From positions 2,207,157 through 2,271,156 of the forward strand of contig OV696605.1 in assembly GCA_927797885.1 (NCBI GenBank): a DNA stretch of 64,000 bases. Direction: 5' to 3'. The position numbers and the translations under genes are program-made. The stretch is from Gloeomargaritales cyanobacterium VI4D9. Lineage in GTDB: Bacteria > Cyanobacteriota > Cyanobacteriia > Gloeomargaritales > Gloeomargaritaceae. Within the stretch, counting starts at the first letter, position 1. Every line of letters begins with the position of its first letter. The notes beneath the pieces are model-generated. The model had not been told where the DNA came from. It did not search any database and worked only from the letters and a program-made list of their open reading frames with translations. Positions 1 to 64,000 of the stretch are shown in pieces.

Positions 1-125
1 CAAAACGACTTCCGCTGGAAATTCAAGGTCAACCCGCCCCAGCGGTGGAATTGGATGTCTCAAACCTGTTGCAACTGGGAAAAGGGGAGGTTGGCTCTGA
101 CCCCGACCCCACGGATGCGTTTTGA
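1..125 (+). CDS. C-terminal end of an unidentified protein (5' truncated by window)
   Basis: An open frame entering from the left edge (third frame) ends at the TGA at 123-125. Its roughly 40 visible residues end in ...NLLQLGKGEVGSDPDPTDAF and have ordinary soluble-protein composition with an acidic tail. The next gene lies on the opposite strand with its stop 9 bp away, so the two are convergent. I do not recognise the family from so short a tail; the other two forward frames give less protein-like sequence or an earlier stop, which is why this frame is chosen. Confidence 0.45.
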   Translation, partial: KRLPLEIQGQPAPAVELDVSNLLQLGKGEVGSDPDPTDAF

Positions 126-134
126 CTTTTGACG

Positions 135-1730
135 TTAGGGGGAACTGGCAGGAGGTTCCGGCTGACGGGCGAAATTAAACGGTGCATTCCCCACCGCTCG
201 CTCCAGAGCCGCCAACGCCCGGTTGTAACCCAATACGGCGGTCACCAAATTTCCCTGCGCCTGGGTGAGGGCATTTTCCTGGTTGATCACATCGGTTTGG
301 GTGCCCACCCCCGCCTGGAAGCGCAACCGTGCCAGACGTAAACTTTCATTGGCCTGTTCTAGGGCAAGGGCCGCCGTCTTGATATTGGTCTCATTCGCCC
401 GCAGGTCACTAAACGCCTGCTCCACCTGGAAGCGCACCTGGTTACGGACATTGGCGTAGTTAATATCAGCCACAGCAATGTTGGCCTCCGCTTGCCGTGC
501 CCCCGCAAAGGCCGCCCCCCCATCAAACAGGGTAAACCGCAACTGCACACCGAACACATAACCCTGCCCAAATCCACCCCGCTCCAAACCCGTCGGGCTT
601 TCATAAAAACGCAGGTAGTCCGTCTGGCCGAATAGGCTCAAATTGGGGCGAATCCCGGAGAGGGCTAACTCCCGCTGTGCCTGCTGGAACCGCCGCTGGG
701 AAAGCTGTACCACCAATTCCGGTCGCTGTTGCCACCCCAAAATAATGCTTTGCTCCAAGGGAATCGTCCACGTTCCCGCCGTTTCAATTGGGTCGGAAGC
801 GGTCACGGTCACCTGATTCCCCAGGCTGAGAATTTGCACCAAATTTCGCCGTGCGACCTGCTGATCCCGTTGGGCATTCACCAGTTGTTGCTGGGCATTG
901 GCTAACTGCACTTGCGCCTGTAGCACGGCAAACTGGGTCCCCACCCCCGCCCGCAATTGCGCCTGGGCATCCCGTAAACTCACCTCCGCATTCCGCACCG
1001 CCGACTGACCGATGGTCACCTGGGCATCCGCATTTTGTAGGTCGTAATAGGCTCTCGCCACATTCAACTGCAATTCCTGCGCCACCTGCACCGCATTTAA
1101 GACCGCCTGCCGCAGTTGTTCCTGAGCCTGTTGAATCCGGGCACCCCGTTGCCCCCCCGTATAGATATTGTAATTCAAGCGCAAGGTGCCATCCCAGGTG
1201 AGGGAAGGGCCATCGTTGCCCCCACCCCCCACCAAACGGGCGAGGGGATTTTGAGCTGCGTTGATCCGGGCAACCCGGGCGGAAATTTCCGCTTGCGCCG
1301 ATTCACTGCGCTGAAAATTGGACTGGAACTCCAGGGTGGGAAACAAAGTAGCCTGGGCTTGGCGTAACCCGGCGCGGGCGGCCTCAATCTGGGCCCGGGC
1401 GGCCTGTAACTCCCGGTTGGTTTGGGCCGCCAGTTCGAGGGCTTGGCGCAAACTCAGGGCTTGATCGGTTTTGATCTCCACCTGGGTTGGCTCGGTAGGC
1501 GTATCGAGGGGGTTTTCCGCTGGTAGAACTGGGGTTAACAGGGGTGGTAAATTGCGAAACTCTTGACTGCCAGGGGAATTGGGGGGTACGGGGGTCACCG
1601 ACGGTAGGTTTGGTAATTCCGGCACGTCCCCAGGGAGGTTCGTTTCTGCTATCCCCGGAGGCAGGACTCCGTAGGTTATTCCCGCCGCCATCAAACCAGA
1701 CAGCCACCAGCGTACCGGATTCCATTTCAT
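135..1730 (-). CDS. TolC-like outer membrane efflux protein
   Basis: Outer-membrane channel of a tripartite efflux or type I secretion system, expected to form a trimeric barrel with a periplasmic helical tunnel. The 531-residue product has an N-terminal hydrophobic stretch (about residues 8-28) followed by a proline-rich linker to about residue 80, then two outer-membrane-efflux (OEP) repeats made of long Ala/Gln-rich helices, the first around 90-300 and the second around 325-515. Tell-tale OEP segments are SLRQALELAAQTNRELQ, LRAGVGTQFAVLQAQVQLA and LRFQAGVGTQTDVINQENAL, the repeated 'aGvGtq.dvl.a...L..A' pattern. Length is slightly above E. coli TolC because of the linker. No membrane-fusion or inner-membrane partner is visible in the window, so the substrate is unknown. 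Confidence 0.93.
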   Translation of the reverse strand: MKWNPVRWWLSGLMAAGITYGVLPPGIAETNLPGDVPELPNLPSVTPVPPNSPGSQEFRNLPPLLTPVLPAENPLDTPTEPTQVEIKTDQALSLRQALELAAQTNRELQAARAQIEAARAGLRQAQATLFPTLEFQSNFQRSESAQAEISARVARINAAQNPLARLVGGGGNDGPSLTWDGTLRLNYNIYTGGQRGARIQQAQEQLRQAVLNAVQVAQELQLNVARAYYDLQNADAQVTIGQSAVRNAEVSLRDAQAQLRAGVGTQFAVLQAQVQLANAQQQLVNAQRDQQVARRNLVQILSLGNQVTVTASDPIETAGTWTIPLEQSIILGWQQRPELVVQLSQRRFQQAQRELALSGIRPNLSLFGQTDYLRFYESPTGLERGGFGQGYVFGVQLRFTLFDGGAAFAGARQAEANIAVADINYANVRNQVRFQVEQAFSDLRANETNIKTAALALEQANESLRLARLRFQAGVGTQTDVINQENALTQAQGNLVTAVLGYNRALAALERAVGNAPFNFARQPEPPASSP

Positions 1731-1804
1731 GCCTAGGCACCCTCACACCATTCCCACCATACCCCCTGGCTTGATTTTTTGACAATTCGGGAGTGCCTCG
1801 GCTC

Positions 1805-3319
1805 CTAAAGCGGCCACCAGTTGCCCCGTTTGATACCCACAGGCAGTTTGGTTGCCCAGTTGGTGCGTGCCCCCGCCAGTTGCTCCTCGGCGACCAAAGC
1901 CCCCTCCAAATTCGCCCCGCACAGGTTGGCATCCCGGAGGTTGGCATTGCGGAGATAGGCTTCGGTTAAATCCGCATTCCGCAAATCGGCACCCTGGAGG
2001 TTGGCAAAACTGAGATAAGCCTTGTGTAAATTCGCCTTTTGCAGATTCGCCCCCTGCAAATTCGCCCGCCCCAAATTCGCCTCTTCTAAAATAGTTTCCC
2101 GCAAATTCGCCTTGCTCAAAATTGCTTCCGTCAGGATACAGCCCACCATCATTTCTCCCTGGAGGTCATACTCCCGAAAGTCCTGACCGGCGAAATCCTT
2201 TTTGCCCCGGCGCAGGGCATCTTTCAAGCGACTGGGGGTGAGTTTGCCGCTGTCGGTTTCCCCACTTTCCAGGTGGAGGGCACGGGCTTTGCGGGCACGA
2301 ATCGCCGCCGCCAACCGACTGGCTTGACTGTCCCCGATGGTGGGGTCTGGGGGGGATGGAACCGGGGGAGACGTGGTTTTCTGGGTGCGTAACCCCTGGG
2401 ATAGGTTGGTGTAATGGGGTTCCAAATCCAGGGCACGCATCACGGCACCGGCGGTGGCATAGCGCTGTTTGAGGGAAACCGCCAGCATCCGGTCCAACAC
2501 CTGGGCAAAGGCATCACTCACCCGCACGTACTGCCGCCACCGGATTTCCCCGGTTTGGGGGTCCGTTTCCAATTCCTTGGGGGATTTGCCCGTGAGCAGG
2601 TAGAGGCAGGTGCCCCCCAACGCATAAATATCGCTGGCATAGACCGGGCGCATGGACAACTGTTCCGGGGGCGCATACCCCGCCGTGCCAATGGCAAACT
2701 GGGTCAACTCCCCCTCCGCCCCACTGGGGATTTGTCCCACCTGTTTCACCGCCCCAAAGTCAATCAAAATCAATTCCCCGTCCGCTTTGCGGCGCATGAT
2801 ATTGGCGGGTTTAATATCCCGGTGGATGGTGCCATGCTCGTGAATGTACTGCAAAACCGGGAGCATCTGCCGCAGAAACAGTTTGACTGAACCCTCCTCA
2901 TAGGGACCATTTTCCCGCACCTCCGTTTGCAGGGTTTTCCCATCCACAAATTCCTGCACCATGTAGAAATGGGGCGGCTCGGCAAAATAATCCCGCAAAC
3001 TCGCCAAACGGGGATGGTTCCCCAACCGCCCTAAAATTTCCGCCTCCCGTTCAAACAATTCCTTCGCCATCTGATATACATGGTCGTTGGGGTTGTCCAC
3101 CGGGGGGCGCAGTTGTTTGATCACACACAAGGGTTTACCCGGGAGATTTTCCTCCACGGCGGCAAAGGTGGCACCGAACCCCCCATAGCCCAGACATTTT
3201 TTCATCCGATATTCCCGTCCCCGGTGACTGAGGATCAAACTTGACCCACAATTGCCGCAGACCAGGGCACCTTCCGGGTTTTGGGGGCGTGTGCAGGAGG
3301 GGTTAAAGCAGTAACTCAC
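1805..3319 (-). CDS. spkB: SpkB-like serine/threonine protein kinase with N-terminal Cys motif and pentapeptide repeats
   Basis: Eukaryotic-type Ser/Thr kinase of the cyanobacterial SpkB type. Residues C4, C9, C21 and C24 form a C-x4-C-x11-C-x2-C motif. The kinase domain spans about 40-300: glycine loop LGYGGFGATFA near 43, catalytic lysine K68 (VIKQL), HRDIKPAN at 166, DFGAVKQ at 187 and a GYAPPEQ segment replacing APE. From about residue 390 the tail is A(N/D)LxxA pentapeptide repeats. In Synechocystis, SpkB is linked to oxidative-stress responses and its Cys motif is needed for activity (family knowledge); the same role here is inference. All key catalytic residues are present. It stands alone, with its start 100 bp from the divergent DUF2808 gene. 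Confidence 0.9.
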   Translation of the reverse strand: MSYCFNPSCTRPQNPEGALVCGNCGSSLILSHRGREYRMKKCLGYGGFGATFAAVEENLPGKPLCVIKQLRPPVDNPNDHVYQMAKELFEREAEILGRLGNHPRLASLRDYFAEPPHFYMVQEFVDGKTLQTEVRENGPYEEGSVKLFLRQMLPVLQYIHEHGTIHRDIKPANIMRRKADGELILIDFGAVKQVGQIPSGAEGELTQFAIGTAGYAPPEQLSMRPVYASDIYALGGTCLYLLTGKSPKELETDPQTGEIRWRQYVRVSDAFAQVLDRMLAVSLKQRYATAGAVMRALDLEPHYTNLSQGLRTQKTTSPPVPSPPDPTIGDSQASRLAAAIRARKARALHLESGETDSGKLTPSRLKDALRRGKKDFAGQDFREYDLQGEMMVGCILTEAILSKANLRETILEEANLGRANLQGANLQKANLHKAYLSFANLQGADLRNADLTEAYLRNANLRDANLCGANLEGALVAEEQLAGARTNWATKLPVGIKRGNWWPL

Positions 3320-3485
3320 CTGGGACCCACGGTTAGGACAGTTTCTTCCACTTTAGTTTATTCTCCCCTGGACAGGATCGGGCAGATACACGGTTAAACT
3401 GAAATCCTAAACCGGGAACCTTTTGGGAATGGTACGATCAGGGAATTCGGAATTTGCGGTACCGGCAAACGTCGGGAGTAAAATT

Positions 3486-4046
3486 ATGTTGCGTATGTTG
3501 CAAAAATTCATGGTACGCCCAAACGTTTCCCAACGCTTCGCCTGGACGCTCCTGGCGGCGCTGACGGTGGTGAGTAGTAGCGGGGTGGCGCTGGCGCAGG
3601 GTTCGGGCTGGACCCTCTGGGGGGGACCGAAAAAAGAACTGCGCTATTCGGCGGATTCGGGGCGGATCGGGGAATGGGATCGTTATTACCTGAACGTGCC
3701 CCGGCAGAGTATTGCGGTGGCGGAGTATTACATTACCTATCCCGAGTACTACCGGGGGGAATTGGACCCCAAGGCGGTGGAGGTGGTGCGGAGCCGCACC
3801 CGGGGCAAGGACCAGCAAAAATTCCGGGTGGGGGAAGCGGTATTGGATAAGGAGAACCGCCTGTTGCGAATTGCCTTGATTGACCCGGTACCCGCCGATA
3901 CGCCGGTGGATATTGTCCTGTCCAACGTGAAAAATCCCCGCAATACCGGGATGTATTTTTTCAATTTGCAGGTGTTGAGTCCGGGGGATATTCCCTTGCC
4001 CCGGCAGGTGGGGACGTGGGTGATTACCCTCGTGACCGGCAGTTAG
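3486..4046 (+). CDS. DUF2808 secreted protein
   Basis: Member of the cyanobacterial DUF2808 family, exported proteins of unknown function. From ATG 3486 the product (186 aa) starts with basic residues and a hydrophobic core TLLAALTVVSSSGVALA followed by a likely AlaXAla cleavage near LAQG. The mature part contains the family pattern: VPRQSIAVAEYYITYPEYY, DPKAVEVV, VLDKENRLLRIAL and IVLSNVKNPRNTGMYFF. The start at 3486 is preferred to an upstream in-frame codon at 3423 because it has GGGAG about 8 bases upstream and puts the signal peptide at the N terminus. It is divergent from the kinase gene and 47 bp upstream of avtA on the same strand, so cotranscription with avtA is possible. Confidence 0.8.
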   Translation: MLRMLQKFMVRPNVSQRFAWTLLAALTVVSSSGVALAQGSGWTLWGGPKKELRYSADSGRIGEWDRYYLNVPRQSIAVAEYYITYPEYYRGELDPKAVEVVRSRTRGKDQQKFRVGEAVLDKENRLLRIALIDPVPADTPVDIVLSNVKNPRNTGMYFFNLQVLSPGDIPLPRQVGTWVITLVTGS

Positions 4047-4093
4047 GGGTCAATTCTGGGCTAAAATAGCCTTTATTTGCGTGATCCCAAACC

Positions 4094-5365
4094 ATGCTCA
4101 ACCCGCAACTGAGTGATTTTGGTCGCACCATGAGCCGCCTGACGGGGGTACGGGCGATCATGAAGGACATTGTGGAAACCCTGCACGCCCGGGCGGGGGA
4201 GGATGTGATCAATCTGAGTGCGGGGAATCCGGTGATTTTGCCGGAGGTGGAGCAGTTGTGGCGGGATTGCACCCAGGCGTTGTTAGCCAGTCCCGACTAC
4301 GGGGAGGTGGTGTGCCGCTATGGCGCCAGCCAGGGGTATCAGCCCTTGATCGAGGCGGTGGTGGCGGATTTTAACCAGCGGTATGGGTTAACGCTCACTC
4401 CCCGGAATGTGTTGGTGACGCCGGGCAGTCAATCCCTGTATTTTTTTGCGGCGAATGCCTTTGGCGGGGTGGGGCGGGAGATTGTTCTGCCCCTGAGTCC
4501 CGATTACACGGGCTATGGGGGGATTTGTTTGGTGCCGGAATCCCTGCGGGCGGTGCGACCAGCCTTGGAGGTGGATGAACAGGGGCATGAATTTAAGTAC
4601 CGTCCCGATTTTGACCAGTTGGAATTTGGAGCCGAAACGGGCTGTGTGATTTTTTCTCGCCCCTGCAACCCGACGGGGAATGTGTTGTCGGAGGGGGAGG
4701 TGCGGCAGATTGCGGCGTTGGCGGCTGAGCGGGAGATTCCGGTGCTGGTGGATTCGGCCTATGCGGCACCCTATCCGGCCTTGAATTTTACGCCCATGAC
4801 CCCCGTATTTGCCCCCAATATCGTCCACTGCATCAGCCTGTCCAAGGCGGGTCTGCCGGGGGAACGGGTGGGGATTGCCATCGGGGATGAGGGGATTTTG
4901 CGAGCCATTGAAGGGTTTTTGACCAATGCCTGTATCCATGCGTCCCGGTATGGGCAGGCGTTGGCGGCGCAGGCGATTGCGTCCGGGGCGTTGGCGCATT
5001 TATCGGCGACGGTGATCCGCCCCCATTATCAACACAAGTTTGCGGTGTTGGCGGAGGGACTGCGGGCGGGCTTGCCGGGGGATTTGCCCTGGTTTTTGCA
5101 CCGGGGCGAGGGCGGGGTATTTGCCTGGTTGTGGTTGCGGGATTTGCCCATGAGTGACTGGGAACTGTACCAAGAACTCAAACAGGTGGGGGTGATTGTG
5201 GTGCCGGGGCATACGTTTTTCCCCGGGTTGCGCCAGGAATGGAGCCACGCCCGCCAATGTGTGCGGATCAGTTTAACCGCCTCCCTCACGGACATCGAAC
5301 GGGGGGTGGAACGCCTGACCCAGGTGGTGCGACGGGTTTATCAGCGCATCCCCCTCAACGTCTGA
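4094..5365 (+). CDS. avtA: valine--pyruvate aminotransferase (AvtA family)
   Basis: PLP-dependent class I/II aminotransferase that transfers the amino group between valine/alanine and the matching keto acids (cytosol; branched-chain amino-acid metabolism). The 423-residue protein shows the AvtA N-terminal pattern GVRAIMKDIVETL and LSAGNPVILPE, the nucleotide-like PLP region VTPGSQSLYFFAANA, the aspartate/tyrosine segment LVDSAYAAPYP and the Schiff-base lysine in SLSKAGLPGERVG. Length and motif order agree with full-length AvtA. The stop lies inside the 3' end of the convergent L,D-transpeptidase gene (11-bp overlap). Substrate preference beyond the AvtA family assignment is inference. Confidence 0.9.
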   Translation: MLNPQLSDFGRTMSRLTGVRAIMKDIVETLHARAGEDVINLSAGNPVILPEVEQLWRDCTQALLASPDYGEVVCRYGASQGYQPLIEAVVADFNQRYGLTLTPRNVLVTPGSQSLYFFAANAFGGVGREIVLPLSPDYTGYGGICLVPESLRAVRPALEVDEQGHEFKYRPDFDQLEFGAETGCVIFSRPCNPTGNVLSEGEVRQIAALAAEREIPVLVDSAYAAPYPALNFTPMTPVFAPNIVHCISLSKAGLPGERVGIAIGDEGILRAIEGFLTNACIHASRYGQALAAQAIASGALAHLSATVIRPHYQHKFAVLAEGLRAGLPGDLPWFLHRGEGGVFAWLWLRDLPMSDWELYQELKQVGVIVVPGHTFFPGLRQEWSHARQCVRISLTASLTDIERGVERLTQVVRRVYQRIPLNV

Positions 5366-5813
5366 CCCGCACGGGGGTTCCCAGTTCCACCAAGTTGAAT
5401 AATTCCGCTATATCCCGGGGATACATCCGCACACACCCATGACTGATGGCTTTGCCCACGGTTTCCGGGTAGGGGGTGCCGTGAAATCCAATTTCATCCA
5501 CCCCATCGCTCCAAAACCCGATCCAATGCCGACCGAGGGGGTTGCGGGGGTGACCGGCGGGGATTTGGGTACTGCTGGTGAAACTTTGCCAGACCGGGTC
5601 TTTGACCTTTACTTCCACCACAAAATCCCCCTGGGGGGTTTCCCAACCGGGTTTGCCCACCGCCACCGGATAACTGCGAATCACCCGGTTGTCCCGCCAC
5701 ACCAGCACCCGCCGCTGGCTGAGGATCAATTCCAGCCACACCTGGGCAACCGCCGGGGCCACCATCAGTGCCCAAAAAACCAGGGTCAATCCGGTGATGG
5801 GTCGCCAATTCAT
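5355..5813 (-). CDS. L,D-transpeptidase (YkuD domain)
   Basis: Periplasmic cysteine transpeptidase that cross-links peptidoglycan stem peptides or anchors proteins to them. 152 aa: signal peptide LVFWALMVAPAVAQ near residues 10-24, then a compact YkuD domain with the catalytic signature GFHGTPYP...ISHGCVRMYPRD (His, Ser-His-Gly-Cys, Arg) at about 110-135. It is a minimal enzyme with no LysM or PG-binding domain. Its 3' end overlaps avtA by 11 bp and its start is only 35 bp from the start of the divergent phasin-like gene, so the two promoters must overlap or lie inside coding sequence. Confidence 0.92.
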   Translation of the reverse strand: MNWRPITGLTLVFWALMVAPAVAQVWLELILSQRRVLVWRDNRVIRSYPVAVGKPGWETPQGDFVVEVKVKDPVWQSFTSSTQIPAGHPRNPLGRHWIGFWSDGVDEIGFHGTPYPETVGKAISHGCVRMYPRDIAELFNLVELGTPVRVRR

Positions 5814-5848
5814 CTGTCACAATGGAAACTGTACGGTCAACCCTGATT

Positions 5849-6169
5849 ATGGAACAGGACAATCTCCTGCGGCAATTACTGCTTCTCGGCATCGGCACCA
5901 CAGCCCTGGTGGTGGACAAGGTACGGGAAGTAGGGGATGAGTGGGTGCAAAATGGCCGCCTGCGCCCGGAACAGGCCACCGCTTTGATCAATGACCTGGT
6001 GGGGCGGCTGGGGCAAACAGGTGCCTGGGAAGTCCAAGCCCGCCGCCAAATGCGGGACATCCTACGGGAATTGGGGCTGGCCAGCCAAACCGAAGTGGAT
6101 GAATTGCGGGGACGCATTGACCGCCTGGAACGGCAGGTGCGGGACTTGGAAAACCGCCTCTGGTCCTAA
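5849..6169 (+). CDS. phasin-like small helical protein
   Basis: 106-residue protein from ATG 5849 (MEQDNLLRQLLLLGIGTTAL). It has one N-terminal hydrophobic/amphipathic segment, then charged helices ending in a heptad-like coiled coil, EVDELRGRIDRLERQVRDLE. This organisation resembles the short cyanobacterial proteins annotated as phasin family or polyhydroxyalkanoate granule-associated; that function is not proven by the sequence. An in-frame ATG at 5822 exists but lies 8 bp from the divergent L,D-transpeptidase start, so 5849 is preferred. The stop overlaps the 3' end of the convergent response-regulator gene. Confidence 0.65.
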   Translation: MEQDNLLRQLLLLGIGTTALVVDKVREVGDEWVQNGRLRPEQATALINDLVGRLGQTGAWEVQARRQMRDILRELGLASQTEVDELRGRIDRLERQVRDLENRLWS

Positions 6170-7317
6170 CAGGCTGTTGCCAGGGAGGGAACAGTGGCTG
6201 GGGTGGCCGCCGGGATGAGGGTCTGCACCACCTCTAACACCCGCTCCGCCACCGGGGGTTTAGCCATAAAGTCATTGGCACCGCACAGTTTGGCCCGTAC
6301 CCGGTCAATCACCCCCCCCTGCCCGGTGAGGATCACAATCGGGGTAGACTGAAACGCCGCACTCTTGCGTAAAAAAGTACACACTTCATAGCCATTGGTT
6401 TCCGGCATCACCAAATCCAGGAAAATTAACACCGGTTTCTTTTGTAACAGCAAAGACACAGACCGCAGGGGGTCGGTAATGCTCAGCACCTCATACCCCG
6501 CCGGTTCCAGAATATGCCGCAGGGCTTGCCCCACCACCGGGCTATCGTCAATGCAGGCGATCACCGGACGCTGAGCCACCACCGGCTTCGCCACCGCCTG
6601 GATCACGGGGGCGGGTAAATCCGGCACCTCCTGGAGAATCACCACCCCTTCCTCAATAAACGTCCGCAGGGAAGCCACCACCTGCTCCACCGGGCGACCC
6701 ACCCGCTGGGCAATTTCCCAAAACGTGGACTTGCCGTCCAAAACCTGGGTTAAATGCTGATAGGCGGCAGGGGACACTAAATTTTTCAACTTGCCATGGC
6801 GGTCAATCACCGGCACCCGCTCCAGCCCCACCGGCACCAAAGGTTGCCACTGCCGCAGTTGCCCCAAAGCCGTCTGCCACCAGTAATCCACCTGCACCAG
6901 CATCCACCGTTGGGGGAGTTGTTGCCCCGCTTGCCACTGCATCTGAGGGGAAAGGGTCGCTTGCCGCCCCCAGGTCATCAAACATTCCAACAGGGTGGCA
7001 TCTGACCAGTCCTGCACAAAGGTTTGCACCTGCTCCTTGGTCAATTCCCCCTGCGCCAACCCCTGCGCCACCAAGCCATACTCCCAGGGCAATTCCGCCG
7101 GTACCCGTTGGGGTTTGGGGCTGTACCCCGGCCAATGCTGGGCAGACAACCGCCGCCACCGCCGCACCGGATGCACCCCCCCCGTGGCATACACCAACCG
7201 CCCCATAAATAGATAAAATCGCCAGCGGTATTCCCCCAAACTGAAGACAAAACAGCCGGTTTCCTGCTGTTGCTTGGCCCACATCAGACCCTTGAGTAGC
7301 GGTTCTTGGTGCATCAT
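6166..7317 (-). CDS. PATAN (DUF4388)-type response regulator, PatA/PixG-like
   Basis: 383 aa with two parts. Residues 1 to about 230 form a PATAN/DUF4388-type region (LLKGLMWAKQQQETGCFVFS, LVYATGG, GQATLSP-like segments), and about 250-370 form a receiver domain: IACIDDSPV acidic pocket, phosphoacceptor Asp in LIFLDLVMPETNGYE, Thr/Ser in VILTGQGG and Lys in DFMAKPP. Proteins of this architecture (PixG, PilG, PatA, TaxP1) control phototaxis or patterning in cyanobacteria by interaction rather than DNA binding. No CheA/CheW/MCP partner is adjacent, so the pathway served cannot be named. Ends in a 4-bp overlap with the phasin-like gene. Confidence 0.85.
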   Translation of the reverse strand: MMHQEPLLKGLMWAKQQQETGCFVFSLGEYRWRFYLFMGRLVYATGGVHPVRRWRRLSAQHWPGYSPKPQRVPAELPWEYGLVAQGLAQGELTKEQVQTFVQDWSDATLLECLMTWGRQATLSPQMQWQAGQQLPQRWMLVQVDYWWQTALGQLRQWQPLVPVGLERVPVIDRHGKLKNLVSPAAYQHLTQVLDGKSTFWEIAQRVGRPVEQVVASLRTFIEEGVVILQEVPDLPAPVIQAVAKPVVAQRPVIACIDDSPVVGQALRHILEPAGYEVLSITDPLRSVSLLLQKKPVLIFLDLVMPETNGYEVCTFLRKSAAFQSTPIVILTGQGGVIDRVRAKLCGANDFMAKPPVAERVLEVVQTLIPAATPATVPSLATAC

Positions 7318-7777
7318 CGGTCGGCTCCTTAATCTTGGTTGCTAATTGGTTATAAAACTACAGACCTTACTGAGTAAACTTAATCTACCGAAGGTGCAAC
7401 CCCCTGACCACCGCAAAATCAACGAATCCCCGTAAAAACCGCCCCCGCAGGCTCACGGAATCCCGGGTCAATTCCTGGGCAATGCCAAGCATCAAATCCC
7501 CTAGACCCCCCTGATACTAGCACTTTATCTTGAAAACCTGAATTACAAAATAAATACAGACTTTAACCTTAAAATTTTATGAAGAAATTAATATTAAGAT
7601 ACAAATCCGTAATTTCATCGCCCGAAAATAGACAAAAGATAAACATCAGTTTATCCCGTAAAACTTTATCAAAAAACTTAGTATTACGATACGGGTCTGT
7701 CATGTCACCCTGGGGAGGGGACAGATATTCGCCTGGGAATCTGCTAGGGTGATGGATGTGAGCCATTGCTCCCACCA
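7318..7777. other. 460-bp divergent intergenic region with imperfect direct repeats
   Basis: No gene is supported here. The half near 7510-7770 is AT-rich and contains two imperfect direct repeats, TATTAAGATACAAATCCGTA starting at 7592 and TATTACGATACGGGTCTGTC starting at 7682, 90 bp apart. The region separates two divergent genes, so promoters and perhaps an operator are expected, but no confident -35/-10 pair can be named. It lacks the mobile-repeat families found in other large gaps. Confidence 0.35.
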
Positions 7778-8689
7778 ATGACCATGCTAGAGATGGGACT
7801 GATCGAGCCGGACGAGTTGTTGCGGCATTACCAGAAGGGGAAGCGGGACTTTGGCCGGCTCAACCTGAGCGAAGCGGTTTTGATTCACCTGGATTTGACC
7901 GGGATCAACCTGCAGGGGTGTGGCCTGGTCTGGAGCAATGCCAGCGGCACCTGTCTGCGGGGGGCAGATTTGAGCTTGAGTAATTGTACTAAAGTCAAAT
8001 TGATCCAGGCGGATTTGCGGGATGCCAACCTGAGCGGGGCGAATCTCAGCGGGGCGGATTTGAGTTGGGCGAACCTGAGCGGGGCCAACCTGAGCGGGGC
8101 GGATTTGAGTGAAGCCACCCTGAATGCGCCGATTTTGGAGGGGTGTAACCTCAGCCGGGTCAACCTCCGGGGTGCCAACCTGCGGAGCATTAACCTCCAG
8201 GGGGCGGACTTGAGCGGGGCGGATTTGACCGGGTGCAACCTCAAGGAAGCCAATCTATCCCAGGCGAGCATGACCCGGGTGCTGTTGAGCGAGGCTAACC
8301 TCAGCGGCGTGAACCTGACGGAAGCCAACCTGACCCGTGCCTGTATGACCCGGGTGACCCTAGTGCGGGCGGATTTGCGGGGGATTATCCTGAATGCCGC
8401 CGGGAATATCCGCCGGGAAACCATCAGCGGGGCGACCCTGAATAATGCCGTCTTTGTGGGAGCCTGTTTCCAGGGGGCAGACCTGGCCGGGGCCAACCTG
8501 AGTCAGGCTAATTTTAGTGGGGCTTGCCTCGAAGGAGCCAATTTGGTGGGCGCCAACCTCACCCAGGTGAATCTGACCGGGGCGGACTTGAGCGGGGCGG
8601 ATTTAACCAAGGCGGATTTGGGACGGGCAACCCTGGTGGGGGTGGACTTGAGCGGCGCCAGAATGCCCGATGGCTCCATTCGCACCTAG
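7778..8689 (+). CDS. pentapeptide-repeat protein
   Basis: 303 aa from ATG 7778 (MTMLEMGLIEPDELLRHYQ). After a short N-terminal helix typical of cyanobacterial pentapeptide proteins (ELLRHYQKGKRDF), almost the whole length is tandem A(D/N)LxG repeats (ANLSGANLSGADLSWANLSG), predicted to fold into a right-handed quadrilateral beta helix. There is no signal peptide, so it is likely cytosolic. Repeats run to the C terminus (ADLTKADLGRATLVGVDLSGA) except for a divergent patch near 205-225. Function of such proteins is usually unknown. A TTG at 7766 extends the frame slightly but ATG 7778 is the normal start. Confidence 0.88.
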   Translation: MTMLEMGLIEPDELLRHYQKGKRDFGRLNLSEAVLIHLDLTGINLQGCGLVWSNASGTCLRGADLSLSNCTKVKLIQADLRDANLSGANLSGADLSWANLSGANLSGADLSEATLNAPILEGCNLSRVNLRGANLRSINLQGADLSGADLTGCNLKEANLSQASMTRVLLSEANLSGVNLTEANLTRACMTRVTLVRADLRGIILNAAGNIRRETISGATLNNAVFVGACFQGADLAGANLSQANFSGACLEGANLVGANLTQVNLTGADLSGADLTKADLGRATLVGVDLSGARMPDGSIRT

Positions 8690-8752
8690 TTCCTTTGGCA
8701 TTACCGCCCCCCCAGGTGATAATCTAAAAAGTACCTGAGTTGCTGTGACCCT

Positions 8753-8890
8753 ATGGAACTGACCTTACTCCTGGCCAAACTCCCAGAAGCCTACGCCATC
8801 TTTGACCCCTTGGTGGATATTCTGCCCGTGATTCCCGTCTTTTTCCTGCTGTTAGCCTTCGTTTGGCAAGCCGCCATCGGGTTTCGTTAA
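8753..8890 (+). CDS. psbK: photosystem II reaction centre protein K
   Basis: 45-residue one-helix subunit of the photosystem II core, located in the thylakoid membrane near CP43, where it helps stabilise the complex. The frame ATG 8753 to TAA 8888-8890 gives [19 protein letters not shown] then the membrane helix [20 protein letters not shown], a near-perfect match to PsbK; the N-terminal residues before KLPEAY are removed in the mature protein of known species. It is shorter than typical gene-calling limits. A GATAAT-like -10 box lies at 8718-8723. It is 10 bp from the convergent enolase stop. Confidence 0.96.
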
Positions 8891-8900
8891 ATTCGCTTAA

Positions 8901-10374
<1,474 letters not shown>

Positions 10375-10583
10375 TAACCCGAAAAGTCAATCATAGAGCT
10401 ATTTTCAAAAACTATCTGTAACGACCAAGTATGACCATACGCCGCTGCTCTTGGGAAAAAGATAGGGGCTAAAAGCCAATAGAATCCTCAGTATGGAACT
10501 GAGTTTTAGTCCAAAGGTAGTTGTACATAAATGACAGAATTTGAGATGGAGGGTGGTGCTATCCAAGTAATTGTTTATTTATT
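10375..10583. other. intergenic gap before the IS5-like element
   Basis: About 210 bp between tRNA-Pro and the left end of the IS5-like element. I see no coding frame or recognisable RNA. It ends in an AT-rich stretch (GTTTATTTATT) directly before the element's GGGCACC terminus. Confidence 0.3.
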
Positions 10584-11826
10584 GGGCACCTCTATTTATT
10601 CAAAATATGAGAACGAAACACAAAAACAGCATAGCATTGCTCAGTACTTTTTTGTACTAAGATGACTGGGTTTTATAGATTGCTGTAGATATGATTGAAA
10701 AGAGACTTAGTAGGGGGTCAAAACTCACAGATTATCGGCCAGGGACTGCCGCTCCCAAAACGCATAACGGCGGAAATTATAAGCCAAATTTTTCAACCCA
10801 ATTGCCGCTTCTACTCTGGTTTTACCAATCAGACGCATGAATTTACCCCCAAGACACATCACCCACTGACCAAATACGTGTTCCACCTTGGCTCTCACTT
10901 GAGATTTGATGCGATTCTTTTCATTTTGCTCTGCGGTTAGGGGCTGATTTCGGTAGCCTTTTTCATGGATGTGACTGGTAAATCCAATCCTGGCTAACGT
11001 CCATTCTAAATCCGTGCTGTGATAGGCACTATCTCCCCAGATTTCCGACCCATCAATATCCACCAGTTGACTGAATACTTGTGAGTCATGCACGGAGGCA
11101 TCCGTGACCACATAATGACGCACAAAACCATATTTTACATCCACACTGATATGATTTTTATAGCCAAAATAGCTGACACCATTTTTCTTTACCCAACGGG
11201 CATCTCTATCCTTTTGCCGTAAAACCTGGGGTTTTTCCTCCCATTGCTTAGGAATTTTCCCTTCCTTTACTTCTTGATTTTCTTGCCGAGTATTTCGTTG
11301 GACTGGCACGGGAATGAGAGTGGCATCCACAATCTGACCAACTTCGACAATATATCCTTTTTCTCTCAGGTAATTATCAAAGTGAGCAAATACTTCTTTG
11401 ACTAGATCGTGCTTGGCGAGATTATCCCGAAATAGCCAGACCGTTTTGGCATCAGGGATAGCGTCTTCGATACCCAATCCTAGGAATTCCATGAACGAGA
11501 TACGGTCATTCACTTGAAACTCGAGTTCATCGTCACTAAGGGCATACATTTGTTGGAGAATCAACAATTTAAACATCACAATGACGTCGGTGGGTTTTCG
11601 ACCCGCATTACTCTTTCTTTCCTTGTCATATATGGTTTCTAATATGGGTCGGAAATCTTCCCAGTTAATATTTTCATTGAGCCACTTCAGCATGGGCTTT
11701 TTCTGATTGAGTTTTTCCCGCCGCTCTTGCTCATCCCAAAATCCTTTTTGACCCATTTTCCCTCTCCACGTCGTTAATACTAATTATCTCACAAATCCCT
11801 CCCAAAATCAATTAATAGAGGTGCCC
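10584..11826 (-). mobile_element. IS5-like insertion sequence, copy 1 (intact-looking)
   Basis: About 1243-bp element. Left end GGGCACCTCTATTTATT at 10584 and, read inward from 11826, right end GGGCACCTCTATTAATT form imperfect terminal inverted repeats. One transposase frame fills most of it. The right end is followed by TTAA (11827-11830); the left is preceded by TATT, so no matching target duplication is seen for this copy, suggesting an old insertion or rearrangement. The neighbouring 121-bp repeat begins immediately after that TTAA. The second, broken copy is at 21282-22640. Confidence 0.88.
10725..11756 (-). CDS. IS5 family transposase
   Basis: 343-residue DDE transposase. N-terminal part has KPMLKWLNENINWEDFRPIL, a helix-turn-helix-like dimerisation domain (GRKPTDVIVMFKLLILQQMY, DRISFMEFLGL) and DAKTVWLFRDNLA, typical of the IS5 family. 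The catalytic triad is visible as D in VDATLIPVPVQ, D in IWGDSAYHS and E in RAKVEHVFGQW. All domains are continuous, so the gene looks capable of expression. Its start carries GGAGAGG about 8 bases upstream. The same gene at 21352-22506 carries two frameshifting changes. Confidence 0.95.
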   Translation of the reverse strand: MGQKGFWDEQERREKLNQKKPMLKWLNENINWEDFRPILETIYDKERKSNAGRKPTDVIVMFKLLILQQMYALSDDELEFQVNDRISFMEFLGLGIEDAIPDAKTVWLFRDNLAKHDLVKEVFAHFDNYLREKGYIVEVGQIVDATLIPVPVQRNTRQENQEVKEGKIPKQWEEKPQVLRQKDRDARWVKKNGVSYFGYKNHISVDVKYGFVRHYVVTDASVHDSQVFSQLVDIDGSEIWGDSAYHSTDLEWTLARIGFTSHIHEKGYRNQPLTAEQNEKNRIKSQVRAKVEHVFGQWVMCLGGKFMRLIGKTRVEAAIGLKNLAYNFRRYAFWERQSLADNL

Positions 11827-11830
11827 TTAA

Positions 11831-11951
11831 GGGAACCTCTATTAATTGATTTTTGTACTTACATGACTGGCTTGGAAGTCCCATTCTTTCGTCGGCAATT
11901 ATCAATAAAGCGGGGGTCATTCTTAATAGCCATGAATTAATAGAGGTGTCC
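11831..11951. repeat. B-family mobile repeat (IS5-like ends, TTAA flanks)
   Basis: 121-bp non-coding element bounded by GGGAACCTCTATTAATTG and its inverted partner CATGAATTAATAGAGGTGTCC, with TTAA directly on both sides (11827-11830 and 11952-11955). The ends match those of the adjacent IS5-like element, so it is probably moved by that transposase. Interior matches the copies at 53091, 54181, 58587 and 62226. Confidence 0.85.
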
Positions 11952-12093
11952 TTAATTATAAATTAATAAAGATGTCCTGTCGCAAATCCCAATAGCCAAA
12001 TTTGGAACCAAAGATGAACCCACTCAAAAGGTGTCGTAAATTGTGTCCTATTGCTATGGGTTAAAATTGGGCTAAATTACCGTTTTTTGTACC

Positions 12094-12726
12094 ATGAAAA
12101 CTGCTCTGCTCTGGGTCATTTGGTTGGGTTTTGTGGGGTATGCTTTTACATTGGCTCCCCCGGATCAGCCGGAAACCTGGGATTTGATTCAACGCTTAAT
12201 TCGCTTTGACGTGGCAGGGGTGAATCCCCTGGTTGTCGCCCTGTTTAATTTGATGGGGGTCTGGCCGGGGATTTATGCCGCTGTTTTGCTCACTGATGGG
12301 CGGGGGCAGAAAATTCCCGCCTGGCCGTTCGTCGCCGGTTCTTTTGCCCTGGGTGCCTTTGCCCTGCTCCCCTACCTGGCTCTGCGCCGCCCGTTCCCCG
12401 AATGGCGTGGTTCGGTGTCCTGGGGGCTACGGTTCTGGAATAGCCCGGTGCTGGGGGTGGTTTGGTTGGGGCTGACCCTGGGGTTTATGGGCTATGGTCT
12501 ATCCCAGGGCAGTTGGGGGGAGTGGTGGCAGGCGTTTCAGACCAGCCGGTTTATCCATGTGATGAGCTTGGATTTTCTCCTGTTGTGCGTGCTGTTTCCC
12601 CTGGTGCTGGAGGATGACATGACCCGACGGCGGGTGAAGCATACCCCTTGGTTTGCCCTGGTGTCGGCGGTGCCGATGGTGGGGGCGGCTCTGTACCTAA
12701 CCCTGCGTCCCCGCTTGCCGGATTAG
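12094..12726 (+). CDS. conserved multi-pass membrane protein
   Basis: 210 aa with about six hydrophobic segments: near residues 3-20, 45-68, 78-96, 115-135, 152-170 and 185-204. Between them are short polar loops, including RRPFPEWRG and EDDMTRRRVKHTPW. The pattern fits a small integral membrane protein conserved in cyanobacteria and plastids, but I do not assign a function. Its last bases overlap the 3' end of the convergent Spy/CpxP-like gene by 4 bp. Confidence 0.7.
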   Translation: MKTALLWVIWLGFVGYAFTLAPPDQPETWDLIQRLIRFDVAGVNPLVVALFNLMGVWPGIYAAVLLTDGRGQKIPAWPFVAGSFALGAFALLPYLALRRPFPEWRGSVSWGLRFWNSPVLGVVWLGLTLGFMGYGLSQGSWGEWWQAFQTSRFIHVMSLDFLLLCVLFPLVLEDDMTRRRVKHTPWFALVSAVPMVGAALYLTLRPRLPD

Positions 12727-13082
12727 CGTTGCGCCTGCCATTGTTGCCGCTGGGCGGGGGTGAGAACCTGGTGCATTTGCCCCAAAACCTGCATCCGCAG
12801 TGCGGTCATTTGTTTTTTTTGCTCCTGGGTGAGGTCGAGGGGTTGGGTGTTGTGCCAAAGGCTTGTCCATTGCTCTTGCTGGGCAGGGGTGAGGATTTGA
12901 TGTACCCGGGTTGCGGCTTGGGTCTGAATTTCCTCCAGACGGGTCTGCTGTTCGGGAGTCAATGCCAACTGCTCTGGCACTAAAAGCAGGGCTTCACCGT
13001 TGGGCGATTGTACTAATTCTGGACCCAGGGCAGGCACAGCCAAAATCAGCCCCAGCAACACTGGTAGCAACATCAATCCCAT
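12723..13082 (-). CDS. Spy/CpxP-like periplasmic protein (LTxxQ motifs)
   Basis: 119 aa with an N-terminal signal peptide (LMLLPVLLGLILAVPALG). The mature part contains three LTxxQ-type motifs, LTPEQQTRLEEIQTQA, LTPAQQEQW and LTPAQRQQW plus LTQEQKKQM, the signature of the Spy/CpxP family of periplasmic chaperone or metal-sensing proteins. It is shorter than Spy but keeps the antiparallel helical hairpin arrangement. No CpxAR-like pair is adjacent. Confidence 0.72.
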   Translation of the reverse strand: MGLMLLPVLLGLILAVPALGPELVQSPNGEALLLVPEQLALTPEQQTRLEEIQTQAATRVHQILTPAQQEQWTSLWHNTQPLDLTQEQKKQMTALRMQVLGQMHQVLTPAQRQQWQAQR

Positions 13083-13204
13083 ATTCTCAATCCTAAAAAC
13101 CTGTGAGCATTGTCTTGCATTTTGAGACGGGGGAAGGGATGGGGTTGTTCCCCAAACTTGGGGCGGGGTGATACATTAGAACCCAATGGTCAGGGGATAG
13201 GGTG

Positions 13205-14095
13205 ATGGCACTGCCAGCGGTGAAAATTGGGGTGATTGGCGGCAGTGGTTTGTATCAGATGCCTGCCTTAACCGATGTTCAGGAATACACAATTTCTACT
13301 CCGTTTGGCAACCCGTCGGATGCCTTGTTGGTGGGGCAATTGGCGGGGGTACCGGTGGCGTTTTTGGCACGGCATGGGCGGCATCACCATCTTTTGCCGA
13401 CGGAATTACCCGCCCGGGCGAATATCTATGCCCTGAAAACCCTGGGGGTGCAATACATTATTTCCGTGTCGGCGGTGGGTTCTTTGCAAGCTGAGGTGAA
13501 ACCCCTGGATTTAGTCGTGGTGGATCAGTTCCTTGACCGCACCCGCAATCGCATTTCCACCTTTTTTGGGGAAGGAATTGTCGCCCATATTACCTTTGAA
13601 CAGCCCGTGTGCCCTGCCCTGGCTCAGGTGGTGATTGATGCCATTACCGAGTTGAATTTACCCGATGTCACCCTGCATCCCCAGGGCACCTATGTGTGTA
13701 TGGAAGGTCCCGCCTTTTCCACCCGAGCCGAATCGGAATTGTATCGGAGTTGGGGGGCGACGGTGATCGGCATGACCAACTTGCCGGAAGCGAAACTGGC
13801 ACGGGAGGCGGAAATTGCTTATGCGACCTTGGCTCTGGCGACGGACTATGACTGTTGGCACCCGGAGCACGCCAGCGTTTCGGTGGAGATGGTAGTGAAT
13901 AATTTACGCAAAAATGTTGCCAATGCCCAGGCGGTGATTCAAAAAGCGGTGACGAAGATTGCGGCACATCCCCCCCAATCCAAGGCACATCGGGCATTAA
14001 AAAATGCGATTATGACCCCCTTGGATAAAGTACCGCCAGCGACCTTAGAGAAATTGCGCCCGATTTTAGCTCCCTATCTGAAACAGGGGCAATAG
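13205..14095 (+). CDS. mtnP: S-methyl-5'-thioadenosine phosphorylase
   Basis: Phosphorolyses methylthioadenosine to adenine and 5-methylthioribose-1-phosphate, starting methionine salvage; cytosolic. 296 aa from ATG 13205 (a GTG at 13202 directly precedes it). Motifs: phosphate-binding [32 protein letters not shown], the purine-site segment [15 protein letters not shown], and [20 protein letters not shown] followed by TDYDCW. Length and motif order agree with MtnP rather than PNP. The gene appears monocistronic, followed by an A-family repeat. Confidence 0.95.
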
Positions 14096-14214
14096 CTTTT
14101 TTAGAGCACGTCAAAAACACGTTAAAAAAAGGTTGCAGGGGCGTAACACTGCATCATTCCAGGATGTCATCGGGTCACCTGTGAACCTGCGAGTCTGTGT
14201 ACTGTCTCTTCATA

Positions 14215-14315
14215 TATAGCAATCCTAAATAAGAATGGAACAGGGGTCGCAGGGGCACCGCCCCCGTCCTTGGTTCTAGGAAATTTTTGTTGGTTAATCC
14301 AATAGGATTGCTATA
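14215..14315. repeat. A-family mobile repeat, short form
   Basis: 101 bp bounded by TATAGCAATCCTAAATAAGA and the inverted AATAGGATTGCTATA. Contains the internal GC palindrome GGGGCACCGCCCC followed by a GGTTCTAGGAAATTT-type segment. It fills the gap between mtnP and the membrane-protein gene at 14403. The remaining bases on either side show no gene. Confidence 0.85.
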
Positions 14316-14402
14316 GGTAATCCCTGAGGCTGTAGAGAAAATCATTCATAAGTTCTGTTAATTACCCCTTACCTTGACATTACCGCCCGAACATGGGAAT
14401 TA

Positions 14403-15158
14403 ATGGGTAGTGTCAAAGGGGTGAAGGCTATGAGGACGGGTGCGCCACGGGATATTACGCCATTATTAACCTATGGGTATCAAGTCAAGATTGGTGAATA
14501 TATCTCTCGGGGTTGGGAACTTCTCCAACCTAAACTTGGTATTTTTATTGGTTATGTCGCTGTCATCTTTGGGATTAATTTAGTGCTGGGGTTTATTCCC
14601 TTTATCGGTTCCATTGTTAGTTCTGTCATTTCACCTGTTTTGAATGCTGGTTTATTTATTGTGGCGTACAAGCATTTATTGGGGGAGCCGGTAGAATTTG
14701 GAGACTTTTTCAAGGGGTTTGAAAAGGTCGCATTTTTGCTGGTGGCATTGGTTCAGGGTTTAATGATTTTACCAGGTTTTATCTTTTTAATTGTAGGAAT
14801 TTATCTTGGGGAAAATTTCTATGGTTTTCTGAATTTATTGATTTTACTAGGCTTTATTTATCTTATTGTGTCGGGAATTTATGTGGGAATTGCCTATTCC
14901 TTTGCCCAGTTGTTCATCATTGATCAAGATTTAGGATTCTGGCCAGCAATGGAAATGAGCCGGCAACTGGTGACCAAAAACTTTTTCCCAATGTTTGGAT
15001 TTCTGCTATTACTTGGTTTGATTAATTTAGGGGGGGCACTGCTGTGCGGTTTTGGCTTACTGTTGACTATACCGTTGACCTATTGTGCGATGACGGTAGC
15101 CTACATGGACATTATGAATCAGGGGGCGAATCCCATTAATTCGACTTCGACATTTTAG
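14403..15158 (+). CDS. multi-pass membrane protein of unknown function
   Basis: 251 aa. After a polar N terminus (PLLTYGYQVKIGEYISRGWE) there are about five to six membrane segments: 44-66, 70-88, 104-125, 135-165 and 195-235. The region ISRGWELLQPKLG and later FWPAMEMSRQLVTKNFF resemble the GlpM/DUF975-like membrane domain where paired helices flank 'eai..Sw.lvk.n', but this is only a loose resemblance. AT-richer and with a weaker codon bias than its neighbours. No operon partner. Confidence 0.6.
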   Translation: MGSVKGVKAMRTGAPRDITPLLTYGYQVKIGEYISRGWELLQPKLGIFIGYVAVIFGINLVLGFIPFIGSIVSSVISPVLNAGLFIVAYKHLLGEPVEFGDFFKGFEKVAFLLVALVQGLMILPGFIFLIVGIYLGENFYGFLNLLILLGFIYLIVSGIYVGIAYSFAQLFIIDQDLGFWPAMEMSRQLVTKNFFPMFGFLLLLGLINLGGALLCGFGLLLTIPLTYCAMTVAYMDIMNQGANPINSTSTF

Positions 15159-15176
15159 TAAGTGGTTAATTTTAGC

Positions 15177-16424
15177 CTAACCTTGGGGTAACCATCCCAT
15201 CACCTGAGCAGTTAATTCCCGGGGATAAATCAACCAGGCTCGGGTCTGGGCTTGACTGAGGGATTGGACTAACGGGGATAGTTCATTAATTTCTTGGATG
15301 CCTTGATTGGTCTGTACCTGAATGCCCTTGTCGTAAAGGGTGTACCCCCGAATCGAACGCTGGTATAAACCGCAATAATAATGCTCATCCCACCCTAATT
15401 CCCGAACAGCTTGCTGGGTTTTCCTAAGTAATTCCTGGCGCTCTGACTCAGAACAGCGGGTGATTTCGACAATTTTGAATAAGTTGCGTTGTAAAAACCG
15501 TTGACATAAATCGGCTAAAATTTCATCCTCAGCTTCCGTCCAGCGGTGTATATGGTAATTCAAAACGTCATCATCGGCGGCTAGGTAATCGCTTAATTCT
15601 AAACTGTCAATTGGTTGACTGAGCCAATGGGTCATTGTGGCATCAGAGTATATTTTTTCTAGGTATAACTTTGCCCGTTTAATCAGGCGGCATAACATCC
15701 ACGTCACTGCCACATTTTTGCGATGGTTATACACTTGAGCGTACATGAAATACCGGACTACTAAGTAATGCTCAATGGCGGCTAAACTTTTGGGATGCAC
15801 GACTAATTCTCCCCGGTTGGGATCGTAGTCAATGGCGGCGAGAATCCGGTCTAAATCCAATCGCCCGTAAGCCGCTCCCGTGAGATGACTATCCCGCATC
15901 AAATAGTCCAACCGGTCACAATCTAATTGCCCAGAAATCCATTGACACGCAAACTTCAGAGGATAATTATTTTGATAAATTTGTAGGATATGTTGTCCGA
16001 AATCCGGGGCAAATTCATCTAAAATTGGGCGAATCTGGGGGTGATAAAATAAAATTTTACTCGTCCATACTTCATGATGAAATTGGAACATTTCTTCCCC
16101 CGTGTGGCTGTAGGGGCCATGTCCTAAATCGTGACACAAAGCCGCAACCAATAGGGCGGGCCGATGGCTGTGTAATTCTGGGTAATTACTTTGTAAACGG
16201 TCAAAGACCCGCCGTGCCACCCACAAAACCCCCAGGGAGTGAGTAAATCGGGAACCTTCCGCCCCGTGAAAGGTGAAACTGGCCGCCCCCAATTGCCGTA
16301 CCCGCCGCAGGCGTTGAAAGGGAGCCGTATCAATCAACCGGATCAGCAAGGCTTCCACCGGGTCTCGCCGGTCGAGGGTGATCGCCCCATGCACCGGGTC
16401 ATGGTACGTTCGAGTTTGTCCCAT
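15177..16424 (-). CDS. HD-domain phosphohydrolase (dGTPase-like)
   Basis: Metal-dependent phosphohydrolase related to deoxynucleotide triphosphohydrolases. From ATG 16424 the product is 415 aa. Motifs: YHDPVHGAITLDRR, TAPFQRLRRVRQLG, SRFTHSLGVLWVARR (first His), AALCHDLGHGPYSHTGEEMF (HD pair) and LDCDRLDYLMRDSHLTGAAYG (final Asp). This is the SAMHD1-like group found across bacteria. The start is chosen over an upstream codon at 16556 because GGGGAAAG precedes it and the family N terminus begins at the TYHDP motif. The in vivo substrate is not shown by the sequence. Confidence 0.87.
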   Translation of the reverse strand: MGQTRTYHDPVHGAITLDRRDPVEALLIRLIDTAPFQRLRRVRQLGAASFTFHGAEGSRFTHSLGVLWVARRVFDRLQSNYPELHSHRPALLVAALCHDLGHGPYSHTGEEMFQFHHEVWTSKILFYHPQIRPILDEFAPDFGQHILQIYQNNYPLKFACQWISGQLDCDRLDYLMRDSHLTGAAYGRLDLDRILAAIDYDPNRGELVVHPKSLAAIEHYLVVRYFMYAQVYNHRKNVAVTWMLCRLIKRAKLYLEKIYSDATMTHWLSQPIDSLELSDYLAADDDVLNYHIHRWTEAEDEILADLCQRFLQRNLFKIVEITRCSESERQELLRKTQQAVRELGWDEHYYCGLYQRSIRGYTLYDKGIQVQTNQGIQEINELSPLVQSLSQAQTRAWLIYPRELTAQVMGWLPQG

Positions 16425-16542
16425 TCTTTCCCCTGGATGATAAAAATTAGGCAATTTTAGGCAATTTATGGGTAATTTCGGAAAGAGACTAACCCCCTGG
16501 GTTTCATGGTAGCCTAATGGGCGAGATTGTCCCCAAAATTGC

Positions 16543-17307
16543 ATGCGTTTAACCAATCAACCTTTTTACCACGTTGGCAATGGCGCAGGGGCGTGTCTGC
16601 TGATTCATGGGTTGGGGGGCGGGGTGTATGAACTGCAACCCCTGGGGCAACTTCTGCATCAACAGGGCTGGACGGTGCGGGGGATGAATCTGCCTGGACA
16701 TGACCAACCCACACCCCGGATGCCCGACTCCACCTGGCCGCAGTGGGTGGATTGTGTTCATACGGAATATCAACACCTGGCTCAAAATCATGCACAGGTG
16801 GCGGTGGTGGGCTTTTCCAATGGGGGGCTGTTGGCACTGCATCTGGCGGCTCAGGTTACGGTTGCCCGGTTGGTTCTATTGGCGCCATTTTTGGGGATGC
16901 CCTGGTGGTTGTACCCCCTGGTCTATAGCGTTGGGTATGCCCTGCCGAGTTTGCCCCGGTGGCGTTTGCCGATTGCTGACCCGGAAATGGAAGCCCAAGC
17001 CCGCCAAGTTTGCTTTTTTCAGGATTTTAATTTAACCGCTGTCCGCAGTGCGTTGGAATTACAAAGTATGGTAAAAAAATCCTTGCCCCAGATCACTGTG
17101 CCCACCCTAATGATCCAATCTCGGCAAGACCGGGTGGTTGACCCTCAAGCGGCTTGGTCAGGATTTCAGGAATTGGGAAGTCAGGAAAAACAATTTCATT
17201 GGCTCACAGACTGCAACCACATTATTACCCTAGACCGCCAGCGGGCACGGGTGGAACAGTTAGTGGGCGACTTTTTGCTTCTGCCGGGTGCGCCATTGGC
17301 GGATTAA
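16543..17307 (+). CDS. alpha/beta hydrolase, carboxylesterase-like
   Basis: 254-aa serine hydrolase. Oxyanion region LLIHGLGGGVYEL, nucleophile elbow VVGFSNGGLLAL (Ser in GFSNGG), acid in IQSRQDRVVDP and catalytic His in CNHIITLDRQ, so a complete triad is visible. The order and length resemble Est30/EstA-type carboxylesterases or monoacylglycerol lipases; substrate unknown. The 3' end overlaps the convergent transglutaminase gene by 48 bp. Confidence 0.82.
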   Translation: MRLTNQPFYHVGNGAGACLLIHGLGGGVYELQPLGQLLHQQGWTVRGMNLPGHDQPTPRMPDSTWPQWVDCVHTEYQHLAQNHAQVAVVGFSNGGLLALHLAAQVTVARLVLLAPFLGMPWWLYPLVYSVGYALPSLPRWRLPIADPEMEAQARQVCFFQDFNLTAVRSALELQSMVKKSLPQITVPTLMIQSRQDRVVDPQAAWSGFQELGSQEKQFHWLTDCNHIITLDRQRARVEQLVGDFLLLPGAPLAD

Positions 17308-19620
17308 AGACTGCACCTGTTGTTGATAGGTTCGGAAGGCAGAACGGCTGAGGGCTTGACCGCCAAAGCGCACATTCATGTAGGTTTCCACCACCTGGGC
17401 GGCTCCATCCCGCTGGGGTAGGTCACTGGCTCGTAAGGCAAGCAACACCGCCATTGGCCCCATATCCGGGGTAATTGTTAATCCCTGTCGCGGTAATTCG
17501 TCCCGCAGTTGTAAATACAAACGAGAAATCGCCGGTACGGTGGCTTGGGTTTGTCCCCACTGGAGATAACGGGCTAAAACATAGGCCAAAGCCGGGGCAA
17601 TTCCCCCCAAACCCGCTCCCCAGGTCACCGCTAGGGGTTGCGCCACCCAGCCGGTGAAACCCACCAGTACCACCAGCCCCACCCCGTCCCGTCCCCGGAA
17701 GGATTGCCCCCGACTGGCATAGCCCCAGGCACCCCCCACCCCCGTCAGCACCAGGACGACCCCCAGGCGCAGGCCATTTTGTTGCCACCAGGTTTGCCAA
17801 TCGCTCAGGGGGGATGGGCGATTCCCCGCAGGCGCGAGCCAGGATTGCACCGCTTTTACCCCTTCCATCTGGGTATCCAGGTTGTACTCCAACACGTACT
17901 TATTCCACCGGAACCGCAGGGCATCGTACAAATCCGACCACCAGTTCCCCACCTGGGGCAAGGCTCCCGGCGGCGTGGGGTCAAAGGTCACCCAGTTGTA
18001 CCCAGCAAAGGGCACCTCCACCCAACTGTGGGCATTGGCCGCCTGCACCGCCAGGTATTGGTCGTAGGCGTTCCACCGTCCCCCCAGATACCCATTCACC
18101 AACCGGGCGGGAATGCCAATACTGCGGAGCATCACCGTCATCGCTGTGGCAAAGTATTCACAATGCCCCCGCCGGTGGGTAAACAAAAACGCATCCAAGG
18201 GCGGCTGGGCACCGGGGTCGGGCAGGTCAATGGTGTAGGTGAAATTCTTGGTTAAATAATCCTGAATCGCCTGCACCTTATCAAAAGTCGTGGGTGCTGT
18301 GCGGGTAATTTCTGCGGCCAATTCCCGAATTTTGGGGTTCAAATCCGGGGGTAATTGCAGATAAGGGTTGCGTGGCCATAGCGCATTCACCCGTTGCAAA
18401 GTCAAATCCCAGTCCACCCGGCGCAGATCATTGGCACTGGGGAACATCGGGCGGCTCCAGGCCGTGTACTGATACCCCACATCCCCCACGTAGTTGTAAT
18501 ACACATCACCGGTGCGGGTCAAAAACACCGAACGCCCCCACTGGCGGATAATCCTGGCTCGGTCTTGGGATTCCCCCAACTGCCCTACCTGCACCCGCAG
18601 ACCCTGTACCATTTCCGGCAGTCTCACCCGATAGAGGGGGTTGAGGGCAAAGAGCACCTGGTGGGGAGCTGGTTCCAGATAAATATCCTGACGAATCAAG
18701 GACAGATTCTCCGCCGGTCGTTGCAACTCCACCACCCGGTCTTGGGCGGATTTTAACTCCCCCTCCATTTTGGTACGCACCCAGGCCTGGCCGTCGTAGC
18801 GGTCAAAACTCACCCCCCGCCAATACAGGGGCATGATCTGGGGTGGACGACCTTCGGGAAATTCCACCCGCATCACCACCTGAGTATCCTGATTCAGGCG
18901 GCCATGATCCCCGATATTCACCTGCTCATTAAAGCCTGCGGTGTCTTCCCGTTGCCCTGCCCCCCGCCCAAAAAAGCCCAGCCCAATCCGGGGAAACAGG
19001 AAAAACAACCCCACCGACATCACAAACGTCGCCACCGCCACCCAAAACAAAGCCAGCATCATCCTGGAACCAAACAGCCGGGACTGAGCCGCCGCCCTGG
19101 GATGATTCCGCACCTGCACCCGCAGATGGTAAAGGGTAAAATTCATCACCCCCAAAATCACATACAGGGCAAACAACAACCCAAACAAAATATCATCGGT
19201 GTAAACCGTCGTGGCCGCCAGCAACAAAAAGGACAGAGCCGTGGCTTGGTTGTAATCCTCCGGGCGTTCCCGCTGAAATAGTTTCGCCAACGCCAGATAC
19301 AACAATAAATACAAAGACGCATCTAAGGGATTGGCTTGCAGGGCAATGGTTCCCAGGACCAAAACCACCAACACCGCCACCGTCAGGGGCATCCACAGGC
19401 GGGCATACCGCTCCCACTGAATCCGGGGGGGTTCCCAAAACCAACTCATCACCCCCAACAGGAGAAATACCCCATTTGCCAAGGGGTGGGTGGCATTGGC
19501 AATCATGACCGCAACCAAACTGACCCCCACCAGGGCGTAGGTGCAGATTTTGTGCGTCGTGGTGAGGTTCCAGGTCACGGGGGCGGCAACGGGCAAGCAC
19601 ACTGATCCACAATCTAACAT
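17260..19620 (-). CDS. transglutaminase-like membrane protein (TgpA/DUF3488 family)
   Basis: 786 aa. N-terminal part (about residues 20-215) has six to seven membrane helices (DUF3488/TgpA_N); a periplasmic region follows, with the transglutaminase-like fold around 410-540: FTYTIDLPDPG, catalytic Cys in THRRGHCEYFATAMTVML, His in QAANAHSWVEVP and Asp in WVTFDPTPPG. One or two further helices (about 615-680) and a C-terminal cytoplasmic tail follow, as in TgpA-like proteins. All three triad residues are present. Family members usually sit with a DUF58 protein and MoxR; here the DUF58 gene is about 3.6 kb away across an IS region. Confidence 0.88.
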   Translation of the reverse strand: MLDCGSVCLPVAAPVTWNLTTTHKICTYALVGVSLVAVMIANATHPLANGVFLLLGVMSWFWEPPRIQWERYARLWMPLTVAVLVVLVLGTIALQANPLDASLYLLLYLALAKLFQRERPEDYNQATALSFLLLAATTVYTDDILFGLLFALYVILGVMNFTLYHLRVQVRNHPRAAAQSRLFGSRMMLALFWVAVATFVMSVGLFFLFPRIGLGFFGRGAGQREDTAGFNEQVNIGDHGRLNQDTQVVMRVEFPEGRPPQIMPLYWRGVSFDRYDGQAWVRTKMEGELKSAQDRVVELQRPAENLSLIRQDIYLEPAPHQVLFALNPLYRVRLPEMVQGLRVQVGQLGESQDRARIIRQWGRSVFLTRTGDVYYNYVGDVGYQYTAWSRPMFPSANDLRRVDWDLTLQRVNALWPRNPYLQLPPDLNPKIRELAAEITRTAPTTFDKVQAIQDYLTKNFTYTIDLPDPGAQPPLDAFLFTHRRGHCEYFATAMTVMLRSIGIPARLVNGYLGGRWNAYDQYLAVQAANAHSWVEVPFAGYNWVTFDPTPPGALPQVGNWWSDLYDALRFRWNKYVLEYNLDTQMEGVKAVQSWLAPAGNRPSPLSDWQTWWQQNGLRLGVVLVLTGVGGAWGYASRGQSFRGRDGVGLVVLVGFTGWVAQPLAVTWGAGLGGIAPALAYVLARYLQWGQTQATVPAISRLYLQLRDELPRQGLTITPDMGPMAVLLALRASDLPQRDGAAQVVETYMNVRFGGQALSRSAFRTYQQQVQSLIRQWRTRQKQKVAH

Positions 19621-19709
19621 TCCCAGGCGGGGATTGACTGTCGTAGCGGTAGTTGTTCCATCCCAACAAAAATCACATGGGAAGCCTGCTGGAACCTGAT
19701 TTCTGCAAC

Positions 19710-19848
19710 TATAGCCATCCTAAATAAAAATGGAACAGGGTCGCAGGGGCACCGCCCCCGTTAAAGAAGCACCTGCGGTGTAGGGTTCTAGGAAATTGCT
19801 GTATGCCTACGGCACGCAGGCTAACGTTAATCAAAGCGGATTGCTATA
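19710..19848. repeat. A-family mobile repeat, long form
   Basis: About 139 bp bounded by TATAGCCATCCTAAATAAAA and GGATTGCTATA. Carries the extra internal segment AAGAAGCACCTGCGGTGTA and GTATGCCTACGGCACGCAGG that distinguishes the long from the short A form. Confidence 0.82.
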
Positions 19849-19866
19849 TTTTTTGCTTAATCATTT

Positions 19867-19978
19867 GGGCACCTCTATCAATTCACAGTTATTGCGAATA
19901 ACCCCTGCGTTGTTGATAATTGCCAACAGAAGAATGGGGCTTCCGAGCCTGCCGTGTAAGTACGAAAATTAATAAAAA
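19867..19978. repeat. truncated B-family mobile repeat
   Basis: Begins GGGCACCTCTATCAATTC and has the B interior (GTTGTTGATAATTGCCAAC, GAATGGGGCTTCCGAGCC) but its right terminus is replaced by the D-family repeat, consistent with insertion of D into B. Confidence 0.7.
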
Positions 19979-20078
19979 TTAAAGGATACAAAAAGCCTCA
20001 ATTATCCTAAAGGCTTACCATGATTGACCTACGGCAAGTGGGGTTCAACGGTATCCCACAACCACTCAAAAGACTGTA
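19976..20078. repeat. D-family mobile repeat
   Basis: Core AAAGGATACAAAAAGCCTC ... GGGTTCAACGGTATCCCACA with right end ACTCAAAAGACTGTA. The complete left end (ACAGTCTATT) is lost in this copy. Matches copies at 36517, 53949 and 56526. Confidence 0.75.
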
Positions 20079-20263
20079 TTTCCAAGGCTTGACCTCAATG
20101 AGCTTAGAACAAGTGGGTTTACAACCGTATCCCATAACCCCTTAGTAGGTTGTAAGAGTCCCAGGGCATTGCCTCATTCTGGTTTTCAATAGCCTTATCA
20201 CTCACACAAACCATCTAAAATTACCATAAAGGTGCCCTTAAGAAACCCGGGGGAAAAGATGTC

Positions 20264-21256
20264 GTGGTGAGGCAACGGTCTTGGTCACGGCGGGCGATGT
20301 TGGCGGCTGGAATAGGGATGCTTGCCGGTTGTACCGCTAGAAACCCTGCCTCTGCCCTGCGAATAGAGGTGTTGAAAAATTCCCTGCCCCCCCTGTGGTG
20401 GCGACGGTTTCGCCGCTTCCATGCCCTGGAATTACAAATGCGCCCCCAACTCCCCGACTTATACCACCGATTAGCCCAGCCCCGCCCGCCTAACGTCCTG
20501 ACCCTGGGGTTGGCTTGGTTGGCCTCAGCTCGCAAACATCAACGCTTAACCCCCCTCCAACCCGACCTCCTAACCCGTTGGGGGGAACTACCTCCCCAAT
20601 GGCAAGAGGTACTTCAGGCCGAGGGACAACTCTGGTGGGTACCCTACCGCTGGGGGACAACGGTGCTGGCCTACCGACGGGATAAATTAGACTGGCAACC
20701 CCAATCCTGGGACGACCTGGATCGACCCGCCCTGCGCCAACGGGTGAGTGCAATTGCCCAATTCCGAGAACTGTTAGCGATTAGTTTCATCCGCCTAGGG
20801 CTATCCATCAATACTCCCTTTCCCTGGCCAATGGCTGACCTGAAAGCGCAAATGCAAACCTTACATCGGCACATACGTTTGTATAGCGACCAGCATTACA
20901 TTCAACCTCTAGTTCTTGGGGACGTGGTAATGGCAGTGGGGTGGTCGAGTGACCTGCTACCTGTCGCTCAGCGTTACCCCCAGATTCAGGTGGTAGTGCC
21001 GCCGGGTGGGGGTGCCATTTGGGCGGATGGGTGGGTAGTACCGGCGGGGCAATCCCTGGCGCAACCGGTCAAGGATTGGTTGAACTTTAGCTGGGAACCG
21101 GCACAGTGTGAGAGTTTAACCGCCCAAGGGTTCGCCTGGTCTCCCTTCGCACCACAATTAAAACAGTACGAGTTTTTCCGGCCAATGGATGCGGCCACCG
21201 AGTCAGCCTACCGATCCCTACGCCAGTGGTGGGTCACCCTACCCCCAATAGGATGA
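20264..21256 (+). CDS. solute-binding lipoprotein (PotD/spermidine-putrescine-like)
   Basis: 330 aa. The N terminus has paired arginines (SRRAMLAAGIGM) and a lipobox LAGC with the modifiable Cys near residue 23, so it is an exported lipoprotein, possibly by Tat. The rest resembles the type 2 periplasmic binding fold of polyamine-type proteins: VPYRWGTTVLAYRRDKL, SWDDLDRPALRQRVS, and GDVVMAVGWSSDLLPVAQRYP, IWADGWVVPAGQ. No ABC permease or ATPase is adjacent, so transport is unproven; the protein may be a stand-alone sensor or accessory. Its upstream region is made of mobile repeats and it ends 25 bp before the second IS5-like copy. Confidence 0.72.
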   Translation: MVRQRSWSRRAMLAAGIGMLAGCTARNPASALRIEVLKNSLPPLWWRRFRRFHALELQMRPQLPDLYHRLAQPRPPNVLTLGLAWLASARKHQRLTPLQPDLLTRWGELPPQWQEVLQAEGQLWWVPYRWGTTVLAYRRDKLDWQPQSWDDLDRPALRQRVSAIAQFRELLAISFIRLGLSINTPFPWPMADLKAQMQTLHRHIRLYSDQHYIQPLVLGDVVMAVGWSSDLLPVAQRYPQIQVVVPPGGGAIWADGWVVPAGQSLAQPVKDWLNFSWEPAQCESLTAQGFAWSPFAPQLKQYEFFRPMDAATESAYRSLRQWWVTLPPIG

Positions 21257-21351
21257 TAAATATAAATATCATCTAAATATCGGGCACCTCTATTAATTGA
21301 TTTTGGGAGGGATTTGTGAGATAATTACTACTAACGACGTGGAGAGGGGAA

Positions 21352-22506
21352 ATGGGTCAAAAAGGATTTTGGGATGAGCAAGAGCGGCGGGAAAAACTCA
21401 ATCAAAAAGGTTCTCCTGAGTATTTGGTGATAAGCAGAGTTTATACTTAAGCCTGACAAGGGTTTCAGCCCCCCTAGCGACAGAAAAGCGTATCGTTCTA
21501 TACAATTTCCACCACAAATCTAGGAGAGCCATCAAAAAAAGCCCATGCTGAAGTGGCTCAATGAAAATATTAACTGGGAAGATTTCCGACCCATATTAGA
21601 AACCATATATGACAAGGAAAGAAAGAGCAATGCAGGTCGTAAACCCACCGACGTGATTGTGATGTTTAAATTGTTGATTCTCCAACAAATGTATGCCATT
21701 AGTGATGATGAACTCGAGTTGCAAGTGAATGACCGTATCTCGTTCATGGAATTCCTAGGATTGGGTATCGAAGACGCTATCCCTGATGCCAAAACGGTCT
21801 GGCTATTTCGGGATAATCTCGCCAAGCACGATCTAGTCAAAGAAGTATTTGCTCACTTTGATAATTACCTGAGAGAAAAAGGATATATTGTCGAAGTTGG
21901 CCAGATTGTGGATGCCACTCTCATTCCCGTGCCAGTTCAACGGAATACTCGGCAAGAAAATCAAGAAGTGAAGGAAGGGAACATTCCTAAACAATGGGAG
22001 GAAAAACCCCATGTTTTACGGCAAAAGATGCCCGTTGGGTAAAGAAAAAGGGTATCAGCTATTTTGGCTATAAAAATCATATCAGCGTGGATGTAAAATA
22101 TGGTTTTGTGCGTCATTATGTGGTCACGGATGCCTCCGTGCATGACTCCCAAGTATTCAGTCAACTTGTGGATATTGATGGGTCGGAAATCTGGGGAGAT
22201 AGTGCTTATCACAGCACGGATTTAGAATGGACGTTAGCCAGGATTGGGTTTACCAGTCAAATCCATGAAAAAGGCTACCGAAATCAGCCCCTAACCGCCG
22301 AGCAAAAGGAACGGAATCGCATCAAATCTCAAGTGAGAGCCAAGGTGGAACACGTATTTGGTCAGTGGGTAATGTGTCTTGGGGGTAAGTTCATGCGTCT
22401 GATTGGTAAAACCAGAGTAGAAGCGGCAATTGGGTTGAAAAATCTGGCTTATAATTTCCGCCGTTATGCGTTTTGGGAGCGGCGGCTGATAATCTGTGAG
22501 TTTTGA
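21352..22506 (+). pseudogene. IS5 family transposase, interrupted
   Basis: Starts with the same MGQKGFWDEQERREKLNQK as copy 1, is cut after codon 19 by the 122-bp repeat at 21409-21530, resumes at KPMLKWLNENINW, then loses frame near 22027 where copy 1 has GGATAGAGATGCCC and this copy has only GATGCCC (7-bp deletion). The catalytic region continues in another frame (ISYFGYKNHISVDVKYG, IWGDSAYHS, RAKVEHVFGQW). A second 7-bp loss near 22486 changes the C terminus. The product cannot be a full transposase. Confidence 0.93.
21409..21530 (+). repeat. 122-bp mobile repeat with 8-bp target duplication (copy 1)
   Basis: Starts GGTTCTCCTGAGTATTTGG and ends TCTAGGAGAGCC, giving short inverted ends GG(T/C)TCTCCT. 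It is flanked by ATCAAAAA on both sides (21401-21408 and 21531-21538), a perfect 8-bp duplication; the intact transposase has the site only once (ATCAGAAA in copy 1). The second copy, at 36367, is the same length and nearly identical in inverted orientation. 8-bp duplications and GG-starting ends recall ISL3-like elements, but no transposase of that family is in the window. Confidence 0.92.
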
Positions 22507-22752
22507 CCCCCTACTAAGTCTCTTTTCAATCATATCTACACCCATCTATAAAACCCAGTCATCTTAGTACAAAAAAGTACTGAGCAATGCTATGCTGTTT
22601 TTGTGTTTCGTTCTCATATTTTGAATAAATAGAGGTGCCCTCAAAGCTAAGGACAGGGAAGTGCCCTGCGACCCTCAATTTTCTAAGTGTAAATTTTCTC
22701 ACAGTTCAAATGCAAGCCATATCCTTCAACGGAGACTCTACAGCCCTCAACC

Positions 22753-23181
22753 TCATTTAATTGACCCACTCAATTCCCGGTCTTGACTGGATTCGTGGGT
22801 GCTAAGTTGGATCAGTTCAATTTTGTACCCCGTTGGATCCTCCACAAAAGCAATCACCGTCGAACCATGCTTCATGGGTCCAGGTTCCCGGACGACTTTC
22901 CCGCCTTTGGCTTTAATTTGTTCACACGTTGTATAAATATCATCCACCCCCAAGGCAATGTGACCAAACCCATCCCCCAGATTATATTCACTGCGCCCCC
23001 AGTTGTAGGTGAGTTCAATCACCGCTTGATCCGCTTCATTCCCATAGCCCACAAACGCCAGGGTAAATTCCCCGCCGGGATAGTCCTGCCGCCGCAATAA
23101 TTGCATCCCCAGCACTTCGCAATAAAACCGGATGGATGCTTCTAAATCGCTCACCCTCAGCATGGTGTGTAGTATCCGCAT
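22753..23181 (-). CDS. gloA: lactoylglutathione lyase (glyoxalase I)
   Basis: Converts the hemithioacetal of methylglyoxal and glutathione to S-lactoylglutathione; cytosolic detoxification. 142 aa, matching bacterial GloA. Metal ligands and signatures: [23 protein letters not shown] (His), [12 protein letters not shown] (His), and [16 protein letters not shown] (Glu). Starts with MRILHTML as in the family. It lies 36 bp from the DUF58 gene on the same strand, which could be cotranscribed with it. Confidence 0.95.
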
Positions 23182-23217
23182 TGTATTTCCCCCGCAACCG
23201 TCATCCCCATTATGCGG

Positions 23218-24261
23218 CTAAAAAGGCAGGTGTGCCAGGAGTTGGGCGGCTCCCAGGTTGGGCATCCTCCCCGCCGACAGGACAATACAGCGATCCTGGG
23301 CGGTCAAAGGTGCTTGGGTGGGGGGCTGGGGCGAAAATTCCACCACCGCCAACAGCCGTAAAATGCTATCCAAATGGCTTAAACCCCGTCCCATCGCCGT
23401 CCGTTCCTGGGGGGTCACCAACGCCAGCGGATACCCCCGTTGCAGGAGTTCTTGGGCTAAACCGGCACAAACGCTCACCCCCTGTTCCAACCGCTGGGGT
23501 TCCAGACTGGGCGGAGCCACCGGGTAGAAGTACAGGGTCAATGCTTCGCTGTCCTGGCGTTCCAAATCCCGGAGGAGCCAGGTATCCCGGCGGGCGGAAG
23601 CCTTCCAGTGAATGCGGCGGGCATCGTCCCCGGTGCGAAAATCCCGCAGGGAAAGAAATTCCCCTTCCCCACCCGCCTGCACTTGGGGACGGGTACCCTG
23701 ACCCACCAGGGCTAAAAACCGCAAATTGGGCACTGGCGCCAAAGCCGGATACACCAAAACTGACACCGGCTCCCGGAACACCCGCACTTTGCAAAAAAGA
23801 TCAAAGGGAAACCGGGTACTGATTTCATACCCCGTCACCGTCCACCAACCCCGGTGCGGAAAGGTGATGCGATAACTCACCTGCGCCGTCCCCTGGGCAT
23901 CTACTTTCAAAAAATAATTCTCCGGGGCGGTCAGTCCAGGGATGCGGTCGGTGACCGTGACGGAAAAACTGGGAATTCGACGTTTACGGTTGTGCAATTT
24001 CAGGGTAACGAGCGTGGGAACGGTGGCAAAAACCTGCCGGGGAAAACGCCGCTCCACCACCAAGCCCTTCATCACCTCCTCAGAAAGCACACCGCTGGCA
24101 ATCATCAGGCTCAGCAACATCCCAAAAAGCAGGTACAGCAGATTATTGCCGGTGTTAAACGCCCCAATGCTGACCAGTACCGTCACCCCGGTAAAAATAC
24201 CGCCGATGCGGGTGAAGGTAAACCGGCGGGGCAGACTGTGGAACCACCGGTGCCAATCCAT
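23218..24261 (-). CDS. DUF58 membrane protein
   Basis: 347 aa. N-terminal pair of membrane helices (about residues 20-62), then a periplasmic/cytosolic beta-rich region, then the DUF58 core motif SLRDFRTGDDARRIHWKASARRD around 210-235, followed by a von Willebrand-like C terminus. DUF58 proteins normally belong to MoxR/TgpA gene clusters; the window's TgpA-like gene is at 17260-19620, separated by the IS and gloA. Function is not established for the family. Its upstream is near rpmE (24 bp). Confidence 0.88.
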   Translation of the reverse strand: MDWHRWFHSLPRRFTFTRIGGIFTGVTVLVSIGAFNTGNNLLYLLFGMLLSLMIASGVLSEEVMKGLVVERRFPRQVFATVPTLVTLKLHNRKRRIPSFSVTVTDRIPGLTAPENYFLKVDAQGTAQVSYRITFPHRGWWTVTGYEISTRFPFDLFCKVRVFREPVSVLVYPALAPVPNLRFLALVGQGTRPQVQAGGEGEFLSLRDFRTGDDARRIHWKASARRDTWLLRDLERQDSEALTLYFYPVAPPSLEPQRLEQGVSVCAGLAQELLQRGYPLALVTPQERTAMGRGLSHLDSILRLLAVVEFSPQPPTQAPLTAQDRCIVLSAGRMPNLGAAQLLAHLPF

Positions 24262-24284
24262 GCGGGTTTCCTGTTTTCGGCTAC

Positions 24285-24587
24285 TTATTTCTTTTTGGTG
24301 GGGCGGGCGGGCTTGGGCTGGGCTTTTTGCGCTGGGGTTCCCGTTCCTTTCTCAGGGGTTTTGGACTTGGCAGGGGTGCTTGCGGGTTTGCTGTACTTCC
24401 GCATAAACCGTTCCACCCGCCCTTCCGTGTCAATGATTTTTTGGGTGCCGGTGTAAAACGGGTGATTCCCCGACCAAATATCCACGTGCAGTTGGGGTTT
24501 GGTGGAACCCACGGTCATCACAACTTCGCCATTGCAAAAGACTTTGGCTTCCGGGTACCATTCGGGGTGGATTCCAGGTTTGGGCAT
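24285..24587 (-). CDS. rpmE: 50S ribosomal protein L31 with C-terminal extension
   Basis: 100 aa from ATG 24587. The L31 core is complete: MPKPGIHPEWYPEAKVFCNG, STKPQLHVDIWSGNHPFYTG, DTEGRVERFMRKY. After about residue 68 there is a Lys/Pro/Thr-rich tail (PAQKAQPKPARPTKKK) not present in bacterial L31 of minimal size. The first Cys is retained but the CxxC zinc pair is not complete, a C-minus-type L31. Downstream member of the rplM-rpsI-rpmE unit, 40 bp after rpsI. Confidence 0.95.
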   Translation of the reverse strand: MPKPGIHPEWYPEAKVFCNGEVVMTVGSTKPQLHVDIWSGNHPFYTGTQKIIDTEGRVERFMRKYSKPASTPAKSKTPEKGTGTPAQKAQPKPARPTKKK

Positions 24588-24627
24588 GGCTACGGCTCCT
24601 GTAATTGATGGGTAATTGCAATAAAAT

Positions 24628-25026
24628 TTAACGCTTGGAGTATTGGGGGGCTTTGCGGGCTTTGCGTAACCCGTATTTGCGCCGTTCCTTGGCACGGGGA
24701 TCCCGGGTGAGATAACCCTCGGCTTTCAGGGGTTGCCGGTTTTCCGGGTCGAGTTCGCACAGGGCACGGGCGACCCCCAAACAAATGGCTTCCGCCTGAC
24801 CCGTTAAGCCACCCCCGTGGGCATTGACCAAAATATCATACTCATTTTCTAACCCCAGGGTTTCCAAGGGGGCTTTCACCGCTAATAAATAGGCAGGAAT
24901 GGACTGCAAATAATCCTGACCGTCCCGGTCGTTGATGATCACTTTGCCCTCGCCAGGACACAGCCGCACCCGGGCAATCGCCGTTTTTCGCCGCCCCGTT
25001 CCCCAGTAGGTCACCCGTTCCGCCAT
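24628..25026 (-). CDS. rpsI: 30S ribosomal protein S9
   Basis: 132 aa from ATG 25026 ([20 protein letters not shown]). S9 signatures: [53 protein letters not shown] and the C-terminal [11 protein letters not shown] whose final Arg reaches the P-site tRNA. Starts only 1 bp after the rplM stop, so translation is coupled. Confidence 0.98.
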
Positions 25027-25027
25027 C

Positions 25028-25468
25028 TTATGCTCCCTCCAATGGTAGAACTTGGGGTTGTTGCGCCTCGTGGGGATGATCGGGGCCCGGATACACCCGC
25101 AGTTTGGTAAACAGGGCACGTCCCAGGCGGTTTTTGGGCAACATCCCCCGCACCGCCTCCTCAATAATCCGTTCGGGCAGGCGGGCATGCAGTTGGGCAA
25201 AGGTTTCCACCTTCATCCCCCCCGGTCGCCCGGAGTGCCGCCGATACAACTTTTGGGAACGTTTTTTGCCCGTGACTTCAATCTCCTTGGCATTCACCAC
25301 AATCACATAGTCCCCCGTGTCCAAAAAGGGGGTGTAGATGGGTTTATCCTTGCCCCGCAACACCCGTGCCACCGCCGTCGCCAACCGCCCTAGCCGCTGC
25401 CCTTTGGCATCCACCACATACCACGTGGGGGTCAACGTTGCCATCGAAGGAGTGTGGGTGGTGTTCAT
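25028..25468 (-). CDS. rplM: 50S ribosomal protein L13
   Basis: 146 aa from ATG 25468. L13 signatures: [62 protein letters not shown] and [17 protein letters not shown] frame extension upstream to 25486 exists but the ATG at 25468 fits. First gene of the L13-S9-L31 unit; other members of the usual cyanobacterial ribosomal cluster (rpoA, rplQ, truA) are not here. Confidence 0.97.
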
Positions 25469-25550
25469 GGATTGCCCCGCAGTCACAACTTATCGGTTAA
25501 ACGTCACAATCTATAACTATACAGAGTAACGGGTGGGTTTTGCAAGCCCA

Positions 25551-26474
25551 TTAGACTAAACCCAAGAGGTGGGCAAGCAGGGCTTGTTGGGCGTGGAGCC
25601 GGTTTTCCGCCTGATCCCACACCCGGGACTGTGCGCCTTCTAAGACTGCCTCGGTAATTTCTTCTCCCCGGTGCGCCGGTAGGCAGTGCAGGACAATCGC
25701 CTGGGGGTCAGCTTTTTGTAATAACGTTTCATTTACCTGGTAGGGCTGAAAGCGGGGGATGCGTTCCTGGTTTTCCGCTTCCTGCCCCATGCTCGCCCAC
25801 ACGTCCGTATAGACCACCTGCGCCTGCTGAACCGCCGTTTCCGGGTCGTGGGTGTGGATGATCTGAGTGGATTCCCCGGCTAACATTTGCGCCTGGTGCA
25901 GAATGTCCTGATCCGGGGGGTGTTGGGGTGGGGTCGCTACCGTGAGGGTGATGCCCACCAGGGCACAGCCCAGCATCAGGGAATGGCTGACGTTGTTCCC
26001 ATCTCCCAAGTACGCCATTTTCAGCCCCCGCAGGTCGCCAAAAGATTCCTGCACCGTGAGTAAATCCGCCAGCACTTGACAGGGGTGTTCCCGGTCAGTC
26101 AGGGCATTGATCACCGGCATCTGCGCCCATGCGGCAAAGGCGACCACATCCGCCTGGGCAAAGGTGCGGATCGCCAGCACATCCAAATACCGATCCAACA
26201 CCCGTGCCGTGTCGCAGAGGGGTTCCCCCCGCCCCATCTGGGTCGTGCCGGGGTTGAGGTCGAGCACCTGCCCCCCCAACCGCATCATGGCAACGGAAAA
26301 ACTGACCCGGGTGCGGGTGGAGGCTTTGGTGAACAATAGCCCCAAGACCCGTCCTTGGGCGGTGGGGGTGGTGTACCCCCGTTTGTACTGGCGAGCCAAG
26401 TCCAAGAGCGCATGGATTTCGGCGGCGGTCATATCCGCCATGCTCAAAATGTCCCGACCCGCTAGGGTATTCAT
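25551..26474 (-). CDS. argF: ornithine carbamoyltransferase
   Basis: Condenses ornithine and carbamoyl phosphate to citrulline in arginine synthesis; cytosolic trimer. 307 aa: carbamoyl-phosphate loop FTKASTRTRVSF, catalytic region IRTFAQADV, DREHPCQVLADLLT, and ornithine loop VLHCLPAHRGEEIT. Its ATG (26472-26474) shares bases with the TGA of the upstream secreted-protein gene (ATGA), so the two are translationally coupled. Confidence 0.97.
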   Translation of the reverse strand: MNTLAGRDILSMADMTAAEIHALLDLARQYKRGYTTPTAQGRVLGLLFTKASTRTRVSFSVAMMRLGGQVLDLNPGTTQMGRGEPLCDTARVLDRYLDVLAIRTFAQADVVAFAAWAQMPVINALTDREHPCQVLADLLTVQESFGDLRGLKMAYLGDGNNVSHSLMLGCALVGITLTVATPPQHPPDQDILHQAQMLAGESTQIIHTHDPETAVQQAQVVYTDVWASMGQEAENQERIPRFQPYQVNETLLQKADPQAIVLHCLPAHRGEEITEAVLEGAQSRVWDQAENRLHAQQALLAHLLGLV

Positions 26475-27559
26475 CGCCCCTGCACCAAAACCAATTCCGT
26501 CGGGGCACTGACTTCGTTGCCGAAGCGTCCCACCGCCCGTACCCGATATTCCGCCCCCGCTGGCACCACCCCCCGGTAGGGCACGGCAATTTCAAAACGA
26601 CCGTTCCCATCCGCCACCACATCCTGGTTCACCAGGGTTTGGGGGGCAACGGTGATCACCCCGCCCAAGACGGGCACCTGGGAAGTCACCCGGATTTGCA
26701 CCACCGCCCCCGGTCGGGTCTGCCCCACCAAGGTAAAGCCCCGGGTACGGATTTCGTCCCCACTGCGATGGTTGGTGAACTGGGGTTGCAAAGGGGTGAC
26801 GCTGGGGTTGGTGGGTGCCGGGGCAGGAACCGTGCCCACCGGCGGTACGGGCGTATTGGTCGCCGTATTCACAAACTCCACCGGCTGGGTCGCCGCCCCA
26901 TAGACCAACTGCTCATTCCGCTGGAGCCGCCCCACCACCGCCCCGTTGCGAAACACATCCCCGCTCCGCACGGTCAAGGTCGCCACATAAACCCCCGGGG
27001 ATACCTCCTGGGTACTCAAGGCTTCCGGTGCCCGTCCCTCCCGCACCAACCACACGGTCGCCTGGGCGCGGGGGGTGCCATTGATGGTGGCAAGAAACGT
27101 ACTGCCGGGTCCCAGGGGTTGGCTGTCGGCGTTGTGGGTAATGCTATTAATTTTCACCTGCGCCTGGGGGGGTTGCACCCGAAACGACCATTGCACCGTC
27201 CGGGTCGCTCCCCCTGCCCCCGCATAGGTCACCCGCACCGTATTGCGTCCCGTAGGCAAGGGACTACTGGGCTTATAGCTAAAAAATGTCCGGGTAATGG
27301 TACTTTGGCTGGTCACATCCCGGTCGTTGACCACGATCCGCACGGAATTGGGGTTCACCTGCCCCTCCGTAAACACGCCGGAAATCGAGGTATCCGGGGG
27401 CACTTGGCGGCTATCCGGCTCCGGGTTGGGGTCGCTCACCTGTTGCGCCAGGGCGATGGGAAGGGGCAACCCCGGCAAACCCGTGACCCCCAGCCCCCAC
27501 AGCCCTAAACCCAAAACCCCGGTGACAACCGCCCGTTTCACTTGCGCTCTGCTGTTCAT
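26471..27559 (-). CDS. secreted protein with Ig-like beta-sandwich repeats
   Basis: 362 aa from ATG 27559, chosen because AGGAG lies upstream and a signal peptide follows (KRAVVTGVLGLGLWGLGVTG...LAQQ). The mature part has at least three beta-sandwich-like modules: PPDTSISGVFTEGQVNP...TFFSYKPSSPLPTGRNTVRV, a middle module with NGTPRAQATVWLV, and C-terminal TLVGQTRPGAVVQIRV ... FEIAVPYRGVVPAGAEYRVRA. The Pro-rich hinge TPVPPVGTVPAPAPTNP links two of them. Likely periplasmic or cell-surface; function unknown. Coupled to argF by a 4-bp overlap, an unusual partner for an arginine gene. Confidence 0.75.
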   Translation of the reverse strand: MNSRAQVKRAVVTGVLGLGLWGLGVTGLPGLPLPIALAQQVSDPNPEPDSRQVPPDTSISGVFTEGQVNPNSVRIVVNDRDVTSQSTITRTFFSYKPSSPLPTGRNTVRVTYAGAGGATRTVQWSFRVQPPQAQVKINSITHNADSQPLGPGSTFLATINGTPRAQATVWLVREGRAPEALSTQEVSPGVYVATLTVRSGDVFRNGAVVGRLQRNEQLVYGAATQPVEFVNTATNTPVPPVGTVPAPAPTNPSVTPLQPQFTNHRSGDEIRTRGFTLVGQTRPGAVVQIRVTSQVPVLGGVITVAPQTLVNQDVVADGNGRFEIAVPYRGVVPAGAEYRVRAVGRFGNEVSAPTELVLVQGR

Positions 27560-27657
27560 AAAACTCCTGTGGCAAGATTCTAGTCCATAACCCTCGATGT
27601 TGCGCCAGCCATTTCGGTTCCATTCCCAGTCTCCCATCCTAATCTTGAACAATCTTC

Positions 27658-27687
27658 TTGACATAGATTTTCATTAAGTGCTAGGGT
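27658..27687 (+). promoter_or_regulatory. sigma-70-type promoter for a short transcript
   Basis: Perfect -35 TTGACA at 27658-27663, 18-bp spacing, then extended -10 TGC-TAGGGT (TG at 27679-27680, hexamer 27682-27687). Followed 40-60 bp later by a strong terminator, so it would make a short RNA. Confidence 0.6.
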
Positions 27688-27693
27688 AATCCC

Positions 27694-27756
27694 AGAGTTC
27701 TCCTCTCTCAGATGGATACACAGGTCAGCCGGGGTGTCATACTCTGGCTCTTTTTA
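27694..27756 (+). ncRNA. candidate small RNA or attenuator leader
   Basis: Predicted start about 27694, end at the T-run near 27756, roughly 60 nt. Contains an unpaired-looking TTCTCCTCTCTC (27698-27709), complementary to AGGAG-type ribosome binding sites, which recalls the CU-rich central stretch of the cyanobacterial RNA Yfr1, although the Yfr1 core ACUCCUCACAC is absent. The 5' bases CCAGAGT (27692-27698) can also pair perfectly with ACTCTGG (27741-27747) of the terminator, so an alternative fold that breaks the terminator is possible. The next gene downstream starts at 28019. No protein is encoded. Confidence 0.5.
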
Positions 27757-27757
27757 T
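27727..27757 (+). terminator. intrinsic terminator
   Basis: Stem AGCCGGGGT (27727-27735) with ACTCTGGCT (27741-27749), 9 pairs including two G-T, loop GTCAT, followed by CTTTTTATT. The strongest Rho-independent terminator I found in the window. Confidence 0.75.
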
Positions 27758-28018
27758 TGAAATTTGTTTTTAATTTCCCAGCGGACAGGTTCACCCACTG
27801 GCACCAGCAGGACATTAGGGCAATTCCAAGCGATTTATGAGAAAAATTAAGACTGCTCAGGATGTAAATAAGTTTGCGCTATAGCATTTTTAAATTTTGG
27901 GTTGTCAAGCTATTACTTACAATTCAGATGATATATTATATTAATCAATGGGTCATTCCCTGGGGGGGTGCCGCCCGTTACAGGGTTAGAATGGGAGTGA
28001 CTTTTACTCCCGGTGGTC

Positions 28019-28438
28019 ATGCGTTACGTTTGGGAGCGTTTTCGTCAGCCGATGCCTACGGCACTCACCCTCAACCGGCAGGAATCCCTGACCGCCCTTG
28101 CCGCCGCTGTGATTGCCATTGATGATGAGGTCTTGCCGGTGGAACTGACCGAGCTTCGGGAGCAATTGCAATTAGCTGGGGTTGACCTCAGCCCCCCCCT
28201 GTTGGAGCGGGCGGCGCAGTGGGTGCAGGAGGTGGACCCCCTGGAGTTGTTTTGGGCGGGGGTACAGGGGTTGGTGCCCCAGGATCGGGAAATTGCCGTA
28301 CAGATGGTGGCACGTTTGGCGTTGGCGGACGGGGAAACTTTGATTGAAGAAAACGACCTGGTGGCACTCCTGGGGGAAACCCTGGGGTTTAGTCATCAGG
28401 AGGTTTGCCGTTTAGTACAACAGGCGACCCAGGCATGA
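28019..28438 (+). CDS. TerB-like helical protein
   Basis: 139 aa from ATG 28019. A mostly helical protein resembling the TerB/tellurite-resistance-like domain: SLTALAAAVIAIDDEVLPVELTEL (Asp pair near the start of the bundle) and MVARLALADGETLIEENDLVALLGETLGF, where the acidic pattern ADGxxxxeE is the usual divalent-metal-like TerB signature. Not a tellurite-resistance cluster here. Its last bases form ATGA with the start of ubiX, so it is coupled to ubiX. Confidence 0.68.
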   Translation: MRYVWERFRQPMPTALTLNRQESLTALAAAVIAIDDEVLPVELTELREQLQLAGVDLSPPLLERAAQWVQEVDPLELFWAGVQGLVPQDREIAVQMVARLALADGETLIEENDLVALLGETLGFSHQEVCRLVQQATQA

Positions 28439-29043
28439 GCGGGGAACCCCCACCGGTCGTCCTGGCAGTGACCGGGGCATCGGGGCAAATTTATGCCTTG
28501 CAAGCCCTCAAGTATTTATTACAATCGGAGTATATTGTTGAACTCATCCTCTCCAAGGGAGCCTACAGGGTTTGGTGGGAGGAACTGGGGGTAAAAATCC
28601 CGGCGGTGGCGACCCAGGCGGAATTTTGGCGGCAACAGGTGGGGGTAGCCTCAGCGGGGAAATTAATGTGCCATCACTGGAACGATGTGGGGGCGGGGAT
28701 TGCCAGTGGTTCCTACCGCACTCAGGGGATGGTGGTGATGCCGTGCAGTATGGGGACGGTGGCGAAACTGGCTGGTGGCATGAGCGGGGATTTGTTGGAA
28801 CGTACAGCGGATGTGCATCTCAAGGAGGGGCGGCGGTTGGTCATAGTGCCCCGAGAAACCCCGTTTAGTTTGATTCATCTGCGGAATTTAACCACTTTGG
28901 CGGAGGCAGGCGCACGGATTGTCCCGGCAATTCCCGCCTGGTATCATCAACCCCAATCGGTGTTGGATTTGGTGGATTTTGTGGTGGCACGGGCTTTGGA
29001 TCAACTGGATATTGATTGTGTTCCGTTGCGGCGGTGGCGATGA
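28435..29043 (+). CDS. ubiX: flavin prenyltransferase UbiX
   Basis: Makes prenylated FMN, the cofactor of UbiD-type decarboxylases; cytosolic. 202 aa from ATG 28435 (MSGEPPPVVLAVTGASGQIY). Motifs: AVTGASGQIYALQAL, SGSYRTQGMVVMPCSMGTVAKLA, ERTADVHLKEGRRLVIVPRETP (Arg/His phosphate site) and ILLPAIPAWYHQP-like end. Lies between the TerB-like gene and a LapA-type gene, both overlapping by ATGA. Confidence 0.93.
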   Translation: MSGEPPPVVLAVTGASGQIYALQALKYLLQSEYIVELILSKGAYRVWWEELGVKIPAVATQAEFWRQQVGVASAGKLMCHHWNDVGAGIASGSYRTQGMVVMPCSMGTVAKLAGGMSGDLLERTADVHLKEGRRLVIVPRETPFSLIHLRNLTTLAEAGARIVPAIPAWYHQPQSVLDLVDFVVARALDQLDIDCVPLRRWR

Positions 29044-29345
29044 AGTGGGTGGGATTCGTTTTGGGGGTATTGCTGTTGGGTTTTTTGGTGCAAAATTGGC
29101 AACCCTTGCTCCCGGTGGTAGTGTTTGGGCAACCAATGTTTGCGATTCCTTTGGGGTTAGGATTTGTGCTGGCTTTTTGCCTGGGCATCCTCTGTGCCTG
29201 GGGTTTGAATTGGTGGGTGGAAAAGTCGCAACATCCTAAATCTGAGGAGGAAGTGATTGTCCTCGAACCGGAGGATGTGGAATACCCCCGGCGGCGACCC
29301 CCCCCATCGGAGGACGAATGGGATTTTGCCGATGACTGGGATTAA
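29040..29345 (+). CDS. LapA-like two-helix membrane protein
   Basis: 101 aa from ATG 29040. Two membrane helices (FVLGVLLLGFLVQNW and PLGLGFVLAFCLGILCAWGL) followed by an acidic cytoplasmic tail rich in Glu/Asp and Arg (EEEVIVLEPEDVEYPRRRPP...EDEWDFADDWD). Matches the LapA/DUF1049 arrangement, which in other bacteria contributes to envelope assembly. Overlaps ubiX by 4 bp (ATGA). Confidence 0.7.
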   Translation: MKWVGFVLGVLLLGFLVQNWQPLLPVVVFGQPMFAIPLGLGFVLAFCLGILCAWGLNWWVEKSQHPKSEEEVIVLEPEDVEYPRRRPPPSEDEWDFADDWD

Positions 29346-29375
29346 TGTTTAGTAAAATAAGGGTACTTCTAGAAG

Positions 29376-29477
29376 TATAGCAATCCTACTTAATTTAGAA
29401 ACAAAAATTTTTCAGAACCAAGTACGGGGGCGGTGCCCCTGCGACCCCCTGTTCCATTCTCATTTAGGATTGCTATA
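29376..29477. repeat. A-family mobile repeat (inverted)
   Basis: Bounded by TATAGCAATCCTACTTAATT and CATTTAGGATTGCTATA, with GGGGGCGGTGCCCCTGCGACC inside on the opposite strand to most copies. Confidence 0.83.
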
Positions 29478-29479
29478 GG

Positions 29480-29571
29480 TCGCAAAGACGTAGCCCCCGT
29501 TTCTAGTTTTTGATAATATGGGCACTTCAGCGAGATAAACTTCAATGGGTGTAAATAAATAGAGGTGTCCA
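29480..29571. repeat. C-family mobile repeat remnant
   Basis: Contains TTGATAATATGGGCACTTCA and the right end TAAATAAATAGAGGTGTCC, matching the right half of the copy ending at 36042. Truncated on its left by the A repeat. It sits 26 bp upstream of the metal permease start. Confidence 0.68.
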
Positions 29572-29597
29572 TAAGTAAGTTCAATAAGTGGGGATAG

Positions 29598-30431
29598 ATG
29601 ATGACAGAACTTTTACTCGCACCGTTGCAGTTTACGTTTATCCAACGGGCATTGTGTATGGGGATTTTAACGGGAATATTATGCCCGGTAGTGGGCAGTT
29701 ATTTAGTGGTACAAAGACTAGCTTTACTTGGGGATGTGATCGCCCATTGTGTTTTACCTGGCGTGGCTTTGTCCCTATTTTTCCAAATAGACCGTTTGTG
29801 GGGCGCATTCATTTTTGGAATGATGAGTACGGGGGTGATTCATTGGGTACAGCAACGCACCCGGATCAAAGTGGACGGGGCAATGGCGTTTACCTTTGCC
29901 AGCTTTTTTGCCCTGGGCGTTTTGTTGATTACCGTCCTGCGAACCCAACAGGATTTAGAACATTTATTATTTGGCGATATTTTAAGTGTGACCGAGGTTG
30001 ACTTACTCAAAACCCTATTTGTGATGGGGTTAATCGGGATATTAGTGCGGCGATTTTATCAACCCTTATTGTTTTTTACGTTTGACCCGGTGGGGGCGCA
30101 GGCAGTCGGTTTGCCGGTGCAATGGCTGAACTGGGGATTGCTGGTAGCGGTGACGTTGACCATTATTGTCAGTATGCAGGCGGTGGGGGTGATTTTGGTG
30201 ATGGCGTTGATGGTTGGACCCGCTTTGGTGGGCTATGTCTTGGCGGATGAATTGCAGGGAATGATGTGGATTGGCTCCGGTGTTGGCGTGCTGAGTTGTG
30301 TGGTGGGAATTTACAGCAGTTATTATTTGAATCTGCCGACGGGACCACTGATTATTTTGATCACCACATTGATTTTGGTGATGACCATTTTGGGGCAACA
30401 ATTGTGGCAAAAATGGCAAGTTAACCGCTAA
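29598..30431 (+). CDS. metal ABC transporter permease (ZnuB/MntB family)
   Basis: Integral membrane subunit of a manganese/zinc/iron-type ABC importer. 277 aa with about eight hydrophobic segments. Conserved motifs: LLAPLQFTFIQRAL, GSYLVVQRLALLGDVIAHCVLPG, DVLLFGDILSVTEVDL-like segment and AVGVILVMALMVGPAL with PTGPLIILITTL. Full length for the family. No ATPase or solute-binding partner is within the window, so the metal and the complex are unclear. It is convergent with thiL (4-bp overlap). An alternative start at 29601 is possible. Confidence 0.9.
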   Translation: MMTELLLAPLQFTFIQRALCMGILTGILCPVVGSYLVVQRLALLGDVIAHCVLPGVALSLFFQIDRLWGAFIFGMMSTGVIHWVQQRTRIKVDGAMAFTFASFFALGVLLITVLRTQQDLEHLLFGDILSVTEVDLLKTLFVMGLIGILVRRFYQPLLFFTFDPVGAQAVGLPVQWLNWGLLVAVTLTIIVSMQAVGVILVMALMVGPALVGYVLADELQGMMWIGSGVGVLSCVVGIYSSYYLNLPTGPLIILITTLILVMTILGQQLWQKWQVNR

Positions 30432-31399
30432 ATGGGTGAGTCAAAATGTTGAAATCCACCCCGGGCAGACAATACCGTTTCTCCCCAAAACACGTGATCC
30501 CCAGTGGTAATTTCACCAATGATCTGGGCAGGATGCCCTAACTGTTGCACGAATGGTTGCGCTAGTTCTGGGGGTAACGTTAATACCAATTCAAAATCTT
30601 CCCCCCCATACCAGAACCATTCCCACGCCTGTTGGGGAAATGTAGCCCTAAGTAACGGATGAATTGTAATATCTGGCTTTAACTTTGCCCCGACACCACT
30701 CGCGCGACAGATTTGCGCCACCGCATCCGCCAACCCATCACTACTGTCCATCCCTGCCACCCGTGACACGCCCAAATTTTGCAGTACAGGTACTACGTCT
30801 AAACGGGGACGGGGTCGCTGATGCGCTGTGATAAATTCAGGAATTTTTTGTTCCACTTCCCCGGTCAAGGCGGCTAAACCAGCCCGGGATAACCCATGAT
30901 CCCCGGTGACAACAATCCAATCCCCCGGCTGGGCAACGGAGCGTTTTATAGTGAAATTATCAGTACAACCGACTGCGGTAATACTAATGACAATAACGGC
31001 GGAGCGCACCACATCCCCCCCCCAAATCACGCCACCGTAAATCCGCAATAATTCTGCCATGCCTGCATACATTTGCTGTACCCACTCCACAGGTAATTCT
31101 GGCGGTAAACCCAATCCCACCGTGATCCCCAACGGTTGCGCCCCCATTGCTGCTAAATCGGAGTAATTCGCCGCCACCGCCCGCCAGCCCACATCCGCCG
31201 CACTCATGGTTGGATAAGGCAGGGGACTGAGGGGACTACTGCTAAAATGCACCCCTTCGACCAGTACATCGGTTGTAATGACCAATTCCCGTCCCGCCGG
31301 TGGGGTGAACAGGGCGGCATCATCGCCAATAATTTCTATCGGGCAAAACTGGTGCAGTAGGTTTAGTAATCCTGCTTCGCCCAAATCTTTTAGCCGCAC
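30428..31399 (-). CDS. thiL: thiamine-monophosphate kinase
   Basis: Phosphorylates thiamine monophosphate to the diphosphate coenzyme. 323 aa with ThiL motifs: [65 protein letters not shown] and [22 protein letters not shown]. Its start lies 10 bp inside the 3' end of hisB, so the two form one overlapping unit. Confidence 0.95.
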
Positions 31400-31986
31400 A
31401 AGGAGCCTTTGGAACTGGGAATTTGGGCACCCCGCCGGGGGTCATAATCCACCGCTTGCCGCAGTGCCCGGGCGAATGCCTTGAAGGTGGCTTCGATGAT
31501 GTGGTGGGAATTGATCCCCGCCTGCTGATGGATGTGCAATGTCATGGCACTGTGATTCACCACCGCCACAAAAAATTCCCGCACCAATTGGGTATCGTAG
31601 GTGCCGACCCGCTGGGTGGGAATGTTCAGCCCGTAGCTCAGGTGGGGGCGACCGGAACAGTCCAACGTCACCTGCACCAGGGCTTCATCCAAAGGGGCGA
31701 CAAAATGCCCGAACCGGTGAATTCCCTGTTTGTCCCCCAGGGCTTTTGCCAAGGCTTGCCCCAGGGCGATGCCCACATCCTCGTTGGTGTGGTGGTCGTC
31801 AATTTCGTAGTCACCCTTCGCCTGGACGGTCACATCCAGCAACCCGTGGGCGGCTAACTGATGCAACATATGATCCAGGAAGGGAATGCCCGTCGCCGCT
31901 TGACATTGCCCCTGCCCGTCGAGGTTGAGGGTAACTTGCACCTGGGTTTCCCCGGTTTGGCGATGGACGGTGGCAATCCGTTGCAT
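31390..31986 (-). CDS. hisB: imidazoleglycerol-phosphate dehydratase
   Basis: Histidine biosynthesis, dehydrating imidazoleglycerol phosphate; cytosolic Mn enzyme. 198 aa, monofunctional. Signatures: [54 protein letters not shown] and SSKGSLCG at the C terminus. Three metal-ligand His clusters are present. Overlaps thiL by 10 bp. Confidence 0.97.
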
Positions 31987-32057
31987 GGGTTGGTAATTGG
32001 TAATAATTAGGGTGCTTGCATTGAATCAGGAATCAATTCTAACTGGTACGTCCCCCA

Positions 32058-33365
32058 TTAATCCGTGCCATCTCTCTGCCAAGTGAGCCGTAATTCCCGC
32101 CAAAAAGAGGGTTGCGGAGGAGTGGGTAACGTGGTTTCTCCCAACACCCACCGCCAACTGTCCCAAGAAATTTGTGCTGGTGGCAATTGACTGTAATGAC
32201 GATGTAGGGCATGAGGTGCCAGGGTATGCCAGCCCAGGGTTTGCCCCCGGCGGTTGCGAATGCGTTTGCTCAGGGGCGGGGTTTCCACCTGTAACCGGGG
32301 GTTGTGCGGGCGAGCTTGGGCTTCCGTCCACCCTTGGCGCAGGAGTACCGGGTCGCTGGGGATCACCCAGGATAAATAGCGATAGAGGGGTTTGCGCCGC
32401 CGGTAAAGGATATTCTGTACAGCAATATGCAATTCATAGCCCAACACCGCCGGTACCGGATAATGTCCCACCGCATCCCCCACCGCATAAATCCGGGGGT
32501 GACTGGTCTGGAGGTAGCGATTCACCCGCAGATAATGCCCCTGCCGCCGTAGTTCCACCGTGCCCAGGGTTTCCGGGGGGACGTGATTGGGAGTTGCCAC
32601 CAGCAGGGTATCCACTTCACTGGCACAATGCCCGCCGTCCAGATATATCCCCGTCGCCCGGGCGGTCACGGATTTGAGCGGCGTTTCCGTCTCAATTTGC
32701 ACCCCTTCCGCCCGCAGGATGCGTTCCAACCGCCGTGCCAGCAGTCCCTCTTCCCCCGGCAGTAACCGATGTTCCGCCACCGGCAAAAACACGGGCACAC
32801 CCAGCCGGTTCCACGCCTGCGCCAACCCAATCGCCGCCGGAGTATTGCCCAGAATGGCGGTGCGCCGGGGAGGTTGGGACAAGGTGGGCAACTGTGCCAG
32901 GGTGAAAAAAGGCACCTGCCGCAACTGGGGCACCTCTGGCAAAACCGGCACCCCCGTGCTTGCCACCACATAACCACACCCCCGCAGGCGACGTTCCGGG
33001 GTTTCCACCGCCAGGTTCGGCTCCGTAGCAAACACCCCAGGTCCCGCAACCACATCCACCCCGGACTGCAACAGCCAACTATCGCTGTACTGGGTTTGAT
33101 AGACCCACAGTTGTTGTTCCACCCAACGGTACGCCCGTTCCCACACCGGCTGGGTGCCCCATTCCCCGGTGAACAGCCACGCCGACTGTTGCGCCTGGTG
33201 TGCCATGACCGCCACCTGTGCCCAGAGTGCCACCGCCACCATGCCCCAGTCCTGGGTTCCGTCCGTCACCAGAGCGACCCGTGCCCCCTGCTGTGCCGCC
33301 CAAAGCGCCACCCAACGTGCCTCTAAATGTCCCCCCAAAATAACGACGTTGTACTCAACCGCCAT
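32058..33365 (-). CDS. FAD-dependent pyridine-nucleotide oxidoreductase lacking the redox disulfide
   Basis: 435 aa with the fold of the dihydrolipoamide dehydrogenase/mercuric reductase superfamily: an N-terminal Rossmann region (VVILGGHLEARWVALWAAQQ), a second nucleotide-binding region (AILGNTPAAIGLAQAWNRLG) and the FAD motif RIYAVGDAVGHYP. Oddities: the first dinucleotide site reads GGHLEA instead of GxGxxG, the CxxxxC disulfide that should follow about 35 residues later is absent, and the last 80 residues are a Trp/Arg-rich region unlike the dimerisation domain. So it is either a non-catalytic or a specialised member. Stop overlaps the Tic20 start by 1 bp. Confidence 0.8.
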   Translation of the reverse strand: MAVEYNVVILGGHLEARWVALWAAQQGARVALVTDGTQDWGMVAVALWAQVAVMAHQAQQSAWLFTGEWGTQPVWERAYRWVEQQLWVYQTQYSDSWLLQSGVDVVAGPGVFATEPNLAVETPERRLRGCGYVVASTGVPVLPEVPQLRQVPFFTLAQLPTLSQPPRRTAILGNTPAAIGLAQAWNRLGVPVFLPVAEHRLLPGEEGLLARRLERILRAEGVQIETETPLKSVTARATGIYLDGGHCASEVDTLLVATPNHVPPETLGTVELRRQGHYLRVNRYLQTSHPRIYAVGDAVGHYPVPAVLGYELHIAVQNILYRRRKPLYRYLSWVIPSDPVLLRQGWTEAQARPHNPRLQVETPPLSKRIRNRRGQTLGWHTLAPHALHRHYSQLPPAQISWDSWRWVLGETTLPTPPQPSFWRELRLTWQRDGTD

Positions 33366-33847
33366 TACCGGGTTTGTAGATAGCTAGCTTCGGAAATCAC
33401 TGGCATTTCCGCATAGCGACCCCGGGCGGATTGCACCACGCTATAGCCCACCATTACCAACACCCCTAGGAAAATGGTATTGAACAAAACTTCGACGAAA
33501 AATCCCCGAATCAGGGGTTGCAAAATAACTTGGTAAATCAGGCTAATGATCGCTAGTACAATGCTGATTAAAATCGCCTGCATGGTATTAAACCGGATGA
33601 AATGGGGGATTTTTTCATTCCGCACCACCCCCACAAACAGGAGAATAAATACCAATAAACTGCCTAATCCCAAGGGAATTAAACTGTAAACAATGGCTAA
33701 GGGAAGCAGGGGATATTGCAGGTAGGTTAAAAAAGGAAATTGGGCAAATAAAAAGCGACCATAGGGAATCCCATCGTACAAGGGGATCAGGTACACCAAT
33801 GCCGCAAAAATCCGGTCGAGGGGAGTGGTAGAACTGCGCCAAGTCAT
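33365..33847 (-). CDS. Tic20-like membrane protein
   Basis: 160 aa with four hydrophobic segments and the plastid Tic20 pattern: STTPLDRIFAALVYLIPLYDGIPYGRF, then FVGVVRNEKIPHFIRFNTMQAILISIV and a C-terminal helical pair ending GYSVVQSARGRYAEMPVISEASYLQTR. In plants Tic20 belongs to the inner-envelope import machinery; in cyanobacteria its role is unclear. Coupled by 1 bp to the upstream oxidoreductase gene's stop. Confidence 0.92.
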   Translation of the reverse strand: MTWRSSTTPLDRIFAALVYLIPLYDGIPYGRFLFAQFPFLTYLQYPLLPLAIVYSLIPLGLGSLLVFILLFVGVVRNEKIPHFIRFNTMQAILISIVLAIISLIYQVILQPLIRGFFVEVLFNTIFLGVLVMVGYSVVQSARGRYAEMPVISEASYLQTR

Positions 33848-33871
33848 AGGGTTTAATCCTGAAGGTAGCGA

Positions 33872-33963
33872 CGGAGAGGGAGGGATTCGAACCCTCGGAT
33901 AGGAGTTGCCTGCCTATCAACAGATTAGCAATCTGCCGCTTTCGACCACTCAGCCACCTCTCC
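33872..33963 (-). tRNA. tRNA-Ser (GCT)
   Basis: 92 nt with acceptor GGAGAGG/CCTCTCC and discriminator G, anticodon stem CAGAT/ATCTG enclosing TGCTA A with anticodon GCT, a long class II variable arm, and T arm GAGGGTTCGAATCCCTC. Encoded on the minus strand 60 bp from the divergent sigma-like gene. CCA is not encoded. Confidence 0.97.
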
Positions 33964-34023
33964 GGGTAGATTTAGGATAGACCTGTACTATAACATAACC
34001 CCAGAGGTTCTGGAGATTCCTGG

Positions 34024-34623
34024 ATGCAATTGCCGAATTTTTGCGAGTGTCAACACCCGTTGGTGCAAGCGTTGCAGGGACAGGAAGATGTTAAATTATT
34101 GCGCCAGTTGCAACAGGAACCGGAACAGGGACGGGCGTTTGTGGCTTTATTTTGTCGCTATGCCCTGGTGGTGTATGCCCTGGTGAGCCATGCGGCACCG
34201 ACGGGGGTACAGGTGGACTATTTGTTTGCCACGACCTGGCGGTATTTGTACCAACAGTTGCGGGACTTGGTTCCCCCGGAGGGCATGACTAGTTTACAAA
34301 CCTGGCTGGTGGACCGCACGGGGGATTGGTTGACCCGGGTGGAAGTTCCCGCCCCGGAGAGCATTCACTACCGTTTACCGGCGGCACCCCCGCCCCTATG
34401 GTGTTATTTGGAAGAGGCGTTGCAGAAATTAGCCACACCCCTGCGGTTGGTGATGTTATTGAAAACCATTGGGCATTGGTCGGAGGAGCAAATTGCCCAG
34501 GAATTGGCATTAACCCCCGAACAGGTCGCCGCTTTGATTCCCATCGGTCAGCGGGAGTTGGTGACCCACCTGCCTGCGGATATTTGGTCCATTTATTTAG
34601 AGGGAGAGCCGGTGGATGTCTGA
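34024..34623 (+). CDS. sigma-factor-like or ECF-related regulatory protein
   Basis: 199 aa. N-terminal half resembles an ECF sigma-2 region (GRAFVALFCRYALVVYALV, FATTWRYLYQQL) and the C terminus has a helix-turn-helix like sigma region 4: LVMLLKTIGHWSEEQIAQELALTPEQVAALIPIGQREL. The central part differs from classical sigma-70 proteins, so it may be a sigma-like regulator rather than a functional sigma factor. Overlaps the DUF3082 start by 8 bp; no obvious anti-sigma gene nearby. Confidence 0.62.
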   Translation: MQLPNFCECQHPLVQALQGQEDVKLLRQLQQEPEQGRAFVALFCRYALVVYALVSHAAPTGVQVDYLFATTWRYLYQQLRDLVPPEGMTSLQTWLVDRTGDWLTRVEVPAPESIHYRLPAAPPPLWCYLEEALQKLATPLRLVMLLKTIGHWSEEQIAQELALTPEQVAALIPIGQRELVTHLPADIWSIYLEGEPVDV

Positions 34624-34897
34624 ACCCCAACCCCCCTTGACCCCCGGACGGTGCTTGACTGGGGCGGCGATTAGCGGTGCGCTGGGGTTGGCGGTGTATG
34701 CCCTCACCCGGGCGATGGTGGCGGGGTTAACGACCCATCCTATCCATAGCCAAAACCCCCTGGTACTGCGTCTGGCGAGCTTGGTACGCACCGTGTTGGT
34801 GGGGGGCGGCACCCTGGCGGTGGTGGTCTTGGGCGTGTTTACCGTCGGGCTGGTGGCTTTGGCGGTGCAGGTGGCTTGGTCGCCCCCGGATGCTTAA
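34616..34897 (+). CDS. DUF3082 membrane protein
   Basis: 93 aa with two membrane helices (CLTGAAISGALGLAVYALTRAM and VLVGGGTLAVVVLGVFTVGLV) joined by a short polar loop (THPIHSQNPLVLRLASLVR). This is the cyanobacterial DUF3082 pattern; function unknown. Overlaps the sigma-like gene by 8 bp and pstC by 8 bp, so all three form one transcript. Confidence 0.8.
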   Translation: MSEPQPPLTPGRCLTGAAISGALGLAVYALTRAMVAGLTTHPIHSQNPLVLRLASLVRTVLVGGGTLAVVVLGVFTVGLVALAVQVAWSPPDA

Positions 34898-35792
34898 CAT
34901 GAGCCGGATGGGGGAGCGGCTATTCCTGGGACTGACGGCGGTGTGTGCCCTGGGAACGGGGGGCTTGTTGCTGGCAATCGTCGGTGTGTTGTGTGCCGAA
35001 GCGACTCCCGCCATCCGTGCCTTCGGTGGGCATTTTTTAGTGGGGCAGGTGTGGAATCCGGTGCAGGGGCAGTACGGTATTTTGCCGCAGGTGTGGGGAA
35101 CGGTGCTGACGGCAGGGCTATCCTTGAGCTTGGCGGTGCCCTTGGGGGTAGGGGTGGCGATTGGGTTAACGGAATCCTGGGCGCACATTTCCCCGGTTTG
35201 GCAGGGGGCGGTGGCAGGGGCGGTGGAGGTGTTGGCGGCGATTCCCAGCGTGGTCTATGGGCTGTGGGGGATTTTTATCCTGATTCCGGCTCTGCGAACG
35301 GCGCAACAGTTACTGCCGCAAGTCTTCGGCGGAGCCACCATTGGACCATCGGTGGGGGTCGCCAGCTTAGTGTTGGCTGTAATGATTTTGCCGACGGTGG
35401 CGGCGGTGGCGCGCAGTAGTTTGGCGCAGGTGCCCCAGGAGTACCGTTGGGCGGCGATGGCGGTGGGAGCGACCCGCTGGGAAACCCTGTTGGGGATTCT
35501 GCTTCCGGCGGCACGGGCGGGGATTAGTGCGGGAATTTTGCTGGCTTTAGCCCGGGCGTTGGGGGAAACGATGGCGGTGACCATGCTGATCGGCAATGCC
35601 AACCGGGTCAGCACGTCCCTATGGCAGGCGGGCAGTACGATCCCCAGTTTGTTGGCGAATCAATTTGCCGAAGCCCAGGGGATGCAGGTGGCGGCGTTGA
35701 TGTATGCGGCGTTGGTGCTCTTGGGGGTGACGGTGGTGGTGCAACTGGTGGCACGGATGGGGACGGGATTTTTTGCCGATTCCCATCAATAA
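34890..35792 (+). CDS. pstC: phosphate ABC transporter permease PstC
   Basis: Inner-membrane permease half of the high-affinity phosphate importer PstSCAB. 300 aa with six membrane segments, the PstC N-terminal region FLVGQVWNPVQGQYGILPQVWGTV, AIPSVVYGLWGIFIL, and the EAA-like cytoplasmic loop EYRWAAMAVGATRWETLLGILLP. Then it ends at 35792 and only mobile repeats follow. pstA and pstB, normally next, and pstS are absent from the window. Overlaps DUF3082 upstream. Confidence 0.9.
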   Translation: MLNMSRMGERLFLGLTAVCALGTGGLLLAIVGVLCAEATPAIRAFGGHFLVGQVWNPVQGQYGILPQVWGTVLTAGLSLSLAVPLGVGVAIGLTESWAHISPVWQGAVAGAVEVLAAIPSVVYGLWGIFILIPALRTAQQLLPQVFGGATIGPSVGVASLVLAVMILPTVAAVARSSLAQVPQEYRWAAMAVGATRWETLLGILLPAARAGISAGILLALARALGETMAVTMLIGNANRVSTSLWQAGSTIPSLLANQFAEAQGMQVAALMYAALVLLGVTVVVQLVARMGTGFFADSHQ

Positions 35793-35828
35793 ACAAAATT
35801 AAAATTGCCCTAGAATATCCTAACTACA

Positions 35829-36042
35829 GGGCATCTCTATCAATTCAAAGTTAGCGGTCGCAGGGGGGCACCCCCGCCCTTGGTTCTCAGCCCTCTGATT
35901 TTATTAATTTTGGGCATCTCTAAAAATAGGTCGCAGGGGCGTAGCCCCCGTCTATGGTTCTCGATAGTCTGCGTGACGCAGCCATTAATATGGGCATTTC
36001 AGCGAAATCATTTTCCAGTGGTGGCAATAAATAGAGGTGCCC
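35829..36042. repeat. composite C-family repeat
   Basis: Ends GGGCATCTCTATCAATTC and CAATAAATAGAGGTGCCC, the IS5-like ends, but 214 bp long because a second internal part (GGGCATCTCTAAAAATAGG ... GATAGTCTGCGTGACGCAGCC) is inserted or duplicated. Related single copy at 59228-59347. Confidence 0.75.
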
Positions 36043-36107
36043 TAAATAGAAGTTCCCTACAAAGCGTCCTGTACGTGAATAAGAACACTTCGCAAAACTA
36101 CAATTGT

Positions 36108-36335
36108 TATAGTCGTTTCACAAGAAAATGCAACACTTTGAGGCACTGGTAATCACTGTATCCCCTTCTAGGACAGGGTTTGTAGGTAAAAGCGAATGTC
36201 GCAAACCTGTTTGAAATTATAGTCATTCCGTTTTAGAATGCGACACTTTTTAGGTATTTGCAATCACTCTATTTGCTTCCAGGGGAGAGTTTGTAGGTGA
36301 AGGTGAATGTTGCAAACTTGTTTGAAATTACTATA
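36108..36335. repeat. tandem E-family mobile repeats
   Basis: Two elements, 36108-36221 and 36218-36335, sharing a central TATA. Each reads TATAGTC(A/G)TT(C/T)C ... TTTGAAAT(T/G)A-TATA with interior GAATGCGACACTTT, AGAGTTTGTAGGTGAAGG. TA duplication-type ends resemble IS630/Tc1-mariner-type elements (inference). Confidence 0.82.
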
Positions 36336-36366
36336 CAAAATGGGGAGAGAAAAGTTATGAAATGAT

Positions 36367-36488
36367 GGGTCTCCTAGATTTGTGGTGGGAATTGTATAGA
36401 ACGATACGCTTTTCTGTCGCTAGGGGGGCTGAAACCCTTGTCAGGCTTAAGTATAAACTCTGCTTATCACCAAATACTCAGGAGAACC
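36367..36488 (-). repeat. 122-bp mobile repeat with 8-bp target duplication (copy 2)
   Basis: Reverse complement of 21409-21530 with about two differences. Flanked by GAAATGAT on both sides (36359-36366 and 36489-36496), a perfect 8-bp duplication. Same length as copy 1, so both are full-length units. No coding frame. Confidence 0.93.
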
Positions 36489-36516
36489 GAAATGATGACA
36501 GGGGATAGACGTGACA

Positions 36517-36634
36517 TACAGTCTATTTATAAATTAAGGGATACAAAAAGTCCTGATTATTCTAAAAACTCAATGTAATTGACCTATGACAAGTGGAATT
36601 TTAGCTGTATCCTATCATAATGAAAAAGACTGTA
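36517..36634. repeat. D-family mobile repeat
   Basis: Ends TACAGTCTATTTATAAATT and GAAAAAGACTGTA, interior GGGATACAAAAAGTCCTG. The ATG at 36586 inside it would extend the next gene's frame but is part of the repeat. Confidence 0.78.
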
Positions 36635-36651
36635 TCAACGGAGTATTCACC

Positions 36652-36957
36652 ATGCAAAACTTAGAACCTCAAGACTTCCAAAATCAGGTGTTGAATCGCC
36701 TAGACAGGATTGATTCCCGGCTCTCCGCCCTAGAAGACAAGGTAGATAAATTGGAAGGCAAGGTAGATAAATTGGAGGTGGACATTAGGGAGACGGTGCA
36801 ACGGGTGGACAAGTGGGAAGAACGATTCCTGCAACTATCACGAGATAATTTGTCCATCAGCCGCACGGTGATCATTGCCGCCGCCGCCGCTACCATTTTT
36901 ACCCCCCTGGTGCAAAGTTTAGCCCCAGCCATCGCCGCCCTACTCCGAGCGCAGTAA
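36652..36957 (+). CDS. small coiled-coil protein with C-terminal membrane anchor
   Basis: 101 aa from ATG 36652 (CGGAG nearby upstream). Residues about 12-65 are a heptad coiled coil, QVLNRLDRIDSRLSALEDK then repeated KVDKLEGKVDKLEV; the end is a hydrophobic anchor ISRTVIIAAAAATIFTPLV near 72-95. Similar short proteins in other bacteria are annotated DUF1640/DUF4164-like or unknown; I assign no function. It is embedded in mobile repeats on both sides and has AT-poor, host-like coding composition. Confidence 0.65.
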   Translation: MQNLEPQDFQNQVLNRLDRIDSRLSALEDKVDKLEGKVDKLEVDIRETVQRVDKWEERFLQLSRDNLSISRTVIIAAAAATIFTPLVQSLAPAIAALLRAQ

Positions 36958-37014
36958 TGCTAAGAGACGCTGAGTTTTGAAGACGGAACGCAGGTTTTAT
37001 GCACAATTTTGGGA

Positions 37015-37116
37015 CTATAACAGTTCTACTCAATTGACGAATGGGAATTACTTAGAACCAAATACGGGGGCGATGTTCTTGCGACCCCTATTCTACTTTC
37101 ATTTAGGATTGCTATA
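37015..37116. repeat. decayed A-family mobile repeat
   Basis: Right end CATTTAGGATTGCTATA is intact; left end (ACTATAACAGTTCTACTC) is degenerate. Interior ACGGGGGCGATGTTCTTGCG is a decayed version of the usual GC palindrome. Confidence 0.65.
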
Positions 37117-37178
37117 GTTTCTTTTGCAACAACATTGCAATAACAAACAATGACTTGGATAGCGCTACCGAATTTTTA

Positions 37179-37302
37179 TATAGCTAAGTAGGTTAAGGTT
37201 GTCGCCTTAAGATTCATGGCTACGCCACGCAAGCTATGGGAAACCAATGTGGGGCTACGCCCAGCGACCCATATCATGTCAACCTTTGTATGCTTAGCTA
37301 TA
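37179..37302. repeat. F-family mobile repeat
   Basis: 124 bp with ends TATAGCTAAGTAGGTTAAGG and CTTTGTATGCTTAGCTATA; interior CTTAAGATTCATGGCTACGC and GCCCAGCGACCCATATCATG. A near-identical copy is at 62087-62210 but with a changed left end. Confidence 0.85.
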
Positions 37303-37417
37303 CAATTTTTATACTTAGAAAATCAAGGGTTGTAGGGCACTGCCCCGTTTCGGTTTTGATAGCCTGCGTGGTGGAGCCATGTAACCTGCTTATGCGCATA
37401 AATTGTCCAAGATTGCT
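37303..37417. repeat. degenerate repeat (ends near GATTGCTGTA)
   Basis: Contains TTAGAAAATCAAGGGTTGT and GCACTGCCCCGTTTCGGTTT; the right end CCAAGATTGCTGTA is followed by AAAGGTGTCC, an IS5-like end remnant. Related sequence occurs at 38758-38849 and 50776-50834. Confidence 0.5.
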
Positions 37418-37428
37418 GTAAAGGTGTC

Positions 37429-37755
37429 CTAATCCAAGTAACCCATCAAATCTTCGGGTTCGGCGGCGGGGGGCAATTGGGGTGTTGGTTTTGGGGGAGG
37501 AACTTTGCGGGATTGTTCTAAAAAAAATTTCAGTGCCAATTCCACTAGTTGCGACTCGGTGAGTTCCGGCATTTGTGCTTGCCATTGCTGTTGCAGGGCG
37601 TGCAATTCCTGTCGCAGTTGGGGGGGGATTTGATAACTGACCCATTCGGTGGCAGGGGGTGTGGTCACCGGCGGTGGCGTTAAGCCATCCCCACTGGGAA
37701 CTGGGCGGCGGTTGAGGGGGTTGTTGTCTTCCGTGAGGCGGGGGCGGGGTTTCAC
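37429..37755 (-). CDS. ParA-associated small protein, RHH/CopG-like
   Basis: 108 aa from GTG 37755. N-terminal Pro-rich part (RRPVPSGDGLTPPPVTTPPA), then a predicted ribbon-helix-helix-like segment EWVSYQIPPQLRQELHALQQQW ... LTESQLVELALKFFLEQSR, and a Pro-rich acidic tail. The GTG overlaps the TGA of parA (GTGA), so it is translationally coupled to parA and plausibly its partner. A longer frame in this phase reads through parA and is rejected. Confidence 0.7.
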   Translation of the reverse strand: MKPRPRLTEDNNPLNRRPVPSGDGLTPPPVTTPPATEWVSYQIPPQLRQELHALQQQWQAQMPELTESQLVELALKFFLEQSRKVPPPKPTPQLPPAAEPEDLMGYLD

Positions 37756-38504
37756 AGCTTTTCTTGCCGTTGGATAAATTTCACTAATTCCAATAGGGGT
37801 TCTAGGAGGCGGCTTTCGTTGGTGTAACGATGAATCGGTTCCCCGGCGAGGTTGGATTCGGGGAATTTCACCGATTTGGGCAGGGGTTTGAAGACCGGAA
37901 AATTTTTTTGGGCGTTGAGGGCATTTAATACATCCTGCGTCATGATGGTTTGCATTTCCGCCATCGTGGGTAACACCCCCAGGATATGTAATTTGGGATT
38001 CAGGCGGCGTTGGACGTGATCCACTGTTTCCAAGAGTGCCGACAGCCCTTTGAGGGCAAAAAATTGGCACTGGACGGGAATGAGCACATAGTCAGCGGCG
38101 GCGAGGGCATTGATCGTCAGCAATCCCCGGCTCGGGGGGCAATCCATCAGGACATACCGAAACTGCCCCCGGCAGCCCGCCAACCGATCCCGCAGGGTGT
38201 AAAACGCCCCACTTTTTTGCAAAAGCTCCATTTCCGCCCGACTGAGGTTGCCATCGGCGGGCAAAAGATAGAGGCCACTGGCGGTTTTTTGAATCACTTG
38301 GGCGGTGGTGACTTGCCCCGTCAGCCATTGGTACGCTCCCGGCTGGTCGGAACCCAATTCCACCCCCAAACCGGTGGTGAGATTCCCCTGGGGGTCCAGG
38401 TCAACCACTAAACAGGTACCTAACTCGGACAACAACCCCCCCAGTGCTAAGGTGGCAGTGGTTTTCCCAACTCCCCCTTTATGATTGGCAATGGCCAGGA
38501 ACAT
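37752..38504 (-). CDS. parA: ParA-family ATPase
   Basis: Deviant Walker-type ATPase of chromosome/plasmid or cargo partitioning. 250 aa: NHKGGVGKTTATLALGGLL (Walker A), LVVDLDPQGNLTTGL, DCPPSRGLLTINALAAADYVLIPVQ (Walker B) and ILGVLPTMAEMQTIMTQDV. N terminus MFLAIANHKGG leaves no HTH domain, so it is a small ParA of the Soj type. Its stop overlaps a small RHH-like gene, giving a two-gene cassette. No ParB-like partner or centromere repeats were recognised. Confidence 0.9.
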   Translation of the reverse strand: MFLAIANHKGGVGKTTATLALGGLLSELGTCLVVDLDPQGNLTTGLGVELGSDQPGAYQWLTGQVTTAQVIQKTASGLYLLPADGNLSRAEMELLQKSGAFYTLRDRLAGCRGQFRYVLMDCPPSRGLLTINALAAADYVLIPVQCQFFALKGLSALLETVDHVQRRLNPKLHILGVLPTMAEMQTIMTQDVLNALNAQKNFPVFKPLPKSVKFPESNLAGEPIHRYTNESRLLEPLLELVKFIQRQEKL

Positions 38505-38857
38505 GACGGTCAGCTTTCAGTCCTGCTTCCAGTGTACTGTTCCGTGGAAGTTCTCAAGTTATCCATGCCAACAGACCCGGAATTTTGTCCCCCCAAGCCA
38601 TGCATCCCTTGATGGATTCTGCGTGAACTGTTGTTGATGGGGTCTCAAACCAACTGATTGATGCAGGGCAACACGCAACTTCATTACCGTTGATCATGCC
38701 TGCGTGGGAATATTTTTGGAAAGTGCCGTAGAAATCATATTTGCATGATGGGCAAAAATTTTATACCTAGAAAATCAAGGGTCGCAGGGCATCGTCCCGT
38801 TGTGATTTTCAGTAATTGTGTTATCTGAATTGTCTGGGATTGCTGTAGTCTTAATTT
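38505..38857. other. 350-bp gap downstream of aldo/keto reductase and upstream of parA
   Basis: Contains possible parA promoter sequence and a degenerate repeat at about 38758-38849 (TTATACCTAGAAAATCAAGG ... GGGATTGCTGTA). No gene or RNA is recognised. Confidence 0.5.
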
Positions 38858-39802
38858 CTACCAGTTAGGGCTGGCCTGATCCAGGGCTTGGACTTCATCG
38901 GGGGTCAGTTGCCACCCCACTGCCCCGGCGTTTTCTTGGGCTTGGCGGGCATTTTTCGCCCCGGGAATGGGCAGGGCACCCTTGCAGATGACCCAATTCA
39001 ACGCCACCTGTGCCGGAGTTTTGCCGTAGCGTTGGCCGATTTCCTGGAGCAACCCCTGCAAAGGCCGCACCTGCACTAGCCGTTCCCGATGGAAGCGCAG
39101 ACCCCGGGCACTAGGTGGGGGATTGTCCACCGTGTATTTGCCGGTCAACAGCCCCATCCCCAGAGGGCTGTAGGCAATCAAGGTAATGCCCAATTCCTGA
39201 CAGCGGCTTAACAATCCGTTCCGTTCGGGAGTGCGGCAAATCAAACTGTATTCCACCTGGTTGCTGGCCAGGGGAATACCCCGATCCGCCAACACCCGCT
39301 GGGCTTCCTGCATCTGGGCGAGGGAATAGTTGGAAACCCCCACCGTGCGAGTCAGCCCCAACCGCACCCCGTCTGCCAGGGCGTGCATCCAATCAATCAG
39401 GGAAACGGGAAAATGCACCGGCCAGTGAATTTGGTACAAATCCACCTGATTCACCCCCAGGCGTTGAATGCTGGCACGCAGGGCATCCACCAGGGTTTGC
39501 GGCCAAAATCGCCAGGGCAGGGGCATAAATTTGGTGGCAATCACCGCCGCGCGACCCATTTCCCGCACAAATTGCCCCAACAGTCGTTCCGACCGCCCCA
39601 ACCCATATACTTCCGCCGTATCAAAAAAAGTAATTCCCCCCTCGATGCTCGCCCGGTAAGCCGCTTGCAAATCCTGGTCATTGTACTGCTTGCCGTAGCC
39701 CCAAAACAGTTGATCCCCCCAAGCCCAGGTGCCAATACCCAGGGGACTCACCTGCACGTCGGTTTGCCCCAAGCGGTAGCCGGTCTGTGTACTCCCTTCC
39801 AT
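38858..39802 (-). CDS. aldo/keto reductase
   Basis: NAD(P)H-dependent oxidoreductase of TIM-barrel type. 314 aa from ATG 39802 (MEGSTQTGYRLGQTDVQVS). Catalytic tetrad: FFDTAEVYGLGRSE (Asp, Tyr), AVIATKFMPL (Lys) and LYQIHWPVHFP (His). C-terminal coenzyme region GALPIPGAKNARQAQENAGA. Closest to the AKR group with YakC/plant 'auxin-induced' names. Substrate unknown. The ATG at 39802 is preferred to a frame extension to 39859. Confidence 0.9.
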   Translation of the reverse strand: MEGSTQTGYRLGQTDVQVSPLGIGTWAWGDQLFWGYGKQYNDQDLQAAYRASIEGGITFFDTAEVYGLGRSERLLGQFVREMGRAAVIATKFMPLPWRFWPQTLVDALRASIQRLGVNQVDLYQIHWPVHFPVSLIDWMHALADGVRLGLTRTVGVSNYSLAQMQEAQRVLADRGIPLASNQVEYSLICRTPERNGLLSRCQELGITLIAYSPLGMGLLTGKYTVDNPPPSARGLRFHRERLVQVRPLQGLLQEIGQRYGKTPAQVALNWVICKGALPIPGAKNARQAQENAGAVGWQLTPDEVQALDQASPNW

Positions 39803-39902
39803 GATGTGAACATCCTTTTTCTTAAGCGTTATGCCGCCAAGTATAACAATTCGTAACAAATCTGCGTTACAATAAAGTTACAGGTACAGGCTGGAATGGG
39901 GG

Positions 39903-40859
39903 ATGGATACGCTGCTGGGGAATGTTTTGGTGCTGATTTTCGGTTTGTTGGGTGCGGCGTTGTTGCTTGGTTTGGCATTCTATTTTCTGTTTCCCCGCAG
40001 GTATCAAACAGCGGCTTCGGTAGCCGATGCCTACGACGATTGGACACAGGATGGCATCCTGGAATTTTATTGGGGAGAGCATATTCACCTGGGGCATTAC
40101 GGTTTTCCCCCCCGCTGGAAGGATTTTCGCCAAGCCAAGGTGGATTTTGTTCATGAAATGGTGCGGTGGGGTGGTTTAGACTATCTGCCGCCGGGGACAA
40201 CGGTGTTGGATGTGGGGTGCGGGATTGGGGGCAGTAGTCGGATTTTGGCGCAGGATTACGGGTTTCATGTGACGGGGATTACCATCAGTCCCCAGCAGGT
40301 ACGGCGGGCACAGGCGTTGACCCCCCCTGGGTTGCCAGTGCGGTTTCAGGTGGATGATGCCCTGGCACTGTCGTTCCCCGATGGGAGTTTTGATGTGGTC
40401 TGGTCCATCGAAGCGGGTCCCCATATGCCGGATAAGGCGCAATTTGCCCGGGAATTGTTGCGGGTGCTGAAACCGGGGGGAATTTTGGTGGTAGCGGACT
40501 GGAACCAGCGGGATGACCGCCAAAAACCCTTGCGTCCTTGGGAAAAATGGGTGATGCGGCAATTACTGGATCAATGGGCACATCCGGCTTTTGCCAGCAT
40601 TGAAGCATTTGCAGAAATATTGGAGGCAACCGGGTGGGTGGCCGGTCGGGTGGTCACAGCGGATTGGACGGAACCAACCCTACCTTCCTGGCTAGATGCG
40701 GTTGGGCAGGGAGTGGTGCGCCCAAAGGGACTGATCCGGTTTGGGGTGGTGGGTTTGGTGAAATCCTTGCGGGAAGTGCCTACCTTTTTACTGATGCGAT
40801 TGGCTTTTGGCACCGGGTTATGCCGCTTTGGGATGTTTCGGGCAGTGCGAGCGGGTTAA
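39903..40859 (+). CDS. MPBQ/MSBQ methyltransferase (Sll0418-like)
   Basis: Methylates 2-methyl-6-phytyl (or solanesyl)-1,4-benzoquinol in tocopherol and plastoquinone synthesis. 318 aa: N-terminal membrane anchor (VLVLIFGLLGAALLLGLAFYF), then the highly conserved SAM-binding region TTVLDVGCGIGGSSRILAQ, VTGITISPQQVRRAQ, FPDGSFDVVWSIEAGPHMPDK, LLRVLKPGGILVVADWNQRDD and the C-terminal VRPKGLIRFGVVGLVKSLREVP. These blocks match cyanobacterial Sll0418, not the C5-prenyl acceptors. Divergent from the aldo/keto reductase across 100 bp. Confidence 0.93.
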   Translation: MDTLLGNVLVLIFGLLGAALLLGLAFYFLFPRRYQTAASVADAYDDWTQDGILEFYWGEHIHLGHYGFPPRWKDFRQAKVDFVHEMVRWGGLDYLPPGTTVLDVGCGIGGSSRILAQDYGFHVTGITISPQQVRRAQALTPPGLPVRFQVDDALALSFPDGSFDVVWSIEAGPHMPDKAQFARELLRVLKPGGILVVADWNQRDDRQKPLRPWEKWVMRQLLDQWAHPAFASIEAFAEILEATGWVAGRVVTADWTEPTLPSWLDAVGQGVVRPKGLIRFGVVGLVKSLREVPTFLLMRLAFGTGLCRFGMFRAVRAG

Positions 40860-41279
40860 CTCCAGCACACCTCTACCTATGGCTATCACATTTGAATTGT
40901 GAGTAAAATTGTACACTGAAAGAATTAGGCATTGCTGATAAGTGCTATAGAATGCACCTGAAGGCCGACCGAAACCCCTCATGTCCCCGGGCTTTTTCAA
41001 ACTGAGATTCTCAGTCAGGATGCACGGATTCAGCAACGCAAAAAAATTGTACCCTTAAAACATCAAGGGTCGCCGGGCTAAGTAACCTTTCATACTTGAA
41101 AATCAGGGGAATAATTTTAACCCTTTTGATGGCTACGGAACTCCGCTCATCTATAGCAATCCTAAATAAGAATGGAACAGGGGTCGCAGGGGCACCGCTC
41201 CCGTCCCTGGTTCTGGGAAATTTGTGTTCGTTAATCAAATAGGATTGCTATATTTTGGGAGGGGACAAATGGCTCCAAC
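40860..41279. other. 420-bp gap with repeats downstream of the methyltransferase
   Basis: No gene. Near its right side is an A-family repeat (41152-41252). The middle (about 40920-41150) holds a degenerate relative of the 37303 repeat (TTGTACCCTTAAAACATCAA ... TATAG). Confidence 0.5.
41152..41252. repeat. A-family mobile repeat, short form
   Basis: Bounded by TATAGCAATCCTAAATAAGA and CAAATAGGATTGCTATA; interior GGGGTCGCAGGGGCACCGC is nearly identical to the copy at 14215-14315. Confidence 0.88.
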
Positions 41280-43229
41280 TTAATTTGGATAAATGTGGCA
41301 ACTACACCCGTCAACGCCGAAGGGGTCGGGAGTGGGGCGTGCCAGTAGAAACCCTTGGCCGTAAGGAATGCCCATATTTCTCAATTCCCAAAGTTGTGCC
41401 GGGGTTTCAATGCCCTCAGCCACCACCTGCATTTCCAAACTAGCCGCCAGGGTAACAATTCCCTGCACCAGATTGGTGGTCATGCCCCCTTGATCCAGGG
41501 AGCGGACAAAGGAAGCATCAATCTTTAGCGTATCAATCGGGAAGCGGTGCAAACGACTCAGGGAAGAATAGCCAGTGCCAAAATCATCAATACTCAAGCC
41601 AATACCTAGTTCCCCCAGAATCGTCAAATGGCGAACCACCCGTTCCCAACCCCCACGAATACTATCCTCCGTTACCTCCAAACGCAAACACCTGGGCGGC
41701 AGACCACTTTCATCTAACGCCCTTTGTACCCATTCGACTAACTGGGAATGGGCGAGTTGCCGACCGGACAGATTCACACTCATGTAAATTTGGTCATTGC
41801 AATACCCCCACTCTTGCCATTGGCGTAATTGCCTCGTGGCCGTCTGGAGCACCCATTGCCCGAGCACCAAAATCAACCCCGTTTCCTCCGCCAGGGGAAT
41901 AAACTCCGCCGGAGAAACCAACCCCCGCTCGGGATGTTGCCAACGCACCAAGGCTTCCCAACCCACCACCCGTCCCGTTGCCAGTGCCATAATGGGTTGA
42001 TAATACAAGACCAATTCCTGCCGCTCCAGCACCCGGCGCAAATCCAACTCTAATTGCAACCGCCCTGCAATCTGTGCCCGCATTTGCGTATCGAACACCG
42101 CCCATTGCGCCTTGCCCCGTAATTTCGCCTGATACATAGCCGCATCCCCATCCCGCAAAAGCGTCTCCGGCTCCGTGTAGCCCTGACTTGCCACCATACC
42201 AATACTGGCCGCCACCACCACCTCCTGCTCCCGAATCGTCAACGGTTGTGCCAAATACGCCAACACCTGATCCGCCCACTGTTGCGCCGCTGCCAGCCCC
42301 GTCCCCAACAAAATCACAAACTCATCCCCCGCCCACCGTGCCACTATATCCGCCGGGGTCGCCCATTCCTGCAACCGTTGCCCCACCCGCACCAGCAACT
42401 CATCCCCTATCGTATGCCCCAGGGTATCATTCACCAATTTGAAGCGGTCTAAATCCAAAAACAACAGGGTGAAAGACCGCCCCTGCGCCAACCACTCCCG
42501 CAACCGCTCCAAACACAAAGCCCGGTTCGGCAATCCCGTCAAAGGGTCATGAAAAGCGTGGCGTAATAACTGATCCTCCGCCTGCTTGCGGCGGGTGATG
42601 TCCTCCACCGTCCCTTCGTAATACAGCAACCGCCCCTGCCCATCCCGCACCGCCCGGGCATTTTCCGCAATCCAAATCCGAGAGCCATCCTTGCGGTAGA
42701 TTTCCGCCTCAAAGTCCCACACCGCATCCTGTTGCTGCAATAGCCGCACAAACTCCGCCCGCCGCTGGCGATCTACATACAACTGCTGGGCAATGTCAGT
42801 CAAGTTCTCCACCAACTCCCCAGGAGAGTCATAGCCATAAATCCGTGCCAATGCCGGATTCACTCGCAGATAACGGCCATCCGCCGTCGTTTGAAAAATC
42901 CCCTCCATTGCATTCTCAAAAAAACTGTGGTAGCTATCTGCCCCCGTCCATACCCCCACCCGATAGAACCGCCACGGATAAAGCTGCAACGGCCATTCCT
43001 CCTTGAGCTTCATCCCCATCAGGGTCAGCCGGTCATAGCCAGACAATGTGCAGAAAAAATCATTCGCCCAACCAATCCGTCCCTTGGGGTTGACCAGGAC
43101 AATCCCCACCTTTAACTGGTTGAACAACCCATAATCATCCCGTAACTGCCACCAGCAATAGATGGCCAATAACCCCCAAAGTAGTATTAATACCAACCCC
43201 AATCCGATCATTTCATCGCCAATCTTCAA
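41280..43229 (-). CDS. PAS-GGDEF-EAL c-di-GMP signalling protein
   Basis: 649 aa. N-terminal membrane helix (LGLVLILLWGLLAIYCWW), a PAS-like segment (VGIVLVNPKGRIGWANDFFC), a second PAS/PAC region (DSYHSFFENAMEGIFQT ... YYEGTVEDITRRKQAEDQ), a GGDEF domain around 225-385 with AGDEF in place of GGDEF (ARWAGDEFVILLG), and an EAL domain around 400-640 with the EAL motif intact (GWEALVRWQHPERG), LRLEVTEDS, SIDDFGTGYSSLSRL and VAEGIETPAQ. The EAL active-site Glu residues and DDFGTGYSS loop suggest active phosphodiesterase. GGDEF activity is less certain because the first Gly is Ala. Confidence 0.92.
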   Translation of the reverse strand: MKIGDEMIGLGLVLILLWGLLAIYCWWQLRDDYGLFNQLKVGIVLVNPKGRIGWANDFFCTLSGYDRLTLMGMKLKEEWPLQLYPWRFYRVGVWTGADSYHSFFENAMEGIFQTTADGRYLRVNPALARIYGYDSPGELVENLTDIAQQLYVDRQRRAEFVRLLQQQDAVWDFEAEIYRKDGSRIWIAENARAVRDGQGRLLYYEGTVEDITRRKQAEDQLLRHAFHDPLTGLPNRALCLERLREWLAQGRSFTLLFLDLDRFKLVNDTLGHTIGDELLVRVGQRLQEWATPADIVARWAGDEFVILLGTGLAAAQQWADQVLAYLAQPLTIREQEVVVAASIGMVASQGYTEPETLLRDGDAAMYQAKLRGKAQWAVFDTQMRAQIAGRLQLELDLRRVLERQELVLYYQPIMALATGRVVGWEALVRWQHPERGLVSPAEFIPLAEETGLILVLGQWVLQTATRQLRQWQEWGYCNDQIYMSVNLSGRQLAHSQLVEWVQRALDESGLPPRCLRLEVTEDSIRGGWERVVRHLTILGELGIGLSIDDFGTGYSSLSRLHRFPIDTLKIDASFVRSLDQGGMTTNLVQGIVTLAASLEMQVVAEGIETPAQLWELRNMGIPYGQGFLLARPTPDPFGVDGCSCHIYPN

Positions 43230-43842
43230 TGCAAATTTGCGTAAACTTACGGAGCAGTAATGCTTGTCCCGATGGGGATAGCAAGTTAAATTCTAGTTTC
43301 CCCCCGCATCTGCCCCAATGGTGTAATCTAGGATACAAACTGTCAGCTTAAAGAGTCGAGAATAATCAATTCTATGGCATTTTACCTACAAATCTATCAA
43401 ATATTTTGTAAAATCATACATCAAAAGTGTTTCTGACAGAGGAGTAAACTTCTGCGGCATATTTTTAAGAATCACACGGCTAATTTATCAAGTGATGTTT
43501 ACCTGTCTGGGGCTGTACCCTCTGTTACCTGGATTCTTCACCCAGATAGAGTGGCCTGAGCATACCTCTATCTATGATTTATAAGGTTACAAAGGACAAA
43601 TAGGACTTATAACTATGCCACGCCACCCTATGAGACCTGCTGTATAAAAATTAATAGTAAAGACCAATAGATAGAGGTGCCCTTGAGTTCATAATTTCCT
43701 CCAGTTACTCAGCGGATTCATTGTAACCATTACAAAGATAACACCACCGATTCTCCAGCCCATCAATGGAAATGTTATTAATTGTGTATTGATTCAAATA
43801 AAGGTGTCATAAAATAGTTTTTGCTATAACTTCGCACTGTCC
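43230..43842. other. 610-bp gap with a divergent IS5-ended repeat
   Basis: No protein is supported. At 43560-43682 there is an element with IS5-like ends (CATACCTCTATCTATG ... ATAGATAGAGGTGCCC) but an interior unrelated to the B copies. A further end remnant AATAAAGGTGTC lies near 43797. I could not name a non-coding RNA in the first 300 bp. Confidence 0.55.
43560..43682. repeat. B-type mobile repeat with unrelated interior
   Basis: Inverted ends CATACCTCTATCTAT and ATAGATAGAGGTGCCC bound about 123 bp containing GGACAAATAGGACTTATAAC and ACGCCACCCTATGAGACCTG. Shares only ends with the IS5-like set. Confidence 0.6.
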
Positions 43843-44913
43843 ATGTCCCAACGTTGGTTAAGTTTAGATGTGTTGCGGGGCATGACCATGGCCGCTATGA
43901 TTCTGGTCAATAATCCCGGTAGTTGGGCCTATGTGTTGCCCCCCTTGCGCCACGCAGAATGGCATGGATGTACCCCCACAGACTTAATTTTCCCATTTTT
44001 TTTGTTCATCATGGGGGTAGCACTGCCCCTATCATCCCGGCGGAGTGCTTCCCCGGTGTGCATATTGCAACGCTCGTTTACCTTAATCGGTTTGGGTCTA
44101 TTGCTTAATGGGTTTCCTGCCTACGATTGGGAGCGCATCCGTCTGCTAGGGGTACTGCAACGGATCGGATTATGTTATCTAGGCGCTATGTTCATCCTGC
44201 GTTATACTCGCCCGTGGACACGCCGTAGTTTCATGATATTGATATTACTTAGTTATGCAATTTTACTAACAATGGTGCCGGTGCCAGGGAGTGGGATTGA
44301 CCCGCTTACCCCGACCGGAAATTGGGGGGCTTGGTTGGATCGTTTGCTCCTGGGAACCCAACATCTGTACCCCTTGGCGCCGTTTTTTGCCCAGGGTGAC
44401 CCGGAGAGTTTACTGGGAACATTGCCCGCTATGGTCACGGTGCTGTTGGGGGTGGAGGCGGGGTTATGGTTGCAAAAGGGCGGCTCACCGAAAATTTTGG
44501 CTTTGGGAGGGTTGGTGCTGTTGGGGTTGGGGTACGGCTGGCAGGGGCTTTTGCCCTGGAATAAACCCCTGTGGACCAGTTCCTATGTGCTGTGGAGTGG
44601 GGGTTGGGCGGTGTTAGCCCTTGCGGGTTTACATCAGTGGATTGAGGTGTGGGGGCGACGGGGGTGGTGCTGGCCGTGGCTGGTGTTTGGTCGTAATGCC
44701 ATTGTCCTGTTTGTGGGGGCGGGATTGTTGGGACGCAGTTTGCGCTTTTATCGGGTGGGGGAAACGCCATTGGGAACTTGGGTCTTTGAACATGGCTTTC
44801 TCCTTTGGGCGGGGACGTGGGGCGGTTCCTTCGGGTTTGCCTTGGCGATGGTAGGGCTGTGGTGGGTGGCACTTTATGGCTTCTACCGCTGGGGGTTCTG
44901 GGTGCGGGTTTGA
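43843..44913 (+). CDS. acyltransferase-like membrane protein (DUF5009/heparan N-acetyltransferase-like)
   Basis: 356 aa with about ten membrane helices. N terminus has SLDVLRGMTMAAMILVNNPG and HAEWHGCTPTDLIFPFFLFIMGVALPL, the family's hallmark LDvLRG and DLiFPfFlFi motifs; later conserved segments are RIGLCYLGAMFILRY and VFGRNAIVLFVGAGL. The bacterial homologues are membrane acetyltransferase-like proteins; the substrate in cyanobacteria is unknown. Full length. Confidence 0.88.
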   Translation: MSQRWLSLDVLRGMTMAAMILVNNPGSWAYVLPPLRHAEWHGCTPTDLIFPFFLFIMGVALPLSSRRSASPVCILQRSFTLIGLGLLLNGFPAYDWERIRLLGVLQRIGLCYLGAMFILRYTRPWTRRSFMILILLSYAILLTMVPVPGSGIDPLTPTGNWGAWLDRLLLGTQHLYPLAPFFAQGDPESLLGTLPAMVTVLLGVEAGLWLQKGGSPKILALGGLVLLGLGYGWQGLLPWNKPLWTSSYVLWSGGWAVLALAGLHQWIEVWGRRGWCWPWLVFGRNAIVLFVGAGLLGRSLRFYRVGETPLGTWVFEHGFLLWAGTWGGSFGFALAMVGLWWVALYGFYRWGFWVRV

Positions 44914-44936
44914 CTTTAGGTTCATTTGCAACAAGC

Positions 44937-45038
44937 TGTAGCAATCTTAGATAATTGATTGTGAATCAAAAGGTTAATGAAAACCGGGATGAGCCAATGC
45001 TCTGTGACCCCTATTCTAAACTTGGTTAGGACTGTTAT
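44937..45038. repeat. decayed A-family mobile repeat
   Basis: Left end TGTAGCAATCTTAGATAATT and right end TTGGTTAGGACTGTTATAG; interior GTGACCCCTATTCTAA. Roughly the A length but with several substitutions, an older copy. Confidence 0.55.
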
Positions 45039-45130
45039 AGTACCGTAAAATGATATTTTGAAGAACCAAATCAAGGGGCTGGTTTCTGAAGGTGTCAATT
45101 TTGAATAATTAGAATGATTGAAAATGCCGA

Positions 45131-46171
45131 TTATACCCTGGCAGTTTGAATAACTTGGCGCACCCAATCGGCGGTAAAAGGGGCTAATAAAACCCCATTG
45201 CGATAATGGCCTGTTGCCCAAAGGATGCGCTGACATCTGGGGTCAATTTGTAAAATGGGTGCGGTCTGTCCCACTGGTCGAGGTCGTAAACCGTACCATT
45301 GCCTCTGCCAAGTTCTCCCTCGCAAAAGGGGACATAAATCGGTGGCGTTTTGCCAGAGTTGCTCTAATAATTTTGGGTCAGGTAGGAGTTGCTCTGATGG
45401 GGAAAATTCTACGGTTGCACCCACCCAAACCACTCCCGATTTCTGGGGAACAATCGCTATATCATTGCCATAGAAAATTGGCGAATGAGCTAATTCGGGA
45501 CAATCAATTTCCACCGCTTGACCGAGGACGGGTGCTAATTCAAAAGGAGCCGTTAGCCCCGCAATTTGCGTGGCACCTAAGCCCGCACTGATAATTAACC
45601 AGTCGCACTCCTGTTCCCAATTAGGTAATTTCAACCGGATGGGTGCTCCGGGAATGACTCCTATCACTGGGGAATTGTAGTGAATTTGTACGCCCCGCTG
45701 TTGGGCAATATTCAGCCAATTTTGGGTGAGTGTTGTGGGGTGAACCTGCCGTTCCTGGGGAGCAAAAATGGCACCGCACAAATTGTTACAATTGACCTCT
45801 GGAAACCGTATCTTTACCTGTTCGGGGGTGAAAATTTCTAATATCCAGCCCTGGGCTTGTCGCCGGGGAATTTTGGCTAAATTTTTCTGCCAATCCTGCG
45901 GGTCATGGTATAAATGCAGGATGCCTTGGGAATTGCCAGGAATAGGGATTTTTGTTTGTATTTGTTGATAGCGTTGCAAACTTGCCAAACGCTTTTGCGC
46001 CCCCCGTTCGCTCAAGACAGCCATCAGCAATCCCAAGGCGGCTCCTGTGGCTCCCTGAGCAGGGGATGCTTGGGCTTCAAACAGATGGATTTGCCAACCC
46101 GGTACGGTGGACAATTCCCAGGCGATGGCGGCACCGACTACCCCCGCCCCCATGATGGCAATGCGGTTCAC
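45131..46171 (-). CDS. thiO: glycine oxidase-type FAD protein (ThiO-like)
   Basis: 346 aa D-amino-acid-oxidase-family flavoprotein. N-terminal IAIMGAGVVGAAIAWELS (GxGxxG) with IHLFEAQASPAQGATGAALG; middle IISAGLGATQIAGL, FYGNDIAIVPQKSGVVWVGATVEF and C terminus RTWQRQWYGLRPRPVGQTAPIL ... ILWATGHYRNGVLLAP. This pattern fits the glycine-oxidase group in thiamine thiazole synthesis (ThiO); exact substrate is inference. Overlaps the start of the sbcC stop by 4 bp (ATGA), so it is coupled to sbcC. Confidence 0.8.
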   Translation of the reverse strand: MNRIAIMGAGVVGAAIAWELSTVPGWQIHLFEAQASPAQGATGAALGLLMAVLSERGAQKRLASLQRYQQIQTKIPIPGNSQGILHLYHDPQDWQKNLAKIPRRQAQGWILEIFTPEQVKIRFPEVNCNNLCGAIFAPQERQVHPTTLTQNWLNIAQQRGVQIHYNSPVIGVIPGAPIRLKLPNWEQECDWLIISAGLGATQIAGLTAPFELAPVLGQAVEIDCPELAHSPIFYGNDIAIVPQKSGVVWVGATVEFSPSEQLLPDPKLLEQLWQNATDLCPLLRGRTWQRQWYGLRPRPVGQTAPILQIDPRCQRILWATGHYRNGVLLAPFTADWVRQVIQTARV

Positions 46172-49100
46172 AATACCAACTGCACCTGAGAACCCTGCTC
46201 GGTTTTACTAACTTCGATACGGGTGGAAAAAGCCTCTTTCAGGTTGGGCATATGGGTCACCATCAGGATACAGGCGTATTCGTCGCTGATGGCACTAATG
46301 GCGGCGATCAGCCGGTCACAGCCCTGGGCATCCTGGGTGCCAAACCCCTCATCCACGATTAGCAATTGTAACGTGGCTCCCGCCCGTTGGGTAAGCAGGC
46401 GAGCGAGGGCAAGGCGGATGGCAAAATTCACCCGGAAGGCTTCCCCGCCGGAGTAAGTTTCATAAGGACGGGTGCCCTGATGGTCGGCGATGTAAATCTC
46501 CAGGGTTTCCACCAGTTGATTTTTATTGGCACCACTTTTTTTGGGTTTTTGAGTTCTAAACTGCACATGGAGTTGATGGTTACTCAAACGTCCCAAAATG
46601 TGATTGGCGGTGGCTTGCAATTGGGGCAAAACCTGCTCGATCATCAGGGCTTGAATGCCATTTTTCCCGAAGGCTTGGGTCAATGCCCGATAGATTTGCT
46701 GTTGATGTTCATGCCGTTGGAGTTCCTGTTGCCCTTGGTGGTATTGTTGGCGCAGTTGGGCGAGATGTTGCAGTCGTTGTTGCAGGGTGCCGCTGTGAAT
46801 GTATTGGGTTTGTAATCGTTGTTGTTGCCCTTGAATTTGGGTTTCTAGTTCCCTGATCGTGGCGGTCAAATCAGGGAGTTGGGCAAGGGTGTTTTCAATG
46901 TTGTCTAATTGTTGTTCGAGTTCCTGTATCCGTTGCGCCTTGGTCAGGGCGGTGGCGGTGAGGGTTTGCATCTCTGCGATTAAATCCGGGTACTCCTGTT
47001 GTGCCCGTTGGAGTTCTTGATAGCGTAAGGGGGCAGATTGTTGTTGCTGTAATTGCTGGCGAATGGCTTGGTGGGTAGAGGCATCGTAGGCTAAATCGGC
47101 AAGTTGTTGTTCAAGGCTATCCAATTGGTAACGCAGGGGGGAATGGTGGGTCGCTTGGGTAATTTGGTGTTCTAAATCCCGGCATTTTTGCTCTAATTGC
47201 GCTAGTTGTAGCGATAGGGTGGCGTGTTCTTTTTCAGCGTTTTGAATTTCCGCTTGTTTAATTTCCACCCAACGCCATTTTTCTACTTCGGCACGGGCGC
47301 AGATGTGGGCTTGTTCGTCGTAGTTGAGCGCCGCTAGACTTGCCGTAATTTGCTCAAGTTCGGGGCTGGTTTCCGGTTGAGCAAGGCTGGCTTCTAGTTG
47401 TTGAATGTGAACCTGAATGTGCTCAATTTGGGCTTGGAGTTCCTGCTTTTGTTGAATTTTTTGATTGAGTTGCCCTTGTTTTTGGTTGAGTTGTTCCCGG
47501 TATTGGCATTGCTTTTTAATCCGTTCGTATTCCTCTCGTAAAACCTGAAGTTCCCTGCCGGTGACGGTAATTTGTTCCTTGGTGAGCCAGATGGCTTCTT
47601 CTAATTCTCGGCGTTCTAATTCCTGTTTTTTTTGCACCACTTGCCAGTGCTGGGCATCGAGGGGGCGGGCGCAGAGGGGACAGACGGCTCCCGGTTGTTG
47701 GAGCAATTCACTTTTTTTAATGAGTTGTGCCAGTTGGGTTTCATAGTTTTGTAAACGGGCGTTGAGGCTATCTTGAAAACTTCGGCGCTCTTTTCCCTTT
47801 TCTTCGACGTGGTCTAAATAAACTTTCTTTTTATCTAATTCGGCAAATTCCCGCGCAAGTTCTGCCCGTTCCTGCTCTAGGTTGCCCAGGCGGTTGAGTT
47901 GTTCCTGGCGATGCACCAGTTGCCGTTGCTGTTCCTGGAGTTGGGCGGACTGGCGGGTACGGGTCTGTTCCTGCTGTTGCCGGAGGGTTTGATAGTGGTC
48001 GTAGAGGGGTTTGTACTGCTCGGCTTGCTGGTCAAGATGCTCAAGGTGTCGGCGGGCAGCGGCAAGTTGGGCGAGGGCTGGGGCAATTTCAGAGGCACTT
48101 TGGCGGATCAATGCCAGTTTTTCCAGGTTCTGAAGCAGGGCGTGGCGTTGGGCGTGGTGCTGTTGTCTTTGCAGTTCGAGTTGATGCAAAACCTGTTGAT
48201 ATTCCGCTTGTAATTGATTGTATTCCCGCTGGAGTTGCTGTTGCCGTTGGGACTGTTGGTTCAGCTGTTCTTCCCGTTGTTGCAGGTCGGTGTAGGTCTG
48301 ATAGGCTTGGGTAATTGTTTCGCTTTGGGCTAACAGGTTTTCGAGTTGGGTAATGTGTTGTTGTAACCGCTCGATGCGGGTTTGGGTTTGGGCGTAATCC
48401 TCGCTGAGTTGGGTGCGTTGTTGGCTGAGCCATTGGTGCTGTTCGACCCACTGGTGCCGTTGCTGTTGCTGGATTTGGTATTGGTGCAGTTGGGTTTGGT
48501 ATTGCTCTGTAGTAATTTGGGTTACCTGAATTTCTTTTTGTAGGGCTTGGTATTGGTGTTGAATTTCTGGTTCCTGTGCTAATTCCGATTCTTGGGCGGT
48601 CAGGGTTTGCTGGAGGTTTTTGGCTTGAAGTTCATGGTCATTGGCTCGTTTTTTCGCCTGCTCTGACAATTCATCGTAGTGCTCCAGTTGCAATAAACTC
48701 GCCAACACTTCCTTGCGTTTGCTGGGGGTTTTGAGCATAAATTCATCCGCTCGCCCCTGGCGCAGATAGGCGGAATGGATAAAGGTGGAATAATCCAGTT
48801 TCAATTCTCGGTTGATCAAATCCTGGGTATCCTTGATCGCCCGTTGGGTCAGGGGTTGCCAGCGTCCCTGCGCCAGAACCTGAAACTCCAGGGTGCTATG
48901 CCCCCGCCTGCGTGCCCGAATCACCCGGTAGGTCTGACCGCCACTGCTGAAGCTAAAATCCACTCGGGCTTCCATACAGCCGGTACGAATCACGTCATCG
49001 GCATTGGTGGCGCGGGATTCCCCCCACAACGCCCAGGTCATGGCTTCCAGCAGAGAGGATTTGCCCGCACCGTTGGGTCCACAGATACAGGCGGTGTGCA

Positions 49101-49293
49101 GACCACTAAAATCTAAACTGGCCTGACGATAACTTAGGAAATTACTGAGGGTTAATTGCCGGGGAATCACAAAATTTGGGGCGAGGGAATCAATGAAATT
49201 TTGTTTACCAAATCTATTATAGGGTAAGTTTCCTGGGGTTCCAAGGGGGATGTGGGAGGGATGGGAATTGTCTATTTTACTGGCAGTTTTCAC
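46168..49293 (-). CDS. sbcC: SbcC-type exonuclease ATPase
   Basis: Large SMC-like ATPase of the SbcCD nuclease that trims hairpins and DNA ends. About 1000-1041 aa: Walker A in CICGPNGAGKSSLLEAMTWAL near residues 65-80, long Gln-rich coiled coils interrupted by a zinc-hook CPLCARPLD near 540, and the C-terminal signature TYSGGEAFRVNFAIRLALARLL with Walker B LLIVDEGFGTQDA. Both halves are complete. The start at 49293 is the longest; a GTG at 49170 (VIPRQLTLSNFLSY) matches the family N terminus better. No SbcD is adjacent. Its 3' end overlaps thiO. Confidence 0.9.
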   Translation of the reverse strand: MKTASKIDNSHPSHIPLGTPGNLPYNRFGKQNFIDSLAPNFVIPRQLTLSNFLSYRQASLDFSGLHTACICGPNGAGKSSLLEAMTWALWGESRATNADDVIRTGCMEARVDFSFSSGGQTYRVIRARRRGHSTLEFQVLAQGRWQPLTQRAIKDTQDLINRELKLDYSTFIHSAYLRQGRADEFMLKTPSKRKEVLASLLQLEHYDELSEQAKKRANDHELQAKNLQQTLTAQESELAQEPEIQHQYQALQKEIQVTQITTEQYQTQLHQYQIQQQQRHQWVEQHQWLSQQRTQLSEDYAQTQTRIERLQQHITQLENLLAQSETITQAYQTYTDLQQREEQLNQQSQRQQQLQREYNQLQAEYQQVLHQLELQRQQHHAQRHALLQNLEKLALIRQSASEIAPALAQLAAARRHLEHLDQQAEQYKPLYDHYQTLRQQQEQTRTRQSAQLQEQQRQLVHRQEQLNRLGNLEQERAELAREFAELDKKKVYLDHVEEKGKERRSFQDSLNARLQNYETQLAQLIKKSELLQQPGAVCPLCARPLDAQHWQVVQKKQELERRELEEAIWLTKEQITVTGRELQVLREEYERIKKQCQYREQLNQKQGQLNQKIQQKQELQAQIEHIQVHIQQLEASLAQPETSPELEQITASLAALNYDEQAHICARAEVEKWRWVEIKQAEIQNAEKEHATLSLQLAQLEQKCRDLEHQITQATHHSPLRYQLDSLEQQLADLAYDASTHQAIRQQLQQQQSAPLRYQELQRAQQEYPDLIAEMQTLTATALTKAQRIQELEQQLDNIENTLAQLPDLTATIRELETQIQGQQQRLQTQYIHSGTLQQRLQHLAQLRQQYHQGQQELQRHEHQQQIYRALTQAFGKNGIQALMIEQVLPQLQATANHILGRLSNHQLHVQFRTQKPKKSGANKNQLVETLEIYIADHQGTRPYETYSGGEAFRVNFAIRLALARLLTQRAGATLQLLIVDEGFGTQDAQGCDRLIAAISAISDEYACILMVTHMPNLKEAFSTRIEVSKTEQGSQVQLVL

Positions 49294-49302
49294 AGGGGGT
49301 TG

Positions 49303-50502
49303 CTAACGGCTCAATAACCCCAATTGTTGCAATTCCTGCTGTAATTTCTCGCCCGCGGGGGAACCCTGTTGCTGATATAAAGCAATGGCTTTTCGCCAAT
49401 GGGCTTGGGCGGTCACCAAATCCCCCAATTTACACAGGACAACTCCGAGGTTTTGGTGCGCCGCCGCCAGCGTGGGGTCGAGGTTGAGGGCTTGTTCATA
49501 GGCTTGAACCGCCTCGGGAAGTTGGTTGAGTGCCTTCAGGGTTAACCCCAAATTGTAATAACCCGTTGCCCAAGTGGGGTCAATCTGCACGGTTTGCTCA
49601 AAGAGGGTGCGGGCGGGGATGAGGGCACCCCGTTCTTTGTACAAACTGCCCAGATTCGTATATGCCCCTAGTTTGACAATGGGGGGCACGGGGGTAGCAA
49701 TCGCCCGTTCGTAGTGGGTTTGCGCCCTGTCCCACTGCCCCTGCCGTCCGTGCAGTAACCCCAAATGGAAGTGAATTTCGTACTGCACCATTGGTTCCGG
49801 GGGTTGGCTGGTCAAGGCTTGGGTCAGTAAGGTAAATGCCTGTGCCAGTTCCCCTTCGGCGAGATGCCATGCCCCCAATTTGGTGCAGAGGTAGCTATCC
49901 TGGGGGTCACGGGCGAGGGCTTGGGTCAAAATCCGCCGCATCCGAGCCGATTTATCCTTGGACTGGATGGCGTGCTGGGTGTAGCCCCGGTGGTGCAGAG
50001 CTACAGACGTAATAGTACCCACCTGCCAATGGGGTTCCCGCTGGCGAATTTGGGTAATGCTATCGTCAATCAATTCGTGGTACGCCCGTTGAAAACGAAT
50101 ATCGGGGCGATTGCGGAACAACCGGGACACCAGGGAATAGGGGGTCTGCCGACTGCCCAACTCCTGCCGCAGTAAATTCACCGCCAACAGGTCGGGCTGA
50201 GCCACCGCTTCTTGCATCAAAGGAACGGCACTGGGCAGTAAAACTTCATCCGCATCCAGCACCAAAATCCATTCCCTCTGCGCCAATTCCAGGGAATAAT
50301 TGCGGGCGGCGGCAAAGTCATCCTGCCAGGGAAACGATGCCACCGTTGCTCCCACCTTTTGGGCCATGTTGACCGTATCATCCTGGGAACCCGTATCCAC
50401 GACAATCATTTCCCCCACCACCCCCCGCACACTGGCGAGACAGGCGGGGAGCAGGTCAGCCTCATCCCGGACAATCATGCACAAACTGATGGGTAGGGTC
50501 AC
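49303..50502 (-). CDS. glycosyltransferase family 2 with TPR repeats
   Basis: 399 aa. Residues 1-210 are a GT2 catalytic domain: ISLCMIVRDEADLLPACLAS, EMIVVDTGSQDDTV, WILVLDADEVLLPSA and HHRGYTQHAIQSKDKSAR; after about 215 there are tetratricopeptide repeats such as AQTHYERAIATPVPPIVKLG, GYYNLGLTLKALNQLPEAVQ and AHQNLGVVLCKLGDLVTAQA. This GT2-TPR architecture is common in cyanobacteria; the acceptor is unknown. About 10 bp upstream of sbcC. Confidence 0.9.
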   Translation of the reverse strand: MTLPISLCMIVRDEADLLPACLASVRGVVGEMIVVDTGSQDDTVNMAQKVGATVASFPWQDDFAAARNYSLELAQREWILVLDADEVLLPSAVPLMQEAVAQPDLLAVNLLRQELGSRQTPYSLVSRLFRNRPDIRFQRAYHELIDDSITQIRQREPHWQVGTITSVALHHRGYTQHAIQSKDKSARMRRILTQALARDPQDSYLCTKLGAWHLAEGELAQAFTLLTQALTSQPPEPMVQYEIHFHLGLLHGRQGQWDRAQTHYERAIATPVPPIVKLGAYTNLGSLYKERGALIPARTLFEQTVQIDPTWATGYYNLGLTLKALNQLPEAVQAYEQALNLDPTLAAAHQNLGVVLCKLGDLVTAQAHWRKAIALYQQQGSPAGEKLQQELQQLGLLSR

Positions 50503-50597
50503 GCCAGCACCTTATCAACGTTGATCGGTTTCATTATCCCTATGAAAGCGTCCCAGGGGCATCGCTCCCGTCCCTGAGTTCTTATAACCACCACATT

Positions 50598-50715
50598 TAC
50601 AGTCATTCCGTTTTAGAATGCGACACTTTTTAGGTATTTGCAATCGCTCTATTCCTTGCCAGGAGAGGGTTTGTAAGTGAAGGCGAATGTTGCAAACTTG
50701 TTTGAAATGACTATA
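50598..50715. repeat. E-family mobile repeat
   Basis: Ends TACAGTCATTCCGTTTTAG and TTTGAAATGACTATA; interior GCGACACTTTTTAGGTATTT, GTTTGTAAGTGAAGGCGAAT. Closely similar to 36218-36335. Confidence 0.85.
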
Positions 50716-50781
50716 GTTCTGGAAAACTTTTGTATGCCTACGGCGCGCAAGCTAATGTCAATCAAGTAGGATTGCTGTATA
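50712..50781. repeat. partial A-family mobile repeat
   Basis: Right half only: TATAGTTCTGGAAAACTTT, GTATGCCTACGGCGCGCAAG, AAGTAGGATTGCTGTATA. Shares its first TATA with the E repeat at its left. Confidence 0.68.
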
Positions 50782-50833
50782 TTTAAAAAGTTAAGGGTCG
50801 CAGGGCGTAGCCCCGTTTTGGTTTGATTGGTTC

Positions 50834-50953
50834 TAACTACAGCCTATTAACGGGTTACGGGATACGGTTGTAAACCCGCTTGCTCTAACCCCATTGAGGT
50901 CAAGCCTTGGAAACACGATTTTTTGTATCCTTTAATTCGTGAACAGGCTGTAA
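50834..50953. repeat. D-like mobile repeat
   Basis: Ends TACAGCCTATTAACGGG and TTCGTGAACAGGCTGTAA; interior GGGATACGGTTGTAAACCC and CCTTGGAAACACGATTTTTT. A fragment of the same subtype lies at 20079-20155 and its right end at 53217-53234. Confidence 0.7.
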
Positions 50954-51023
50954 CCTGATTATTCCCATGAGTTTTTTGGGATTGCTATCGTTTGCCCAGC
51001 AGTGATAGCCTTCCAGTCCAGAA

Positions 51024-52163
51024 TTACTTTTTACCCATCAGGTAATACACCCGCATATCCCCCTTACCTTTCACCGGGATCACCCCCCGTTCTTCTAGCT
51101 TAAAAGAGTCTTTCAAATGCTGATAGGTCGCTTCGGAAACTTGAATGGTATTGGGGCTACCCACCATCTGCATCCGACTCGCCGTATTCACCGTGTCCCC
51201 CCACAGGTCATAGATGAATTTTTTGGTGCCAATCACCCCCGCCACCACCGGCCCGGTGTGAATCCCAATCCGCACCCGCAGTAAATGGCTGGTTTGCTCA
51301 TTCCCTTGCAATACCCGCAAAATATCCAGGGCAAACGCCGCCACCGCCTGGGCATGGTCGGGACGCTCCGTGGGCAGTCCCCCCACCACCATGTAGGCAT
51401 CCCCAATGGTTTTGATTTTCTCCAGCCCATGCCGTTCCGCCAGCCAGTCAAACCGGGAAAAGACCGCATTCAACAACGCCACCACATCCTGGGCGGGCAT
51501 CCGGGCAGCAAGAGAAGTGAAATCCACAATATCGGCAAATAGGACGGTCACTTCGGGGAAATCATCGGCGATCACTTGTTGCCCTTGCTTTAACCGTTCC
51601 GCCACCGGTTTGGGCAGAATATTGAGCAACAAACGCTCGGATTTTTCCTGTTCCAACCGCAGGAGTTGGTGTTGTTCGTCCAAGGATTTCAGGGCTTGGG
51701 AGAGGTCAACGGTCATCTGCCGCAGTTGAGCTTCCTTCGCCTTGCGTTGATCCATTTCATACTTGAGGCGCAAACTCGCCCGCACCCGTGCCAAGAGTTC
51801 AATTTGGTGGGGGGGTTTGATGATATAGTCCGTTGCCCCCGCCTCAAAAGCCGCTTCCAGGTCGGAAACCTCCACGCTGGCAGTGACCATGATGATGGGA
51901 ATATCGTGCAAGCTGGGTTGGCTTTTGATCCGCCGACACGCCTCGATGCCGTTGATCCCAGGCATACTCACATCCATTAGGATCAAATCCACCGCCTGCC
52001 GGTTCAGCAGGTCAAAGCAGGCTGAGGCATCATCCCCCGTGTGGATGTGATGAAACCCCGCCGCTTTCAAAATCGCCACCAAAGACAACCGCTGAGCCGG
52101 GGAATCGTCCACGATCAAAATGGTCATGTTCTGCAAGTCGCTGGCAGAGAGGCTAGATTCCAT
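51024..52163 (-). CDS. response-regulator class III adenylate cyclase
   Basis: 379 aa. Receiver domain at about 14-130 (ILIVDDSPAQRLSLV, phosphoacceptor Asp in LILMDVSMPGINGIE, Thr in VTASVEV, Lys in IIKPPHQIELL), a coiled-coil linker (KEAQLRQMTVDLSQALKSL) and a class III cyclase domain at about 195-375: metal Asp in VLFADIVDFTSL, adenine-binding Lys in KIKTIGDAYMVVGG, transition-state-type Asp/Asn/Arg in YDLWGDTVNTASRM and C-terminal KGKGDMRVYYL. Adenylyl rather than guanylyl specificity is suggested by Lys and Asp. Phosphorelay partner unknown. Confidence 0.92.
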   Translation of the reverse strand: MESSLSASDLQNMTILIVDDSPAQRLSLVAILKAAGFHHIHTGDDASACFDLLNRQAVDLILMDVSMPGINGIEACRRIKSQPSLHDIPIIMVTASVEVSDLEAAFEAGATDYIIKPPHQIELLARVRASLRLKYEMDQRKAKEAQLRQMTVDLSQALKSLDEQHQLLRLEQEKSERLLLNILPKPVAERLKQGQQVIADDFPEVTVLFADIVDFTSLAARMPAQDVVALLNAVFSRFDWLAERHGLEKIKTIGDAYMVVGGLPTERPDHAQAVAAFALDILRVLQGNEQTSHLLRVRIGIHTGPVVAGVIGTKKFIYDLWGDTVNTASRMQMVGSPNTIQVSEATYQHLKDSFKLEERGVIPVKGKGDMRVYYLMGKK

Positions 52164-52326
52164 ACACCTAAAGGCAGATTCCTAGATGTATCCTACGCCA
52201 AGTTCTCTGGTGCCCCCGGATTACGCCCATCAATTTAAGCATTTTCCAGGGTTCATTACCGGAATTTAACCTTGGGGTATCAGGGTTGCCGGTACACTAA
52301 AGGGCAGTTGTGCAAGAGGAATCCCT

Positions 52327-52779
52327 ATGCTATTCGACAGTGCCCCGCAACAAACCTGTTATGAGAAAATCCGCCCTTGGATGCAGGAATTATTCGGCGA
52401 CAAGGTGGAAATCCGGGATGACCTGCCCATTTTTATCATTCCCCGGGGTTCCGCCTACGCCGCTGTGGAAGTTCTGCCTTGGACGGAGGATGATGCGATT
52501 GTCTGCACCTGGTCCTACGTGGTCAAAGGGGCGGAGTTAAAACCGGAATTGTTGCAGTACCTTCTGCGGCAGAATACGGAAATTCCCTTTGGTGCCTTTG
52601 GCATTGACGAGGATGGGGATATTCGTTTAGAACACGCCATTGTGGGTTCCACCTGCGACCCCAAGGAGTTGGAAACTTCAGCAAAATCCATCATGGAAAT
52701 GGCGGACCACTACGACGATGAAATTTCTGCCCTCGCCGGGGGACAACGAGCCTCTGACCGTTTGGGCGTACAATCCTAA
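52327..52779 (+). CDS. YbjN-like protein
   Basis: 150 aa, soluble. Sequence FDSAPQQTCYEKIRPWMQELFG, PIFIIPRGSAYAAVEVLPW and FGAFGIDEDGDIRLEHAIVGSTCD fits the YbjN/type III secretion-chaperone-like fold, widespread in cyanobacteria with unknown function. ATG 52327. Followed 27 bp later by a TM2 gene on the same strand. Confidence 0.8.
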   Translation: MLFDSAPQQTCYEKIRPWMQELFGDKVEIRDDLPIFIIPRGSAYAAVEVLPWTEDDAIVCTWSYVVKGAELKPELLQYLLRQNTEIPFGAFGIDEDGDIRLEHAIVGSTCDPKELETSAKSIMEMADHYDDEISALAGGQRASDRLGVQS

Positions 52780-52806
52780 GTAGCTCAATTTCCGGGAGGT
52801 GCGACC

Positions 52807-53067
52807 ATGACGACAACGACGGCGGATGCCAGTGCCAAAATTCCCGCTGGGTTGTGTGGGATTTTCTTCGGTTCCTTGGGCATCCACAAGTTCATCCTAG
52901 GTTACACCCCGGAAGGGCTAATCATGCTGGGGATTTCCCTGCTCACGGGTGGGTTGGGTTCGCCGCTGATGGGACTGCTGGGCTTGGTGGAAGGGGTCAT
53001 TTACTTGACCATGAGCGATGAGGAATTTGTGAATACCTACGTCCTCAACAAGAAAGCCTGGTTGTAA
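52807..53067 (+). CDS. TM2-domain protein
   Basis: 86 aa with two membrane helices of the TM2 domain: IPAGLCGIFFGSLGIHKFILGYT and EGLIMLGISLLTGGLGSPLMGLLGLVEGVIYL, the 'lgglGiHkFylG' pattern. GGGAGG lies about 6 bases upstream of ATG. TM2 proteins are membrane proteins of unknown role. A second, larger TM2-containing protein follows on the other strand. Confidence 0.87.
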   Translation: MTTTTADASAKIPAGLCGIFFGSLGIHKFILGYTPEGLIMLGISLLTGGLGSPLMGLLGLVEGVIYLTMSDEEFVNTYVLNKKAWL

Positions 53068-53090
53068 TTGGTCTGGATGCACGTAATTAA

Positions 53091-53212
53091 GGAAACCTCT
53101 ATTTATTGATTTTTGTACTTACCATAACAGGACTGAAAGTACCATTATTCCCTTGGCAGTTATCAATAATGCAGGGGTTGTTCGCAATAGATGCGAATTA
53201 ACAGAGGTACAC
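53091..53212. repeat. B-family mobile repeat with TTAA flanks
   Basis: 122 bp, GGAAACCTCTATTTATTG ... GCGAATTAACAGAGGTACAC, bounded by TTAA at 53087-53090 and 53213-53216. Interior ATAACAGGACTGAAAGTACC. Confidence 0.82.
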
Positions 53213-53287
53213 TTAATTTATGAACAGGCTGTAACTTTCATCCCTTTCAAATCCTCTAATTTTTGAGTGGAAAGGGGGTATTCAATT

Positions 53288-53797
53288 TCACACATCAAAG
53301 CGATAACGAATAGCTCCAGAATGGGGATCATTAGTAATTTCTGCAAGACCATTTCTCTGTGCTTCTTGAAGTAGCTGTTGAACTTCTTGATGCTCCAACT
53401 CAGTATACATAACTGCTTGAGCAATGGATAAAGTACCGCCGTTTTCTTTTGCTGCTCTGAGTAGCCTCTGCATTGGAGTGCCCGAAGTTACGACCGATGG
53501 TTTAGTCTCCTGAAGTTGCTTAAGTTGGGGAATATCACCAAGATTCAAAGTAACCGATTGATTGATCGTGGGAGTTATATTTCCGCTCCCCAGACCTCTC
53601 AAATAGATGTTTCGCTGATCAACCATATTGGGAATGAAAAAGAGATCAAGCAATTGACCAATCCCACAAAAACCGAGTGTAATAAGATAAATGAATCCAA
53701 AGCCAATATCTCCGACGTAAAAGCGTTGAATACCACAAAATCCGAATAAACAGAGACACCAAAGTAAGTATGCTGTACCTGCATTTACCTGTTGCAT
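53288..53797 (-). CDS. TM2-domain protein with C-terminal winged-helix-like tail
   Basis: 169 aa. N-terminal TM2 domain: AYLLWCLCLFGFCGIQRFYVGD and IYLITLGFCGIGQLLDLFFIPN, then a linker and a C-terminal region with NQSVTLNLGDIPQLKQLQE and LRAAKENGGTLSIAQAVMYTELEHQEVQQLLQEAQRNGLAEI, which resembles a PCI/winged-helix protein-interaction or DNA-binding tail. The pairing of TM2 with such a tail in a small protein is unusual. Start at 53797. Coding GC looks lower than neighbours. Confidence 0.72.
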   Translation of the reverse strand: MQQVNAGTAYLLWCLCLFGFCGIQRFYVGDIGFGFIYLITLGFCGIGQLLDLFFIPNMVDQRNIYLRGLGSGNITPTINQSVTLNLGDIPQLKQLQETKPSVVTSGTPMQRLLRAAKENGGTLSIAQAVMYTELEHQEVQQLLQEAQRNGLAEITNDPHSGAIRYRFDV

Positions 53798-53840
53798 GGC
53801 TTCCCCTTTTAGTTTGCATCTGTGTTGTAGATAAGCCTAT

Positions 53841-53951
53841 TATAGTCATTTCATAAGAAAATGCAACAAACACTTTATTAGGCACCTGTAGTAGCCTTCC
53901 AGGGCAGGGGTTGCACATAAAGTCGAATGTGCAATTTTGTTTAGAATTATA
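53841..53951. repeat. E-family mobile repeat, decayed
   Basis: TATAGTCATTTCATAAGAAA ... AATTTTGTTTAGAATTATA. The interior GCACCTGTAGTAGCC differs from other E copies, so it is older or a subtype. Confidence 0.65.
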
Positions 53952-54072
53952 GTCTATTTGTTAATTAAAAGATACAAAAAGCATTGATTATTCTAAAGGA
54001 TTCATAGTTCAATATGATTGGTCTACGGCAAGTGGGGTTCAACTGTATCCCCTAACCACTCAAAAGACTGTA
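53949..54072. repeat. D-family mobile repeat
   Basis: TATAGTCTATTTGTTAATT ... ACTCAAAAGACTGTA; interior AAGATACAAAAAGCATTG and GGGGTTCAACTGTATCCCC. Its left end is fused to the E repeat's TATA. Confidence 0.78.
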
Positions 54073-54180
54073 ACGTAGTTATCACATTCACCGGTATTAT
54101 AGGTTTTCTACCTTGTAGAAAGCACTGTTTGTCTGAATCATGAGTGCAGAAAAATTTGAAAAACTTATATAATAGTTTAA

Positions 54181-54301
54181 GGACACCTCTATTAATTCAT
54201 GGCTATTAAGAATGACCCCCGCGTTATTGATAATTGCCGACGAAAGAATGGGACTTCCAAGCCAGTCATGTAAGTACAAAAATCAATAAATAGAGGTTCC
54301 C
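54181..54301. repeat. B-family mobile repeat with TTAA flanks
   Basis: GGACACCTCTATTAATTC ... AAATAGAGGTTCC, 121 bp, flanked by TTAA (54177-54180 and 54302-54305). Interior matches the B set in inverted orientation (GACCCCCGCGTTATTGATAA). Confidence 0.84.
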
Positions 54302-54327
54302 TTAAGTTGGTTCTAAATTTTTCTCTG

Positions 54328-54642
54328 ATGAGTTTGCCTCCTTTCGCCTGGAATGCGGGTACGGTTGCCGGTGCGAGTTTGTGGGCGATTGCGTTTTACT
54401 GGGGCTTTTCCCCCCAAAGTGACCGGATGTTTACTGCTTTGGTGCAACGGCTCCCGGCGGGGCTGGCTTCCCTGGTGGGCATGGTGCCTTGGTTGGGGTT
54501 GGGAGCGCTTTGCGAGTACCTGTGCGATTGGTCCTTGGGCAAAAGTTGGGGGGTGAGTTTGGGGCTGTTGACCGCCTTGGGGTGCGGGGTGTATGAATTG
54601 GGTCGCCGTAGCAGTGGTTCCTTAGACGAGGGTAAAGACTAA
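54328..54642 (+). CDS. small membrane protein
   Basis: 104 aa from ATG 54328 (MSLPPFAWNAGTVAGASLWA). Three hydrophobic segments at about 10-28, 40-62 and 76-92, with a polar C terminus RRSSGSLDEGKD. Not recognised. The start is only 26 bp after a mobile repeat, so its promoter probably lies in or upstream of that repeat. A longer frame begins at 54307 but lacks a better ribosome site. Confidence 0.55.
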   Translation: MSLPPFAWNAGTVAGASLWAIAFYWGFSPQSDRMFTALVQRLPAGLASLVGMVPWLGLGALCEYLCDWSLGKSWGVSLGLLTALGCGVYELGRRSSGSLDEGKD

Positions 54643-54781
54643 AATTAGGCGATTGGGCGGTGTTACAGCAATCCTAGATGATTACGCAACAGGCAGTCAC
54701 AGAAATCCGGTTCTGGCGGACTTTTTATGGGATAGTTTTTTTAATCTCTTTGCGGGGGCTTTGGGAGTAGTGTAGATTTTA

Positions 54782-54921
54782 TATAGCAATCCTAAATGAG
54801 AATGGAACAAAGGTCATAGTGGCACCGCCCCCATAAAAGAAGCACCTGCGGTGTATGGTTCTGGAAAATTTTTGTATGCCTACGGCACGCAAGCTAATGT
54901 AAATCAAGTAGGATTGCTATA
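54782..54921. repeat. A-family mobile repeat, long form
   Basis: 140 bp with TATAGCAATCCTAAATGAGA and CAAGTAGGATTGCTATA; interior AAAGAAGCACCTGCGGTGTA and GTATGCCTACGGCACGC. Confidence 0.85.
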
Positions 54922-54980
54922 GCAATATATGGGTATTTCAACGAGATAACCTTCCAGTGATGCCAATAAATAGAGGTGCC
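54922..54980. repeat. C-family right-half remnant
   Basis: ATATGGGTATTTCAACGAG ... CAATAAATAGAGGTGCC, matching the right part of the copy ending at 36042. Truncated on the left where the A repeat ends. Confidence 0.62.
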
Positions 54981-55037
54981 GTTTGTAACATTCATACCAA
55001 AAAGTTAGGAGAACCTAGATTCTGGAAAGACGGTTCA

Positions 55038-56267
55038 CTAAATGCCCGCGTGAAGACTGTCCAACGCCTGTAGCAACTCCGACATATCAACCCAAATATG
55101 GTGGTTTCTGACATCTGATGCAGATAGAATATCCGGTTGGTTTTTCCCCACTAAGTACCCATAGCATAAACCGATTTGTTTGGCAATCACCCAATAACAT
55201 TCCGGTAGATATTGAGGTGAAAAAAACTCAATAACTTTGGCACCTGGCTGGCACCAGATTAAATTGGCCAATCCAGCCCCATGAGGTGCAATAATTTGCT
55301 CCGCCTGTTGGAATAAACCTACTTGTTCTGCAAAACTTAAATCCTCTAACCAAACCGGTTGATAACCCAAGGGGATTAAATAATCCAAGACCGCTCTTTC
55401 ATTCAATACCCGACGAAAACCCGCCCGTGAACGACTAATGTAGAGTTTGGGGCAGGGCATATTTGGGCTTTTCCTTTGGGATAAATAAGTTGAGCGCAAA
55501 AACTCAAAAACCCAACGGGGCTTGAAATAGGACATCCCTGGTAAACCTGTTAATGACGTAGCGACTACAGATTTGCCTCGAATGTGACTATAAGCATCCG
55601 CCCAAAATATATCTCTTCCTACCAAACCGGCCATACCTAAAATTGGTTTGAGCTTCTGCAATCCTGGGAGAAATTTATTTGTATAAAACAGGTCGATTTC
55701 TGACCAGAATTGAGAGTGTTTTAACAGATAAATTCGGGGTAATACATCCACCAAAAAATGATAATAATTTGACCCGCCTTTGACCCCGGCAATCACCCCA
55801 ATTGTGCGATTGGTTTCCTGGACAGGAGGGAATTTTAACGTACACACGGAACGCTCGTGAGGTTGCCGCCCAGACTCTTTGGAGCCGTCATAAACTAACT
55901 TGCCATCTGGGGCAATCACATCCCCATAAGGACTGGCAACTCGGGCATGGGGAATTTGGTAACAAAAAGCCGCCGGGACATCAAATTCCGTTTGCTGAAA
56001 TGTGGGCGGTATCACACCCGTGACCGTCCAAGGGGGCGTAATCGCTTCCTGATGGGCAGGAATCAATACTTCATACCCCAACCCTGGCGTAAGTTTTTGG
56101 CTGGCATCCTCGTAGTAATGTTGCGCCGATTCCCAATAGTTATGGGCGGGAATTTGACCCCATAAATTCAGGGCACTTTGCATACCCAATCGCCGTAAGG
56201 GTCGCCATAGATTCTGACGGATTTGATTGGTTAATTGTCGCATGGGAAGCATTGAAAAGCCATCCAA
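55038..56267 (-). CDS. glycosyltransferase family 61 protein
   Basis: 409 aa. Matches the GT61/DUF563 family: IGVIAGVKGGSNYYHFLVDVL, LPRIYLLKH, KLYISRSRAGFRRVLNE, AEQVGLFQQAEQIIAPHGAGLANLIW, ending with PQYLPECYWVIAKQIGLCYGYL. These are sugar transferases (for example xylosyl- or O-GlcNAc-type in eukaryotes); the acceptor here is unknown. Probably part of cell-surface polysaccharide synthesis. No neighbouring glycan genes except the GT2 gene at 57510. Confidence 0.88.
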   Translation of the reverse strand: MDGFSMLPMRQLTNQIRQNLWRPLRRLGMQSALNLWGQIPAHNYWESAQHYYEDASQKLTPGLGYEVLIPAHQEAITPPWTVTGVIPPTFQQTEFDVPAAFCYQIPHARVASPYGDVIAPDGKLVYDGSKESGRQPHERSVCTLKFPPVQETNRTIGVIAGVKGGSNYYHFLVDVLPRIYLLKHSQFWSEIDLFYTNKFLPGLQKLKPILGMAGLVGRDIFWADAYSHIRGKSVVATSLTGLPGMSYFKPRWVFEFLRSTYLSQRKSPNMPCPKLYISRSRAGFRRVLNERAVLDYLIPLGYQPVWLEDLSFAEQVGLFQQAEQIIAPHGAGLANLIWCQPGAKVIEFFSPQYLPECYWVIAKQIGLCYGYLVGKNQPDILSASDVRNHHIWVDMSELLQALDSLHAGI

Positions 56268-56295
56268 TGTTGATTAATTGGTTGTGTAATGATTC

Positions 56296-56414
56296 TATAG
56301 CAATCCTACTTAATTTAGAAACAAAAATTTTCCAGAACTATACACCGCAGGTGCTTCTTTTATGGGGGCGGTGCCCCTGCGACCCCTATTCCATTTTCAT
56401 TTAGGATTGCTATA
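56296..56414. repeat. A-family mobile repeat (inverted)
   Basis: 119 bp, TATAGCAATCCTACTTAATT ... CATTTAGGATTGCTATA, interior CACCGCAGGTGCTTCTTTTA and GGGGGCGGTGCCCCTGC. It directly abuts the pterin dehydratase fragment at 56416. Confidence 0.85.
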
Positions 56415-56415
56415 G

Positions 56416-56526
56416 TAGTGAAATAATCATGGTCTCATGATGACAACCCAACCGCTCCGCCGGTGCTATCAACTGATGCACAAATGCCATCGCCTGCACA
56501 AAATCAGGAAACATAGTCGTCAAGGT
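56416..56526 (-). pseudogene. fragment of a pterin-4a-carbinolamine dehydratase gene
   Basis: A 111-bp segment, read on the minus strand, gives FPDFVQAMAFVHQLIAPAE and RLGCHHETMIISL, the core of the dehydratase (DCoH/PhhB) fold. It is about 92 percent identical (9 differences in 111 bp) to 61978-62088 and stops at the same base. The left end abuts an A-family repeat and the right end abuts a D-family repeat, so only the middle of the gene survives. It cannot encode an enzyme. Confidence 0.85.
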
Positions 56527-56630
56527 ACAGTCTATTGATCAATTAAAGGATACAAAAAGCCTCGATTATCCTAAAGGCTTACCATGATTGACCTACGGCA
56601 AGTGGGGTTCAACCGTATCCCATAATCTTC
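56526..56630. repeat. D-family mobile repeat, right end lost
   Basis: TACAGTCTATTGATCAATT, AAAGGATACAAAAAGCCTCG, CAAGTGGGGTTCAACCGTATC, then runs into the decayed protease gene without its ACTGTA terminus. Confidence 0.72.
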
Positions 56631-56639
56631 ACTTTTGGT

Positions 56640-57101
56640 GCGTTATTAACCCCCTTGATCCCTGGGGCAACGGGATTCCTCGCCGGGGGAGTTTTGATCC
56701 TCTTGGGTTTGGCAATCCCAGGGCTTAATTCTGCGCTTGGGCTTGTGGCCGACCTCTGAGGAACGGGGGTGCGGTTTGGGGCGATTCCACCGGCACTTCT
56801 GCCCCGCTGTCCGGTGCTGTGGTTGGCGGGGGTGGCCGCTGAGGAATTAGCTTATGGTCAGGCGCAGGGGGGGGCAACCGATTGGCAACAGGCCAGCTTG
56901 TTACTTACGTCTTTTCCCCCGGCAGAACGGGCATGGCGCCTGCGAGCCGCCCAACGGGAAGCCCGGCAGTTATTACAACCGCATTGGTCGGCCTATTTGG
57001 CGTTGGTAATGGCGATGCGGCAACACCAGTCGGTGGCCAATTGTCTCAAGCGACTGAATACGACTCCCGCCGAGCCGCCAACTCCTGCCGCACCTGCATA
57101 A
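56640..57101 (+). pseudogene. decayed FtsH-like Zn protease (M41-type) remnant
   Basis: The frame from about 56640 to the TGA at 56757-56759 reads a hydrophobic segment (TPLIPGATGFLAGGVLILLG) typical of the membrane N terminus of cyanobacterial FtsH-like ATP-independent proteases. After this stop, in the same frame, a 110-residue frame starts near GTG 56769 with LWLAGVAAEELAYGQAQGGATD and LQPHWSAYLALVMAMRQHQSVANC, the C-terminal domain of those proteins. The catalytic HEAGH region between the two parts is absent, so the gene is internally deleted and broken. Overlaps the convergent NADAR gene by 56 bp. Confidence 0.62.
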
Positions 57102-57513
57102 GAATTTTGCCCAGATGGTTGCACCCCGTGCCGTTGGGACCACAGCCCCAGTAGGTATCAATGGGCGAATTTTCCACCAATTCCTCTGTCCCCGTTTGTA
57201 GGAGTAATTGCGCCAGTTCAGGATAGGTATTAAATTTACAACGTACCGCTCTAAGCATTATATCTCGCTTCACCTGTTCCCAATCCGGGCGTTTGGGGTG
57301 GCGGGGGTCACGACCCATTTTTGCCGCCAATACTGGGCTAGGGACTTGGCGAATGGTGTCCACCAAATCCGCCTGGGGCGTACCAACGAATTTCTGGGCT
57401 TGGTAATAATGTTCTACCGTCGGCCAGCAGTGCCCATCCAGGGTAACCGGGTGGGGGGAAAAATTAGAAAAATAGCCGTAGGGTTGTTCCACCTGATAGA
57501 AATAAATGGTCAT
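57046..57513 (-). CDS. NADAR family protein (YbiA-like)
   Basis: 155 aa. Signature SNFSPHPVTLDGHCWPTVEHYYQAQKF, KMGRDPRHPKRPDWEQVKRDIM, and STGTEELVENSPIDTYWGCG-type end, as in YbiA, an N-glycosidase acting on riboflavin-biosynthesis intermediates and on ADP-ribose-type substrates in other systems. It overlaps the next gene, a GT2, by 4 bp (ATGA) and its 3' end overlaps the decayed protease. Confidence 0.88.
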   Translation of the reverse strand: MTIYFYQVEQPYGYFSNFSPHPVTLDGHCWPTVEHYYQAQKFVGTPQADLVDTIRQVPSPVLAAKMGRDPRHPKRPDWEQVKRDIMLRAVRCKFNTYPELAQLLLQTGTEELVENSPIDTYWGCGPNGTGCNHLGKILMQVRQELAARRESYSVA

Positions 57514-58442
57514 GGTTGGTCAGCCAGTTGCCATTCCCGGTACGCCGCATACACCGCTTGCACATTGTACCAATTTAAAAAAATCCGGGAAATTTCCCAA
57601 GCCCATTGGGATTGTCCCCGGTCAATCAGCATTTGCATCAAAGGGGCAAGGGTGCGTTCATTCAGCAATCCTCCTAGGGATAAAATGCCCCATAAAATGC
57701 GATGCAACCAGGTCATTTGGATCATCAAACGCACTTCCCAGGTGGGGTGTTTGCGATAGAATAAAACGCCCATTTTACCCCGTTGAAGTTCCTTATCAAT
57801 TAAACTGGGAATATGTTTTAATTCAAAGGGGGGATGCCAGTGATAACCCACCGCTTCTGGGCAGGGAATTAGGGTCAAGCCTAACTTTTTCAATCGCACA
57901 CCAAGTTCTAAATCTTCCCAACCATAAAATTGAAAATCTGGGTCAAATCCGCCGGTGAGTTCCAGCCAGGATTTGGCAATCGCCACATTACCTGTGGCAA
58001 AAAATGCCCGGGACCGGTCGGTAATTTTGAACGGTTCACTGGTAGGGTTTTCAAAGTTCGCCGTATTCACCACCCGCCCGTAGGTAAAACATTTTTGGTG
58101 CCCCCATTGCTGATAGTATGCCTGGAGTTTTTGGGCATGGGCACGCAGAAAGATTGGCGTTACGACCAAATCGCTGTCAATAAACACGATGGTATCCCCT
58201 TGCGCCTGGGCAATCCCCAAATTGCGAGCAGCAGCAGGGCCTTGATGGGATTGTTCTAGCCAACGCACATGGGGAAGCTGGGAGCGATGTGCCGCCAACC
58301 ACGCCAAGGTGCCATCCGTAGAGCCATCATCCACCACAATCACCTCATAGGGCTGAGACCAATCCTGCTGTTCCAGGGCGTACAAGGCTTTTGCCAAGAT
58401 GGGTTGGCGGTTGTAGGTGGGAATAATGACGCTGAAAAACAC
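57510..58442 (-). CDS. glycosyltransferase family 2
   Basis: 310 aa from GTG 58442. GT2 motifs: FFSVIIPTYNRQPILAKALY, EVIVVDDGSTDGTLAWL, GDTIVFIDSDLVVTP, LTGGFDPDFQFYGWEDLELG and RVNYHWHPPFELKH-like region. GGAGG is positioned about 9 bases before the GTG, favouring it over a longer ORF. It forms an operon with the NADAR gene. Product and acceptor are unknown. Confidence 0.89.
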   Translation of the reverse strand: MFFSVIIPTYNRQPILAKALYALEQQDWSQPYEVIVVDDGSTDGTLAWLAAHRSQLPHVRWLEQSHQGPAAARNLGIAQAQGDTIVFIDSDLVVTPIFLRAHAQKLQAYYQQWGHQKCFTYGRVVNTANFENPTSEPFKITDRSRAFFATGNVAIAKSWLELTGGFDPDFQFYGWEDLELGVRLKKLGLTLIPCPEAVGYHWHPPFELKHIPSLIDKELQRGKMGVLFYRKHPTWEVRLMIQMTWLHRILWGILSLGGLLNERTLAPLMQMLIDRGQSQWAWEISRIFLNWYNVQAVYAAYREWQLADQP

Positions 58443-58586
58443 CCGATCACCTCCACTTTTTAGCTTATCAGGAAAGGGGCAGTGGCAAAAGTGCTGAAAG
58501 ATAGGTAAAGGCAGAAAAAATGGGGTCAAAATATGGTATCGTAACCCGCGTAAACTCAAAAATTAATAGGCTGTGGTCGTTTTTAG

Positions 58587-58707
58587 GGGAATCTCTATTT
58601 ATCGGTTTTTGTACGTACACGGCCGGCTCGAAAGCCCCATTCTTTCCTCGGCAATTCTCAATAACGCAGGGGTCATTCTCAATCGCCATGAATTGATAGA
58701 GGTGCCC
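58587..58707. repeat. B-family mobile repeat
   Basis: GGGAATCTCTATTTATCGG ... GAATTGATAGAGGTGCCC, interior ACGGCCGGCTCGAAAGCCCC and TTCTCAATAACGCAGGGGTC. No clear TTAA on the right (TCA). Confidence 0.78.
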
Positions 58708-58859
58708 TCAGAAAGAAGGCTCAGCAGGGGCTTGATAAGTCCCTGAATTTATCGTCTCATAAAAATACTGTTACTTGTGGTTTCTACCAAACCGAAATAC
58801 CATTTTTAGGTTCCCTTTTCCTTGACATTCAACACTTCTGCCTAGCAAAGCTGGGGAGC

Positions 58860-58999
58860 TGTAGCAATCCTAAATAAGAATGAAATAGGAGTCGCAGGGG
58901 CACCGCCCCCGTAAAAGAAGCACCTGCGGTGTATGGTTCTGAAAAATTTTTGTATGCCTACGGCACGCAAGCTAATGTAAATCAAGTAGGATTGCTATA
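58860..58999. repeat. A-family mobile repeat, long form
   Basis: TGTAGCAATCCTAAATAAGA ... CAAGTAGGATTGCTATA; left end has TG instead of TA. Interior GGGGCACCGCCCCCGTAAAA. Confidence 0.82.
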
Positions 59000-59227
59000 G
59001 AAGTATTGAGACCGCCAAAAAACTGTGGAGACGGCTACCCAAAGTTGGGCGAAACCAGGCTAAGTTTTACACAGACTTTTGCATACACGGAGATTATCCC
59101 CCCCAACACCAAAGTTTTTCCAAGAGCAGTGGAAAGACTGCTTATCTTGAGCGATTGCACAACATCTCGAGGCAACGAATTGAGCACCTTGCCAGGAAAA
59201 CTTTATCTTTTCCCAAAAACTTAGAAA

Positions 59228-59347
59228 GGGCATCTCTATTTATTTGAACCGATGAAAAATCCCATCCTTGGAATGCCCATATTACCCAGAACCAAGGGCG
59301 GGGGGTGCCCCCCTGCGACCGCCAATTTACAATTTATAGAGGTGCCC
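59228..59347. repeat. C-family mobile repeat, full length
   Basis: 120 bp, GGGCATCTCTATTTATTTG ... CAATTTATAGAGGTGCCC, interior AAGGGCGGGGGGTGCCCCCC. Best reference copy of C. Ends match the IS5-like element. Confidence 0.8.
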
Positions 59348-59419
59348 GAAAATCACATTGGTATCATCCTTAATTTCATCCGTCACGACAATGAAGCATT
59401 ACTTGGATAGCACTACCCC

Positions 59420-59653
59420 TCAAACATTTTTGCTGGCATCATCCCCCGATTTAGCTTCCAGGGCTGGGGGGTCTTCCATCGCTTGGGCTTCCCGCTTGAA
59501 CTCATCCTCAAATTCCCGCGCCGCCCGCTGAAAACTTTTCACCGTCTTCCCCAAACTGCGGCCAATTTCCGGGAGCTTGCGTGGGCCAAAAATTAATAAT
59601 GCCACCACCGCAATCACCCCTAACTCCGGTAGCCCCATGCCAAAAATATTCAT
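59420..59653 (-). CDS. tatA: Sec-independent translocase TatA
   Basis: 77 aa membrane protein of the twin-arginine pathway: IFGMGLPELGVIAVVALLIF membrane helix and FGPRKLPEIGRSLGKTVKSF amphipathic helix, the FGPxKLPElgr hinge, then an acidic tail EDEFKREAQAMEDPPALEA. Full TatA length. 56 bp from psbH. Confidence 0.95.
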   Translation of the reverse strand: MNIFGMGLPELGVIAVVALLIFGPRKLPEIGRSLGKTVKSFQRAAREFEDEFKREAQAMEDPPALEAKSGDDASKNV

Positions 59654-59709
59654 CCTTCACGTTCCCCCATAATAGGGGTCAGCGGGATGCGCCAACCCCT
59701 TTGGATTTT

Positions 59710-59904
59710 TTAGCCCCGCCAATCCACCTTGAAGGTTTCCAGGATCAAGGAAGAATTGTAAATCTGCAAAATGATCAGCAGAAATACAAAAAATAAACCC
59801 ATAAACACCGCCATCAAAGGGGTGGTGCCCCAGCCCGGGGCGACTTTGCCGTATTCAGAATTGAGGGGGCGCAGGATGTCCCCCAGACGGGTACGCATGG
59901 CCAT
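59710..59904 (-). CDS. psbH: photosystem II protein H
   Basis: 64-residue one-helix subunit of the photosystem II core: [20 protein letters not shown], then the membrane helix [20 protein letters not shown] and [14 protein letters not shown]. Matches PsbH over its whole length. Its start is divergent from psbN with 67 bp between starts, the standard cyanobacterial psbH/psbN arrangement. Confidence 0.97.
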
Positions 59905-59971
59905 AGGGTTCAGTTGCTATTAAGTTCCTGTAACATTATAAGAGTACCGTGACTCGGATAAACCTCCCCCT

Positions 59972-60103
59972 ATGGAATCTGCAACAGTTTTTATTATTTC
60001 TGTGGCGACCGCCGTGATCGCCTTGACGGGTTATGCGGTGTATGTCGCGTTTGGCCCCCCGTCGCAAGTCCTGGATGACCCGTTTGAAGACCACGAAGAC
60101 TAG
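59972..60103 (+). CDS. psbN: photosystem II assembly protein N
   Basis: 43 aa: MESATVFIISVATAVIALTG, GYAVYVAFGPPSQVLDDPFE, DHED. Required for PSII assembly/repair in plants and cyanobacteria rather than a core subunit. Shorter than typical gene-calling limits; found by the PsbN signature YVAFGPPS and divergent psbH. Confidence 0.97.
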   Translation: MESATVFIISVATAVIALTGYAVYVAFGPPSQVLDDPFEDHED

Positions 60104-60205
60104 GATGACATCAAGTTTTAGATGAAGTTAATTTTACTTACAACGTAAATCACAGTGACGGGTAATCCCTTAAAATAGCCTAGTGAGCTTAAGGGCAAGT
60201 GGGGC

Positions 60206-61339
60206 ATGGGACGGACGGGGTTGGGAATTGTCACAGCACAACGGCGGCAGGAGCGTCCCGTCGGGCAAATCCATGTGTATGACGGGTTAGGCAAGGGGAA
60301 ATCCCAAGCGGCTTTGGGGGTGGTGTTGCGCTCGATTGGCTTGGGAATTAATACGGGCAAGCAGAACCGGGTCTTACTGCTGCGGTTTCTCAAGGGGCCG
60401 GGGCGGGTGTACGACGAGGACGGGGCGATTGAGGCTCTGGAGCAGGCCTTTCCCCATCTGATTGACCAGGTGCGTACCGGGCGGGCGGAATTTTTTGGGC
60501 CAGAGGAGATCACCGCCTACGACCGTTTAGAAGCAGAACGGGGCTGGCACATTGCCAAGGGGGCGATTTTGTCGGAACTGTACTCGGTGATTGTGCTGGA
60601 TGAGATTAACCCGGTGCTGGATTTGGGGTTATTGCCGGTGGCGGAGGTGGTGGAGGTTTTGGCGGAAAAACCCGAATCCCTGGAAATCATTGCCACCGGG
60701 CGGGCGGCTCCCAAGGAGTTGATTGACATTGCGGATTTGCATTCGGAGATGCGCCCCCACCACCATCCCACAGCGGAACAGTACGGGATTACGGGGATTG
60801 AAATTTACACCGGGGCGGGCAAGGGCAAGTCCACCAGTGCTCTGGGCAAAGCCCTGCAGGCGATCGGGCGGGGGATTCGTTTGGATTTGTCCCATCGGGT
60901 GTTGATTTTACAGTGGCTCAAGGGCGGGTCGGGCTACACGGAGGATGCGGCCATTCAGGCTCTGCAACACAGTTACCCAAATTTGGTGGATCACCAGCGT
61001 TGTGGCCGGGATGCGATTGTCTGGTGGAAAGAACGACAGGAATTGGACTACGTGGAGGCGGAACGGGGTTGGGAAATTGCCCAGGCGGCAATCCTCTCCG
61101 GGCTGTACAAAACGATTATTTTGGATGAATTAAATCCGACGGTTGACCTGGAATTACTCCCCCAGGACCCGATTATTCAAACCCTACTCCGTAAACCCCA
61201 CCATACGGAGGTGATTATCACGGGGCGATGCCGTCAACTCCCCCGCTATTTTGACCTTGCCAGCGTTCATTCGGAAATGGTCAATCACAAGCATTACGCC
61301 GAGCGGGGGGTGGACTTGAAGCGGGGCGTGGATTATTGA
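60206..61339 (+). CDS. tandem P-loop protein related to cob(I)alamin adenosyltransferase CobO
   Basis: 377 aa that repeats one P-loop ATPase domain twice. First copy: IHVYDGLGKGKSQAALGVVLRS, LLLRFLKGPGRVYDEDGAIEAL, VIVLDEINPVLDLGLLP. Second: IEIYTGAGKGKSTSALGKALQA, LILQWLKGGSGYTEDAAIQAL, IILDELNPTVDLELLP and EVIITGRCRQLPRYFDLA. Each half corresponds to the CobA/BtuR (CobO) P-loop, LDE and ITGR motif set. Such tandem fusions are found in cyanobacteria; adenosyltransferase activity here is inference. Stands alone between psbN and a pentapeptide gene. Confidence 0.82.
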   Translation: MGRTGLGIVTAQRRQERPVGQIHVYDGLGKGKSQAALGVVLRSIGLGINTGKQNRVLLLRFLKGPGRVYDEDGAIEALEQAFPHLIDQVRTGRAEFFGPEEITAYDRLEAERGWHIAKGAILSELYSVIVLDEINPVLDLGLLPVAEVVEVLAEKPESLEIIATGRAAPKELIDIADLHSEMRPHHHPTAEQYGITGIEIYTGAGKGKSTSALGKALQAIGRGIRLDLSHRVLILQWLKGGSGYTEDAAIQALQHSYPNLVDHQRCGRDAIVWWKERQELDYVEAERGWEIAQAAILSGLYKTIILDELNPTVDLELLPQDPIIQTLLRKPHHTEVIITGRCRQLPRYFDLASVHSEMVNHKHYAERGVDLKRGVDY

Positions 61340-61443
61340 TCAAATCAAAAATTTAACAAGGCGATTGAGATCACAGCTTTGGGGTCAACTTGCCATCACA
61401 ATAAAAATGGTAGATAAGGTGTTCTTTTTTTTGGAGTACGGCG

Positions 61444-61860
61444 ATGAAATCCCTCAATCTCTGGGTGGCAGTGGTCATAACCGGTTTGGTTGCGCTCCCC
61501 GTAGGTGCCGAGAATGCGTCCCAGGTGCGACAATTGTTGAGTTCCAAAGCCTGTGCCAACTGTGACCTGCGGGGGGCTGACCTGCGGGGGGCGAAACTAG
61601 GTAATGCCAATCTCCAGGGGGCGGATTTGACCCGTGCCAACCTGCGGGGAGCGGACTTGACCGGAGCGGATTTGAGTGGTACAGATTTGCGCCATGCGGA
61701 TTTGCGAGGTGCGAACCTGAGCTACGCCAAGTTGGATGATGCTGACCTGCGGGGGGCGAATTTGGAAGGGGCAAACCTGCGGGGAACGGATTTGGAACGG
61801 CGTAGGCCAGGGGAGTTTGGCGGAAAATCTATCCTGAGAACCATCCCCGCTCCCCGTTGA
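61444..61860 (+). CDS. secreted pentapeptide-repeat protein, 3' end probably frameshifted
   Basis: 138 aa. Signal peptide (LWVAVVITGLVALPVGA) and cysteine pair KACANCDLRG followed by pentapeptide repeats (ADLRGAKLGNANLQGADLTR ...). The TTGGAGTAC ribosome site is 9 bases before ATG 61444. After DLERR the repeat pattern stops and the frame runs to a TGA at 61858. In the next frame the end would be VGQGSLAENLS with TGA at 61835, so a one-base gain near 61801 is likely. That TGA would overlap the pterin-dehydratase start in an ATGA arrangement if codon 61834 were ATG. Confidence 0.85.
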   Translation: MKSLNLWVAVVITGLVALPVGAENASQVRQLLSSKACANCDLRGADLRGAKLGNANLQGADLTRANLRGADLTGADLSGTDLRHADLRGANLSYAKLDDADLRGANLEGANLRGTDLERRRPGEFGGKSILRTIPAPR

Positions 61861-62088
61861 TGGGTTGTTGGTATTGCTCTGGCCGGGGGGGTGTCTGCGT
61901 TACCGCCGCCCCTCCTGCCTGTGGTGGAGCAAGCCCTGGTCAACTTACCACGCTGGGAACAACGGGGGCAAACACTCACCTTGACAACTACATTTCCTGA
62001 TTTTGTGCAGGCGATGGGGTTTGTGCATCGGTTGATAGCACCGGCAGAGCGGTTGGGTTGTCATCCTGAGACCACGATTATTTCACTA
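61834..62088 (+). pseudogene. decayed pterin-4a-carbinolamine dehydratase with signal peptide
   Basis: The open frame from 61891 (GTG) encodes ALPPPLLPVVEQALVNLPRW, then FPDFVQAMGFVHRLIAPAE and RLGCHPETTIIS, the first two thirds of the dehydratase fold, but the active-site HHP is CHP and the 3' third is gone: at 62088 the sequence enters an F-family mobile repeat. In the same frame upstream, RTIPAPR, a TGA (61858) and WVVGIALAGGVSA look like a broken signal peptide, with CTG at 61834 where a start would be. So start loss, nonsense mutation and 3' truncation may all be present; the start/stop points are inference. Confidence 0.7.
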
Positions 62089-62210
62089 TACCCAGGTAGG
62101 TTAAGGTTGTCGCCTTAAGATTCATGGCTACGCCACGCAAGCTATGGGAAACCAATGTGGGGCTACGCCCAGCGACCCATATCATGCCAACCTTTGCCTG
62201 CTTAGCTATA
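62087..62210. repeat. F-family mobile repeat, second copy
   Basis: TATACCCAGGTAGGTTAAGG ... GCCTGCTTAGCTATA, 124 bp. Interior nearly identical to 37179-37302. The left end differs from the F consensus (TATAGCTAAGTAGG) at several bases, right where the gene fragment joins. Confidence 0.85.
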
Positions 62211-62225
62211 TTATTTACGAGAGTC

Positions 62226-62346
62226 TCAAGTAAATTTAGTTCATGACTATTGAGAATGACACCCCCCATTATTGATAATTGCCAACGGGAGAATGGGGCT
62301 TCTAAGCCTGCCGTGTAGGTACAAAAATCAATCGGTGGGGATGCCT
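62226..62346. repeat. decayed B-family mobile repeat
   Basis: Interior GAGAATGACACCCCCCATTA and GAATGGGGCTTCTAAGCCTG identify B, but ends are degenerate (AAGTAAATTTAG, ATCGGTGGGGATGCCTG). Confidence 0.62.
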
Positions 62347-62452
62347 GATATTGTACTGCAATAAACGCTCAAAATCCTGTTGTAGCGAGAGGTTTGCTAA
62401 AATTATGTCCCATACCATCATTAGTAAATTGAAACTCTCAAATATAGCAATC

Positions 62453-62560
62453 CTAAATGAGGATGGAACAGGGGTCGCAGGGGCACCGCCCCCGTCAAAG
62501 AAGCACCTGCGGTGTATGGTTCTGGAAACTTTTGGTTTGTAAATCAAGTAGGATTTCACT
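62453..62560. repeat. A-family mobile repeat, right end decayed
   Basis: TATAGCAATCCTAAATGAGG ..., interior GGGTCGCAGGGGCACCGCCC, AAGAAGCACCTGCGGTGTAT; the right end reads AGTAGGATTTCACT instead of GGATTGCTATA. Confidence 0.72.
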
Positions 62561-62568
62561 CTTCACCA

Positions 62569-62697
62569 TTACAGCGTCTTGTCAATGAAACCGCCTATGG
62601 ATTTGAGATCAGGGACAAGGCCAAGAGCGGCTTCCATCACTGCCTGGTCGGTAACGCCAGGTACGCTTTTTGACCATCTCAAAAGATTGGTGTTCAT
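62569..62697 (-). CDS. short hypothetical protein (42 aa)
   Basis: Frame ATG 62697 to TAA 62569 encodes MNTNLLRWSKSVPGVTDQAV, then MEAALGLVPDLKSIGGFIDK-TL. A strong GGAGG lies 7 bases before the ATG, better than most genes in the window. No family recognised; could be a real small protein or chance. It lies between an A repeat and the rpaB 3' end, on the same strand as rpaB. Confidence 0.4.
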   Translation of the reverse strand: MNTNLLRWSKSVPGVTDQAVMEAALGLVPDLKSIGGFIDKTL

Positions 62698-62758
62698 GCT
62701 TTGCCTCCAGGAAGTTATCAATAGTCCATAGTGGTTTCAGTAGGCATCTAACTCCCCA

Positions 62759-63511
62759 TTAATCAGATTTATTCGCATCCGTAATCCGTTGGAATAGATA
62801 ACCCGTGCCCCGAGCCGTGAGGATCAAATCCGGGTTGCTGGGGTCATCTTCCAACTTGGCGCGCAGGCGGGAAATGTGCACATCCACCACCCGGGTATCC
62901 ACATGGCGCTCCGGCGTGTACCCCCACACCTCCTGCAAAATATCCGTGCGGGAAAAGGGTTCCCCAGAGCGTCCCACCAGCAATTCCAACAGACTAAATT
63001 CCATGCCCGTCAGGCGAATCCGTTCGTTGTTTTTGTACACCTGACGCTTGTTGGTGTCAATTTTAATATTATTGATGGTGATTACCCCGGAACTGGGAAT
63101 CGCACTGGAACTCCCATTTTTCTCCACCCGGCGCAAAACCGAGCGAATCCGGGCTTCCAATTCTTTGGGGGAAAAGGGCTTGACCACATAATCATCCGCC
63201 CCCAACTCCAGCCCCGTAATCCGATCCGCCACATCCCCCAGGGCTGTTAACATAATGATCGGCACGTCCGATTCCTTGCGGAGTTCTTGACAGACCCCAT
63301 AGCCGTCTAGCTTGGGCATCATCACATCCAAAACCACCAAATGGGGATGCTCCCGCTTGAAGACCGTCAGCGCCTCCTCCCCGTCTGCCGCTGTAACCAC
63401 CTCGTAGCCGATCATGGACAAACGGGTTTCCAAAATCCGGCGGATGCTGGCTTCATCGTCAACCACTAAAATCCGTTCTTTGCGGTTTTCCAACGTCGTC
63501 ACTGCTCCCAT
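62759..63511 (-). CDS. rpaB: response regulator RpaB (ycf27-type, OmpR family)
   Basis: Master regulator of high-light and redox-responsive genes in cyanobacteria, binding HLR1 sites. 250 aa: receiver at about 13-125 (ILVVDDEASIRRILETRLSM, phosphoacceptor Asp in VVLDVMMPKLDGYGVCQ, Thr in MLTALGDVADRI, Lys in YVVKPFSPKEL), then OmpR-type winged helix (VYKNNERIRLTGMEFSLLEL, EVWGYTPERHVDTRVVDVHI, ILTARGTGYLFQR). Strong match to RpaB. A single HLR1-like half-site TTTACAAT lies upstream at 63599-63606. Confidence 0.97.
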   Translation of the reverse strand: MGAVTTLENRKERILVVDDEASIRRILETRLSMIGYEVVTAADGEEALTVFKREHPHLVVLDVMMPKLDGYGVCQELRKESDVPIIMLTALGDVADRITGLELGADDYVVKPFSPKELEARIRSVLRRVEKNGSSSAIPSSGVITINNIKIDTNKRQVYKNNERIRLTGMEFSLLELLVGRSGEPFSRTDILQEVWGYTPERHVDTRVVDVHISRLRAKLEDDPSNPDLILTARGTGYLFQRITDANKSD

Positions 63512-63771
63512 AAACCCAATGATGGCTACCTAAAATGCCCTAAGCTTGTGAATACACAGGTTCATGACCAAATGATGCTCTTCAAAGCATAGGTTCGATT
63601 TACAATCCATATTCTACTCGATCATTTTCCCTACTTTTGGGAAGAGATTCTTAAAGATACTTAAAAATTTGACACCCGCATGGGGCAGGTTCCTCCCAGC
63701 GGGGATCAACGGTCGCACCGACTCTAGGGTATTGCCATAGAAGTATCTTATAGTAGAGAAAAACAGGCATT
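63512..63771. promoter_or_regulatory. rpaB upstream region, shared with inositol monophosphatase
   Basis: 260 bp between divergent starts. Contains AT-rich stretches and one TTTACAAT half-site; a complete HLR1 (two half-sites) is not seen. No further feature is recognised. Confidence 0.35.
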
Positions 63772-64000
63772 ATGGAAACCATTCCCAGCAATGACCTCGC
63801 CATCTATCTGGACATTGCCACCGAAGCGGCGTTGGCGGGGGGCGCCGTCCTGCAAAATTACTGGGGCAAATTGGCGGAGATTGAAGAAAAAGGTCGCAGT
63901 GGGGATTTGGTCACCGCCGCAGACCGTGCCGCCGAAGATGCCATTTTAAGCGTCCTGCAACGGCATTTCCCCCACCACAGCATCCTCGCCGAGGAGTCTG
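63772..64000 (+). CDS. inositol monophosphatase family protein (5' part)
   Basis: Begins with ATG 63772 and runs off the window. Visible residues: NDLAIYLDIATEAALAGGAV, LQNYWGKLAEIEEKGRSGD, LVTAADRAAEDAILSVLQRH and HSILAEES. The pattern DLVTaaDraaE and the E at the LAEES end are the first metal-binding motifs of the inositol monophosphatase/SuhB superfamily. Second motif DPxDGT lies beyond the edge. Confidence 0.9.
   Translation, partial: METIPSNDLAIYLDIATEAALAGGAVLQNYWGKLAEIEEKGRSGDLVTAADRAAEDAILSVLQRHFPHHSILAEES

Follow-up and report, generated by a model that had tools for sequence, protein, structure and literature searches.

A predicted small RNA gene in a Gloeomargarita-like cyanobacterium, almost certainly IsaR1, with candidate pairing sites at petF1 and between isiA and isiB

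The closest described counterparts of the element analysed here are IsaR1 (iron-stress activated RNA 1) and NC-181 of Synechocystis sp. PCC 6803, which we take to be one RNA. IsaR1 is produced by cyanobacteria under iron shortage; in PCC 6803 it is induced by iron starvation, and its published start is at position ~3164320. IsaR1 of Synechocystis 6803 was given as 68 nt (PMC6202907), and NC-181 as an iron-induced RNA of ~70 nt that may have homologs in very different cyanobacteria (PMC3516471). IsaR1 was further described as Fur-repressed and largely conserved among cyanobacteria (PMC7760821), with Fed1, PetJ, SufBCDS, SodB, PetABDC1, AcnB, HemA and ChlN among the named targets (PMC8136909). 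In the literature searched, IsaR1 was not mentioned together with Gloeomargarita, and a search with the letters of the seed described below returned nothing relevant. The enterobacterial RNA RyhB and PrrF of Pseudomonas resemble IsaR1 in being Fur-repressed RNAs that silence iron proteins and so spare iron; the likeness is one of logic only, and no sequence relation is claimed. Yfr1, also a short RNA of cyanobacteria, has a tract that is complementary to ribosome-binding sites, its motif being an unpaired ACUCCUCACAC.

The element lies between two divergent genes, which start at 27559 on the reverse strand and at 28019 on the forward strand of the 64,000-nucleotide stretch of DNA that was analysed (the window). 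The sequence-only reading had given this gap as 459 bp, and the size stood. It had also proposed a small RNA of ~60 nt, for which a stand-alone, conserved transcript of ~63 nt is now predicted, and a pyrimidine tract complementary to Shine-Dalgarno sequences, which was present. This tract, taken here as the seed, was invariant in all seven same-genus genomes, and in predicted folds only about half of it is unpaired (mean 0.50). The 9-bp terminator followed by a T-run was borne out by its fold (z = -4.6; none of 200 shuffles was equally stable), although the stem was counted as 10 pairs and not 9. It ranked first among 26 terminator-like sites in 16 kb, a number close to the shuffle mean of 23.2. 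Covariation in the terminator helix was not above that of shuffles, with only eight sequences to compare.

Features of the predicted small RNA gene and of its candidate pairing site between isiA and isiB (window coordinates unless a locus is named)
Feature	Position	Strand	Remarks
-35 box TTGACA	27658..27663	+	read from sequence; invariant in 7 same-genus genomes and in G007
Putative Fur box ACATAGATTTTCATTAAGT	27661..27679	+	overlaps the -35/-10 spacer; match to FurA consensus
-35/-10 spacer, 18 bp	27664-27681	+	read from sequence
Extended -10, TG-C-TAGGGT	27679..27687	+	TG 27679-27680, C, TAGGGT 27682-27687
Predicted small RNA (IsaR1 homolog), ~63 nt	27694..27756	+	both ends deduced from the -10 and the T-run
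Seed GAGUUCUCCUCUCUC, GTGTTCTC-type, anti-Shine-Dalgarno	27695..27709	+	complementary to petF1 and isiA-isiB sites
TTCTCCTCTCTC	27698-27709	+	read from sequence
Second pairing block AUGGAU	27712..27717	+	complementary to AUCCAU 5' of the petF1 ribosome-binding site; read from sequences
Intrinsic terminator	27727..27755	+	10-pair stem 27727-27749, 3-nt loop, then C, T5 27751-27755
isiA-isiB intercistronic region with purine-rich pairing site	L123 1420-1520 (G000)		also L124, L122, L125, L126, L127

The promoter elements named by the sequence-only reading (TTGACA, an 18-bp spacer and TG-C-TAGGGT) were all found in the sequence where it had placed them; its description of the promoter as unusually clear was overstated. 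The TTGACA of the -35 box is perfect, TAGGGT is identical to TATAAT at three of six bases, and the promoter was absent from the list of a promoter scanner, which reported 11 promoter-like sites in the region against 10.9 in shuffles. TTGACA, the greater part of the Fur-box stretch in the spacer, the TA...T of the -10 and the RNA core were kept in 7/7 same-genus genomes, and the TA...T in all eight aligned genomes. The promoter alone is not exceptional; it stands above chance because it is conserved.

Conservation was followed well beyond the genus, and the class-wide homology, like the Fur box, the terminator and the pairing sites, was obtained by computation. A blastn search with a 126-bp query against 59 genomes, the own genome included, gave matches in seven, which were exactly the own genome and its six same-genus relatives. 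A conservation search in related cyanobacteria had been proposed as a check on the RNA, and promoter and RNA core were indeed kept throughout these genomes, with GAGTTCTCCTCTCTCAGATGGATACACAG and TTGACA invariant in the alignment of all seven. In the one sister-genus genome searched, G007, model R1, which covers the RNA part only, matched a shorter form with the same promoter (E=4.5e-6). The reach of model R1 was otherwise limited to the genus and to weak matches; one of these, in G243, was without promoter and was taken as chance, and a run on the 11 genomes of family label f31 was unproductive. A 20-nt pattern with up to three mismatches was also searched in 388 genomes, and 30 of the loci were read; these appear to be chance hits. 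Guessed patterns for the Synechocystis copy, tried before model R2, gave no result.

Model R2, which comprises promoter, RNA and terminator, matched 132 of the 388 class genomes at E<=1e-3, with less than one false match expected, and 209/388 at E<=1, where chance matches are plentiful. The 132 include none of the 64 genomes with family label f2. In total, 49 homologs were read: eight training sequences and 41 others, the latter drawn from 124 non-training genomes at E<=1e-3 and made up of the 22 best-scoring loci and 19 chosen by hand. Two Synechocystis loci (L186, L187) were read but stand outside the 41, and L164, one of 20 loci retrieved, was omitted from the alignment, its genome, G142, being already represented. 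TTGACA was present in 39/41 non-training homologs. GTGTTCTCYTCTY, which is not the training-set form, was likewise found in 39 of the 41, and GGATCGGCA, absent from the training set, in 26. Since GTG before the seed and GGATCGGCA were absent from training, they are independent evidence of a real family and were not simply forced by the model. In the genus Synechocystis, three of five genomes were matched at E<=1e-3 and all five at E<=0.1, and GTGTTCTCTTCTCAAGGATTCAGT, with the same seed and following bases, occurs in 5/5. The median predicted length over the 49 homologs was 68 nt.

Two further observations were made while reading these loci. In three Synechocystis genomes (L181, L158, L187) the RNA gene lies directly 3' of a gene for an ldpA-like iron-sulphur protein (checked by Pfam in L181). 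Contigs C25, C182 and C215 of G206 (L028, L063, L066) carry near-identical seed-like copies, CGTTCTCTTCTCTCAGATAG, which are probably a dispersed repeat.

The sequence-only reading had the promoter elements right and overlooked the putative Fur box inside them, which is a pointer to iron. The consensus for Anabaena FurA is AAATAAATTCTCAATAAAT (PMC4788461). Against this Anabaena consensus, ACATAGATTTTCATTAAGT is identical at 14 of 19 positions, a score reached by none of 100 dinucleotide shuffles. A match of at least 13/19 was found in 45/49 homolog promoters (mean 13.8 vs 11.4 in shuffles); taken singly, only 29 of the 49 had a match at the level of <=5/100 shuffles. The isiA promoters of the same-genus genomes read (5/5) scored 15-17/19, while none of 352 background leaders from the own genome exceeded 14, and in G007 the stretch 5' of the start codon chosen by the same motif scored only 12. 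Many outer homologs (e.g. L151, L163, L154) have a second Fur-box-like motif, such as TTATTGAAAAATATTCTCA, just upstream of the -35 box, which was not evident in the Gloeomargarita-type copies.

On the basis of the Fur box, the median length of 68 nt, the anti-Shine-Dalgarno seed and the breadth of the family, the RNA was filed as IsaR1, which it almost certainly is; it was likened to the PCC 6803 RNA by description and not by alignment. The two have in common a Fur-box promoter, a length of ~63-68 nt, an intrinsic terminator, wide conservation, a CU-rich anti-Shine-Dalgarno seed and a pairing site at Fed1/petF1. They differ in the middle part, which is genus-specific here (AGAUGGAUACACAGGUC vs the common form GGAUCGGCAGG), in the pairing with sufB, of which nothing notable was seen here, and in the predicted isiA-isiB site, which is not in the literature searched for IsaR1. 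It is very likely that the locus is the IsaR1 gene of this Gloeomargarita-like cyanobacterium and that the scheme of Fur, iron and petF1 set out below applies to it.

A class-wide family of Fur-controlled anti-Shine-Dalgarno RNAs distinct from IsaR1 might be at hand instead, given that the likeness was drawn from published description and not from direct sequence comparison, and that PCC 6803 has another iron-induced small RNA, NC-1321, of ~80 nt (PMC3516471). However, one dominant, widely conserved, Fur-controlled RNA of ~68 nt with a Fed1 pairing site is what has been reported for IsaR1, and we consider a distinct family unlikely. The sequence-only reading had compared the transcript to Yfr1-type RNAs. 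As an analogy this was apt, since Yfr1, at 65 nt, is of similar length and both have a CU-rich tract complementary to Shine-Dalgarno sequences. As a family assignment it failed: ACUCCUCACAC is absent from 27690-27760, the control is different, and the Rfam 15 scan of the window returned nothing besides two tRNAs at the gathering threshold and, under permissive settings, one chance match to another family (E 5.1). Membership of the Yfr1 family is therefore extremely improbable.

An attenuator had been offered as the other possible function; it would be a 5' leader through which the downstream TerB-domain gene, starting at 28019, is controlled. This gene is on the same strand, with the terminator ~260 bp upstream of its start, and the claimed pairing of the 5' bases with the terminator arm does extend over 7 bp here. 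Such a 7-bp pairing was found only in the own genome, G000, and in G003, however, and is reduced to 4-5 bp in the other six of the eight genomes, while the RNA is kept everywhere. Similarly, the TerB-domain gene is kept only in G003, G004 and G005 (3/6 same-genus relatives), whereas G001, G002, G006, G007 and the wider homologs that were tested do not keep it; the divergent left gene is kept in G003, G004, G001, G002 and G006, and not in the wider homologs tested. Since neither the neighbours nor the alternative pairing are conserved throughout and the RNA is, the gene appears free-standing, and control of the TerB-domain gene is very unlikely. A small peptide gene beginning with the ATG at 27712 would fit the presence of an ATG after the seed in the window and in the same-genus relatives, but only 7/41 wider homologs have an ATG within the first 46 nt of the RNA, and the reading frame passes through the terminator stem; we give this reading hardly any credence. 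As judged from the genomes compared, the element is a stand-alone small RNA gene and not an attenuator.

Candidate targets were scored by duplex energies without accessibility, against a background of 361 leaders with automatically chosen starts, drawn from the window plus a further 400 kb of its genome. The ribosome-binding site of petF1, the gene for the major ferredoxin, is GAGGAGAA and is complementary to the seed in 8/8 genomes. Just 5' of it, the seven same-genus genomes have ATYCAT, which can pair with AUGGAU and so give a two-part match. In the own genome the petF1 pairing energy was equalled or exceeded by 6/361 background leaders, and any anti-Shine-Dalgarno RNA can be expected to pair with a purine-rich ribosome-binding site. 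Pairing with the sufB leader of the own genome was ordinary, 61 of the 361 background leaders being as good. The RNA may pair with ferredoxin and flavodoxin messages.

The ten strongest of the 361 pairings in the own genome included the leader of a gene at reverse-strand position 9913 (L231; AGGAGAGGAGCG before ATG), which is presumably psaA, with PsaA as its product. No other photosynthetic complex is as rich in iron as photosystem I. In G004, two plant-type ferredoxin genes are arranged in tandem (G004:C1:1462230-1462990; L209, L203), and the upstream one has AGGAGAAC, complementary to the seed, at its ribosome-binding site.

When the genus was searched for sequence complementary to the seed, attention was drawn to the gap between isiA (CP43-like, PF00421) and isiB (flavodoxin, PF00258). 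The isiB gene was found in 7/8 genomes and not in G005, which is 83% complete. In all six same-genus genomes with isiB, the gap can form a continuous 15-bp helix with the seed, and the helix ends 23-27 nt upstream of the isiB start; the isiB of G007 lacks a comparable pairing site at that place. The site occurs in the variants AGAGAGGAGGACTTT, GAGAGAGGAGAATTT, GAGAGGGGAGAACTT and GAGAGAGGAGAACTT, and every difference between them preserves pairing, partly via G-U pairs. None of the 361 background leaders paired as strongly, a comparison that is flattering because the site was found by searching for it; the retention of predicted pairing in sequences that have diverged makes the stronger case. 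Since an upstream ATG, out of frame, lies at Shine-Dalgarno distance from the purine run, the run could be conserved on other grounds. The available part of PMC12090762 places isiAB under Fur control and does not present it as an IsaR1 target, and the predicted site was not found in the literature searched; it is a new lead. Activation of isiB through the opening of its start (anti-antisense) was considered and was not supported: upon pairing, accessibility of the start increased in G000 and G003 from 0.46 to 0.60, which is within or barely above control windows, and was hardly altered in the other four genomes, so that there was no consistent effect.

In the proposed scheme, Fe-bound Fur would occupy the box between -35 and -10 and block transcription when iron is plentiful, and when iron is short Fur would leave and the ~63-nt RNA would be made. 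The pyrimidine seed would then base-pair at the ribosome-binding sites of mRNAs that encode iron-rich proteins, most clearly petF1, so that translation would be blocked and iron spared. Transcription, iron induction, Fur binding and repression are steps that we infer. A further point of action may be the isiA-isiB message, where the conserved site lies 23-42 nt 5' of the flavodoxin start. We suggest tentatively, at somewhat less than an even chance, that the Gloeomargarita IsaR1 also pairs with isiA-isiB and acts on both arms of the exchange of ferredoxin for flavodoxin, or is titrated by the isiAB message. If so, petF1 would be silenced and flavodoxin output set at the same time, either by altered translation of isiB or by cutting isiA from isiB; alternatively, IsaR1 itself would be titrated by an abundant isiAB message.

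IsaR1 is one of the main post-transcriptional regulators of iron use in photosynthesis. The RNA described here is almost certainly a new copy, in this cyanobacterium, of that known type, and it is unmatched in Rfam 15; a scan of 18 homologous loci gave no family matches, and the RNA is therefore missed by genome annotation. Gloeomargarita is the closest known relative of the plastid ancestor, and the presence of the RNA in it suggests that IsaR1 already existed close to the root of the plastid lineage. The predicted isiA-isiB site would tie the repression of ferredoxin to the control of flavodoxin through one RNA.
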